Source: Caenorhabditis elegans
Lineage: Eukaryota > Nematoda > Chromadorea > Rhabditida > Rhabditidae
DNA length: 64,000 nt
Reading direction: 5' to 3'
Assembly (NCBI RefSeq): GCF_000002985.6
Contig: NC_003281.10
Coordinates: forward strand, 5,952,001 to 6,016,000
Positions within the stretch are counted from its first letter, which is position 1. Each line of letters starts with the position of its first letter. Shown piece by piece: positions 1 through 64,000 of the stretch. A model generated the notes under the pieces. The model was not told where the DNA came from and did no database searches. It saw only the letters and a list, made by a program, of their open reading frames with translations. The translations under genes were made by a program, and so were the position numbers.

Positions 1-40
1 GATATTTGTATTTTTTCGTTAATGATTTTCCAATTTTCAG

Positions 41-1221
41 CCGAAACCCTCACTGACACACCACTCTCTGCCACACTCGACCAATCACAATTTTCAATGT
101 TCAAAGCCGCCGAAATTGTGAATGCAGCAGCTGCCTGCGCTGAAGCAGAATGCATCGAACAGCTGAAAAAGACTGATGTCGTGCCATTACTGATGAACTA
201 CCTACTTGGAGAAGAACAGATTCTGGTTGCTGATCCAACTGCAGTTGCGGCGAAACTTCGGAAAATGGTTGTTGGAGGCGCCGGGAAAACTGTAGTTATC
301 AGTGATTTTGACTATACACTGTCTCGATTCGCCAATGAGCAAGGAGAACGTCTTTCGACCACCCATGGAGTTTTTGATGATAATGTAATGCGGTTAAAGC
401 CAGAATTGGGACAAAAGTTTGTTGATCTGAAAAACAAGTATTATCCGATTGAGTTCTCGCCGAATCTGACGATGGAGGAAAAGATTCCACATATGGAGAA
501 ATGGTGGGGAACAAGTCATTCATTGATTGTCAACGAAAAGTTCTCAAAGAACACAATTGAAGACTTTGTTCGTCAATCGAGAATTGTTTTCAAAGATGGA
601 GCTGAAGATTTTATTGAAGCTCTCGATGCACACAACATTCCACTTGTCATCTTCAGTGCAGGAATCGGAAACATCATTGAGTATTTCCTTCAGCAGAAGC
701 TCGGCGCAATTCCACGCAACACACATTTCATCTCCAACATGATTCTGTTCGATGAGGATGACAACGCTTGTGCATTCTCCGAGCCGTTGATCCACACTTT
801 CTGCAAGAATTCATCAGTTATTCAGAAGGAAACATCGTTTTTCCATGATATTGCTGGAAGGTGAGAACAATCTAAATAACTGCATTGATACGAATTTTAA
901 ATTTTCAGAGTAAACGTAATTCTGCTCGGTGACTCGATGGGTGATATTCACATGGACGTTGGAGTTGAAAGAGACGGGCCCACGTTGAAAGTTGGATATT
1001 ACAATGGATCGGTAAGGATTTTAACTTTAAATTGTTGAAAGTTATCTTTTTTTCAAAATTATTTAGACTGTCAATTTTTCCATAATTTTCTTCTCAATTT
1101 TCAGCTTGACGACACCGCCGCTCTCCAGCACTATGAGGAAGTCTACGACATTGTCCTGATTCATGATCCGACGTTGAATGTGGCTCAAAAGATTGTTGAC
1201 ATCATCAACTCATCACATTGA
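41..1221 (+). CDS. umph-1: Cytosolic 5'-nucleotidase III (pyrimidine 5'-nucleotidase), 3' portion
   Basis: Dephosphorylates pyrimidine nucleoside monophosphates such as UMP and CMP in the cytosol. It is a HAD-superfamily enzyme of the NT5C3 family. Exons read as 41-860, 909-1011 and 1105-1221 (TGA), with intact phase and GT-AG borders. Position 41 follows the acceptor AATTTTCAG, so the 5' exons lie outside the window and the ATG at 22 is intronic. Visible signatures are HAD motif I SDFDYTLSRF with its nucleophile Asp, the phosphate-binding FSAGIGNIIEYFL segment, and the metal-binding motif GDSMGDIHMDVG. The C-terminus is short and typical of the family. An AATAAA at 1514-1519 marks the likely 3' end; the next gene is convergent. 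The family call is certain. The symbol (locus F25B5.3) is from memory. Confidence 0.93.
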
Positions 1222-1709
1222 TTCTTCACTTCCTTATTCTCTTCAAATTTTCATGTTTTATCTGTCGTGTCTCGCTGGCGAGATGGATACTGACCACTTT
1301 TATTCGCATTGTTCTTACCCAAATTCTATTTGCAATTATTCTTGAATGCTCGTTTTTTGAGCACCCACACCCGCCTCCTTTCACCGGTCATTGCTTTGTT
1401 CTGCTTTTCCCAGTCTACAAATTACCATGCTCCCGATTCAAAAGTCTGATACTAATCCCAGTTTGGCCTTTAAAAGGTCGTCTTCTACTCGCTAGTATAC
1501 ATGTATAGATGAAAAATAAAAAGCTGAAATATTAAGCAATGTATTCTGGTTAAATTATAAAGTCAAACGAATGAGATCCAAAGTGGAAACAAGGAGCCAC
1601 TTCTAGATGAATAATTGAATGAATAGAAGATGCAGAGCGTTGTAGACAGGAAAATAAAATAAAAACCAAATCAAGAAAGTATATAAAACAGATATGATGC
1701 TCAACATCT
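1222..1709. other. Convergent intergenic region, two 3'UTRs
   Basis: This 488-base gap lies between two convergent stop codons. It holds the 3'UTR of the nucleotidase gene (signal at 1514) and the 3'UTR of nono-1 on the other strand. I saw no consensus AATAAA for the minus strand here, so nono-1 probably uses a variant hexamer. The open frames at 1218-1508 (+) and 1550-1894 (-) have no family signature and I treat them as chance. Confidence 0.6.
1514..1519 (+). terminator. Poly(A) signal of the 5'-nucleotidase gene
   Basis: Consensus AATAAA 293 bases after the stop codon at 1219-1221, in the gap before the convergent nono-1 gene. It is the only consensus hexamer on this strand between the stop and the end of the neighbouring gene's coding sequence that fits a C. 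elegans 3'UTR. Confidence 0.6.
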
Positions 1710-4700
1710 CTATCGTCGTTGCTTCTTCTCCGGTGGGTAACCTCCGTCGCCATATGATCCGAACATGCCTCCTGGTCCTTGCTGTGGTGGATAATCACGG
1801 CCGGCTGAAATCGAGGAAACATTAATCTCGAACCAGATCCAATAAAACGAAGAATTTTAAAACTTACGCATTCCTCCTGGTGGTCCATTATCACTTTTGA
1901 AGATCTGCAATAATCGTTGGACTCCTTCGATCATGTTACTCCGTCCGTGAGATTTTGGAAGCATTCCTCCAGGACCTCCAGGTCCTCCCGGACCCCCTGG
2001 CCCTCCTTGTCCTGGTGGTGGTCCTCCCATTCCTCCATGACCTGGTGGTCCGCCTTGTCCTCCGTGTCCTGGGGGACCTCCCATTCCTCCGTGTCCTGGT
2101 GGTCCTCCCATTCCACCTGGTGGTCCTCTAGGATCTCCACCACCTCCCATCAGTGGTGGAGGTCCTGTAGGAACATTGAACATTCCTTGTGGTGCTTGTT
2201 GGAACGGTTGACCGAATGGTGGTGGTCCACCTGGTCCTCCAGGTCCGCCGAACATTGATCCTCCGTGTGGGTTGAATGGCTGAGCTTGTGGTGGCACACC
2301 TCCTGGCATTCCTGGTGGTGGTCCACCAAGACCACGCATACGTTCGCGGCGAGCAGCTTCAAGACGTTCTAGCTCTTGTTGGCGGCGTTGGAGATCTGAA
2401 AGAATTTAAATGTATATTGGAAGAGACAGAAGAAATGAGTGCTGAGGATCAACAATTAAATTAATTTCTTTTAACTGAAAATGGAGACGTACAGTAATAT
2501 ATTTAGTACCCCGTGACGAGATATCAGTTAGTTGACTGGTTATATTGTTTTTACCCTATTTCACTATATGTCCGCAAAATATTAAAAAAAAAAAATTAAC
2601 TTAAAAGTATTCCGAAGGCAAAAGAAAAAAGCGATTCCTTTGTTTATTGCTAAAAATTAAACATTCGGTAAATAGAGTTTAACTCTTTGAAAACTTAAAA
2701 TGAAGAAAATCATCACAAAGATTTTTGAAAAGTATTTCTGAATTTATAGTTATTCGAGAAATATTCAACAAAAAATAATCGGGAATTGGACACAACACAA
2801 CTTCAGATTTATCAACTTTTAAAAATTGTAAAAAACTGCGGCGTATATTGCTCAGCTATAGCATTTTGAAATGTGATTCACAATAGAAAATGATGATATA
2901 ATCATCTTTGTAAAAGAGAATTTGTGATTACATTTCCCTTCCCGCCCATAATAATTTTTATAGTAATCAAAACCACCTTTTTCCAATAATAAATATTTTT
3001 TTAAATAAAATCCCCCGAACCAGGAACTCCCCCAAGTCTAGAAAAAGAAAAATAATGCACGAAACCAAAAAAAGAGCAAAAAAAACATAAGGTAACCTTC
3101 TCTGAGCATCTGTGCTTGATAGTCTTGATAAGCGAGCTCCATATCAGATTCCAATCGTCGACGTGATTCGCGAAGCTCTTCGTCGAGTTGAGCACGACGT
3201 TTTTGCTCCACAACATACAATTCCTTCCACTTCATTCCATACACATACTCGAAGCTGTTTGGTGTCGGGAAACGCGGTCCAAGCTCACGTTCCCTAGATT
3301 ACGAATTACAGTCTTTTGATTATAATAAGAAAGGAAGTAAATAATTAATTGTTAAACTGTTTTAATATCTTCGAAAAAAATATGTTTCAAGACTGTTTTG
3401 TTTAAGAAATAACCATAAATGACATAAGCATAAATGAAAAATTATGAAAATAGCTCAACCCGCTTCCTTAAAATATATTTAAAGTCAAAAATGCTTCAAA
3501 TCATAAATAGATTTTCTTAATTTTAAGCAATCAAAAGACAAAATTTTTACTGAACTAGATAAAACATCCAAGGCTTTTGATTTTTTGGTGGTATTTTATT
3601 TAAGAAAAATTGGAAATCAAAGTAAGGTTTTTAAACTTTACAAGAATATTCCAGTTATCAAGCCTTGTTCAAGATTGACGATGACACAAATTAAAACTCT
3701 CTTAGAAAAATCAGAGAAATTTTTAAAAAATTTGTGGGTATTCGAAATATAGGAATTTTTGATTTATTTTTGAAATAAAAAAAAACAAAAATCGATATTC
3801 CAATAAAAAGTGAGCACTCTATTGGAATATCTCAATATTCAGACAAAAAACCCTTAATTTGCCAAATGTCTACAGTCCAAAACTTACTTTGAGAGTCCCG
3901 GTGTACGTGGGATCATTCTCTCGGCCAGTCCATCGTCTTCATCTCTTGGTTCCAGCACTTCACAAATCAGTGGTTTCGGACTCCTATACAAAATATACCG
4001 GTTTAATGTTGAAGAAATAAATTAAAACCCACTGGGGATTCCCGTATTGTTAGTTAACTAACTACAGTATCATGATATAAATTTCATATGATAAATGTCT
4101 CCCCCGAAATATTTAAATGTGCCTAGAAAATGATGACAAAAAGCTTACAAATCTTACGATTTTATAAGCTTTTTGGAAGAAAAAAGGCTTTAAGGTACTT
4201 GTGTATTAACTGTACCCGAATTGTTTTTAAATTTAAAAATTACATGTGATTTTTTTTGTATTTATTCTTTTTTATATTTTGTATTCCATCGAAAAGAAAT
4301 TTGGGGTACAGCTAGTAAAATATATATGACAAAAAACTACAGTTTATAGGAAAATGTGAGTAAATTAAAGTTCATTTAATTTCTTGTGACCCTCAGCTTT
4401 GAAATTCTACACATTCTAGTGGTTTCCAAGATTTCTAGCTACAAAAATCCTTATTAAAAAGTTTATGTTCCGATTCCATTGAAAGTTTCAAAGCGCTCTC
4501 CAGTTCATTCTCAGATGATTCAGCTTACTCACGCGGTCAATAAGAACACTTTATCGCGAATAGCAGCCATTGCCTCGTTACAATTCGGCTTTCTTTCAAA
4601 TTCTACGATTCCTTCTCCGGTTGGTCTTCCCTTTTCGTCGACAATATGAACAGCCCTTTCAACATCTCCAAAATGTGAGAATGCGTGATAGAGCATCTCA

Positions 4701-6215
4701 TTGGAGACAGTTGGCGAGAGTTCTTTAACTCGAATCGCCGCTCCATGAACTGCGAATCTAACACGTACTTGACGGCCGTGAATGATGCGACCGTCGATGG
4801 CCTCCTTGGCACTTTCAGCGTGAGCACGTGTATCCTGTGAAGTAAATTGAAATAGAAATGAGGACAATAAGAAGAAAAATTAAATATAATTTGAAAATGG
4901 ATCACCTTTCTTTTCGAAAGACTTTAGGGAGATAGTTGAAGCTTCTAGAGAAATCTAAAAGCACGAATGAATGCATAATTAATCGATAAAACAATTAAAA
5001 GGCTCAAAAATTAAAAGAAAACTCTAGAAGCTTCATAAATAATATTCTATACGAGATAAACTTCCAAGCTGCGATATAATGCGAAAAATTGAATTTTGTC
5101 TACGGAATTTTCTCTCAAAGGAATTTTCCGAAAGTAACCAGACAAGCTCTGAAAATTTTCGGTGACATAGAAAATAGTTTGCTAATGAATAAACAAAGGA
5201 AAAAATAAAGTTATAGGACCTCCAGAACCTGCTGGTTGAAAGTAACAAAATTATTTCTTTCAACAGGAGACTATTTGAATTAAAGAGATGGATTTTCTAC
5301 AATAATTGACGTAGATGCAAACTTCTGTGGACCGTAGAAATCTGAAAACGCGTTGCCGAGGTAAACCAAGCACAGAAAATATTTTTACAATTAGTTCACA
5401 AGTTTTGATATTTTTAAAAACACGAGTCCACAGGAAGAAGTTACGATTGAGATATACATTGGGTTGAGTTGCAATTTGAAGTTTAGAAACAGCGAGTAAA
5501 TACACATAGAGATGGTGGAGTCCACTAATTTTGAGTTTACGAGAATGAGTCCTTCAGCATTTGATAGTATTTGAGTACCCAATGAGTCCGATTTAAATGT
5601 GTACTTTTGGCAACCTCGGCTTCGCGGCGATTAGTGAAAATAGATAGGAGAGGTGTAAATGCAACTTTAAAAAATATTTAAATAAACTAACCAGTCTTAA
5701 GAACGCAAATCCTTTTCCAGATAAATAGCACTCAGCAATATCTCCATGTGGAGAGAAAAGTTCTTTTAGCTCGGTTTCTTTAACTTCATTTGGCAAATTT
5801 CCGACGAAAAGCCGACATCTTCCAGTGAACTTCTTTTTTGGAACTTCATCCATCAGTTGGGACTCAGTGAACGCTGCTCCATTGAAAGAAGTTCCACCAC
5901 CACCACTTCTTCCACCACCACCACCGCTTCTGTGTCCTCCATTGTTGTCGTACGGCTGTTGAGCCGGAGCAATTCCACGTTCGGCTCCACCGCGGTTGCC
6001 TCCACCTCCGCCACCACTGCGAGCTGCATTGTTGGAATTTCCACGCCTGAAAATATAAATTGTACAGAATACCAACTAAATATGTAAAGAAAAACTTACT
6101 TTTCATCTCCTCCGCGATTTTCCCTCCCTGGTTTGCGATCGTTTTCCGCTTTTGCAACTCTTGATGAATCATCACGACCATTTGAACGCCTGTTGTCTCT
6201 CCTTGCACCACTCAT
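1710..6215 (-). CDS. nono-1: NONO/PSF-type DBHS RNA-binding protein
   Basis: Drosophila-behaviour/human-splicing (DBHS) protein of the NONO/SFPQ/PSPC1 family. These are nuclear RNA- and DNA-binding dimers in transcription, splicing and RNA retention. Seven exons in transcript order: 6215-6100, 6046-5692, 4834-4533, 3983-3888, 3293-3097, 2395-1868, 1804-1710. Phases agree and total 1689 bases, 562 residues. RRM1 is near residues 114-185 (RNP2 CRLFVGNLP, RNP1 GKGFAFLRL) and RRM2 near 188-265 (IRVKELSPTVSNEMLYHAFS). They are followed by the NOPS segment (GPRFPTPNSFEYVYGMKWKE), then a charged coiled coil (RRRLESDMELAYQDYQAQML). The N-terminus is Arg/Gly-rich and the last exons encode a Gly/Pro repeat tail ending PPEKKQRR. 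The start follows a TTTGCAG acceptor at 6245-6251, probably a trans-splice site. The intron at 4835-5691 holds nothing I recognise. Confidence 0.95.
1868..2330 (-). repeat. Coding Gly-Pro-rich repeat in nono-1
   Basis: The sixth exon contains near-tandem units reading GGPPGHGGMGGPPGHGGQGG and variants. On the plus strand this appears as repeated CCTGGTGGTCCTCC blocks, strongest between about 1970 and 2125. The peptide is collagen-like in composition but not a strict Gly-X-Y run. It fits the low-complexity, Gly/Pro-rich tails of DBHS proteins that promote condensate formation. Repeats of this kind change length easily, so copy number could differ between strains. Confidence 0.85.
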
Positions 6216-7307
6216 CTTTTAGAAGGTTTTTTGTTATTCTCCTTCTGCAAAATTAAAATAAATAGTTTATTAAAAGAAAGAGATTAGTGAAAAATGAACG
6301 GATCGATAGAAAAGGGTGCACACGCGGCTGAACGCAGCGCGGAGAGACGCGTCGCGTCTTCCATACTCTGTCTTTGAGTGGTTAGAGAAAGTAGAGAGGG
6401 CACAGAGAAAAAGGAGATACCGGAAAGAAAACGAACGCGTCGAATTAAAATAAAAAAAACATTCACAGAAGCTGAATGATTTAAACATTTATGACTGCAA
6501 TCGGGTTTATTAATCGATGTTTTTTTTAATTAAAAACCCGGTCAAAATTGCAAAAATAAACTAGAAAACAACTATATTCAAGAAAATAAAAGCCGCAAAA
6601 AATTTGTACAAATTCGAATTAATTCATGATGAAAACTTTCAAGGCGCACAGAGTTCATCAAAGCAAGTGTCCTGCCACGACAAGAAAGTTAAAGGAAATT
6701 TAATTAATTCAGTCGACGGGTCTCGTTACGATTACCGTAGTAAAACTGTTTTTGTGTTTCGCAATTTTCTCACGTTTCTCACGTTATTGTGTTCCATCGC
6801 TTCTAGCAAAAACGGGCTCAAATTTTCGGAGTCGAAAATAGGCAACGACGTCGAACACGTTCGATTTACACGCTTTAGAAGAAGTGTAAGTTTTTAATTT
6901 TCAAAACAAGAGCCACTATCTGTGAGAGATTGCTAATTGTAAATTAAATTGTTGTTCCATCCAATAATTCAATCGTTTGCATATTCATAATTTTTTCTCG
7001 GCTTGTTCAAAATTAAAATTAGTTTAAAAAATACCTTTTAATCAAAAGATTCAAATAGTCTCGTCTTTGGAAAAGTGGTTGAATTTTCGAACCGAACCGA
7101 ACTCTCGACCGAAAAAACAAACTTATTATCTTACTTACTAACTTGTTAGCAATACTCACAATACGTCGCTTGTTCTCATTCTTATGGCTGTGAGTAAGTG
7201 TGGACTAGCCATTGCGCTGGTTGGCCTAGCAGCTGCGGTATTGTCCCGCTTACCGCGTCATTCAAATAAAAAAGTGTTCTCCTTCAATTATCGACCCATT
7301 TTTCAGC
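6216..7307. promoter_or_regulatory. Divergent promoter region, nono-1 / Ser-rich gene
   Basis: These 1.1 kb lie between the starts of two divergent genes. A TTTGCAG acceptor at 6245-6251 (minus) precedes nono-1, and a TTTTTCAG acceptor at 7299-7306 (plus) precedes the other start, both as expected for SL1 trans-splicing. A GC-rich stretch near 6320-6360 contains GAGAGACGCGTCGCGTCTTC, which is palindromic around ACGCGT. The open stretch 6604-6897 (+) ends in a fair donor (GTGTAAGTTT) but has no ATG and no family match. It could be a non-coding first exon of the plus-strand gene. Confidence 0.5.
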
Positions 7308-10036
7308 ATGTCGGCGCCGAAGAAACGAAAAAGCGACATTCACGTAAGTTTGAATTTAAATTATTTACAAATTAATTGATGTATTTTGCAGAGCGATGAT
7401 CGTGATCATGCAGATCACCAAACGAAAAAGGAGAAACATTGGTTCGAGGAGGTATTTATTAATCCCTTTAGATGTATTATTAACTCGTTTTTTTTTCAGA
7501 AATCTGAACAGAATGGCGAGAACCGAAGATCTTCAATTTTCAAAGGATTTCTCAAGAAGGTGAAGAGCTCCACTACTTTGAAGAGCACCAACAAATCTGC
7601 CTCATCTTCAAAAATGGACACCATAGCGAATGAGACGCATCTTTCAATCACCAGTGAATCAAGCATCACTTCCGTGGAATCCTGTCACAGTGCACAGTTT
7701 CCTAACGTCGCGAAGAATGCGATGCTTCGTACTCTTGTCAATAGGGATTCATTCACACCTGTTCCACCTCCAGACGGTGAAAGTGTGACTTTCATATTGC
7801 CAGAGATAGGCTCATCGAAACTGGAATTCACTTCAAAGATGGATGATGCGATTTCGGTACGAGAAAAGCATAGCAAAATCCACTTCGCAAACATTTATTT
7901 CAGATTGAATCTCGAATGTCTATTGGATCTTGCCACACTATCGATGAAGACTCTGCTTCCATTGGATCCACCTCTGTTTTTTGTACTCCAAGTCGCAATC
8001 CATTGATGAGAAATGGATTACGTATGTCGACTAGAAGTGTTCCTGAAAACCAAGATGATATGCCTCCAGCACTATTCCGATCTCTTTGCAATAGCGCTGT
8101 TCGTCGAGTTCCCACTTCAAAATCTGAAGGTGGTGGTACTCCGATGCGGCGTTCCATGCGGATGTCCATTCAGAAACGGAACTTGTCTTCGAAAAACATG
8201 GAAGATGTACCAGAAGAAGAAGCATTGACGGTCTCTAATAGTTCGGTAAGAATAAAATTATATTGAAATTACATTATTTATTCGTTACCACTTTTTTTTC
8301 AGATTCGTGTTGATGCTCCAATTGCTGAAGAAGACGAAGAAGTGTTCGGGGCGGCTAAGGAATATTTTGACAACAATGTCACATCACACAATGATTCAGC
8401 AGATGAAGGGACATGCTCAATGTCACGACTTTCGACGACGTCCGAAAGAGCTTCTGGTGTTGGAGGATCTAGCATTGTGAGTTTTTTCTGATATCGAAGC
8501 GTCTTTGACGAGTGTAATGTATAGTTTCAGGGACGCCGGAGCTCAATTTTCCGAAAAATCTTCCCAGGAAAAAGTGAATCGAAGGATCGGAGAATGAGTG
8601 ACAACAACCAAGCGTCGGAGCAGTATATGGACAAAAAATCAAGACGGGCATCTGTAGTCTCTTTCAACGAGTTCACATCTGTCAGCGGACTCTCTGTAAA
8701 TGATTCTGCGAGCAAAAATCCGAAAGACTTGACGGAATCACCTCAGCAACCAAAGCTTCGAAAGAAAACGGCATCTTCTTCTAATCTGTCGCAACGTATT
8801 TCTTCAGTTTTCCGAATGGGCTCAAATTCGACAGTGAAATTGAATGAGTATGTTCCCAGTCCAATCGTTTCTCAATCGTCGCGTCGCAATACGCTCACTG
8901 GGAATTCGTCGATTTCATCTGGAGTCGGAAGTATAGCCAGTGGAACATCAGATCAAGGATACGGGACGATTGGGTCTAGATCCGGTCAAAGCATATCAAG
9001 ATGTGGATCGAGGCGTGATGATGAAGGCAAAAAAGGTAATCCCAAATGATTCAAATATCCTGTTTATAGAAAATGTATTTCCAGAACGCACTCGACGCCT
9101 TCTGGACCGTATTATCATTTCCGATGTTCCAGCAGGAGAGCTTCTGAAATTAAAAATTGAACAAGTCAAAAAGCAGAAGCAGTTGGAAATGGATGAGTTG
9201 TTTGAAACTCAACTCGTAAGTTGTATCCGAGTTGTATGAATAAATTCAATACAATTTTTTCCAGACTGAATCGTCGTCCTCCGACACTTCTCAAAGCGAG
9301 AATTTGCAGTTTGATGTCGTGGCTGTTGATATCAAGGCAGATGGATCTCCATGTAAGCCAACATTTTATTGCATAACGATCCTCATATTCTAATTTGACA
9401 TATTTCAGTTTCCACTACTGCTGCCACATTCATGGACAGTGAACTTTCGAAAAGGGTGAAAGAGGAGATCGTGTCAAATTATCGACCTGATCGCTGCGGA
9501 TCAATCACCGAATACGAACCGGAGCTCGTGTTTGTGATGCCTGAGCAGCCACAAGCGAGCTTGAAAAGTCTTAATGACTCGGTTTCCTCTAATGGTAAAT
9601 ATTCTCAATTGAATGTTGATTTCAATTTTTTTGAATTTCAGCTGACATCAACCTTGATCACCTTCGGAATGTTAGAAGTGGCTTGTGCAAGTCGATTGAA
9701 GAATGGAAAAGGATCACAAAAATGCGAGAATCATCTACAATGCTCATTTATCCAATGTTCTGCCAATCAGAAGAGGAATGGGATTCAAAAGGAACCATCG
9801 ACGCAATATTCCTGATGCTCGATGGAATATTAATGAATACAAAACGATGGATGCCGAACGGAAAATGTATTCTCGCTGGGGTGACTCCAAATAATGTCAT
9901 CCTTCTACGCAACAAGTTCGATGAACTCAAACTGTCGGTTGCAATCTCCGAATCTGATGGGCCGGCAAGTTCAAACGATGATTTCGACACTCAATCCACA
10001 GCGAGCACTTCAACTGTGTTTGGAGCTAAAATTTGA
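7308..10036 (+). CDS. Ser-rich protein of unknown function
   Basis: I do not recognise a family. Ten exons: 7308-7343, 7392-7451, 7500-7856, 7904-8245, 8303-8476, 8531-9035, 9085-9215, 9265-9352, 9409-9594, 9642-10036 (TGA). Phases close, giving 757 residues. The ATG at 7308 lies one base after TTTTTCAG, which looks like a trans-splice acceptor, and begins MSAPKKRKSDIH, a possible nuclear localisation signal. Most of the protein is Ser/Thr-rich and probably disordered, with two related basic blocks (RRSSIFKGFLKKVK near residue 39 and RRSSIFRKIFPGK near residue 325) and another before SQRISSVFRMGS. The last exon (residues about 627-757) looks folded: KSIEEWKRITKMRES, then a hydrophobic stretch around AIFLMLDGILMNTKRW. 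No signal peptide or membrane segment is seen. The many RxxS sites suggest phosphorylation (inference). Confidence 0.85.
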
Positions 10037-10956
10037 GCTGTGAAATGTGTGTCTTGTTGTTAAATGTATTATCGATCTCGTCAATTTTCAAAATTTCTTT
10101 CAATTCATGTTACCTTTCTCTTTCCTCCTCAAAACGGTTGATATATTTTTTTGTGTTTTCATAGCAAGTTTTATTATCTAAAAATTAAGCTCTACACCTT
10201 TTCATCCTTGCATTTTTCTCTTCACTTTTTGAGGATTACTGTGAATAGAATGCCCCTGATGTTTCTATCCTCTTTCCCTCGATTTGTTCGTATTTTTTTG
10301 TAATAAAGTGTGTGAAGGCTTACTATTTTTTTTTGAGGAATTTTTGATTTTCATGAAACGTCCTTCATTTTTGGAGTTTTGCAAAAACGAGGTGAATGAA
10401 TTGATTTTTTCAATTAAAAAAAAAGAAAATATTTCATCTCTCAACTTTTCCATCCGATATTCCAATTCGGATGGACCGGTTAGTTGTTGCTCAATGGTTG
10501 ATCAATCGATCATTTGAGATAACTCTGCGTCTCTTAATCTTCTATACTATTTTATTATCTTTGTCTCAATTGATAAAAAGAGAAACAAGTGTCTAATGAG
10601 AGAAAGAAATATTTTTGTGTCCATCGGCTCTTCTTTTCTCATCCACTTCAATTCGATGTTTGTCCACCTGTTGTGAGTGTACCACGTGGAAGTCCGAATT
10701 CCACGAATTTAATTTTATCAACGGAATATTTGAATTTCAAAAATGTGAGCACACGAAAAAAGTGCAGAAGATAAATTGAAAAAGAGATAGGTAATCTGAT
10801 ATCATAAGTTTCATCTCTTCTCACTTATTTCCTTTGCATTTATCACTTCAAGTTCATTTTATCACCCTTCTCTCTTATTATTTGTTTTCTTTATCCTGGT
10901 TTAACCGAGATTTGTTTTATGGGATTCTCGCTGATTATGAAGAAAATTACGGGTTT

Positions 10957-11400
10957 TTTTGCGCCAAAAATACGGTGACGCGATAGATTTTAGTTGAATA
11001 CAAAAATGCGCAGATCTTTAAATAAAAATAAAAAATTTTTTATCAAAAAAGTATGTCAAATTGAAGCAAATTTCGCAATAACAGAAGTTTGAAGTTACAG
11101 TACTCTTTAAATTTAAGTTTAAAGGGTACTGTAACTTCAAACTTCTGTTATTGCGGACTTTGCATCAAATTCACGCAGTTTTTTGGTAAAAATATAATTA
11201 AAACTCAAATATAAGAATAACAAGTTTTAACTTTAACAAATCAAGAGAAAAATTTTTTATCAAAGAAAATTCCGCAGCAACGAAAGTTTTTAATGACAGT
11301 AATCTTTAATGGCGCGCACATTTTTTGTTAAATACGAAAATTCTCTTATTTAACAAAAACGTGTCATGTCGAGATCGGGTACCGTACTTTTGGCACAAAA
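10957..11400. mobile_element. Fold-back (MITE-like) repeat
   Basis: The ends are imperfect inverted repeats: TTTTGCGCCAAAAATACGGT at 10957-10976 against ACCGTACTTTTGGCACAAAA at 11381-11400 (18 of 20 pair). Inside is an almost perfect hairpin with 38-base arms at 11074-11111 and 11118-11155, one mismatch, 6-base loop; its arms continue imperfectly outward. A fragment with the same end (TACGGTACCCGGTCTCGA) lies at about 53506 in another gene's intron, so the family is dispersed. No transposase reading frame is present, which fits a non-autonomous element. Confidence 0.7.
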
Positions 11401-12019
11401 TTCCGCGTCTTAGTATATCTTTGGGCTTTTTCAATATGTTCTCTGCGTACTTAGTTTTAGTTTTCACTGATTCCTCAGACAACCACGTTGGGGGTCTAAT
11501 TAGAAAAGAAGCACTTCTGATTAGAAAATAGGTATTTCTAATAATAAAATCCCTGATCCTCATTAAACCCATCAATCAATTCAAACTACACAAATAATAT
11601 GAAAGATGCAAATTATGTAAATGTCAATCTAATTCATTTCATTCCACGAACACATACAAATACACTCCAGTTGTTTTATGTGTAATCTTTTCGGGAATGA
11701 GATTCTCCATCTGGCGGAAGCTTATAAAAACGAATCCTTTCAATTTCACCTTTTGTATACAAAAAACTGACTGACTATGAGAGAAAGAATAGAAAGCGGG
11801 CGAATCTAAAGGACCCCATTTAAAATAAATGACCCCATGTAAAATTGTATGAAAGCTCATTCCTTTGATATTCAGTCATTTTATTGTTAGCACTAAAGGT
11901 GATTTTAAACCGTTTCCCCCACTGGCGCTACTCCAGCACCTTTAAGCCTTCCACGCAACTATTTGTCTTTTAATATCTTTCACGACAAAGTAGACTATCA
12001 TCACGGCAATTTAGACATA

Positions 12020-13165
12020 CCTTGTAGGCACGCAGGCAGGCAGAGGACGCCTACCACATATCTTAATGCATTTGGTCACACTTTCATAGTGAACAATTTT
12101 GAGAGGTTTTGTTCAAACTACAGTAACCCTGCAATTTAAAGGCACATATGTCTTTGTGGTATGACCGATGATCTTTGCCATCAATTGACATCTTCATCTT
12201 CTGTACCTTTAAAATCCCATTTCTTCTGACCATCCCATCAATCAGTCACCGACAAATACGGTCATGCCTATCCTTAGTGATTCTGATTCTATTCTCCGAT
12301 AACCCTGGTCATAAATCCCCACTAAACTTTCTCAAAACCTTCCGTCCATTCCCCTTCACCCTCTATCTATCTCTATTTTTTTTGTTGCGACCTGATAGTC
12401 ACTGTGATAACCAACAGTTCTCGCTCTCTTTCACCCCTCTCAACCTCTCACCGATCTCAAAAAAATTGTCAATTACATTGCAAATATGACTGCCTAGAAA
12501 CTCTTCAAGAGTGCACACTATTTTCAACTGCTTCTCCATAATTTTTGCATCTCTTCTCGACACCCATCGTCTGCATCGAAAATCAATTGTGAACACGTCC
12601 ATACACACGTGTCTGCGGGTCTCTGATCCTACTACTCTCTCCTCCCGTGCTTCGTGTTCTTCTTCCCGCCGGGAGCTCAAAAACGCCGCCGCCGCCGCTG
12701 TTCCTCTAACTCTCTTGCATCGACGGGTGCTTTTCGTTGTTTCTTATTGTTCTTGCTCATTACGTGTTTTGCCCCTCTTCTTCAATCGTTCCAAAGCCTA
12801 GACTCTCTCTTCTCTTTGTTCATCTCATTTTTTATTTTTGTTGCTGTTCCCGCAGTCTGTTATTGTTTCCAATATCTAGTGAAACTTGGCAGGCCAACCA
12901 CAATAACATATTAATCTAAACTGAGTACTGTAGTTTCAGACTTTTAGCATTGTCTTGAAATTTCTTTAGTTTGGAGGAGTTTTGAACATTTAACTAGACT
13001 AGGCGTGGTGAGCAGGTACGTCTTCAAGCCTACGCTCCTGCCTACCGCCTATTTTCTGTTTTGAGTGTTAATATGTGTAAACTTACCTCCGTTTTAATTT
13101 TTGGAAATTGAAACAAAGCTATATTCAGATGTACTCCAGTAGGCAGGCCTAACGGCAGGAGGCTG
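12020..13165. repeat. TAGGCAGGC-type dispersed repeat fragments
   Basis: GTAGGCACGCAGGCAGGCAG near 12024, CTCCTGCCTACCGCCTA near 13036 and GTAGGCAGGCCTAACGGCAG near 13139 share a TAGGCAGG core. The last two are inverted relative to each other. Related copies occur at 21248-21270 and 29153-29176. I regard them as remnants of one interspersed repeat family. Confidence 0.5.
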
Positions 13166-14403
13166 ATAGAAATTTGTTGTGTGTGTATTAAAAATAACCC
13201 GCCGCGAGCCACTTTCAAACTTATCTGTGTGATGTTCCCAATATATTGAAAAAATATCAATTTAAACTATTTCGAATATTGCGTTTGATTTGAAACAACT
13301 GGATAAAACAATCTCAAATTAAACATCTAATACCATGAATGAAAAATAATTCCTTTTGAACTAGTACATACACATTACTACACTCTATTATTTGTACAGC
13401 TTAACCATCAGGTATTGCTCGCTATCAAACAAACATTTGTTCGATTTTCGGAAATGGTTTACACATTCTTCTTCCAAATGGTTAACCTTGTAGAAGTACT
13501 TTGACAGAATTTTAATCTTTTCAATAGATCTTTCCAATTGAATTCTTTTTTGAAGATAACATCAACAATCAATTAGTTAGTTATGTCTTCATTATTGTAA
13601 ACTTTATGTTGTTTGTCATATTTTGAACACATTTTGCAAAGTAGCCACGTTACTTAAAAATATTTGCAGCTCCTGAGTACTTCCAATTACATACCTCATC
13701 AATTGAGGCGCTCATTAAAACTTTTTGAAATCAATTTAAAAAAAAATTTCTCCTGAAAAACACCCTCGTAAAATCTTTCTGTACTGACAGATTTAAAAAT
13801 TAAAATAATTATTTAAAAAAAAATTGAATTTGAGCAGTAGGGGAACGCTTTCATTAGGGTCAAGACATGTGCATGTAAGTTTGGGCCTACGTGTAGTGAT
13901 TTTTTAAAAGAAACTTTTGCTATTGGAACTTGCAAGTTTGTTAAATTTGCCGCTACTTTTTTATGACTATTTAGTTGTTTGCCTATTAGAATATAAAAGT
14001 TGTTTAACTAAAAAAAACGGTAAACACTTATTCACACCAATTGATAAAACGAATGGGAGTGATATGTTGTCAGTGATAAGAATAGAATGTGTTCAGAGAG
14101 AGAAATGGTTGTACATTCAAACCTTCTTCACTTTTTGTTTCAGTTCTTCAAGTTTCCAAGTTTTCCCCATCGAAATTAGTCAGAAGCCAGACGATACACT
14201 TTTTGCATTCCTCACTGTATAAGTGTGTTATGTCCGTAACTGTTCCGATCACTCATCGTAATTCTTTTCGACACCATGTCTCTGGCGTATTATGTTGTAG
14301 TATTTAATATCCCACCGATTCTCTTATTCTCTTCGTTCATCAGAAACTAATTGCGTTGCTATTACTTTTCTCAAAACTTTATTACTAAAATCTAATATCT
14401 GCC

Positions 14404-17400
14404 ATGATTCAGGGTATGATTGAATCTACAACTTCGCATCAAGATTTTCAACAACGGTGAGTTTATTAATTGAAAATAGTTTAACTAATTGAATATTTGA
14501 AATCTGATTCCAAGAATTACACAACCTACTTTAAAATAGAAATTTGTGATATGTCCTAGGATTTATTTCAATATAAGGTTAAATAATTGTACAGATCCAT
14601 GACTGGGTATGCCCTGGAGCATCCATCGTACAGGATTAGAGGCGCACTTTTTAGGCATCAAGATGATGGGAGGCTTCTGTCAGGTACATTGAATTTCTAT
14701 TAAAATCCAAATTTACCAAATAATCTAGGTTGCGGCGGAGACATTGAAGTAATTCATGCACTAGAACTGGAACGATCACAACATACATGTCTCCCTGTCA
14801 GAGTTACAAATGTCGTGGTGTTCGGATCAAATGACGTCGTCCGACTAATTCAACCAATTGAAGGAACCGAAGATGTCATTGTCAATGGAGACTACCACGT
14901 GTCAATTGTGCAATCTGTTGAATTATTCGAGAGTTCGACGGTTTCCAAGAGCAGAATTCTGAAACTACCTGGAAAGATTATTGCTGTAAATGCAGAGAAG
15001 CATTCAAACACTGAGGTTAGAAATAAGGGAATAAACAGTAAAAATGAGAAAGAAATATTTTCAGCTTCTTCTAGTATTTCTTCTAGAGACCGGCATCTTC
15101 CATTATTCATTTTGTGCTCATACATCAACACACTTTCAATGTATTCAAGCTTTCCGATGCAAGTGAGTTCTTAGAATTTTAAAAATTGTAAAGAGTATCT
15201 TTCGATCCTACAGTAACCTAGCGGCAACCGAATTTCTAAGCACTAACCTGATATCGAATTAATCTCATGCAATCTATGTACTATCCCTGAGATATCAGGG
15301 GCTTGTTGAAAATTTAATCTCACACATATCCAGGGACCAAGATTAATCTATTCAAATGCTAATTTTTTCAGTCGCCCAATTACCAGTGGACTTCTCTGGA
15401 GGGACTCGGGACTTCTCCACGTGGCATATTACGATGGTTTTGTACGGGTTGGAGTGGTTCATGAGCAGTACGATGATATGCTTCTAGTGAAGAGAGTCGC
15501 AGTGAATCGAAACAATTTAAGCGTTCTTTTGGATGTTGTTTTTGAAGAAATTGGAAGAATTCAAAAATTCGAGGATACTGAAAAACAACGGAGAGAAGAT
15601 ATGCTTACTACTTCAAAGAGTTTGTCTGATAAGTTAGTGGCAGAGGAAGAAGTTGTCGAAGGAGACACTACGAACGACGATTTTGCCAAATTGAAGATTG
15701 AGTTCAAGAATCAATCTGTAGGTTTTTAATTAATACTAAAATATTTATGAAACAATCCCAACTTTGCTTACAATCACTTTCTTGTTTTCAATCTCGAAAA
15801 ATTGCAACACCATTTTTCGAACGGGTGACGTCATACTAATTTCGAAGTATGCAAAATGCGTGACGTCATGCTTCACAAAAAGAAGTTGCGATGTGTTGGA
15901 ACAACGAACTACAAACCAAAAAATGAGGGAAAATGTCCCGTTCCCGTGAAAATTTGAAAAACGGGACAACGGGAATTCCCGTTCCCGTGAAAATTTGAAA
16001 AACGGGACAACGGGAATTCCCGTTCCCGGGAAATTTTTAAAAACGGGAAAACGGGAAAAACGGGAAACGGGAATTGACACCCTTGATTACAAATCACAAA
16101 GCATAATTTCAGATTCGCTGTGAACGGGTCTCACAACGTTTGACTTCTCTCCGAAAACTGATCACAATAATAAAATCCGCACTTGACATGAATGATCAAA
16201 TTGAGCAAATGATTAGTCTTCTGGTGGATGAGCTGAGTGAGCTTGAGAAACTTGAACAGTTGTGCAAAGAAGTTGAAAGAACTGGAAATCAGAATCTTAT
16301 TGGGAAAAGCTGGATTGCTGTGGAAGAGAAACAAATGGTAGTGGAAGAACTTATTGCAAAAGTGAATAGTGATCAAATCAAGAAACATTCGGATGTATGG
16401 GAACAGAAAATTGATCAGATAATCGATCAATTAAATGGTTGCTCAGAAGCAGCAAAGGATATGAGATTGATTATTAGTCAGAATATATTTGAGCATCGAG
16501 GTGACAAAAAGGATGTATTCACTCATTTTGTGTTGGATGCGCAGAGCCGAGATATCACTTTATATTGTCTTTCGGGTCTTACAACGATGGCCATTTATCC
16601 ACGCAAGGGGAAACGGTAAGACTTTCAAATTATTTTGGAAAGTATCAAAGTGTGAAAAATTAATTAAAATTGCCACAATAAAAATAAAATAAATTCCGAA
16701 AACTATTTTTAAACTATACATAATGTAATTTTTTTTTTTCAAAGTTTACTCTAAAATTTTCCATAATTTTCAGAGTGGCCTCCATTTCTTTGGATGCATC
16801 ATTTGCCACGTGTCTCACTGCGGCCTGTGCAATGAAATCCGCTGAAGGTGTCTACGTAGCAGATCAGAATAATGTTTTCCCGACGTATTTCTACAGGTAA
16901 AACTTGTTTCAGCAATTATAAAAACTAATTTTCTGCGCGCAAAATGAAAAAAACCCCAATTTAAAATTACAGAAACCGCCCAAAAGCTGGAAAAGGGTAG
17001 GAACGTACTATACTTGAACTAAACTTTTATCGCCAACTTTTCCCTCCACCCACTTCTATCATTCAGTTTACCTCCCATAAGCATGATTTTCCAGTATTTA
17101 TTTTGTTTTATAATAAGTTTTCAAAGTTTCAAACAAACGCCAAAACATATCTTTTTAATTTTCATGATTTCCCAAACAATAATTTAACGCCTTATTTTCG
17201 AGCAACTAATATTATAGTTATATTTTTCAGAGAAAAGAGGTACTTGGATGCTGGAAATCAACTTCAACTTCCCACTTTCGACAGTATTTCTTCGATTCTC
17301 GTTGAACCACATCAAATGGTGAGCAATTTTTTGAGACTTGATTCCAAACTTTTTTACTGAAAACTTGGAATCTGGCAGCCTAGATCTCCATGATTGTGGT

Positions 17401-19304
17401 CTTATGGGAAAATTATCAATTCATAGCATAATTGTTGTCTAGTTTTGATAATTTTGAAATCTTGATACTGAAACATTTCTGAATACTTTTAAGTGAACCG
17501 AGAAGCTGACAAATGTGGCAACTTCCTAAAATTAGAAATACCAATTCCCATGAATGTTTTTCTCAGATTTTGGGAAGTGTAACTGGAGGTCTTCTACATT
17601 TATCATTTGATTTTGCATCAAATTATGAACATTTTGTTGTGGCAAGCAGTATTTTGGCTCATCCTATTTCGTCAGGATCCGTAAATTGTATCAAATTATT
17701 GGCAACTGGGGAATCCCTTCTAGCACTTCATTGCACTGACACAGAAATTGTTGTTTCGGAAAAAGATCAAGAGAGATGGCACAGAGTTACACACCATACA
17801 GGTGGTGCACATGCAATTGCAGTTACTCCATTTTCAGTTGATGAGAGAGGTGCATTTGCAGTTGTTGCAAGTGATACTTTTGTTCGATTGAAGGTTTTGC
17901 AGTATGCTGAAGGTTCGTTTTAAAGTTGATTTTTCATAGTTGATTTTTATTAAACTTTCCTTTTTTCTCATTAGAAGAAGCATATAAAAATTTGAAATCA
18001 ACCATAAAACCGTTTAAACTTCAAAATCTACTAACAATAATTTTAAAAGTAAAAAGTAATCTTGTCGTTATTTTTGTTTTAAATAGCTGTTATTAATACT
18101 ATGTTTAAATGTACTATGTATTATATCTGAAAAACCCTTTTCCATTTTATAAACGATCAAGTTGTACTTTTGATTCCAGAAAGCCTTATCGGTCTTCACG
18201 ATCTTGGCGAATCACGAGCTGAAGATGAGAATGGACATCCGATAGAAGTACTAAATGTGTCTCTGGATCCAAGTATGCAGTACCGTCAACTTCCATGTAA
18301 ACTTCGTTATGCTGTTGGATTTGCTGATAAGGCTATTCGAACATACGTGGCACTCCTCACTGGACAACACGATTTTAATGTTCAGGAGAAGTTCATCGCT
18401 CAAATTGAGCCTCTTTTTAATGTTCAAAATGTGGGTAATTCTTTTGAATTTTTGAGACATTTAGTCTTGATAATTAGGCAATTTTATTGTCAATTTTCAG
18501 ATGATCTGCTTTCACGGTCGACCAATGGGATGCTATGTAAGTTGTGCTAAAACTCTTCAAATCTGGAATGATCTTGATCGTCATCAACAAAAGAAACTAA
18601 AAAGTGAAAGAATGCAATTATTGAAACTATCATCTTCGGTAACCTCAATGGAAAGAGCTGAAGGATATCTACTTCTTGGATTTGCTGATGATCGTCTTTC
18701 AATTTATGAAGAAAAAGGAAATGGAGCTGTTGATTTAGTGGGGACTGTTGATGATTGGCACAAGGGATTGAATGATAGAATTGTTATGAGTGAGAATTTA
18801 ATGTAGAAATAAAATAAGAAAAAGTAATGTTCAGGTCTACGAACAAGAGCATCAAAGACTTCATGTGGCACAAGATTATTTATTCATTCATTGACAGCTC
18901 ATCACATTGTTATTCATACAGTTCTTGTCACAGCCTCTAAAATTGAACAGGTTGGTTACTATTTTTAGAGAAATTATATTAATATCTATTTTGCAGTAAA
19001 TACAAAATTCATGGTTAAAAAATATTTTTAAAACTTACGATTTGGAAGAAACGTTTTCATGCTAACTGATTTTATTTTATACGAAATTCATTTGAATATG
19101 TGTGTGTGTTTTCAAATTAAAAAAAAATTTCAGCACGACTTCATAGTTGCTCACGAACACTCAATGAGCCAGCCAATCGGATTCGAGTTTGTCTCATACA
19201 AGTATTTTGAATTTTTAGTTTACGGTCGTGGAATTTCCAACGAAAAACTTTCAATTGAAGATCGTAAGAGAATGGATAATTTCAGAGATTTTGAATTTAA
19301 TTGA
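14404..19304 (+). CDS. Uncharacterised 919-residue protein, probable beta-propeller halves plus coiled coil
   Basis: I cannot name the family. Thirteen exons: 14404-14456, 14595-14683, 14729-15015, 15065-15162, 15372-15717, 16113-16615, 16774-16896, 17231-17318, 17567-17912, 18180-18430, 18501-18789, 18835-18950, 19134-19304. All phases close (2760 bases). The N-terminal third and C-terminal half are rich in short beta-strand-like segments such as GLLWRDSGLLHVAYYDGFVR and AEGYLLLGFADDRLSIYEEK, suggesting WD-like propellers. Residues about 295-440 form a charged helical or coiled-coil section. No catalytic motif, signal peptide or membrane span is seen. An in-frame stop at 14386 bounds the start. 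A possible trans-splice acceptor (GATTCAG, ending 14412) would move the start to 14416. One intron carries a minisatellite (15937-16078). Confidence 0.8.
15937..16078. repeat. 41-bp minisatellite in an intron
   Basis: The unit begins CCCGTTCCCGTGAAAATTTG and contains AACGGGACAACGGGAATT. Copies begin at 15937, 15978 and 16019, an exact 41-base period. The third copy decays into shorter AACGGGAAA units. Each unit also folds on itself (CCCGTT with AACGGG). It lies wholly within the intron 15718-16112 of the uncharacterised 919-residue gene. Confidence 0.9.
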
Positions 19305-19494
19305 AAATTTAATTTAATTTCGCTCAATTACACAATTTCAGTTTTTAGCTTTTTTGGTTAATTTTTGCATTTTGCATCGGGTCATTGTGTGGGATCACAA
19401 ACGTGTATTTAAGAAAATTCTAATCGCATTTTGAGTTCAGTTGTGATAATTTTCAGTGCCTTTTTTTAATTTTTTATTTGTTTTGTTTTTCTGA

Positions 19495-19500
19495 AATAAA
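19495..19500 (+). terminator. Poly(A) signal of the 919-residue gene
   Basis: AATAAA 191 bases after the stop codon at 19302-19304, in a T-rich 3'UTR. Position and context suit C. elegans 3' end formation. Confidence 0.65.
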
Positions 19501-20152
19501 ATTATTATTTTTTGAAATTTTAACAATTTGAAGCTTAACAATATTTATTAGTAGGAACGAAAGTACCAGGGGTATTCAATTATTTGAAAATGTCATTATT
19601 AGAGTAATAATAATAATAATAATAGTAATAATTGAGAAATGTCCAATTAAAAAGTTGAAAATTTTAGCAATTGAGGAATATTATAGAAAATTGAATAAAA
19701 ATTGAAAAGTGAAAGAGAAAGTTCAGCTATGGGAAGGATTGATTGGTGCGGTGAATGCCTCGGCTGTCATAGGACGATTGCTGAAATTTTGGAATTTTAA
19801 TTTTAAATATTATCAGGAAATATGAAAATAAAACATTGTTACGGTATTAAAAACCTGAAAAGTTAGGTAATAATAAAAGTAAAACTTTGAGCGTTGATCA
19901 TGATCATTTTAGTCGGTGTTTGTACAGTACTCAATACATCATATTTGTCGCCCAAAGTGATTTAAAGATCCTTTGAAATACCGTATTCTTGTTAATATTT
20001 TTCTTATTTCAAGACAAAAATGTTAGGATTGATGCAACGCCGGGTTAGTTGTTCGTTAGGTGAACGTATGTGAAAAATATGAAAGTTCCACAAACAAAAG
20101 TAAAAATATAAGGGTTTCTCACATTTAATTGTGTTGTTTTGAAAAAAAATGG

Positions 20153-20409
20153 GTTTCGGGTCCTTCCACGATCAAGACTTTTTAGCTACCGTAGCCGCGA
20201 GTAGTGTAGATTTTTATTATTTTATTTCACAATCTTACACCGATATTAACTATATTTTTCGTACTTCAGGTTTTTTTTGGAGAGTTTTAATATACCTAGT
20301 TTATATATTGGAAATAAAAAACTATTCAAAACCTAAAAAAGAGCATTTTGCGAGATATTCGCACCTATCGTAGTTGAAAAGTTTCGCTCGTGCCAGGACC
20401 CGAGGTCAT
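20153..20409. mobile_element. MITE-like element with imperfect terminal inverted repeats
   Basis: The left end TTTCGGGTCCTTCCACGATC and the complement of the right end, CCTCGGGTCCTGGCACGAGC, match over most bases, sharing CGGGTCCT and CACGA. Pairing continues inward (ACTTTTTAGCTACCGTAG against ACTTTTCAACTACGATAG). Total length is about 257 bases, with no protein-coding capacity. It sits just downstream of mlp-1. Confidence 0.6.
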
Positions 20410-20557
20410 GGTTGCCATTATTAAAGTATAGTGTCGATAAATTAATTTTAGTTAATTTTTCTAAAAGTTAGTAACTGCAAAACCAATAACACCACAACTA
20501 TCCGACACCTTATCCCCTGACGAGTTTTTGAGATTGATAACAATGTTTTTCTTTCGA

Positions 20558-21662
20558 TTACGTCTGTTTGGATCCACCGAACTTTTCTCCGGAATCAGTT
20601 GTCAAGCATCCAGCACCAAGTCCAAATCCGACTCCCTTTGGTCCGAATTTGCGTCCGTGGCACTGTTTGCAGTAGAGTTCTGCCTCATGCGGAGCAACAG
20701 TGCACGAGTCGAGAAGCTTGTTGCACATGTCTGTGAGAGAAAGAGGGATTCATTGAGTAAGAGAGATTTAGAGAAAAAGAAATAGAAATGGCTCTGTGAT
20801 TGAAGAAATGGTTAGTACATTGAGCAGGGAATTTGCGGAGGAATTAACGTTATTAAAACACATAAACATGTTTTAAAACATGAAACATTGACTAACGTCA
20901 TATCAACTTCAGTATTTCCAAATTGTTCTCCAGTATCCATTGTCAATGATCCGGCGCCGATTCCGAAACCGATTCCCTGTAATTATAATTGAATTTAGCC
21001 AGCTTTATGCTATTTTTTCTTTTTTTCATAAAATCTTCCGAAAATTGCAAAAAATGTATTTCAAAATTTCGAGACTTGCCAAATCTCTATTCTAACTAAT
21101 ATGTTTGAAATGTTGAGCAACGTTTAATTTAAATCTCGAAAAGTCTTGTGGCTCTTCGATTTTCTCCAATTAACATTTTAATTGTGATGTAAAATGCGTT
21201 AATATAACACGACATCTGAGTTCATTTCAAAGTGTAAAAAAATATGCGGTAGGCAGGCCTAGGCCTAACTATTTTAGCTTTAATTTCCAATTAATAAATT
21301 GCATACCTTTGGCCCATATCGCCTGCAATGACACTGCTTACAGAAGAGTTGTGCTTGATGTTCACAGCATGACATTGAATCCAATAATTTGTTACACATA
21401 CCTGAATAGGACAAAAACACATTAAAAGACAAGACGAATACAAGGACGAGTTAACATGAAGCATTTGGGGGGAATAGGGAATCACAGAACCATTATTTCT
21501 TATTCACTAAGAGATTCTATTAAATTATTAAATTCTTTAAAACTCACTGCACTTGAAGCAGAACTTGTGCCATTTGTATCCGCCGGCGGACATCTCCTCT
21601 GCGGCGTACACACTTTTGCCGCACTTCGGGCATTTTGGGTGCTCCACAGGCTTGAATGGCAT
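20558..21662 (-). CDS. mlp-1: Muscle LIM protein, single LIM domain, alternatively spliced
   Basis: Cysteine-rich/muscle LIM protein (CRP/MLP family), an actin-associated Z-disc and nuclear scaffold in muscle. Exon 1 (21662-21548) encodes [18 protein letters not shown] and the first zinc finger, ending in phase 1. Two alternatives for the second finger follow in correct phase. Exons 21401-21307 plus 20976-20897 give [18 protein letters not shown] and the Gly-rich [20 protein letters not shown]. Exon 20730-20558 alone gives [18 protein letters not shown] and [20 protein letters not shown], then a stop at 20558-20560 (95 residues). All LIM zinc ligands are present in each combination. Vertebrate CRPs have two LIM domains; each worm form carries one, as if two ancestral domains were made mutually exclusive. 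An ATTCCAG acceptor precedes the ATG. The symbol (T04C9.4) is from memory. Confidence 0.92.
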
Positions 21663-24600
21663 TCTGGAATTAATTTATCTTAAAGTTGGGAAACATCAAA
21701 GGTGAAAACATTTTGAAATTAAACTCAAACAGAAACCAAAAGTAAATACGAAGAAACTTTGAAAATGGTGTGGGCGGGATCTGTAAGGTGACTCAATGGG
21801 CGGGACTTGAGGGGTTTCGTCATTCTGTTACAATTATTAGGATGATGGAAAAAAAAGTTTGAAATCTGGGAGACACCTGGCGCTGTGGGCTTTCAACACA
21901 TTTCAAGAGCGACGTGGCAAACATTAAGGGAATTGTTCGTTTGAAAAAGAAATGTAAAAATGTTAACAACTTTTGGGTTTATCCAAAATTTACAGCAACT
22001 TTTTTTGAAATCTGCAATTGTCTGAGAATAAACCAGAAAATACAAATTGTTGAATAACTTTCTCAAAAAATTTGAAAGCTTTAAAAATTTCAAATCTAAA
22101 ATATTAGTGAAAATTTTCAGATTTTCCAAATAAGCTGGTTTTTAGAACTGAAACTTAGACGGACAACAATTTTGTTTCTTAATTGTAGTAAAATAATCTT
22201 AAAAACAAATCTAAAATTATAAAAATTCAAAAACTATATATTTTGATTTTTACCAAAACTTGAACAATTTTTTGAGACTATAAATAGGTTTTCTATAAAT
22301 CTGAAACTCGTGATGAAGAAAAATTTTTTTTTTAATTTCCGAATTATTATAAATTTTTTCGAAACATTTTCCTAAATTCCTAATTTTCCAAAACTAATTT
22401 AATCTTTTGAAACTTGAAACAAACAAGACAACCTATTTTTCAAGTTTATTTGAAAGAATTTCAAAGAAATATTAGTGCTCACCGAGCCCGTAGGTGAAAC
22501 AAGCTTACAAATAATGCCTATTTGCTCTATTTATTATTTCAGAAAGTGGGAGAGAGCTCTCTCTCGGAAGATTGTAGTAGCCAGAGAAAAGAGGAAAAAG
22601 CAAAGAAATACAATGTACCGCCCATGTTTCGGTACGTTTTAATCATCGAAAAGCACAACAAAACATTGTATTGTTTCTGTCGGGAGAAGAGCATTCATGG
22701 AAAAGAAAAAAACGGAAAAATATTTTTTGAAGAAAAATATATATTGAAAACAATAAAATGAAATTGTTTTTGTTCCAAAAAAGAAGGAAAATGTCAAAAA
22801 GGAAAAAAATTTGGATGACGAATTGGGGAAAAGTTGAACATGAAAAACGTTTTTTTTTGGATTTTTTCTGGGAGATATTAGAAATTCTGATTTTCAAGAA
22901 TACTTTTCATTTATTTCAAGAAGTGGAACTTGGTTTGCAACCTGTATTTTAATTTTGCAATTTTTTTTCAATCCGGTCTGTTTTGGTCTAACTAGAAGTA
23001 GTTAGAGTAATCACCTACCAAAATAATTTTGAAAGAAGACGAATCCCTATGAAAATCTGAAAAAATATTTTCTGAAGATCAGTGGCCACAGTTGAACAAT
23101 TTTTTATAGTTTTTTTTTCTGCAGTAGTGTTTTCAATGAAATCTTTACTACATTTTCAGCCGCAAAAATTTTCGATCAGGCTGGATTTTCAAAAAAAAAA
23201 TTTGGTAGGTAATAACTACTCGTTTATCTAGTCTTTATTTTCCCCAGCCATTTTAAAATTTATATACTCTCTTATACTTTTTTGAAAACTAGGTTAACAA
23301 AATCACAAAGAATTTTTTCGAAAATTTCATAAAAGATTTTAAAAATTAAATTCTAAGATTTCATCGTTTCTGAAGCCATCATACTTTTTGGAATATTTCA
23401 AAATAAACGTCAACTAAAAGGAAAAATAAGAACTTTCTGGGTAACTAAAAGAGTACGAAGTGATTTGGGTGAGTAGAGAATGAGAAGAACAGTTGGTTTC
23501 CCGTCCTTCTATCTGTCAAAGAATTACACAAGGATGCTCAAAGAGCAGTAAGGAAGAGCCAATGAGAAAAGTTACAGGAATGGGGGCGAAAAGGAAGAAA
23601 TGACGAACGGGGGGAAGAAATGAATGAAATGAACAACTGCCAAAAGGAAAGAAGGTAATCAAGATATGATGGCAAAAACAAAATCAGAAAGTAACAATAT
23701 ATGAGGAATTTTCACACAAAAACACTTAACATTTAGAATTTAATTGGGAAAGAACTATAACTTTGGAGAAGGGCCACCGCAGCCTTGAATTAAAAACAAA
23801 TTATTTAAGAAATTGCTGAGAGCACTAAAACCCTGACTACAAGAAGACCGCTGCTCGCATTGAAAATTGGCACTGTTTTGTATAACATCGGGCAATTTGA
23901 AACAAAAGAATATGACAACAGAAAAGACCGCCAAGAGATCAAGAAACTCTTGGAAGAGCCTATAATTTCATGCTTATGCAACCATAAAACCTCTATATCA
24001 GAGTTGCCTAGTAAGCTATTTGCTTACTCGAAAGCCCTACAATAGCCAATATCTGCGCAGATATTCCGATAAAGTGTAAAGGTGTAAAAATGGGGGACCA
24101 CGACCTAAAAGTGTACTAGCGCCCGGGAGGGAGGTCACACAAAAATGTAATAAAAATCGGGAGGTGTGGTGAAGTGAAGAGAGTTGATGAGGGGGGTCAG
24201 TCAGTCAGTCTCTGGTTCCAATTAGTGGATCGGAGATATCTCTATGTCTACGTCTCTCGATAGTTATCATACAATCATCATCACTTTTCCAAACATTCCA
24301 CATTCAAATTCAGGATAACGTGTGGAAGTGGTGGCTTCAGATGAAGTCCAGTGAAGGGAAGGAGGGCAAAGTACTTACACAGAACACAGTCTGAATTGAT
24401 CGAAAATCGGAAAGAAATTGGCTGTGCTCAAAACGATCGTCAGTGTTTGTGTAGTGAGTGGGGGTGGCGGGAGAGCATAAGATTTTGTTGGAGGAGGAAA
24501 GGAAGGAGAATGAAGACAAATAGTTTCTCTGGTGGAAAAAATGCAAAAAAGTGAAAAAATGAGTGAGAGAAAACAGGATGGAGGGACTGGATTTCAGAGG

Positions 24601-24855
24601 GGAATATCCCGATTGCACTCGAGCCGGTGCAAATAGACACACGTGGAATGAAAAGAGTGACCAGATTAGAAGACTCTAGCACTTTTCAGGCAGGAGCCGG
24701 AGTTTTTGGGTTTTTCGAGAAAATACGAAATTTTTGTATCATTTTATAAAGTGCGATTAGAAATTATCTGAAAATGTTATAAGAAAGAAAATCATTTCAT
24801 TATATGAAAAATGACTGAAAACAACAAAATAAAGGCTGCAAATGTAAATACATTA
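21663..24855. promoter_or_regulatory. mlp-1 upstream region and frm-2 3' flank
   Basis: About 3.2 kb upstream of mlp-1 and downstream of frm-2. It has two GGGCGGGA boxes at 21775-21782 and 21810-21817, a 14-base palindrome GAGAGAGCTCTCTC at 22550-22563, and an 18-base palindrome AATATCTGCGCAGATATT at 24048-24065. A purine-rich stretch runs from about 23450 to 23660. I see no convincing exon. Muscle-specific control elements would be expected here by position, but I cannot identify any. Confidence 0.45.
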
Positions 24856-27800
24856 TCAAAAGTCTGTGACAATTCTCCGTTGATGTTGCATTGGGGGAAC
24901 AATACGAGATGGCGGAGCACATCCATTTTGTGAATATTTTCGTGGCTCCTGGAAAGTTTATGGAGTATTTGAAAACATACTGTCCATCAATAAATTTAAC
25001 TTACTTCAAATTGAGTCTGCATTCGAACAGCTGGTTGTGGAGGTTGTGAGCTCTTCCGCTGCTCCGATGCACTGCTCATTCTGGGAATTTTCGAATTTGA
25101 CTGATGAGCTGGAAGTGGTGGCGGATGTGAGAATGATGTGGATGTTGAGACAACTGGACGTGGAATATATGAAGATGGGGCAGCAGAAGATGATGGAGTA
25201 TCGAGATTTCCAATTGTTCCAACTGTTATTTTAGTTACATGTGACAGATTATGAGAGGATGATGATGATGATGATGAAGGTGTTAAAGGATCCGAAATAA
25301 ATGGATTACTGTTGTTTACTGGTTTTTTGAGGTCTGGAGATGTTGGTAATGGAACGTTTTGAATTATTGAATGTGGAGAAGTTGGATCTGATTTTGCATG
25401 GGTTCGCTGTTGATCATTGGCTCTTTGTTGCTCAATTATCTGGAAAAAAGTTTGTTTGCATTTTTGAGTTTAAGCTAATTCAGAAATTAAAAAATTTTTA
25501 AGTTTTTTAAAAAATTGTATCCGACTTTCCAAAAATGATAGGTTAAACCTTTTGAACTGACTAGTGAGCAAAATTTAAAATTGAACGTTAGATCGATGCC
25601 AAATGTTTCATGAATCGAAAAATAAACTCTAAATAATTACTCCAATTTTTGTTGAATTTTTAGCGTGAAATGTACCTGTTGCCTCATTTCAGCTCTCTTT
25701 GCATCCCTAATTTGTGCATTTGTCACATGACTTTGCCGTGGACCATATCTCTGACTAGGTCTTCTTTCAAATGAGCATGATTGTCTTCGTGATAATCTTG
25801 CTCCTTCCTTATGAATTGTTTCATATTCTGTCCTGCCTCTATACTTAAATGTGCTTCCTAACCGGAAGAACTGAATTTTGCGATTCGCTTGGATTGGGCG
25901 AGATTTGAGGCGGAAAAATGCGTGTTGCTCGATGGCACATTTCCAGAAATGTTTTGCCGCTTTTTCAGACGTCAAGTGAAAAACGAACGTGTGCAGCTGG
26001 ATTTGGCCATTGTTCTGAAAAAGTTACTATTTTTAAAGTTATTTTGCACATTTTTTTCAATTAATAAATTGTACAAAACTGCTACTCTAATCTTCATTAA
26101 ACTTTTCATTAAAAAAACTCACCGATTGATCAGCATCCTCCTCGACAACCAGTGTAATTTTCTTATTTTTGAAATCCAATTTTTGTAGTTTTTCCCATAA
26201 AAAGAGTCCAATTTTCTGTGGACCATCAAATACCAGCATTCCTTGTGGAGTTAAACCCAATCGATATGTATTTCCATCTTTTCCTTCTACAATATGCATA
26301 TCTACTCCGTACATTTCAATCCATCGTGCCTTATTCAAGTAGTTCAACTCCGCTTGAGCCGGAGTTTGTCCACTGAAAAATGTTATTTTAGTTTTTAGAT
26401 TGAGAAGCATGAAATTGAAAATAAAACCAATTAGGTAATTTTTTTCTGTCCGAAATGTTTTTATTTGAAACTTAGGCAAATACTGCAATTTTCAAATAAG
26501 TGTATTTTTTGTTCTTTAAGATTGAAATTATCAAACATTTGTTATCAAATTTAAAATTGTATCTATGTAGTTTTGATTCTCAAATAGTCAATTTCCTGAT
26601 TGAAATATTTACGTCTAACCAAGTTTCTCTCAACTTTCAGGTGTCCTCTAATTTGATCCAGCAGAAAATCCCGGGTTTCACACTGATTAGAATATTGATT
26701 TCTGGCAAATACCAGAACAATATAATGCATTTCAAAAATTGACATTTTCGGGAAAGTAATATCAAACTCTAAAAGGTTTTCCAGTTTTTAAATTTTTAGA
26801 CTATATTTTACATGTGCTGTAAAGTTTTCTAACAATCTTTTTTTTAATTTTATAACAAAAAAACTTACCGGCACGCTTTGTACCTCTCCAATATCTCGAC
26901 TTCCATTTTTTCATCTTGCTCCGGATGAAATCGAAATTCTGAGATAAAGAGGGCTGTATGAAGTTCTGGGTTGTAATCGCCTAGTTCTGCTGAAATTTTT
27001 TATGTTTAAAATGCTTAATTTTTTTAGAATTGAAAAAAAACTCACATTGAAGTGCAAAAGCAGCTAGTTCAATTGCTAACTGATGTGGACATTGCAGACG
27101 TCCTGAGGAGATATCTTGTTTTATTTGCAAAAAGAATTGATACCTGCAGAAATTTATTTTAAAAAAATACATTACTGATTAAGTATACCTTGTAAGCTCT
27201 TCTTTCAAATTGCTAGAAGGTTCCGAAGTAAAGAATTTAACACGAAACCGAAGAGTAAATGGAGGTCCAATTGCCACTTGTTTTGCAACTTTTTTTGTAG
27301 GGTCTAGCCAGTGCTGGAAATATAAAAAGGTTTGAAAAAATAAAATAAAGAAATAATTAAATGAATACCTGAACATTGAATGGATCTGTGTACTGCAGGC
27401 CAAAATAGTCCCTCTCTTCTAGGTCAAGCGAGTAGAATACTTCTTCGTAAAGTTCACTTCCTACAGCGTTTCTCTGAAAATTTATATTTTGAGATACTAG
27501 AATGGATGTTCGAGAATTATAAAAACTTTTTAAAAAATAATTAATCTGCATATGCAACACATTTTGCCACTTTTTTTATTCGCAATAGGTTTATCTATGA
27601 TTTTTGACTCCATTTTTCTTTGAATTTCAGGCACTAATTTGCCAAAATAGTTCTACAAGAACCGACATTTAATAACAGTTATTTTCAAAAATAAAAAGAC
27701 CACTCACCGGCACGACAATATTTAAATGTGCTCCATCAAGCAGAAGCACCTTGCACTGAACAAACTTTTTCGTATCAAAGCTTGCATCCTGTGTTTGTGA

Positions 27801-29316
27801 CTTCTGTTGCTGTTGACGATTCCGTGAGAATCTGGCTGATAGACTTCGCAACATCCAGGACATCTGAAAATAACCAAAGAGTTTCTAAGAGTTTAAACCA
27901 ACTTCTGGATTTGTTTGGCACACAGCTCTGGACTTTTTTAAAAATTGAAACTGTTGATTAGTATTTTTAGAGGTTAACATTTTAATTTAAAAATATTTCA
28001 TAAACAAAAAATATTTTCAATTTTAAAAAAATCTTTTAGTTTTTGTTTTACTTTCAAAATTGAGAGATTAATTTTGCACATTAAAAAAATTCAAAAAAAA
28101 CCAAAACTTTACACAACCCAAATTTTTAGAGTTACACTTGTTAGGAGCTATATTTTTTGAGCAGTACTCCAAAACGTCAATGAAGCTAATGATTATATCA
28201 AAAACGAATCAGAAATGAACTTTATTAGTGTTTCGAAATTCATATTTTTGAAAAAAAAATAGTAAGAGGGCTCTTACCAAATCAGCTCTTGCAATAACTT
28301 CATAGTAAAAAGTAAAACACAAAACAATTCTGAAATTCAACTTTTTATAATAGAAATACAATAAAAGTCAATCAATAGAATTCGACGATTTATGGCGAGC
28401 CGGCTGGTTGCCCGGTGCACCGATGTCTGCGTCTCACTATAAACCACTCTATCTCTCTGCTCTTCCCTCTTTTGGCCGGTTACGGTTTTGAACAGAGATG
28501 AAGAGCAAACGTAAATAAAGATGAAGAGATCGAGAAAGATGTAGAGACGCAGACAAAGAGATGCGTAAATTAACTTGAGGTTTGATCAATGTTTATCTAT
28601 ATTTTGTCGTTGTTGGGAATGGTATATGGGAATATCTAAAAGTGAGTGTCCGACCGAATCAAATGAATTGGAAAAAAGTAACATGTGTGTGCGCGCAAAG
28701 CATCTGTTGCACATCAGGGTCAGCAAAAGAGTTCATTTGGAGCAATAGGTACCAGATGTGGAGCTTTTGGAAAGAGCACCGAAAGAGAATACAGAGAGCA
28801 AAATGAAGCTTAGGGACACAGCTAAATTTGAAATGGCACAGGTTTATAAAAACACATTTGCACCAAAATAAGATTTATTGCGTCGGTACATTGGCTGTCT
28901 TACAGAATTTTTGAAGTTCTCTTTTCAAATTGCATTTTCTATGCAGTTGTAATCTTGCAATTAAATGTTGCACGACTGACCTTACTACAATTGTGTCAAT
29001 TTTCCATTTTGTGTGCTCACCCAATGAGCATACAAAATGTTACTTGAATCATATTTTATGCTTGCATGTTACATCTTCATGATTTTAATGTGCTCAAGTC
29101 TATATTTTGCAGCATCAAACACTGATGTTCACGCCAAAAAGCTTTTAATAGGTGGTAGGCAGGCATGTAGGCTTAAAGATGACAGTTTTCCAACTCAAAT
29201 AAACATAGATGTATTCAGTTGGTGAATCGGTAGACGGTAAGTTGCATTAGATTCAACCGAAAACTCACATCTTTTGGCTCTCTTTGAGAGTTCTCATCTT
29301 CCTCGTCACTTGACAT
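24856..29316 (-). CDS. frm-2: FERM-domain protein, EPB41L4/EPB41L5 type
   Basis: Band 4.1-superfamily protein that would link membrane proteins to the cortical cytoskeleton. Exons in transcript order: 29316-29269, 27863-27708, 27473-27369, 27313-27189, 27143-27046, 26989-26869, 26372-26123, 26014-25676, 25439-25005, 24948-24856. Phases close, giving 589 residues. The FERM domain covers about residues 35-345: F1 [16 protein letters not shown]2 [21 protein letters not shown]3 [20 protein letters not shown] and [16 protein letters not shown]. The FERM-adjacent segment follows ([20 protein letters not shown]). The C-terminal tail is Ser/Pro-rich and includes a poly-Ser tract encoded by (ATC/TCA)n at 25256-25280. 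The first exon encodes [17 protein letters not shown] second start, ATG at 27861-27863 right after TTTTCAG, would give a shorter form. The symbol (T04C9.6) is from memory. Confidence 0.92.
27864..29268 (-). promoter_or_regulatory. frm-2 first intron, possible internal promoter
   Basis: The 1.4-kb intron separates the extended first exon from the exon whose first codon is ATG. It contains GTCTGCGTCTC at 28425-28435 and its exact inverse GAGACGCAGAC at 28544-28554, with a GC-rich stretch between 28390 and 28425. TCTGCGTCTC-like sequence is a motif I recall as enriched in C. elegans promoters. I infer a start region for the shorter frm-2 transcript. A TAGGCAGGCATGTAGGCTTA repeat fragment lies near 29156. 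Confidence 0.4.
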
Positions 29317-32300
29317 AATAAAGAATTTCTGTTAAAAACTTAGAATTTCAAAATAAAGTCGAATGGCCGTTTGACTCTTCGAGGGTGAAAAACGAAGAAT
29401 GGACACAACTGATAATCAGCTGCAACACTCGGAGTGTTGTGTGTCCCTTCTCTTATTCTTATCACTCTTTTTCTTTTCGTTCGATTCTTCTTCTGCTTTT
29501 AATGTACCCTTTCTCCACCTACTTTCCTATTTTCAGATTCAGAATTTTATGTTACGACGTGTTTTGTGTGTATTTGTATTACATACGGGGTGTCGATTTT
29601 TTGAGGAAAAGTGTCCTAAAAGCTGTTGATATTTTGAGTGAACCGAGTGTGTTGATAAGATGATAAGCGAGGAAAAGGGGTGATATAATCGCAAGTGATG
29701 ACTGATGACTATTGATAGAAATAAGGAAGAAATGACTCGCTTGGAGGTCATCTCGAGAATCTTCTAGGGATTGAAAAAAAGCTTTGGTAAATTGTCAAAT
29801 TGAAAAAAAAAATTGTTGACAAGTTTTTGAGCATTGCTGCATGTTCTAACCCCAAAATGTTCAAATACAAATAAAACATATTTAAGATATATTAATAGTT
29901 GGACAAAAGTACATAATTGTCACTTTTTTTGTTAATTAATAATTTAAAAGAAAATTTCGAAAAACCTTACTTTTATTGGGAATTGTAATTTCAAATTTTT
30001 CGAAAATATGAGGTTATACACCCGAAACAAAACTTACTTTTACAGTCCAATCTCTGATCTTTTTCAGATGTTTCTAAAAAATAGGTGCTCAGCGAGCCGC
30101 TGCTCACCGGATATCGTTCGTTTTTTCTGCAAGATTGACAATTGGTTAGTTGGAAAAAGAAGAATCAGTTGAATAAATAGAACGATGCAAAACGGCTGAA
30201 ATAATAACAAAAAATACATATTGTGAAATATTTGGAGGGGTATGTGTTTCATGAACTGAAAAAGGAAAATAATAAAAAATGAGAAGATTGATACTAATAT
30301 CCCAATTTATTTTAGATAGAAGAACATTAGAAAAAAGGTCGAACGAATCTTCCAGAATTTGGAAATTTACAAATACGAACTGGAATTTGAAAAAAATCAT
30401 TTGAATAGAGTATTAATTTTAAAATTTTTATGTACATAGATACAATTACTGAAAAAGTGAAAATGTTTGATTCAACAATTATTCAAATTGGTACATCATA
30501 CTTAAACTAAAGTACAACAATACTAATAAACAATTCGTTATTATAAAAACAAGTTTCAAATCATTCCTTTAGATTAGGAAGTTTAAAAAAGTGGCTGAAA
30601 ATTTTGAAAACAAGCTTTAACCCCATTTTTTTTCTAGGTAAAAACAAGAAAAGTGAAAAAAATCTAATATCACAATTGCTTTTTTAATGAAAAATCTAGT
30701 TTTTCCTAGTCCTGCATTAACTAGTAGAGAAACTTTGATGTTTGGAAATTCGAAATTTGTTATCCAAATTTCGATTTTCGTGCTAAATATTTAAAACCAA
30801 AATCCAACTTTTTCTCGGAGAATAAATAAAAAATGAATAGATATATCATAAAAGAATAACTTAAGACGAACTTGGCCGAGTTAATCGAATCAAGAGGAAC
30901 GTCCACACCTCCGAGATATCATGTGATTCTAGGAGAGTTTAGAGATGGATCAGTCAAAAAATGGCCTTGTAAAGCGGAAAAGACAGATGGAAAAGGTTGT
31001 AGAGACAGGCGGCTGTGTGGAGAAGTTGGAGGTAGGATATGCGAGAATAGTATATGAAGTGGAGAGATTTAGACAGAAATGGGACCCTCGAAAATGAAAA
31101 GAATAAGTGGGATGGGACTGTGCGCGAGAATTACAAATGTTATTCGAGTGGGTTGAGGAAGTGATGACTGTGAAAACAAATGGTAAATAAGTTTTGGAGT
31201 GAGAGGAGATAGAATTGAAACGCGTAGAGACGCAGGAATAAAAAGTGAATAGAAACTCTGTGTCAAGAAAAGAAATAGTTAACCACATGTGAGTGTTGAA
31301 AGTATTTGTTGAATAGAAGTGGATGTTTAGGTGAACAAGGATTTTATGAAAAAAGAGAAAGAATGTTTGAAGAGAAAATGAAAGTTTAAAATTGGACAAA
31401 AAAGTATACAGAAGGGTTACTGTATATCTAGTGAACTTTTTTTTCGAACTTTGGAATCGTATGAATTACTGTTCACTCCTGTTATAACTGGTTGGTAGCC
31501 ACAAGATAAATCGTCGATCTGAGCTTTTTACCATATATCATCTAGAAACTTCCCTAATATTTACAAAATATAGATTTTATAATTCTATGCAGCCGATTGT
31601 TAATGAAATTCTCCATTTCAGACCACCCGTTTTTCTGTCTCGTAGGAAAAGTTGGTCCGTGCAGTTACAATCGAATAGCCGTTTTTAAACCAAAAAAAGT
31701 TATTTTAGCATATTATCTAAAAATTCTTTACAGTTAAAAAAAACCAATTCATAGACCAAAAACTATATACAAATGTACGTACAATATAAAAAATAAATCT
31801 CATTTTGTGGTTCTCTTCTACCAATTTATGCGGGTAAATGAGTAGGTTTGTGGTTGAGTGGGGAATGAATCCGAAATGAATGGCTTCTGTGTCTGTGGTC
31901 ACACACACACACACAGAGACAGGTATTATAATTAGAGAATACAGGGGCAGGTGGTACGAAGAAAACAGATGGGAATACCCGGTCACAACATCTCACCAAA
32001 GGACACACCGTTTTTTGAATTAAATGAAACAAGGGGAAGGGGAGATCAAAGGATTTTAGGTAGGTAACATATGGACACTTGGACAATATTAATAAGATTA
32101 GATGCAGTTTTTAAAATACCGCAATACCTGATCTGATTTCTTCAAAATATTAAGTTTTTTTCCAAGAAAACTCTACCTTCACATCAGCCATTACACTGAC
32201 CGCAGATGTTTTAAATAAAACCACACTTTTACAACTTTCTAGTAGTATCTGATTACAAAGCATCACACATAAAAACCGATAGAGAAATTTGAGATATGGA

Positions 32301-33734
32301 AGTTACAATATTCTTGCATTGCAGTAGGTGAGCCTTTTTTGTAGACTTAGTATATAGAAATGAGCTCAGCCAGTAAAATTAAGATTTTGGTTTTTGGTTT
32401 TTATCGTGGTTCATCGAATATTTTAGCACTCCTCTGTAAACTGTCAAGCGTCAAATAAAAATAATAAATTCAAATTAATACCGGCAATGAGAAACTTCAT
32501 TCAAAAATCCGAAAATTCCAACCCTTAAAAGGACACTTTTTCTTGCCATTTTTCAAATTGAGAGAAATTTGAGAGAAAGAAAAGAGGGAATGTGATTTGA
32601 TAGGAATATTTTTGGGTGTGGCAAAGTGGAAACCATGGATAAAATCAGCATAATTTATGGATGAACAAGTGGAAGAAGACGGAGATAATAAAAATTATGA
32701 GAAAAATGTATGAAACAGGAGATGTTTTATGTTATTTGTCGGTATAATTCAAAGATATCCGTGCATTATTTTGATGAATCTGTCTATACTGGGTGTCTAC
32801 AAGTGAAAAGATAATCTGACGATGATCTGAACAAAAGAAACTGACTGTTCGAAAATATTACACTCATTAGTGTAATTGATGTAGCAATATACGGTGATTA
32901 ATCACCACGTCACACAAAAGGAGAAGCTTGATTTGATATTGGCCCAGTGCTATTAATTTTCAAGAACATATGTTTTGAAAGTTTGAAATTGGTCTCTCAT
33001 ATAGAATTTCTGAATTGAATCGGTATTTTGTAATTTAGATCATTTTGGACTAGGTGTAAAGTTCGGAAAGTTTCATGACATATTATTGACAAAGTTCAGA
33101 AGTAAGAAGTTACTATCAGCTGCTAAATTGTTTCCTCAACAATAAACTAAATCTAAACGCATCAAAAATAAAGCTTTTGCAGCAAAATCTAAATTACCAA
33201 GATTTTGAGAAATACGGTAGGGCGATTTACTGTACTACTTGAAGGTTCGTATATTTGTTTTCTTGTTAAAAATTAACATAAATTTAGGAAAAACTAGAAA
33301 AAAAAATTTAGGAAAAAAAAAATATAGGAAAAAAGAGTACACATATTGAAGATCAGAAGGGAAACTTTGTGACAAAAAATTTCATTAATGCAAGAAATTG
33401 TAACAAATATGTGACCCAGTTTTCATGCAAATCTCACGGAAAAAGTTCCAATTGGAAAGTGTTTCAGTTTAACGACCAAACGACCATTAGATACCATTCA
33501 TATAAAACTTCCAATTAACAGAATGGAACAGACTGCTGCCACGTCACAACTCGCCACCACGTCAAAGAGCTTAGACTGAAGAAAAAGCAACAAAGTACAA
33601 AGGAACGGTGTATGGCGAGAAGAATTGAATGGTAAAACAATGACGAGCAAACAGGGGGCTCAACAAGTGAGAAATTGGCACAAAAAAAGGACCGCAAAAC
33701 AATGGCTTTTTGGGTTGATGGAATGTGATGGAAT

Positions 33735-33788
<54 letters not shown>

Positions 33789-33957
33789 TGAGCAAATAGG
33801 AAAAGCTCCGAAATTGGAGAAGATTCTACTGCAGATGCAAGAAAACATTTTGGATTAGATTCTTCAGGTTATTCACAGGTAATTCAGTTTCCGTCTTCTT
33901 CCGTTTCGCAATTAAATTCATTCACGGCCTAGCAAGCAGCCATCAATAAAAATTGGA
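29317..33957. other. 4.6-kb divergent intergenic region
   Basis: Lies between the frm-2 start (minus) and a candidate plus-strand exon at 33958. It includes a purine-rich stretch at about 30890-31390, a short (CA)n tract at 31902-31916, GTAGAGACGCAGG near 31225 and a (GA)n microsatellite at 33739-33786. No splice-supported coding exon was found. The open frames on either strand here follow base composition only. Confidence 0.5.
33739..33786. repeat. (GA)n microsatellite
   Basis: An uninterrupted run of about 24 AG dinucleotides. The open frames that cross it on both strands encode only (RE)n or (SL)n and are not genes. GA tracts can bind GAGA-type factors, but nothing else here supports that use. 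Confidence 0.97.
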
Positions 33958-34050
33958 ATGTTTCGTGGAAAAAAGCGATTTGATGATGGTGCGGCTGGTG
34001 GCAAACGACGCGGAATGACGCGGCGCCAAGTGGACGACGGTTCCCCGCAG
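33958..34050 (+). other. Candidate 5' exon (upstream ORF or alternative first exon) of the GRAF-type gene
   Basis: The ATG at 33958 opens 31 codons, starting MFRGKKRFDDGAAGGKRRGM, that end exactly at CCCCGCAG|GTAAAT, a strong donor. The exon is GC-richer and less T-rich than its surroundings. It ends in phase 0. If joined to the acceptor before 41219 the frame hits TAG at 41252-41254, 19 bases before the main ATG at 41274, which would make a 42-codon upstream ORF. Joining to an exon I have not found, or a separate short gene, is also possible. Confidence 0.45.
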
Positions 34051-37000
34051 GTAAATATTTGATAGATCATGGAATTGGAAGAGGCCTGACAATTAATGAG
34101 CGATCAATGAATGATAGAGAGTAGGAGATATATATCAACGGAGCAATTGATCAAAAGGCTTGAAGTACTTGGACAATAACACTTATAACCAAGTTTATGC
34201 ATGAAGTCTGCACTTTTAAACTTCCAAACTTAAAGAAAAGATTATTTGAAAACCACGGAATATGAAAAATTTTAATGAGGATCTACCCACATTTCGACAT
34301 TCGAGTTTTTGAATCGTATTTAATTTTATTCTATGTAATTATTAACATTTCTTCGTAACCGTAGTTTTTAAAATGTTGACTACCCGTTCCACATCTGAGA
34401 GCACATTTTTAATAAATTTTGAATTTCAGTAACGTTCTTCGCCCTATAGAAGGCTAACTCAATTATCAACGTAACAAAACAAGCTTCATTGATGTTTGTT
34501 TGTCTTAATTTGATCCATTGCACAAACAACTTCATGAAGATTACAACTACCGTACTTACTCTAATAAACGTGCACCACTAGCCATGATCTACCAGTAGGA
34601 GAAATACACTACGATGACAAAATTAAAACACAAAAATCACAATTCGAAAGTTCGAAAGATTTTTCAGAAATTGGAAAACAATTGTGGTTCTGCTGTTCAA
34701 GTTTTCGTGTTTCACTATTGCCAGATACCAGTCACAAATTGACTAAAATTGCGCGTAAAATATAGTTCAATACCTCCGTGATTGCTGTGTGGTTCACAGA
34801 TTCAATGCATCTAAATTGACTAATTTCAATTAATTTGAAAATCTTCTACTTTAAGACAAAATGATGACAGTACAAACTGAGACTACGTATTATAAAAAAC
34901 TTTGATGGTCAGACCGGAAGCGAGATAGTTGGGGAATATACATGTACCTATAATCCCACCTTTCCACCAATTGATTTCCAGACTTTCACCTCCAACAAAA
35001 ACGCCTGCAACTATCTAGTTTCTCTCATTGTTTACACTTACTCTTCTTCCTCCTCCTCTTGTTTGGTTTTATAAGTCCGATATAATGATCGGGTCGTTGT
35101 TTCAGGTATTCAGATGATCATAGGAAAAGAGGACGGGTATTAGCATCTTTTTCTCTCTCGTTTTCCATTGAAAACTCACGGAATACTAGTTCATTTGGAA
35201 AGTGATCTAACCGTTTGGCGCTTCCATTGCCTCCACGACCCGAAAACTCGGAGAGAGTGTAGAGATAAGAGAGACGATAGACGGTTTGGCCTTATTATGT
35301 CATTTCGGAATGGTGTTCGCACACGAAGTATCTCTCCTTTTCCATATTATATTCCCACACTTTTTGTGTTCATTTTGTCGCTTTTTATGAGTCTCTAGGT
35401 TTTCGGGTTTTCCCCACTTTCAGTTTTTTAATAGTGTTTTATTTCTAATGAGTTATTATATTTTATTATGCGATCTCAGCCACAGTGTTCGAATACAAAT
35501 TTCAAATTTCCCGTATTTCTTTATACATTATTGAAAAACAGTTTATAAGATTATTCCATATCATCAACTGTACATTGAATGTAACGTTTTATCATAAAAC
35601 AGTTAGCATCTAGTTACAAGTTTTAGCAACCTTTTCAAGATTTCATTCATGAAATTTCGCATCGTCAGTGTTTCTCATTCGATATTTGGAGGTAATCAGA
35701 AAGTTATCTCTATTCTTTTTTGCCCTGGAAACTTTTCGAAATGAAAAATATTTGAAAGGTTCCGATTTGATCAAGATCGGAATGCTCAATGTTTGCTCTG
35801 ATACTTGTCTTTTTGTTATTTTTATATTGCAGTTTCATTTCTTACTCGATTTCACTTCAACCAATATTTATAACATTTTCTTATTAGCAGGAGGTTCCTA
35901 GGTTTAAGATTTATTTGAAAAATATTATGTACACAATCTTGCTCTACTGTTTGAGGTTTTTGAATGGAAGATTATACTAGAATTCCATAAAGTATCAGTT
36001 TCTATGTACACGTCATTAAAGTCTACTCCTTCAAATACTTCTACAGAATCAAGAATCTTCGCCAATTTCAGTGTTTCTAAAAATGCAAGTGTTGATCCAT
36101 CTGTTATCTCCTCTGCTCCTCCCTTCTCTCATTTCACCGCAACCGCAACAACGTCGTAGTTGCATCATTGATTCTGCTCGCCGAGCCCTTGAAGCCCTCC
36201 CCTTTTTTGTCTAACTGTCTGCGCATATGAACTCACAAATGTGTTTAGAGTCGTGTCTTTCTTGTACATCATCTCCAGGGCGCCACGCCCCGCGCGTTTT
36301 TGTCCGCTGAGTGATATTCTGTCCACAATTACTTAAAACTCCAAATATAGTCATAAATTAGCAGAGATGTATTATGAAAAAAAAATCTAAATTTTGAAAA
36401 TAACTATTTCTGAATGGGTTTACACTGAAATTAGTTTTAAATCGCTTGGTAAATAGGCAACTTTTCAAATTAAAAATTTGGTTTCAAATCTTATTTGAAT
36501 TATTAAATATTTGGAAATTTATTGAATAAATACTCAATTTTCAGGAATCAATACAAAATCGGCAAGCAAATCTGCAAATTTTTGTTGAAAATGCCATGAA
36601 AAATACAAAACTTGAGACAAAAAACAGAAAACTCACAGCGGGTCTCGCAGCGAAAAGCAAAACTTTTCAATTTTCCTCATGTCCCTTTTATTTTTACTAC
36701 TGTAGGGAGACAGTTTCTTGTATATTTACGAGCCATAGTCATTCTGTTTTTATTCTTTTTTGTGAATTAATTAATAGGTTTTTTCTTTCTCTTCGATGAT
36801 TTTACGTCCAAACTTCTTTTAATTTTATCAATTTTCTTGCGTTTTATGCACAAATTCCAACGATTTGCAGTTTCACAATGGGCGTAGCACTTTTTTGCGC
36901 TTTGCTTCCAAAAACATGAAAAAATGTTTTTTGTGGTTATAAACCGATAAAAGTTTTATCACTTTTGCGTCGCAAACTACATGATTCAACGACATCGTCA

Positions 37001-40000
37001 TCGTAAAGAAGGGGGAAAACGTGGCGCCCAGCAGAAAAAAACTGGAACACCCGGTCTATGATGAGATGAATCCAATGTAGAAGGATTCAAAAGGGGGCTC
37101 AATTTCTCTTGACATTCTCGTTCTCTGCTCGTGAAGTTTGTTTGATCACTTCGACCCTGCTGTTCTTGTCGCCGCAAACCGTTTTATCAGCAGGAGCAGC
37201 AGGAGCCCCCACTCTGTACAGCTGAACTATTCGGCGTGTCCAACCGTCTGCGACCTCTGTCTCACTTTCTTCCCTATTTTTGCCTCGTTTTTCTATTTTT
37301 CGTCGTCTTCTTCTTTTTCTTCTTCTCATCATCCTAAAAAATTCGACGACTGCCTCTTCTCTTCTCGAAAAAGAGCCCCAATTGTTTGTTTTCGCATACT
37401 GCCCGGGCTCCTCTGCCCTGCGACTCTTTTTCTCTTTTTTTTGCTGACAAGTCGCCATTTGTCAACTTGTTATGTATGCCCATCAGTCGCCTTCTTGTCA
37501 CCACCAACTGACCACTCCATCTTTTTTCCCCTTGCCTCGTTTGAATTCAACGTTTTCCCGCGCGAAATATATTAGGCTGCCTCGCTGTGTACTTCTCGTG
37601 GAGAAGTTGACTGACTGTTCTCTCGATTAGGTTTTTCAGTTTTCTTACATAATTTTATTGTTTCTCAACCATTTTCCTTTGTTGTACTGCAAATTGAAGT
37701 TACATTTCGACTTAAATTTTAAAAATGAGAGTGTTTTGGATAACCTAGTGCCCAAATTTTCCGAAAATTGGTTTTTTTTCTGAAAAAAATCCCAGAAATT
37801 TCAGTTATTCGTTTTCATTTTCAACACGTTGTCGAATCATTAATAAAAACATCGAGTTGATGATATTTTTTCAATTTACTTTAAAGTACTATTGCTCTAA
37901 TACTGCTATTTCAATCTAAATTTCTCTCCCTCAAGTAAAAATATTTCAAAAAGACTATAATGAACGTGAATGACTAAGTTTTTGCCAATCATGGTTTCTT
38001 TTTCAATCGGATTATTTTCATGAGCGTCTTTTTTCTTCATTTGTAAATTCAGAAATGATTTCATTATTAAGTTTTTACCTTGACAGTTGGAATTTCCGGC
38101 TTAATTCAGCAAATGTATAGAAAGCAGATCGAAATTTAGAAAAATACACGTGGAGAAGCATTGCAAAGTGCACTTTTCGTTGTTGTCAGAATGAAAAAAG
38201 AAAAGCGAGAGAAAAATATTGCGGAGAGCGAAAAGATGAAAAGAATAGTTCTTCTTTTTTTCTTTTTCTCTTCTCCGAAAATTTCCTGAACGTCATCATC
38301 TGATGGTTGTGTGTGTACATTTGCATGTTCAAAGTGTGTGGTGCCTCCTGAATACTCGACTAACAAGAAGGGAAGAAGACGATGAGAAGGAAAAATGAAC
38401 GGGCGAATCGAAATGTTTACGTTTCGGAGTTTCTCTCCTCCGTTTCTACCATTGTTCCTATCTTCAAAATGGCAGCCCTCTCATCCTCGCGCTCTTTTGC
38501 TCGTCAAAACACACGAGGCTTACCCTTTTTTGTGTTGGCGCCTTTTTTTGCAAAAAAACGGTTGTTTGATGTGTGAAAGTTGTCGATTCCTCTTTTTCGG
38601 TTCCGCTCGGGTTTTCAATCTAGACAAGCTTCTGCGATTTTCAAAGAATGTTTTTTCAGAAAAACGTTTTTCTGAACTAATATGTTCAAAACTCGCTTCA
38701 AACAAACAATGTTGATCATTTCTTGTATCGCTTTTTACCGTAAAATGCCTATTGATACCTCTCTCCAAGATATAAATTTGAAACACGAAATTTAATATTA
38801 AAAATCGTTGACAGAATTTCGCTCAAGGTCGACAAAATTTAGAACCCAACATTGTTTTGAAAAAATCGAAAATTGCTGAATTTTATTTAATTGAAAAGTC
38901 AAAACGTTGCCATTTTTAATCCATTTGAACTATTTAGGTGCGATCGTTTCTTTTTTTTTTAGAACTTCTAATTTTTCCCTTTAAACTGTAACAGACATTT
39001 CCTCTCTCGAAATGTGTTACCAGCAAGATGTGCACCCCGGCTTATTTGATTAGTGAATAAGAAAATGGTAAAAAGAAGAAAAAATGATGAGCCATTCATT
39101 CATCCTTTATAAACAGTTACTGAGATGCTGCAAACTGCATAAGCTCTTTTTCCTGAATGTACTTTGTCTCTATCACCTCTTATCTTTTTATTTTTTTTTC
39201 GAACTGCACGGCATGTGACAAGACTTTGACAGTGTGAAAATGAAACGTTTTTTCTATTGCATTTTTGTTGCTGCTCCCCAACTCTTTTTCATCTTATCGG
39301 ACCACTTCATCTTCAGGTCTCGCGCACTTTGTGACGTAGATTGATGAAGGTCCTCACGTCGTTGTCCCATCGTCTCTGGCAGATGTTTCATAATCGAGGA
39401 TGGCTTAGTTGAGATTTCTTCCATTTCACTAATGGTTTTGATTTTTCCCCGCGCAGCATCATTCAAAAAACACCTGATCTTTCACTACAAAATGAAATAA
39501 CCGACTCGTTCGTTTCAACTTTGTTACTACTTTTTTCTATCTTTTTCTGCTTTTCATTCTCTTCAATTTTTCGCGGTCCCATCTCTTCCGCTTGTGACGT
39601 CGTCAACTTCTTCTTCTTCCCCTACTTCTTCCTCCGTCGCCGCTGTCGTCGTTTTTCTTTCCTCTTCATAATCGCTTTCCGTCGACCACTCGAATATTCT
39701 GACGTTCGCCGTGCCGCGACTCATCCGTTCGTTTCTATGATTCGAATTTTTTGAGAAAAACTAGAAAGCGTTGATATTGTCAAGTGTTTCGTTTTAGGAT
39801 ATATTCTAAAGACGAAAGGACGGATGCAAGTGTGTGTATGTATTTGTGCCATTGCAATGACGAGAGCGGAGCAAAGAAAATGACGAAGAAGAAGAAGCAG
39901 TCCTTCTCTTCGCTCATTCTTCTACTGCTCGTTCTTCCCATATATACTCATTCCCCCCGGAGAATTGTTCTTTTCCGCATTGCTGCTTCCCGTTGCCGCT

Positions 40001-41273
40001 GTCGTCGTCCGCCTTTCCTTTCGATTCGAATCGGATCGACAAGTTCCAGACGGCAAGAGTCATCCCTTCCATCCATAAACGCCATCACTGTCGTCGTCGT
40101 CGTCGCCTTCTTCTTTGAAAAAATGAGAAAAGCTAGAAAAAATGACGAATTGTGTTGGAGTCCTCGTCCTTCTCCTCTGCCTCTCCTTCTTTGGCGATGG
40201 CACACAACAGCATGGCCACAACACAAATAACGCGATAACTTTGTTTCGGCTCCTATACAAATTTGGTTATTTTTGTTGGTCGCTCCAACATTTTTTTCGT
40301 CCTCATCCGAGCCATGACTTCTCTTCTCCTTTTCCTCTATTTCGTCTCAAACTTCCGTTCTTTTTTACCTAATCATCATTATTAGCCCCATCCTTATCAT
40401 CTTCTGGAACCCACATCGTCATCTTCGGTTTCTTTCTTTTTGAGGCACAAGCAACAACTACTTTTCTCGCATCTTCTCTCCTCCAGCTTCTCTTCTTTAT
40501 GAGCCGGGTTAGGGGCTCTTCGAAAATTGTTTCCACTCGGCTGCCTTCGTGTTTTCGACGTGCCCGAACTTGCTCAAAACCGAAGCTCACGCATCGTTAG
40601 GTAACGAAAGAATTACACGTAGGAGGGACGCACTGCCGTTTGATTCTTATCTGTCATCGTCAGGATTGTTGCAACCTCTTCAATCCTCCGGATGTGCGTT
40701 GATTCCCGCACGATTAGACAATTTGTTGTGAAGGTGTACGCTATGTTTTGTCGTAAAATAGGTCACACTTGGAAGTTTTATTTTGGCAGCTTCATAATTA
40801 TTCTAATTTATGATGTGATGGATTTTCTTTTTATATTTCATTTATCTGATTACCTTTCTCATTTTCCATATCAATTCTTGCTCGGTTCATCAGCTAATTC
40901 CATTGGTAGTGTCAGAATTCATGTAGCAGATAGATAGATACTCATAGATATTCCTTCGTCGCCTCAAGTATCAAGTTTCTTGCTTCTTTTTCTTCTTCTT
41001 CTTCTCTTCGCTTGTCCATATCCCCCGCGAGTTCTTCTTTCCTTTTCTTTTAATTGTTTACTTCTTCTCCTCATTCTACTCATCTTTTCCTTCATGTTTC
41101 AGAAAAAATTGTGGTATTTTGAGACAATTTTTTCTTTTCATTTCTCTATGTTTGCCTATCACTGAGGCTTTTTCTCTTGAAAATCTCTGCAAATCATTCC
41201 AATCAAAAATAATTTCAGGACACCTTGTCCAGTAGACAAAACCCGTCTACTTAGGACTCTGCGCTCATCACAA
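34051..41273. other. 7.2-kb region upstream of the GRAF-type gene
   Basis: Probably the first intron and/or promoter of the plus-strand GRAF-type gene. Plus-strand pyrimidine-rich, relatively GC-rich blocks lie at about 37130-37560 and 39480-40380. Open frames within them follow the skewed composition and lack homology. The acceptor at 41212-41218 (AATTTCAG before 41219) is the only one I can tie to the downstream gene. I see no RNA gene or other conserved structure. Confidence 0.45.
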
Positions 41274-44200
41274 ATGGTGTTACGGGCGCTCGAGTTTTCG
41301 GACTCGATATCCGATTCTCCGTGGTTTCGACAAAATTTGCATGATCACGAAGTGGCACTGGACGACGCTTTCAAGAACATCAAGCTCATTGAGAATCAGT
41401 GCAAGGAGCTGATTGCGTGCACAAAAAGTATGTGGCTTTTCTCTCTTTTTGACCCTTTACTTTTCCATTTAATCGCGTGGAATTTATAATTATTTTTATT
41501 GCAGAGCTTTCAACAGCACAACGAGCATTCGCAAAGACGTTAAGTGAATTCAAGTTTGAAACAGTCGGAACAAATCAGACAGATGATGAACGGTTTATTG
41601 GTGAGACTTTTGTTTAGCAAAAATTTATATAAAAAAATACGCGATGTTAAAAAAAAAAGTACAAAACATTTTTATTTTAAAAAAATTTCGCAGTAAAAAA
41701 ATTAATTTCGGAATTTTATTATCCAGCCAAGAAAAATCGAAATTTGCTGAAAACATGTTTTTAAATGTTTTAAAATTATTAAATTTCAATTTTTTTTAAT
41801 TTACCATAGTTAAAAAAAAATTTTAAACATTTTTAGGAATAGCAAAAAAGAGTATTTTGCCGTAGCAACCGTTCATTTTTGCCAAATTTTTCAAAGTCAT
41901 ATTTTTTACAATAAAAAAATAGTGTTGAACTCTCTTTTAAAATTTTTTTAATTGTCTCGAATTTCAATATTCCAACAAAGACCTTCGAAATCTGAATTGT
42001 TCGTGAAATTTTGAAATTTTTATAAGTTTCCTTCAATAAAAAAATTCGTTTCAGTTTTTTCTCCCAAAAAATCTATCGAAAGTTAACAAAATCCAAATTG
42101 CAAGTGATTCTCATTGTAATTTACCAAAATGCTTAATTTTCATAAATATTTTTATTGTCTTTGAAATAATATTTCACATTTTCAGCCACATGTCTAAAAG
42201 AATTCGGAAGTCTGATCAATCAAGTCGAAGATGAACGAATGAAACTTGTTGGACAAGCTGAAGAAAGTTATTTGGAACCAATAAAAAAGTTTCGAACTGA
42301 GGCGATTGGTAGAACATTGAAAGAGGAAAAGAATAAATATGACAAAGAAAGTAGCAAGTTCTATCAAACACTTGAAAAACATCTTCATCTGAGTACTGTT
42401 CGTAATAACGATTTTCGAGCCGCTGATGCCCAATTGGAGACTCAACAGAAAAACTTTTTTCAAGCTTCGTTACAGGTTTGAGTTTATAAAGTTGTCTTCA
42501 AATTATAAAATTGGAAAAAATTTGTGTTTTAATTTTCAGAATTAATGAAATTTTGGCCATTTTCTATTTTTAGACTAAAATTTCTTTCTAAATTTTTTTT
42601 TGGAAAATCGAAGGAATTTTGGTTTTTCGAATTAAAAAAAATCAACAAAAAAAATTTTTTTTCTGAAATATTGCGAATTTAAAATTTCTTTCAAAAAAAA
42701 AAAAACTTTCTGCCTTTTCAGAATTTAAAAAAATCAAAAGTTTTCGTTTTTAGTTTTTCTAAATAGTGTAATTCAAGTTTTTAAGAATTTGCCGTTGGAA
42801 ATAGTACAATATAAATTGCTATTTTCAGTTAAAAAGTATATTCAACATAATTTCTCAAAAATAAAAAATAAAAAAAATTTACAGTATGTGGCAGAAGTTC
42901 AATCAGTTCAAGAACGAATGCGGTTCGAGTTTGTCGAAACATTAGGATCTTATGTTTATTCGTGGCTTTCATTTTTTCATGTTGGTAAGTATTTGTACAG
43001 GTAAAAAAAAGTTTCTGAATGATTATACAAATTTTATAAATTTGAATATTTTTCACAAAAAAAAATAGAAATTACTTGAAAAATCAGATTTTCGACAACT
43101 TTGTCTCGATTATAATTTTGAAAATAAAACTAACTATTTTAAATCACAAACTTTTCTATTTCACTTACAGAAATTCGGATTTCATGTAAAATTTCGACCA
43201 GAATGAAAAAAAAATTAAAAATTAAACAAAAATATATTTTTTCATTTTTTTTCTATAAATTATCGAAATATCATCGAAAATGAAGAAAAAAAAATCAAAC
43301 TACTCACAAAAAGGCATTATTATTTTTAAATTTGGTTTCCAGACACATCATTTTTTTTTGCATTTTTCTAAAACTTTTTCCTGTTTCAGGTAGTGTGATT
43401 CATCAAGATTTCAAACCATTCCTTGACAATGTACAAACAAAAGTTCAAAAGGTTAGTTTAAAAAACTCTCCCCGTCAGATCGAAATTTTATCGAATTTCA
43501 GACAAAGGAAAATTATAATGCAACGAATGCTGAGGCAGAAGAGCTTAAGAAAAAACTGTTGGCTTCTCATACAAAAGTAAGTTTTTTCATACTTTGGAAT
43601 TTCATATTCATCGCAAATTTTTATTGAAATTACAGCCGGGTTCTGAAGATCGACGACCGACGCCATCAATTAAACAAGGATACGTGTATATGCAGGAAAA
43701 GAGCAAAATTCCGAGTAAGTTTCTATATACAAAATTTGGTTTATTAAAAAAATTCAAAATGAAAAAATGCATCTGAAAGTTCTCGATTTTAGAAAAAATC
43801 AACCAGAAAATTATTATTTTATGAATAAAATATTCGGTTTTCACAAAATGAGAGCCTCTTTTAAAAATTAAAATTTTTCGTTCGATTTTGTTATTTTTTA
43901 TAAAAATCTAACTAATATTTTCAAAAAATAAATTACCAGTTTCAATTGTGAAAATCTTTTCCAAAAATTATTTTCAATTTTTCAATTGGCCTGAAATTTG
44001 AAAATTTCACTAAAAAAATTACTGAAATGTGGTTTTAAATTTAGAAAAAAATAAAATGATAGTAAAGAAAACAAGAGACTTAACAGTTTTGTAGCGTTAC
44101 AGTAACCACTTTGAAAGATAATTCACAATTAATTTTGCAAAATTAGGACAAAAATTTTCGATGATAAAAAAATTAATTTTAAGACTTTTGAAAGTCGATA

Positions 44201-47200
44201 ATTATAAATCGCTATAAGAATACAAAATCGTGATTTTTTCAAAATAATTACAATTTCTTCAATTTCCAGAAACAATTGGACGAGACGTGCTCCTTGGCAG
44301 ATGGACAAAATATTACTGTGTCTATTCCCGTGAAACTCGAATTTTCACGATGGTTAGCGCGAATTCGGCGACAAAGACGGACATGAAAAGTGCAGTAGCT
44401 CAAACGGCGACGTTCAAGTTTAAATCATGCTCACGGAGACCTATGGACAGTATTGATAAAAGGTAAGCGGTTTTGTAATACTTTAAAAATAGAAAATTGG
44501 AGAAAAAGTGGCACAAAAAATTGAGTTCCCGTTCAAGCCGACTTGTCACTTTTGAATTTGTGTTTTTGTTTGCAAAACGCTCGATTTATGAGGTATTTTG
44601 TAGATGGGCAAAAGAGGCGCGAAAACAAAAATGATGGAATTCTCATACATTTGAGAGTGAAACAGGCGAATCCCTATGGAATCTCTTGAGGGACACAAAA
44701 TGTTTGCACCATGCACACGGAAATGGGCGAATCTCGGCGCGAGATCTCCCACATTTCGCCTGCGAGCTCACACTTTTTGGATTTCTGCTGTTGATATGCT
44801 CTTTTCTGCTCAGTTTTTGGATCACAAAGTTTACCGTAGCTAACTGATTTTTGTGGTCTTTCGTCCAAATTCCAAAAAAACTCCCAGCCCTGGTGCTCAT
44901 CACGACTGAATCCAATTTTTTTCGAAAAAAAATTTTTGAAAAAATTTTATTCGTCAAAAAAAGAAAAGTTTTGTAGAATTGGAAGGTTATTTTGAAAAAC
45001 TTAAATATCTTGATCAAAATTATAGTATGTTTATAATTTCAAATGTATTTTTTTGAACCAAAATTGAACTAATTGACATTTGAAGATAAAAAAAAGAAAG
45101 TGTTAAAATGATATATTTTTGCGGTAGTTTCAATAATTTTTTTTCCAATTTTAAATTTTGGCATTAAACAAATTTTTGTGTTAGAAAGTGAAAAATTTAA
45201 ATGTTTAAAATTAATTAAAGTTGATTGATTTGACAATTGTCTCAAGTCCTATCGAAAACGTTTATTTTCTTTTCAGGTTCTGCTTTGACGTATGCGTGGA
45301 GGAGAAGAACGATGTTATGACCATGCAGGCACTTTCGGAGAAAGATCTTTGTGAGTGGATCGATGCAATGGATGGAGCCAAGCAAAATTCTTATACTGCC
45401 GGAGAGAATCCATCGTGTTCCACGTACAAGCAAAGTGAGTTCAATTTATTCTTTGAAATTTTATTCCTGGCAATTGAAAATCCCGACATGGCAAAGTTGC
45501 CGTTCTCAGTACTTTGTATTAGTCGTGATAAACCCTGGAGGAATGCAAAAATTGCAGAATTTCTCCAATTTTAAGCCGAATACATTTATCTTTTCGTCAC
45601 TAAAAAAACCATGAAGAGATGGGCGGTCGATGCGTTGTTTTTGGGTTAGTTTTCCAAATTTTCTCCCCACTTTTTGTCGCGTAATCCTTTTTCGGCGCCT
45701 TCTTCTTTTTCTCCTTGTTCTCCCGCCTTCCCTTCCTTTTCTCTTTTTTCTGACGTTGCCGACCCCGAGCCTATTTCGTGTCGTTTCGAACGAAATGTTT
45801 TGTATGTGTGAAATGGACGACACGAAACTCGCTACATTCTACAACAATTTGCATCAATTTACACATTTTTCTCCACATTGATTTGTATAGGTTCTGCAGA
45901 AATTCATGATTTTGGAGCTCTGATTTCTTGAGGCCTGATTTCTTAATGTTTTCTCCTATGATCTTATCCAAATGCGGAATTCTTGATAATTGCACTTGGA
46001 TTCATAACACGATCTTTCAGAGAACACACGTTTCCCAGCAATATCTATCTAGACTACAATATTTTGGGCTCGTGTGGAGCTGATCTATATCTAAATTTTT
46101 AGAATTACTATTTAAAAACTTAAAAACCTTACTGTAAGTGACGTTTCAAAACTCTTCTGTGCTTTGATGTGACCACAGCCGTGAGTTTTCCGACTACTGG
46201 AAGGCATTTTTGTTTCATTCTTCAATATTGTTGCTTGTTCGCCACAATATATTGCTGGTTGGCTCTATGAGATCGTTTCAATTCATGAAATTGAATATAC
46301 ATATATATATATATATGTGACACTCGAATGTGCACTTTACGAGTATTGAACTAGACAATTCTGGGCTATTGGAAAACATTGTTATTTGTGTTCACAACCA
46401 AATAACGAGAATCCTTTTCTGTTTGGATGAAGATAAATTATATTTTCACCCAACTTCTATATTTGTGTCCAACTTTTTTTGTGCTATAGTCAAAGGTTCC
46501 AAGAATAAAAAAGATGTGGTTTTCGATAAGCCTAACCTCGAGTCAAAAGGAAATGGTAGTTGTGGTAGTAGAAGAGACATCTTCTTCTCTCTTTTTGCTC
46601 TTTTCATTTTGATTTTTTCCCTTATTGCTCAGAAGAGCCACCACCTTCGCCACCATCCCATCACCACCACCACCGCAAATAGGATGCGTGCTCTTCGATT
46701 TGTGTGAGCCGGTGTGGGAGAGTGAGCAAGATGGGGGAGAAGATTTTTGAGAGCCCCTCGTCTTCCAACAACTATTGAGGAGGGGCTCTGAGACTTACTG
46801 CGAGAAAAGTCACGGAATGCCAAATTAGGTCAGGTGATTGGAGGAGAGGAGGAAGCGCCCGTGAAAATGAATAAGAAGAAAGAAAAAGTGAGAGAAAGTG
46901 ACGTTTTCTGCCCCTCCGGAAGCTCTGAGCTTTTCGTTACCTTTTACTTGTCTAGACTTCATTCTCTCAGTGATTCCTCGTGAAAAATTCGATTTTTCAT
47001 ATGATTATAAATCGTTCCATTAGATAATCAATCTCTCAGTGTTTTTTTTTCCAAAGTCCAGCTTGAACCAACAGCTTAATTCCTTATTCATTTCACCTGA
47101 CACATGCCTACTATCATCTCCCCCACCTCTAATCTCCTCTCTTATTATGAACGTGTCCGTGTTCCACCAGTCGTCGTTCCGAAGCCCCCGTATTTGTTTG

Positions 47201-50200
47201 TACTCTTCGACGTCACCTAATTTAAAAGTGAGGCTTACAACTACTGTGTCAGTAGCCCCCTCACCTCCGGAATGGCTTCGTTTTCCTCATTTGCAAGAGA
47301 AGTTTTCAATTTTCTTGCAATGTTTTTTCCTCACTTTTGCATGACCTACTACCTAGTTAATTCTTCTTTGCTGATTCACACGTTTCACATCACCGACCCC
47401 GTTGTGTCCTCCTCCGTCCCAATATTTTAATTAAAATACAAAGACGCTGCTCATCTTTATTTTTATTATCCTGAGCTAGCAGTGCTGAGCTGGATACACC
47501 ACGGATGGATCATCAAAATGAAATGAAACACGACTGGCATTATAATAATGAATGTTCCCAGTATCCATGGCGTTTTTTTTGAGCTCGAAATATTATTCCA
47601 TTTCGTGTCGAGTCATTGTGAGCCCTGCACGAGGTCGATGGATATAAAAAGTGTTTTGAAACTGAAGAAGGAGAAGCTTCGAAGAGGAAAAGAAGAAAAT
47701 GGAAGAGAGAATGCATCTGGAAGAGATAAACAAACCATGAAGAAAGAGAACCGAAATGTAGAAAAACGATGGAAAAGAAGACGCGAGTGCGTGTGCACAC
47801 ACATACACACAACAGCTCAGAATCAGCTCAATTCCGGGCCTTGAGCTTGACGTCATTTTAAAAACGAGAGAATAGAGTCAACGAGTTTGAAAATGCGGCG
47901 ACAAAAGACGAGAGGAAGAAAAGGCGTGAAATTGCAACGAAAAGTATATGTCATTTTGGAGGATTTACAGAGGGTCGCGTGTTTGGATTCAAAGAAGAAT
48001 CATTGTTCGACATTTTTGAGTGAATCGTTTCTTTTTTGGATTATCTGCACAAATTTTGACCTATTGACCTATTCTAGATTCATGAATAGATGTTTAGAAA
48101 GACTTATTGTAATTGAAAATGAATAGAGAACTACAGTATCCAAGTCAATGTTGTTTTATTAGTTGGAATTTTCTCATTTTTGAACACAGACTTTTATATG
48201 TTAAAATTGAAATTGAAATGTTCAGAATAGTTGTTAAAAAGTTTTCATGAAATCATTAATTTAATTTCTATTTCAAAGGTCGGCGGAGAATAGTTTTTTC
48301 GTAAGATTTAAAATATATAATTTTGTACTAAAATCGAAATGATGAATTCCATGAAGCTGCACCTCCGTTTCAAAATTTTATTCTCCGAAGCTATGAAAAA
48401 TTCAATCACTTTTTAAAAGCTGTTTCGTCTTTTCTTTGAGAAATTTTCTGCCATAGGATTTTTTGGTTTTTCGAATTTTTCAAGCATTCTTCATTGTCCT
48501 TCTAGGAAATCTCTAGACTGAGAACTTTCTGAAAAAAAAAACTCATTGGATGGTCGTTTTGACCTTTCCTCCCAAGAAAACTCATTCAACGACGGATGAC
48601 GACGTGTGGTTCATCAAACATTAATCTATTTCTTCTACAACCCCACATCTTCAGTCTTTTCTCCACCAATTCCTTTTCTCTTATTTTCAGTGCTCTTTTA
48701 TTGTTGTTTTTGGGTTTCGATGAAGACTCAAATAAGGAGTAGCTCAGTACAGCTCAATTGTCCGGAACATTTTTCCCATGGGAAATGATGTACACTTCAA
48801 ATTGACACCTTTTCCAGCAATTGTTGTGTCTCCTTTTTTATCACGTGTGAAGTCCTAAAAATTAAAAATCCGAAGAGATTGGAACAATCTCTGGATTACC
48901 TTTGATTGGAAAGAAAACATCGGATTTATAAAGATAATAGATCTCGTGATCCATTGAGCATCTATTGTTCAGAAGCCATGCCCTTCCCATTTTGTTGATG
49001 GAGCATCTTGCATACGAGAGAGGGAGGATTTCATTGAAATTGGCTGAAATTTCTCGGATTGTGGGCGGAAATTCGATGAAAATTTGCCACGATCAGAGGT
49101 CAATTCGCTGAATTTCTACTAATTTGGGCGGATGAAGAAGCGCGGAGAATTCTGTTTTTCCGTCGCCTCCAAAAATGACTCTTTTCTGATTAGTCGGAAT
49201 ACAAGAATACGAAGAACTCGATGTTTTTTGTCGTCTTTCATAGTTTTTTCGGAATCTTGAGTTTTCTCGAGTCTAGACAATTACTCACGAACTACAAAAT
49301 CCGAAATTCTCATTATTTTTCACTTAATTTCAGATTTTTGAGCAATAAATTTGTATTTTTAAGAAAATTAGAGTTCTTTTCGTATTTTCTGTTTTTCAAA
49401 TAGTGAGAATATTTCGGAAAACCATGACGCCTTTAGATGCAAATACCATAGTTTGGAAAATTCATAATGCGGCCAAAAATTTTGATTGATAGTTTTTGAA
49501 AAAGCCTTTATCAAATGAATTAAATTAATTTAAGAATAGGTACAAGGAATTGCCCTATTTGAAACGAAAAACCTTGAGCCCAGTGGTTTATGAGTGATTT
49601 TTCGTGTTCCCACTTTTCCGCTCGACTAATCTCGTTTTTTCCTCGATTTTAGCTTGAAATTCGTCGCTTTCTCTTTCTAGTCGACTCCCCCACACATTCC
49701 TTTATAAAATATTGGGGAAAAACCCCTCCTGCACACATTTCCCCACCACTACCACCACCACCAACACACACACAAAATTTCATAAACGGCGCATCATTGG
49801 CTTCATTCTTTTCTCTCCGTTTTCTTTTTGAACAATGAACATGAGATTCTCGAAAATCGATTCTAGGTGCTTCATTGATGCTCATGAAACTCCGCCTCCT
49901 CACAGTTTTCTCCGCCCCCTCTTCTCTGCGAAGAGTTGGATTCATTAACTTTTCACTCGTGTACATCCATCGCGTGATTTGAATAATCTAAGACGTAGCT
50001 CTCACTCTCAGATTCCTCTACGATTTCCGTGACATTCTCTTCGAGCTCTATGTATCTATAGAGATGAACAAGGAGCTCTAGAAGAAGGAGGATGATGTTT
50101 CCTTTTTTAGAGGACCAACTATTGCTCCTTTTTTCCCTTGGTCTTTCCCACTTTTTGTCTTACTTTTCACTTTACACCCCCGGCAATCGATCCCATGGGA

Positions 50201-53200
50201 ATCTGGTAGGGGACTCAATGGACAAAGTTGAATGATCATTGTGCTCGCACGTTGAAAAATCACTAGATTCGTCATTTTTTTGCTTTTTAAAAGGAAATCT
50301 TAAATTAGTTTCTGAACAAATGCTGTAGGAGAGACTGAAAATTACATTTCTACAGTAAAATATATGAACGATATAATTTTCTGTTTTTTTTTGTACAAAA
50401 ACATGCGGATGTTTTCTTAAACGCCACTGATAAGAGTTTTCCGTTTTTCTGACTTTCGATTACAATATTCCACATTTGGAGTTTCTCTAGAATGGAATGG
50501 TCCCACCTAAAAACGTAAAACCTAGTTAAAAGAAATCATCGAGTTGCATTCAAAATGAGAGACAATGTTTGCTCACTCTCTTCTCCATATTTGGATTATT
50601 CATGAACCTTTTTTCTCCCTTCTTTACCGCTACTCCGCCCACTTTTCCTTCCTCTTTGTCCTCTTCTTTCATATCACATTCTTCTTTTTTCTACTACTAA
50701 TTGTCTAGAAATCTCAAGATGAGTGTATACGAGAAACAACGAAGTTCATCATTTGGTGACAATACTCAGCAAATGTATGCCATGGCCCAACATCACCATC
50801 AGACGATGGGCGCCTCACCTCGAAAGTTCAACATTACGGATGGGCTCCGATCGTTTCATAAGGCTTCGGCGTTTTTGCCCGGTTTTGTTGTTGATAACTG
50901 TAATGGTAAGAGTGTTGACATTTCGTTCAATCTTTTACAATTAGTCCATGAATATTGAAATTTTCCTTTCTTTGCCCCCAAAAAACTCATCGGCTGACAG
51001 AAAAAAAAGGCGAAAACAAACAATTTATAGTGGAGAGAAATATCGCTAATTGATGTCGCGTTGTTAGCAAAAAAAGAAAAAAGTAGAGAAAAACAAAAAA
51101 AAACAGAAAGCAAAAGGAAAACCAAACAAATATAAGATTAACATTTACAGCACAACTAGATGATATTGGATTCGAGTTTGTGCAGCAATGTATCGACATT
51201 CTGGAGGAAAGCGGAATCCACGAGCAGGGTGTATATAGAAATTGTGGAGTGACGTCAAAGGTACAGAAGATGATGATGTTGGGATTGGATCGGAGAAAAG
51301 CCAGTGAAAAGGGCGGTCTGAACCTACGGGATGATGAGTGGGAAACGAAGACAATTAGTAGTGCAGTTAAAACTTTCCTTAGGTAACATTTTAGAATATA
51401 ATTTAAAGTTTAAAATCTAAAATTATTTCAGAAATCTTCCGGAACCCCTCATGACTTTCGAACTTCACAACGTTTTTATAAATGCTGCGAAAATGGGTGA
51501 TGCAACGATGCGTATAGATCATATTCATTTCTATGTTCATCAACTTCCTGCTCAACACCTTCGAATGTTGGAGATTGTTGTTCGACATTTGAAGCGAGTT
51601 GCCGATCTGTCAAACGAGAATCTCATGACTGTAAGCAATTTGGGTGTCTGTTTCGGTCCAACATTGCTTCGACCCAAAGAAGAGACTGTAGCTGCGATTA
51701 TGGATATCAAATTCTGTAATGTGGTTGTTGAAGTACTTATCTCCAACTACGACAAGATATTCAAATCAAAACCGAAATCAAGCTTCGGATCTGCTGTTCC
51801 ACCAAAACCCGATCATCATACTTCTTATGATAATGGACGTCCATTGGCGACACGATCTTTCGGTACGTCAACACCATCCCCAATTACCTCACGTTCACGT
51901 TCCCCAAAAACACCAGGAGTCGGATCGAAAATTGTCAGAAGTACGCAAGTAGTGTCCAGTTCGTATTCACGTGGAATGCAGAAGCGAGACGCGATGTATC
52001 CATCTGAAATTGCTCGTCACGGGATTGGATTCGATGTTGGCGAACTTGGTGATTTCCAAATTGAGAACAACAGATCTCCTCTGACATCTCCTACCGGAAT
52101 AGCGCCACTGGCAAGTGGAAGTATTGAGGAAATTGATGAAGTAGCCAAAAAGGAGAGAAACAGTTCGGATTCACTAAACTCTCTTGGATCATTTGGATCA
52201 GTCGGTGATGAATCGACGGCAACCGTTGTGGCGGCTCCTGATGGGTTCGGGAAATCAATTGTAAAACGTGAGTTGCTGTTAAAAGTATTGAAAATTGTAT
52301 TATGGGGACGCAGGAAAGTCTTTTTCCGCCCCCAAACCTCGGGTCTCGTTAGTTTTTAGGCGGCAAATTTGTAATTTCAAACTTAAAATTATCTAGTCTC
52401 GCCAGAGGCGCGTTTCGACGTCATTTTCAAAAAGAGATTTTTTTCCTGCGTTCCCATAATATCTTATCACACTAAATAATTTTATCATAATTTTAAGTGT
52501 TTTATTAAATTTCTAAAATTTTAGAAATTTGAAAAAAAAAGTTCTAATATTCAATGCATTCCTTCTTCTCCTAAAAAATAATATTTCAGCCAAATACAGT
52601 GTGTCCTATGCATCCACATACAATCGGATTCCTGCTGACTCGTGAGTACAGTTACAGTACCCCCTTTCATCCCCCGCTTGTCCCATCGTGCATGGTTTCG
52701 TTCTTGGCTTGTTCTTATTGTTATGTCTCTTGTTTGAATCTAGCTTTGTGTTCTTTCCCCTTTCCTATCTCGCATTTTCTCATTCCTTTTCTACTTTCCT
52801 TTAGATCAAAATTGACTTCATCCATATCATGCACCACAGTCGACTCAACCGGCGTCGTCGAGACTTCATTCACATCGCTGACACGGCAAAACTATCTACG
52901 TGGCACGTTGGACTCATCATCGATGGGAACGACGTATAAGTATTTAAGGTATCCAAAATTGTTGGCTGATATGATGAATAGATTATTCCCTGCACTGATA
53001 TATATTATATTCATAGTATTTAGTCTTTTTCTTTCTTTCATCATTATTTCCCTATTTCCTGCTCACTATCTTTTCACTACTAAATAGCTCTTTCACGACA
53101 AACGTACACCATATATCGTCATGTGAAAAATTATTATGCGTCGGTAGATTGTGAAACGTGGCATGAGCACACACACCGTTAACTATTAACATCACTACGC

Positions 53201-53755
53201 AGAAAATCACATTAATTCCAGCCTAACAGAAATTAATGATAATTTTTCAGCCGACGCGTAAAAACACTGTACGCCTGCACGCCGGATCATCATTCAGAGC
53301 TTTCATTTGAGCCCGGTCAAATTATTACAAACGGTGAGTTTTGGGAATTCAACGGGAAGCTATAATCCAAAATTTTTTTTAAAGTGGAGTTTTTATAACA
53401 CGAAATTGATATCATATTTGAAGTTGCGATGTTCAGAATGAATTTAATATAACAATTATCAATTATTACCAAGACGAAAAAGTTTTCGATTTTTGTACAA
53501 AAACTACGGTACCCGGTCTCGATACGACAAATTTTTCTTAAATCCGAAAATATGTGCGCCTTTAAAGATTGCTTTGATTACAAAGGGACCGGGTAACATG
53601 TTTTCCTATGCGTTTAGATAATACCGAATCTTCAATTCCTGCGTATAATTTTTTATTTTCCAGTGTACGAATCGAATGAGGACGGATGGCTTGTCGGGAC
53701 GCTGAACGGCAAGACTGGTCTGATACCTTCGAATTATGTGGAGCCCCTTCCGTAG
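41274..53755 (+). CDS. GRAF/oligophrenin-type Rho GTPase-activating protein (BAR-PH-RhoGAP-SH3)
   Basis: Ortholog of ARHGAP26/GRAF and OPHN1 type proteins, which curve membranes through the BAR domain and switch off RhoA/Cdc42. Exons: 41274-41427, 41505-41600, 42186-42475, 42885-42984, 43390-43451, 43502-43576, 43636-43714, 44270-44462, 45277-45434, 51151-51382, 51432-52267, 52590-52641, 52805-52948, 53251-53333, 53664-53755 (TAG). All phases close, 881 residues. BAR spans about residues 1-255 (MVLRALEFSDSISDSPWFRQ), PH about 270-390 (IKQGYVYMQEKSKIP, MTMQALSEKDLCEWIDAMDG), RhoGAP about 403-600 with arginine finger near R432 (GVYRNCGV) and LMTVSNLGVCFGPTLLRP, a Ser-rich linker, and SH3 at 824-881 (LYACTPDHHSELSFEPGQ, GLIPSNYVEPLP). 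The 5.7-kb intron 45435-51150 holds an internal first exon. I recall the locus as T04C9.1. Confidence 0.95.
44510..44900. repeat. GC-richer block in a GRAF-gene intron, possible repeat
   Basis: Within the intron 44463-45276 a block of about 390 bases is markedly less AT-rich than its flanks and carries the palindrome ATCTCGGCGCGAGAT (44735-44749). Its composition differs from ordinary introns of this gene. I could not define ends or terminal repeats. Open frames on the minus strand across it have no family features. Confidence 0.35.
45435..50718. other. Long intron of the GRAF-type gene upstream of its internal start
   Basis: This 5.3-kb stretch separates the PH exon from the internal first exon. 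It has an (AT)n run near 46300-46316, purine-rich blocks at about 46830-46900 and 47640-47790, and a pyrimidine-rich run just before 50700. By position it should contain the promoter of the short RhoGAP-SH3 form. I see no independent gene. The open frame 46330-46707 lacks splice or family support. Confidence 0.5.
50719..50904 (+). CDS. Alternative first coding exon of the GRAF-type gene (RhoGAP-SH3 form)
   Basis: ATG at 50719 follows a TTGTCTAG acceptor ending at 50708 and a strongly pyrimidine-rich tract, as expected for SL1 trans-splicing at an internal promoter. The exon reads MSVYEKQRSSSFGDNTQQMY and ends at the donor AATG|GTAAGA in phase 1, the same phase as the preceding PH exon. It therefore joins 51151 in frame (NCN-AQLDDIGFEF). 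The product would lack BAR and PH domains and begin 62 residues before the RhoGAP domain, giving a predicted protein of about 541 residues. It would be unable to bind membranes through BAR-PH. Confidence 0.85.
52298..52461. mobile_element. Short inverted-repeat (MITE-like) element in an intron
   Basis: TATTATGGGGACGCAGGAAA at 52298-52317 is the inverse of TTTCCTGCGTTCCCATAATA at 52442-52461 with a single mismatch. The enclosed 124 bases contain GTCTCGTTAG and GTCTCGCCAG. The element starts 31 bases inside the intron 52268-52589 of the GRAF-type gene, and the preceding open frame reads into it. No coding capacity. Confidence 0.65.
53485..53600. repeat. Dispersed repeat fragment in the last GRAF-gene intron
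   Basis: CTACGGTACCCGGTCTCGAT near 53504 and GTGCGCCTTTAAAGATTGCT near 53554 match, in inverted orientation, GAGATCGGGTACCGTA near 11371 and CAGTAATCTTTAATGGCGCG near 11297. The two loci share order and spacing, so they belong to one repeat family. Confidence 0.7.
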
Positions 53756-53759
53756 TTTT

Positions 53760-53765
53760 AATAAA
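53760..53765 (+). terminator. Poly(A) signal almost abutting the GRAF-gene stop codon
   Basis: AATAAA begins 5 bases after the TAG at 53753-53755. If used, the 3'UTR would be only about 20-30 bases. A second consensus signal lies at 54347, so alternative 3' ends are possible. Confidence 0.5.
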
Positions 53766-54346
53766 ATGAAATCCTTTTTTTCTCTCATACTTTATTTATT
53801 TCCAGATTTTTTGTTTCTCTCATTGTTTCCATCTCTCTGGCCAGTTCACTTTGTGATCAATCTCAGATTCGTCCACACAAGATTCGATTGTTTTGACTTT
53901 CAAAACTCTTATTTTTAAAATTCATTTCCCCACACACACACACATTCATTTTCTGATTCTGGTTATCCCCCTGATTCTAGACCAATTATTTTCCAATTGC
54001 TGTGTCCGAATACGAGGTTTCATGTTCTTCACCCCGCGCACACATACACCCAATCCCTTTTCGTCGTAAGATTCTCTGTTTTCTTTTTAAAACTCTTGAG
54101 ATTCTTTATTCCTTCTGTGCGAGACCCAAGAACCGCACACTTTTTTCGAACGCGTTACGAGTTCTCCGTCCCTTCCCATTGAATAGTATTCCCCCTCTAC
54201 ATCTGTTCTATTCTCTTAATTTCTCGCCCAAACTATGGCCAATTTTAAAAGTTAATTATTATTTTTCCTCCAATCTTAGCCTCTTTTTCAATCCCCCCCT
54301 GTCAAGTATGAGCTATTTATAATATTTTTCGAAAAATAGGAGGTGA

Positions 54347-54364
54347 AATAAATATATATTTATT
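54347..54364. terminator. Palindromic bidirectional poly(A) signal
   Basis: AATAAATATATATTTATT is a perfect 18-base palindrome. It presents AATAAA on the plus strand (54347-54352) for the GRAF-type gene and on the minus strand (54359-54364) for gcna-1, whose stop is at 54554. The distance to the gcna-1 stop is 190 bases, a normal 3'UTR length. Confidence 0.7.
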
Positions 54365-54553
54365 GAGTATTAATCAAATTAAATCTCTTGGAGATGAATT
54401 TGATTTGAAGAAAGAACACAAAGAAATTCTGAAAAAATCAAATACTTTGATCACAATCGGGAATCTTTCGATAAGATCCAGAAATCTGACGTAGATTAAT
54501 TCAAACTAAATTTTGATAAATGGCACATGGCACGGATAAATGATAGCAATAAT

Positions 54554-56983
54554 TTATAATTGTTTGAGCTCCTTGAATTCTTTTAGTAATTTCCCCATCA
54601 CATCCGAATGTTTTAGTCCTTGTGCAGTGTATTTCCAATAGTGTTCTTCAGAATATTCCTTGAAGCCTTCTGGATGCTCACTGACAATACGACGAGGAGC
54701 TGGTGGAGATGGCTTTGAGGAATTGGAAAGAATTGGACCAACCGGCTTGGCTTTAGGATCTTCAATACGGATTCGAGTATTCGTTCGGCGGCAATAACGG
54801 TAGAGAATGAATCTGCCAAAACATCTTCCGCACGCTTTTCGTGAGGTGTCGAGAGATTTCGATTGACGCTTTATTCTGGAGAAAAATTATATTTTTATGT
54901 ATTGGAAATTGGAAATTTATCAGATTGACGGTTCTGGTGTTTTGCTTCCCTATAAGACTCTCCTATAAATTCTAGTCGATAAGACTGTGACTATTAATAA
55001 ATTTTTGTGACAGTTCAAAATCCCGAAAAATAAGGTAAATTTTAAATTATATTATTTTTTGGACGTATTATTTTCGAAAATTATTTTTTAATGAATTATC
55101 AGATATATCTAGATAAATTAAAAAACTTACTCTACATCACATCCATCTTTCTCACAAACATAGAAGAACTTTGCCTCAATCTCATAACTATGACATCTTT
55201 CAATAAATGGAAGTGACTTGAACACCGAAGAGCATCGAGCTCCCCATCTCTTCCATCCTGGGCCATGACCTTCTTTATGAAGCCTGTCGACCACCCATGT
55301 TGCTGCATGACACAGTTCATGGATCAGTGTATCTCGTACTCGTTCAGCAGTTGTACATACTACTGGTGACATTTCGACAGTGCTGTTTCCATTTGAATGA
55401 TTTCTGCATTGGCCAGCTGATTTTCGAAGGCGTGCGTTCCATATGACTTTCAGCTTTTCCGATGGAATTGCTGAAAAGATTCGGCGAACCAGGATGTCTT
55501 GAAGACGTGTGAGAAGGGATTCGCGATGCTTTTTATAACGTAGAGATGTTTCCTTGATATACACCTTGGCATCTTCGTGTCTGGAAAAATATTTTTTAAG
55601 CAACTAATCTCTATATTATATTTTTTATAAAATTAATTTTTATTCTGCAAAACTTGTAGGAAAATTATCGAGAGCAAGGGTGTCCTAAAAATTTGTTCGA
55701 TTTTTTTTTCAGAAAAATCTAAAATCTAAAAATCTTATATCGTTAAAGGAAATTTTTTAGCTTTTCCGGAAAACTGAAATGGGAAAAAATGTTTAGAAAA
55801 CAAAAAATTCATTTTTAATCGATTTAAGTTGGTTAATCTTGATGATAAAAAAGCATGATTTTTTTTCAAAAAAAAAGGAAATTCGCCACAATTTGACGTT
55901 ATTTAGAGAAATTGAAATATTGGAAAATGAGCATTTTCGATTTTCGATTTCTCAAAAATTATCTTACATTGGTCCTGAGAACTTCTCACTCAATGACAGA
56001 AGAAACCATTCTTCTTCGTCAGTTGGTCGCTTCTTCTGTTTTCTATCAGAATAGCTAATCTTCGCTTCAACTTCTGGACTTGATTCTCGATATTCTTCAT
56101 CGTCGACATCTTCTTCCTCTTCTTCAGATTCTTCTTCTGAACTTTCTTCGCTTATATAATCATCATCAACTACAAAATCTTTTTTAACTGGAATTTTTCT
56201 CTCTGGTTTAGCTGGCTCCGTTGGCTTTTCTCGGAGAGTTTTGAGATCTAAAAAAATTAAAATTAAAACGGAATATTTTTTGGAGCATCGTTTACAGTTT
56301 TCAAAGTTTCCATCATCTTCTGAATCGGATGAAATAACTATTTTCTTTGTTCGTTGTTTCTTTTCTTCTTTTTCCTTCGAAGGTTTTCCACACGGAGGAA
56401 CATTTTCCTTGTCATCATTCTCATAATCTGACAATGACTCCACTTTCTGAACTTTTGAATTTTAAAATATTCAGATTTCAAATATGAACATTACCAATGC
56501 TTTTTTGACTTCTTTTGGTTTCTGACGTGGTTTCTGGTTGGAATCAAACATTTCCGGATATAACTGTCGAAGCATATCTCTCTCATCTTCTTTTTCAATT
56601 TTCTGAAGTAATCTATCACCAGGAGTCATTGGAGCTTCTCTTGCAATGACTCTTGCAGGCGTTCTATAGGCTGGTGTTGGAGAGCTAACTGACATCATGG
56701 ATATATTATTTTCTAGAATTGAAATGCTTTCGTCGAGATTTGATATTGGCTCATCTTTCTGAAATTTTAGAATTAGCTCATCATATATGAATTTTACTGC
56801 TTGCAATTTCTTTTAAGTTGGATTTGCTATCATTATTAGTTGATCTTCGACTGCTGAAGCTGGAACTCCATGCTGTTCTGCAAAAAATGTTCCTACAATC
56901 TTAAAATCCTTCCAAAAAACTTACTCGTACGATGACGCTGAAGCATTACTTTTGTTATGAAGATCTCGAAATGGTGTAGGCAT
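54554..56983 (-). CDS. gcna-1: GCNA: germ-cell acidic SprT-like metalloprotease
   Basis: Germ-cell nuclear acidic peptidase, thought to remove DNA-protein crosslinks in germ cells, related to Spartan/SPRTN. Exons in transcript order: 56983-56925, 56877-about 56800, 56758-56495, 56446-56296, 56247-55968, 55580-55131, 54875-54554 (TAA); about 532 residues. The N-terminal half is disordered and acidic (SEESSEEESEEEEEDVDDEE). The SprT domain carries zinc-protease motif HELCHAATWVVDRLHKEGHG, with HExxH and a third His. Cys residues follow as a zinc ribbon (CEKDGCDVE and ACGRCFGRFILYRYC). The last part, EEHYWKYTAQGLKHSDVMGK, resembles the HMG-box-like C-terminus of GCNA proteins. The second exon does not join the third in frame with the obvious GT donor. 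A GC donor at 56804 or a shifted acceptor resolves it. The symbol (ZK328.4) is from memory. Confidence 0.92.
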
Positions 56984-57579
56984 TGAGGAATACAGAAGAT
57001 TTGCAGAATACGAGAAAAATAATTTTAATCTTTGAAATTTTTGATTGGCGGCAAATTAAGCGCCGTTGGTGCAATTGCGTATTTGTTGCCAGAAATGACG
57101 AGCAAAACTTTGAACAAGGTTTATTTGGAGCGCGACTTGCTCGACTTGCTCGAGCAAGTCGTTTTTTTTGAGTAGAAAAATGATATTTTAATTATTTTTC
57201 AATTTTTCGTAAAAACATTTGCAAGAATTGACCGATTTTCCAAGAATAATTGAGCTGTTCTGGAAATGTGGATTACTGTAGAAAGTACCACAACTGCGCT
57301 CCACTGCAAACGTCGGGGAGCGATTTTCGAAAACGAATTCTTAAGCTGAAAAAATATCTTAAACCACATTTTAGCATATTTCCAAGCGCAAAATGTGTGT
57401 TCATAGTTACTTCTTGATTTGTATTTTTTGCTTTTGAATCTTGGCTCTTATATTTGCTCTATATTCTCATTGGGACTCTTTGTTTTAGGCAAATACTCAC
57501 TTCTCTGTATATTTCTTCTTTTTTACTTTGAAAGTCTTTCATAACCGAATTAATTATTCAGAACTGAACGTCTCGAGCG
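56984..57579. promoter_or_regulatory. Divergent promoter, gcna-1 / eftu-2
   Basis: A 596-base gap between two divergent starts. It contains the perfect 20-base palindrome CGACTTGCTCGAGCAAGTCG at 57143-57162, preceded by another CGACTTGCT at 57134, so the arm sequence occurs three times. A TTATTCAG acceptor ends at 57561, 18 bases before the eftu-2 ATG, consistent with trans-splicing. Both genes could share regulatory sequence here. Confidence 0.5.
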
Positions 57580-60500
57580 ATGGATTCGGATCTCTACGAT
57601 GAGTTTGGTAACTATATCGGTCCAGAGCTAGACTCTGACGATGATGCCGGAGATATTGATGACAATGGTGATGATGAAGATCGTAGCGATGTGGATGAGG
57701 ATGATGAACCAGACAGAATGGAAGAAGATGACGCAGAAGAAATTCCCCAGAATCAAGTTGTTCTTCATGAAGATAAAAAGTACTATGCTACAGCTCTCGA
57801 AGTATACGGGGAAGGTGTAGAAACCTTGGTCCAAGAGGAAGACGCTCAGCCACTCACTGAACCAATTGTCAAACCAGTATCCAAGAAGAAGTTTCAAGCC
57901 GCTGAGCGTTTTCTCCCGGAAACTGTCTACAAGAAAGAATATTTAGCTGATTTAATGGACTGCCCTCATATCATGAGAAATGTTGCAATCGCTGGTCATC
58001 TTCATCACGGAAAGACGACTTTCTTGGATTGTCTTATGGAACAAACTCATCCAGAGTTCTACAGAGCTGAAGACGCAGATGCTCGATTTACTGATATCTT
58101 GTTCATTGAGAAGCAGAGAGGATGCTCGATTAAATCTCAGCCAGTGAGCATTGTGGCTCAGGATAGTCGAAGCAAAAGCTATTTGCTCAATATAATTGAT
58201 ACTCCAGGTACCTAAACTATAGTGGTTCATTCGTACAAAATATATTATTTTAGGTCACGTGAACTTTTCGGACGAAATGACTGCTTCATACCGTCTTGCT
58301 GATGGAGTTGTTGTGATGGTTGATGCTCATGAAGGTGTTATGATGAACACTGAACGAGCAATTCGCCACGCGATTCAAGAGAGGCTTGCAGTAACATTGT
58401 GCATTTCGAAGATCGACCGCTTGCTTCTTGAGTTGAAGCTTCCACCAGCAGATGCTTACTTCAAACTCCGTCTTATCATTGATCAAGTCAATAATATATT
58501 GAGCACTTTTGCCGAAGAAGACGTTCCAGTACTCTCTCCACTTAACGGCAACGTTATTTTTTCATCGGGACGATACAATGTCTGCTTTTCTCTATTGTCT
58601 TTTTCGAATATCTATGCGAAACAACATGGTAAGAAGCTTACGAAATTAATGTCTTGCACGATTTTTATTTTCCAGGTGACTCCTTCAACTCAAAGGAGTT
58701 TGCTCGCCGTCTCTGGGGAGATATTTACTTCGAGAAGAAAACTCGCAAATTCGTAAAGAAGTCGCCGTCCCATGATGCTCCACGTACATTTGTGCAGTTC
58801 ATTCTCGAGCCAATGTACAAGATCTTTTCGCAAGTCGTCGGAGATGTCGATACTTGCCTTCCTGATGTGATGGCTGAGTTGGGAATTCGTTTGTCAAAAG
58901 AAGAACAGAAAATGAATGTCCGTCCATTGATTGCTCTCATCTGTAAACGCTTCTTTGGAGATTTCAGTGCATTTGTTGATTTGGTGGTTCAAAATATCAA
59001 ATCACCACTTGAAAATGCGAAAACTAAAATCGAGCAGACATATCTTGGACCAGCTGATTCCCAATTGGCTCAAGAAATGCAGAAATGTAATGCTGAAGGA
59101 CCATTGATGGTTCATACAACAAAGAATTATCCCGTAGATGATGCAACTCAGTTCCATGTATTTGGACGTGTTATGAGCGGAACATTGGAAGCAAATACAG
59201 ACGTCCGTGTACTTGGAGAGAACTACAGTATTCAAGATGAAGAAGATTGCCGAAGAATGACAGTTGGAAGACTATTTGTGCGTGTTGCCAGTTATCAGAT
59301 TGAAGTTTCTCGTGTTCCTGCAGGTTGCTGGGTACTTATTGAAGGAATTGATCAGCCAATTGTTAAAACTGCAACCATTGCTGAGTTGGGATACGAGGAA
59401 GATGTCTACATTTTCCGTCCTCTCAAATTCAACACTCGCAGTTGCGTGAAACTTGCCGTAGAGCCGATTAATCCATCCGAACTCCCGAAAATGTTGGATG
59501 GCTTGAGAAAAGTCAACAAGTCATATCCGTTGCTGACGACTAGAGTTGAAGAATCCGGAGAGCACGTGTTGCTCGGAACTGGAGAATTTTATATGGACTG
59601 TGTGATGCACGACATGCGAAAGGTGTTCTCAGAGATTGATATCAAAGTTGCTGATCCAGTTGTCACATTCAACGAGACTGTCATCGAAACGAGTACGCTG
59701 AAATGTTTTGCAGAGACTCCCAACAAAAAGTGGGTTTTCATTCAATTTTTTCAAAACAATAATTTTTAATCAATTTTTTCAGAAATAAAATCACAATGAT
59801 GGCTGAACCTCTAGAAAAACAGTTGGATGAGGACATCGAAAATGAAGTTGTTCAAATCGGATGGAATAGACGGCGTCTTGGAGAGTTCTTCCAGACCAAG
59901 TACAACTGGGATCTTTTGGCAGCTCGTTCAATTTGGGCATTTGGCCCTGATACTACAGGACCCAACATTCTTCTAGATGACACATTGCCATCGGAAGTTG
60001 ACAAACACTTGCTATCAACTGTCAGAGAATCTCTTGTTCAAGGATTCCAATGGGCAACCAGAGAAGGCCCATTGTGTGAGGAACCAATTCGTCAAGTGAA
60101 GTTCAAACTTCTCGATGCCGCAATCGCCACAGAACCACTTTATCGAGGTGGAGGTCAGATGATCCCAACTGCACGCCGATGTGCCTATTCTGCATTCCTT
60201 ATGGCCACGCCAAGATTAATGGAGCCATACTATACAGTGGAAGTTGTTGCACCAGCTGATTGTGTAGCTGCTGTATATACAGTGTTAGCTAAACGACGTG
60301 GTCACGTCACCACTGATGCACCAATGCCAGGATCACCTATGTACACTATCAGCGTGAGTTTAAATATAATGTTAAAAGAGAACACACATTAAAATAGTTT
60401 TATGATATTCTAAAATTATGATTTTCAGGCGTACATTCCAGTAATGGACTCGTTCGGATTCGAAACTGATCTTCGAATTCACACACAGGGACAAGCATTC

Positions 60501-60725
60501 TGTATGTCTGCTTTCCATCATTGGCAACTCGTACCAGGAGATCCACTCGATAAATCCATTGTTATCAAGACTCTCGACGTCCAGCCAACTCCACATCTCG
60601 CCAGAGAGTTCATGATCAAGACCAGAAGACGCAAGGGTTTGTCTGAAGATGTCTCCGTTAACAAGTTCTTCGATGATCCGATGCTTCTCGAACTTGCAAA
60701 GCAGCAAGATTATACTGGATTCTAA
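57580..60725 (+). CDS. eftu-2: U5 snRNP GTPase EFTUD2/Snu114
   Basis: The EF-2-like GTPase of the U5 small nuclear ribonucleoprotein, which controls spliceosome activation and disassembly in the nucleus. Exons 57580-58207, 58254-58628, 58676-59729, 59783-60353 and 60429-60725 (TAA) close in phase to 974 residues, the usual family length. An acidic N-terminal region of about 55 residues precedes the GTPase domain, with P-loop AGHLHHGKT (G at about 139), G3 DTPGH at 207-211 and G4-like ISKID. EF-2 domains II-V follow. Late segments such as [20 protein letters not shown] and [19 protein letters not shown] are characteristic. The C-terminus ends [20 protein letters not shown]. It has far fewer and shorter introns than its neighbours, as expected for a strongly expressed gene. 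The symbol (ZK328.2) is from memory. Confidence 0.97.
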
Positions 60726-61772
60726 ATTGCGATTTCCTAACTTATTTTCTCATTGTTTCACACTTTTTATCTTTCAGTGTTCTTTCCCGTTTCATTGAGT
60801 TGTTTGATCACAATAGTAAAATGAAAATTCTTGTTTATCTATCTATCAAATGATATTCAGAGCAGGGACCAAAATTGAATTCTCTTAGTTTCGTCAAACA
60901 AGCTGAATGTCCGTTGAAGGTATTACTCTTGGACAACTTTTTTGAAAAAAAAAAAACTGAAGATCAACATAAGCCTACGCTTAATTTTAAGTCTAAGCAT
61001 AAGCTATAACCGAATTGGAGGCCCCACGAAAAGGGGAGCAGAACGAAAAGGGGATCTGCAAAAAGGGGATCTGCGAAAAGGGGAGCAACGAAAAGGGGAG
61101 CTGGCACTGTGCCAAACGCACAAAACGCAATTTTTCTCACGCAGCGCACGTTGATTTTTGAAATTTTCTTCTAGAAGATACGCTTAACAACACGCGACGC
61201 GTAACATCGGAGCATCGTTGTATCGTTTTCTTCGAGGAAAATAGCGTTTGGCACAGTGCCAGATCCCCTTTTCGTTGCTCCCCTTTTCGTATCTCCCCTT
61301 TTCGCAGATCCCCTTTTTGCAGATCCCCTTTTCGTTCTGCTCCCCTTTTCGTGGGGCCTCCCGAATTGCTCTACCTCGTAAAACGAAGCGAACCACTCCA
61401 ATTAAGAAACGATCATTCCTACTGGCTAAATCCGCCAGACTGAATTATTCAAGAAAACTTTCCATTTATTTAGCAACTTTTATCAAGATGTACTAGATTA
61501 ACATCATCGCGTGGTCGGAAATTGAATTTTAAATTAAATTCGAGTACTCAATTTATCGTTTTGCTGATTTCTAAATTTCTGTACTAGTTTTCTCATGTGA
61601 ATAGAACACAACAGTAATAACATCCTACAAAAAGTTCATATTCATAGTAATAAAAAGACGATTCGGGAAATGATGATATACGAGGAAGACAGACGGAGAG
61701 GGCAGGAAAATGTAAATAAAAAAAATAAAATTAGAATCAGGTGAAAAATGAATAAATTAAAAAGTGGCTAGT
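60726..61772. other. Convergent intergenic region containing a fold-back element
   Basis: Between the eftu-2 stop (plus) and npp-10 stop (minus). A variant poly(A) hexamer AGTAAA at about 60814 may serve eftu-2. AATAAA on the minus strand at 61465-61470 may serve npp-10, about 300 bases after its stop. The middle is a 343-base inverted-repeat element (61018-61360). Open frames at 60942-61496 on both strands run through that element and are not genes. Confidence 0.65.
61010..61368. mobile_element. Fold-back transposable element with 8-bp target site duplication
   Basis: The element spans 61018-61360. Its ends are perfect inverted repeats beginning GAGGCCCCACGAAAAGGGGA, identical for roughly the first 75 bases, then continuing with one extra repeat unit in the right arm to the shared CTGGCACTGTGCCAAACGC. 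The arms are tandem CGAAAAGGGGA(GC/TCTG)-type units of about 15-17 bases. It is flanked by the direct repeat CCGAATTG at 61010-61017 and 61361-61368. The internal loop of about 130 bases encodes nothing evident. An 8-base duplication is typical of hAT-type transposition. The near identity of the arms suggests recent insertion. Confidence 0.88.
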
Positions 61773-64000
61773 CTAGTCAAATTCAATTGTGAATCTTTCG
61801 ATTCCCCAAGACGAACGATCACGGAAGATCTTAAACATTTGCCGATGTCCGAGAAGCTTTGTCCACTCTGGAAGTGTATTCTTATCAGCACGGTACTCGA
61901 ACAAAACACGTCCAATTGTTTGAAGAGAGAGCCTGAAATTATATAAATAGTTTTAAAAAAAACTTATGTCCCAATAGCTTACTTTTGAAGACTGTTCTTG
62001 CTGATTGTAGGAGCATGTAGACGAGTTTCCAGACTTTCAAGCACGTCCTGTAAGAGTTCTTCTTCCGCATCATTTTCGATCAAATTGATCAATCGGCAAT
62101 AATCAGTGTAGACCATTCCAGTCGCACCCCACTCGGGAATCTGATTTTCGAAAGGACGAACCATCGCGCATGCTGCTTTGAGAGCGTCATGATCTCCAGC
62201 TACAACTGCAGTTGGTGCAATATCATCCACAAATAAGCGACAAATTTCCAGATAGTTCTTTGCAGCCACAGCCAATTCGAAAAGTTGGGTAGAATCATCG
62301 ACTGACTTTGCAATTGAGAATTGAGCATCAGCAATCCATTCCGAAGGAATATCGAACTGTTCGGAAATAGAATCAAACATATCATTGTCGGTGAAACGAG
62401 CAATACGGTCGAGGAGGGAACGAACTGCTGTTGATCTTCTGGATAAATATATTTATAAATTGAAAGATTCTAAAATTCAACTCACTCTTCATCATCATCA
62501 ATGTGCTGCAAAACAAACAATGCATATTTTGAGAGACTTGATGCTTCCAATTGAGATGAATAGTTTCTGTGAAGTCTTGTTTCCGAAGTCTTTGACATTG
62601 TACGGTATCCAACCGAATAGAGCAAGCTCCATACGTGCCATTGAAGGAAATAATCGTTGGGATTTTCTCCAGCTGCACAGTCAAGTACAACTTCCACTGA
62701 GTGCTGTGATTCACATGCCAATTTGATGAGTTCTCCGGGCAGATCTCCACGATTAGAAGCGGCACGGCCAGCATTGACATCTTTCTGATAAGCATCGTAA
62801 GATTCTTCTAGACCAGTCCATGCACGAAGATACCAGACATGCAAACCGAGTGCTTGAATCCAATTGAGTCCATCAAGACAGTTGATCGAATGATTCTTTC
62901 CGTCTTGATCCCATTCGTAGTGTGATAGTCCTGACATCAGAACATAGCATTTGAGAGTTTCCTTCGGAATCAAATGAAGAGTTTCGCATTTCTTCCAGTT
63001 GTCAAGTTGTGCTTTAAAGCAATGAACAGTAGCTTCTGGGCACACAGCAGAAGTCTGAAGCATCGTAGCAAGCTGTGGCTGATTATTATCAATCGCAATT
63101 TGAAAAGCTTTATCGATGTCTCCAAGACAGAGTTGATTCCAAACACCATTTGAAGATGTATCCGCACTTCTATCGTCTGGAACAGACTTCACTGCTTCTG
63201 TTCTAAGCCATTCTCCAATTTCTTCACCACGCTCGAAAGACCATCCTTCTCGACGTTCATATGGGAATAGAGCAGATATCAACTTCCAAACAGAAACATG
63301 TCCATCATATCCACCAGCTTGAGCGACATCGATGTACTTGGCAAACATGGATGAATATGAGTCAGAATAAGTGACGAAGTTAGAAGTGAGCGAAGATTTA
63401 ACCGAGTTGGATTGTGAAGATGGACCCTTGCGACTGGTTTCAGATACATGAACATTCACATCAAGCATTGAGATTAGCGTGTTCTGAAAATTGATTAAAT
63501 TAAAAATGGGCCATAGAAGAGAACGGTGTAAAAAAGTACTTAGAAATCCAATTGACAAATAGACTGTAAATCACAGAAGGGCTTTTATAAAGTCACAAAT
63601 ATTACCTCATTCACGTCCGATGTTCTATCAATTGTCCCAAAGAGTACTTGATTGTGTCGGGGTTGAGCTGACCACACAAGACATCCAGTTTCACTCCATC
63701 CGACATGTGAACTTCTTCCCTTCACAATTCCTATATCAATCAGTTTGCTCTTTCCATATCCAATCATTTTAGCAGAGTGTCCACCACCGTGGAACCGATG
63801 AGCTGGGTCGTTGGCCTTCGGCATGACTTTCAGTTCCTGGAGATTGCGAATGAATCGACTGCTTTCGTATTCCAAATCAGCGAGAAGTTCAAGTTTCGGC
63901 TTCTTTTCCGGCTGCTGACCTTCTTCAATAATTGAATCATGACCACTTTCATTGAATTCGGTGGTCATATTTCCGATGCATGATTCTTCTCGACTATCAT
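61773..64000 (-). CDS. npp-10: Nucleoporin Nup98/Nup96 precursor, Nup96 C-terminal part (partial)
   Basis: C-terminal part of the Nup98-Nup96 precursor. Nup96 is a scaffold of the Y-shaped (Nup107-160) complex of the nuclear pore. Exons in transcript order: from beyond 64000 to 63606, 63483-62486, 62438-61983 and 61932-61773 (TAG), with phases closing. The 5' exons, including the Nup98 FG repeats and the autoproteolytic site, lie outside the window. The segment IGIVKGRSSHVGWSETGCLV resembles the GRSFRVGWGPN region at the start of the Nup96 body, followed by a long alpha-helical solenoid (LNGLNWIQALGLHVWYLRAW and neighbours). The reading frame is open through the window edge. It is convergent with eftu-2. 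The symbol (ZK328.5) is from memory. Confidence 0.92.

Follow-up and report, generated by a model that had tools for sequence, protein, structure and literature searches.

The foldback element of 343 bp at positions 61018-61360 (plus strand) of the window, the whole 64,000-nucleotide stretch that we analysed, belongs to a dispersed family and, as judged from sequence comparison, is a non-autonomous cut-and-paste transposon of the MITE kind. This assignment follows from the many copies in the genome that have the same ends and are flanked by exact 8-bp duplications differing from copy to copy. The window element itself is ordinary, being a member of a known transposon kind. One of its relatives, L092, seems to have moved an entire gene to a different genomic site.

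Anatomy and setting of the window element

The element is flanked on its two sides by an exact 8-bp duplication, CCGAATTG, which can be read directly at 61010-61017 and 61361-61368. It starts with GAGGCCCCACGAAAAGGGGA, and this is also its end on the other strand. The first ten bases form a terminal motif, GAGGCCCCAC (61018-61027 on the plus strand and 61351-61360 on the minus strand), which is common to a sister family with a different tandem unit. The two arms (61017-61101 and 61277-61361) form an inverted repeat of 85 nt that is 98% complementary, and both contain tandem units of 15-17 bp: five in the left-arm array (61027-61103, plus strand) and six in the right-arm array (61264-61352, minus strand). 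Each unit consists of a C(G/A)AAAAGGGGA core and a 4-base linker, giving the 15-bp period, except that the outermost linker has 6 bases and the outermost spacing is 17 bp. The usual order of linkers from outside to inside is GCAGAA, TCTG, TCTG, GATA in variable number, and GCAA, in both arms. The inverted repeat extends inward past the tandem part (inverted pair 61046-61119 and 61244-61317), with a left inner part around TGGCACTGTGCCA, inside the tandem array (61101-61119, plus strand), and a right inner part (61244-61262, minus strand). The fold-back structure, the tandem arms and the exact duplication had been described by an earlier sequence-only reading, and all of them are present at 61010-61368. 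That reading also saw one extra unit in the right arm. The counts of five and six agree with this, but a common 388-bp form has two GATA units in each arm, whereas the window copy has a single one in the right arm and none in the left; measured against that form, it would have lost two left-arm units and one right-arm unit rather than gained one.

In the 64-kb window, the 19-bp end matches only at the two ends of the element when up to three mismatches are allowed, a result that none of 100 shuffles equalled. Stop-to-stop frames across the element are at most 93 aa long and extend into the flanks. RNA folding of the element gives a long hairpin of -234.8 kcal/mol, compared with a shuffle mean of -98.6 (z -27), and single-strand DNA folding gives -152, compared with -46.6 for shuffles.

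The element was said to lie between two convergent genes, and this location is borne out by the domains, strands and stop positions of the genes. The left neighbour, which we take to be eftu-2, is on the plus strand and encodes an EF-G C-terminal domain, with its stop codon ending at 60725. The right neighbour, presumably npp-10, is on the minus strand and encodes a Nup96 domain, and its last exon as read stops at 61775-61773. The further suggestion that both transcripts may enter the hairpin keeps its premise of convergent genes but is weakened by two poly(A)-type signals, AATGAA at 60820 (plus strand) and AATAAA at 61470 (minus strand), each of which precedes the element on its strand. Because of these positions, the normal transcripts of both neighbours probably end before the element, and only read-through transcripts would include it.

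A dispersed family with variable arms

The genome searched (G000) comprises 100.29 Mb in seven contigs, the window being positions 5,952,001-6,016,000 of the third. The 20-bp end with up to three mismatches has 151 genome matches, compared with one for the reversed control, and a DNA search that scored 40 of its 120 candidates found at least 104 matching stretches. These copy numbers are lower bounds, based on positions for the first 100 of the 151 end matches and on 40 of 120 and 40 of 95 candidates scored. When both ends were required to have no more than two mismatches and to lie 100-1,200 bp apart, 48 elements of 147-1,090 bp were paired from 60 fetched places. The 12 places without an end pair (L025, L031-L034, L038, L041, L046, L060, L062, L069 and L070) stand outside the 48; in two of them, L038 and L046, an element is plainly present but one of its ends has decayed. 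Paired ends also occur in L103 and L104, which were left out of the 48. An exact 8-bp duplication flanks 33 of the 48 paired elements, and a duplication with at most one mismatch flanks 36, the sequences differing between elements; 15 have no exact duplication. When left and right flanks were compared across different elements, 0 of 2,256 comparisons gave an exact match, and the ninth flanking base agrees in just 10/33 and 7/33 of the elements with exact duplications. The sequence-only reading had proposed that a genome search would support its interpretation if it turned up copies with the same ends and different 8-bp duplications, and the 151 end matches and 33 of 48 exact duplications are what it anticipated. 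Inverted ends and a fixed-length duplication at many places, together with short length, high copy number and no transposase coding, characterize the family as a MITE family, and the long inverted arms of tandem repeats, varying in number, characterize it as foldback.

Only one of the 48 paired elements is on C6, the contig taken as X, compared with 8.5 expected by length (P 0.001), a count made among the matches listed and possibly biased. This scarcity offers a testable hint on where such elements insert or persist. L050 (C3:12710771-12710945) has 8-bp flanks, TTAAAAAT and ATTTTTAA, which are reverse-complementary instead of direct repeats, and for this reason it may sit in the middle of another palindrome.

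Since near-identical copies are so numerous, the family is probably catalogued in Repbase already, and we do not claim a new family. It may well be, we presume, one of the PAL8-type palindromic repeats of C. elegans, a name pointing to a palindrome with an 8-bp duplication. In our literature search, which covered mainly open papers, we recognised no paper describing the foldback family or the composite discussed below. The accessible parts of PMC5850821, PMC9463143 and PMC5395297 name some C. elegans palindromic repeats, and the sequence of the window family is not among them there; PAL8C_1 occurs as a name in PMC9463143.

A sister family shares the ends of the window family. The genome contains 43 occurrences of the motif GAGGCCCCAC in which the next base is not G, compared with 18 for the reversed control. 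The three sister copies fetched (L116-L118; 207, 245 and 257 bp) all have exact 8-bp duplications, and they combine the 10-bp end of the window family with a 15-bp unit, CCAAAACAGGATGCA. These data indicate that the terminal 10 bp are common to both families and that the tandem unit differs.

The interiors of 36 copies were aligned. They fall into type A, that of the window element (26 copies with 0 to 6 differences from the consensus), and type B (10 copies), which is about 20% away. Of 160 sites compared in the window interior, 2 depart from the type A consensus; six other type A copies are identical to the consensus over 159-160 sites. When type B was aligned separately with one more copy (n = 11), ten copies showed 0-3 differences over 146-147 sites and one showed 7 over 146. 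This pattern looks like two fairly recent bursts of the family, and the earlier description of the window element as young is plausible in the light of its interior.

Arm length varies mostly in 15-bp steps, that is, by whole units. The extreme is L029 (C1:12899133-12899840), which has 33 tandem units in one arm and two in the other, a satellite-like expansion with a duplication made of an A/T run. The earlier suggestion that the tandem arms could expand fits these whole-unit changes well. Left and right arm lengths are not correlated (rho 0.18, p 0.37; 28 of the 31 elements of 320-400 bp). We also considered whether the two arms of an element are homogenised and rejected this, as in the same 28 of 31 elements an element's own arms are not clearly closer to each other than those of shuffled pairs (p 0.086). 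Each arm would gain and lose units independently of the other, in the manner of slippage or unequal exchange; the counts are direct, and the mechanism is our interpretation of them. In its arms, the family offers a naturally occurring series of gains and losses of tandem units.

Several longer copies were considered as autonomous elements and rejected. L029 (708 bp) merely has an expanded right arm. L030, the longest copy (1,090 bp), has a second palindrome inside and frames of at most 85 aa. The insert of L026 and L037 is found elsewhere without the element and has no Rfam match. L026 and L037, whose duplications differ, have this insert at an identical position in the interior, which would fit transposition of a copy that already contained it. 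Elsewhere in the genome, at C2:3171117-3179545, two inward-facing GAGGCCCCACA motifs lie 8.4 kb apart, which may represent a long element with the same ends or may be due to chance.

The source of transposition

Muta1 and Muta5 of Aedes aegypti are described in the accessible parts of PMC5225508 as Mutator-like foldback elements with non-autonomous derivatives. Their terminal motif (10 bp in Muta1, 8 bp in Muta5) is followed by tandem subterminal repeats of 12 bp with 3-4 bp spacers or of 15 bp; their duplications are 8 or 9 bp long and show no preference; and their derivatives have variable repeat numbers and new interiors, some with pieces of host genes (PMC5225508). Compared by layout, the likeness to the window family consists of a short terminal motif, subterminal repeats with a period of about 15-16 bp, duplications of 8 or 9 bp and derivatives with altered repeats. 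The window family differs in showing 8-bp duplications alone and in that no transposase was found for it. Tm1 of root-knot nematodes, a Mutator/foldback element with a transposase of the Phantom type of Mutator according to the available portion of PMC3169594, resembles the window family in its nematode foldback arms with a variable number of ~14-bp units, its MITE forms and a gene inside one element. It also has a motif ending in AAAAGGGGA, as the window-family unit does, which is a short resemblance of letters. It differs in that 9-bp duplications are the commonest, in its 7-bp asymmetric outer motifs outside the inverted repeat, and in its unit sequence (PMC3169594). On account of the layout of Muta1 and Muta5 and of the likeness to Tm1, we read the window element as probably working like a Mutator-type foldback MITE, an analogy that we hold with some confidence and do not extend to proven membership.

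The duplications are consistent with this reading. The set used for their analysis contains 37 exact duplications: the 33 of the family, the three of the sister-family copies and that of the composite. Their A/T content is 73% and higher towards the middle of the site, and no base is fixed; duplications of 8-10 bp without strong preference are usual for Mutator-like elements. Several observations stand against the Mutator-type reading. No transposase with these ends was found, and the Mutator domains PF10551 and PF03108 have no genome matches (four controls matched for the former; two for the latter, none over the cut-off), compared with 13 for the hAT dimerisation domain. Moreover, the duplications are 8 bp alone here and mostly 9 bp in Tm1 and 8 or 9 bp in Muta1, no exact duplication flanks 15 of the 48 paired elements, and the foldback form is found in the P-type element Galileo too. 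The source of transposase is absent from this genome or not recognisable in it.

A transposase made elsewhere recognised the ends, excised the element and inserted it between the convergent genes with duplication of 8 bp, as the anatomy and the comparison of copies show. The enzyme would most likely be a Mutator-like transposase of the animal foldback group. By analogy with Galileo, cleavage would take place at the 10-bp end, and each of the repeated 15-bp units would offer a binding site for the transposase.

An alternative is that a foldback MITE of this kind was moved by a P-type transposase, as Galileo is, or by a Merlin or an undescribed transposase. In the accessible parts of the two reports, Galileo (PMC3688188) and Tetris (PMC4079207), both of Drosophila, have long arms with internal tandem repeats; the arm repeats of Galileo bind its transposase, and for Tetris, too, no autonomous partner is known. 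As the case of Galileo shows, foldback ends with tandem binding sites can go together with a P-type transposase (PMC3688188). The arms and units of Galileo and Tetris are much longer than those of the window family. The Merlin domain PF12762 (IS1595-type transposase) has no genome matches, with one of 14 control genomes matching, and the P-type domain search also gave none, a result that is uninformative since no control matched either. We consider this alternative unlikely.

The sequence-only reading had favoured a hAT-like transposase acting in trans, which would make the element a hAT-derived MITE. The duplication length of 8 bp agrees with this, and there are 13 matches to the hAT dimerisation domain in the genome. 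The consensus of hAT duplications is nTnnnnAn. T at position 2 together with A at position 7 is found in 2 of the 37 exact duplications (shuffle mean 3.9), and a central TA, as in nnnTAnnn, is found in 4 of the 37 (shuffle mean 3.95), so both hAT signatures are at shuffle level. The arms of about 85 nt are also far longer than the terminal inverted repeats of hAT elements, which are 5-27 bp according to the accessible part of PMC3517528. The family ends were absent from the 13 hAT-domain loci over the match and 1.5 kb on each side, a stretch that may fall short of both element ends. We rate a hAT origin lower again than a P-type, Merlin or undescribed source, and the label "hAT" for the family looks wrong.

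A hairpin grown locally as a terminator or small-RNA source, instead of an insertion, would suit the extremely stable RNA or DNA fold and the position between convergent genes, but as an origin it is refuted by dozens of dispersed copies that share these ends and have exact duplications differing from one another, and the poly(A)-type signals lie outside the element, so we give it almost no weight.

A composite that contains a gene

L092 (positions 3049-6025 of the fetched locus; C1:4958848-4961824) is a 2,977-bp composite with the same ends as the window family. It consists of a complete 371-bp foldback element, a segment of 2,474 bp and a lone right arm of 132 bp. An exact 8-bp duplication, TCACGTTT, is present on both outer sides of the composite, and the first element is followed internally by CCAAAACA, not by TCACGTTT. 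Approximately the first 160 bp of the 2,474-bp segment resemble the palindrome of the sister family, and the remainder holds a gene. The gene is predicted to be intact and host-like, with six exons that encode 462 residues and contain no internal stop; the copy at III_12.88 is predicted to encode 458 residues, and in both, splice sites were chosen by motif. The six-exon read-out covers these two copies, and the full exon set was not recovered in the four others. The L092 protein matches no Pfam family at its cut-off, and its two weak matches (E 0.059 and 0.12) are below theirs.

Besides L092, the segment is present in three near-full copies (96-97%) and in two partial copies. The foldback element lies directly at the left edge of the segment in three of the six places (I_4.96, III_12.88 and III_10.44). 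At I_3.36 and III_10.75 the segment starts with a sister-family end, and at III_4.78 it has neither end.

The lone right arm of L092 and the right arm of the adjacent element both have the variant GCAGATCGCC, which occurs in one of the 48 paired elements, namely this adjacent element. Because the variant is common to both right arms and rare among the 48 elements, we read the far arm as copied from the near arm or as later converted to it. Two histories fit L092. In one, the composite transposed as a whole; in the other, the site TCACGTTT was occupied by an ordinary element that gap repair then filled in, using a template that contained both element and gene. The first history would mean that the tandem arms can act as macrotransposon ends, with an intact six-exon gene between a full element and a copied right arm having moved as a unit of 2,977 bp that made its exact 8-bp duplication; we regard the chances of this as evenly balanced. 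The capture step would be arm copying during gap repair. L092 suggests that such ends can relocate a host gene in full. If true, this would parallel Pack-MULE capture in an animal, with a whole gene and its introns taken instead of a fragment.

The copy at III_12.88 has the same element and segment as L092 and nearly the same right boundary, but it lacks the right arm. The absence of the arm would be accounted for by a deletion between TTTTTTTGGC in this copy and a repeat of that string shortly downstream. The four other segment copies continue beyond the right boundary of L092 and III_12.88.
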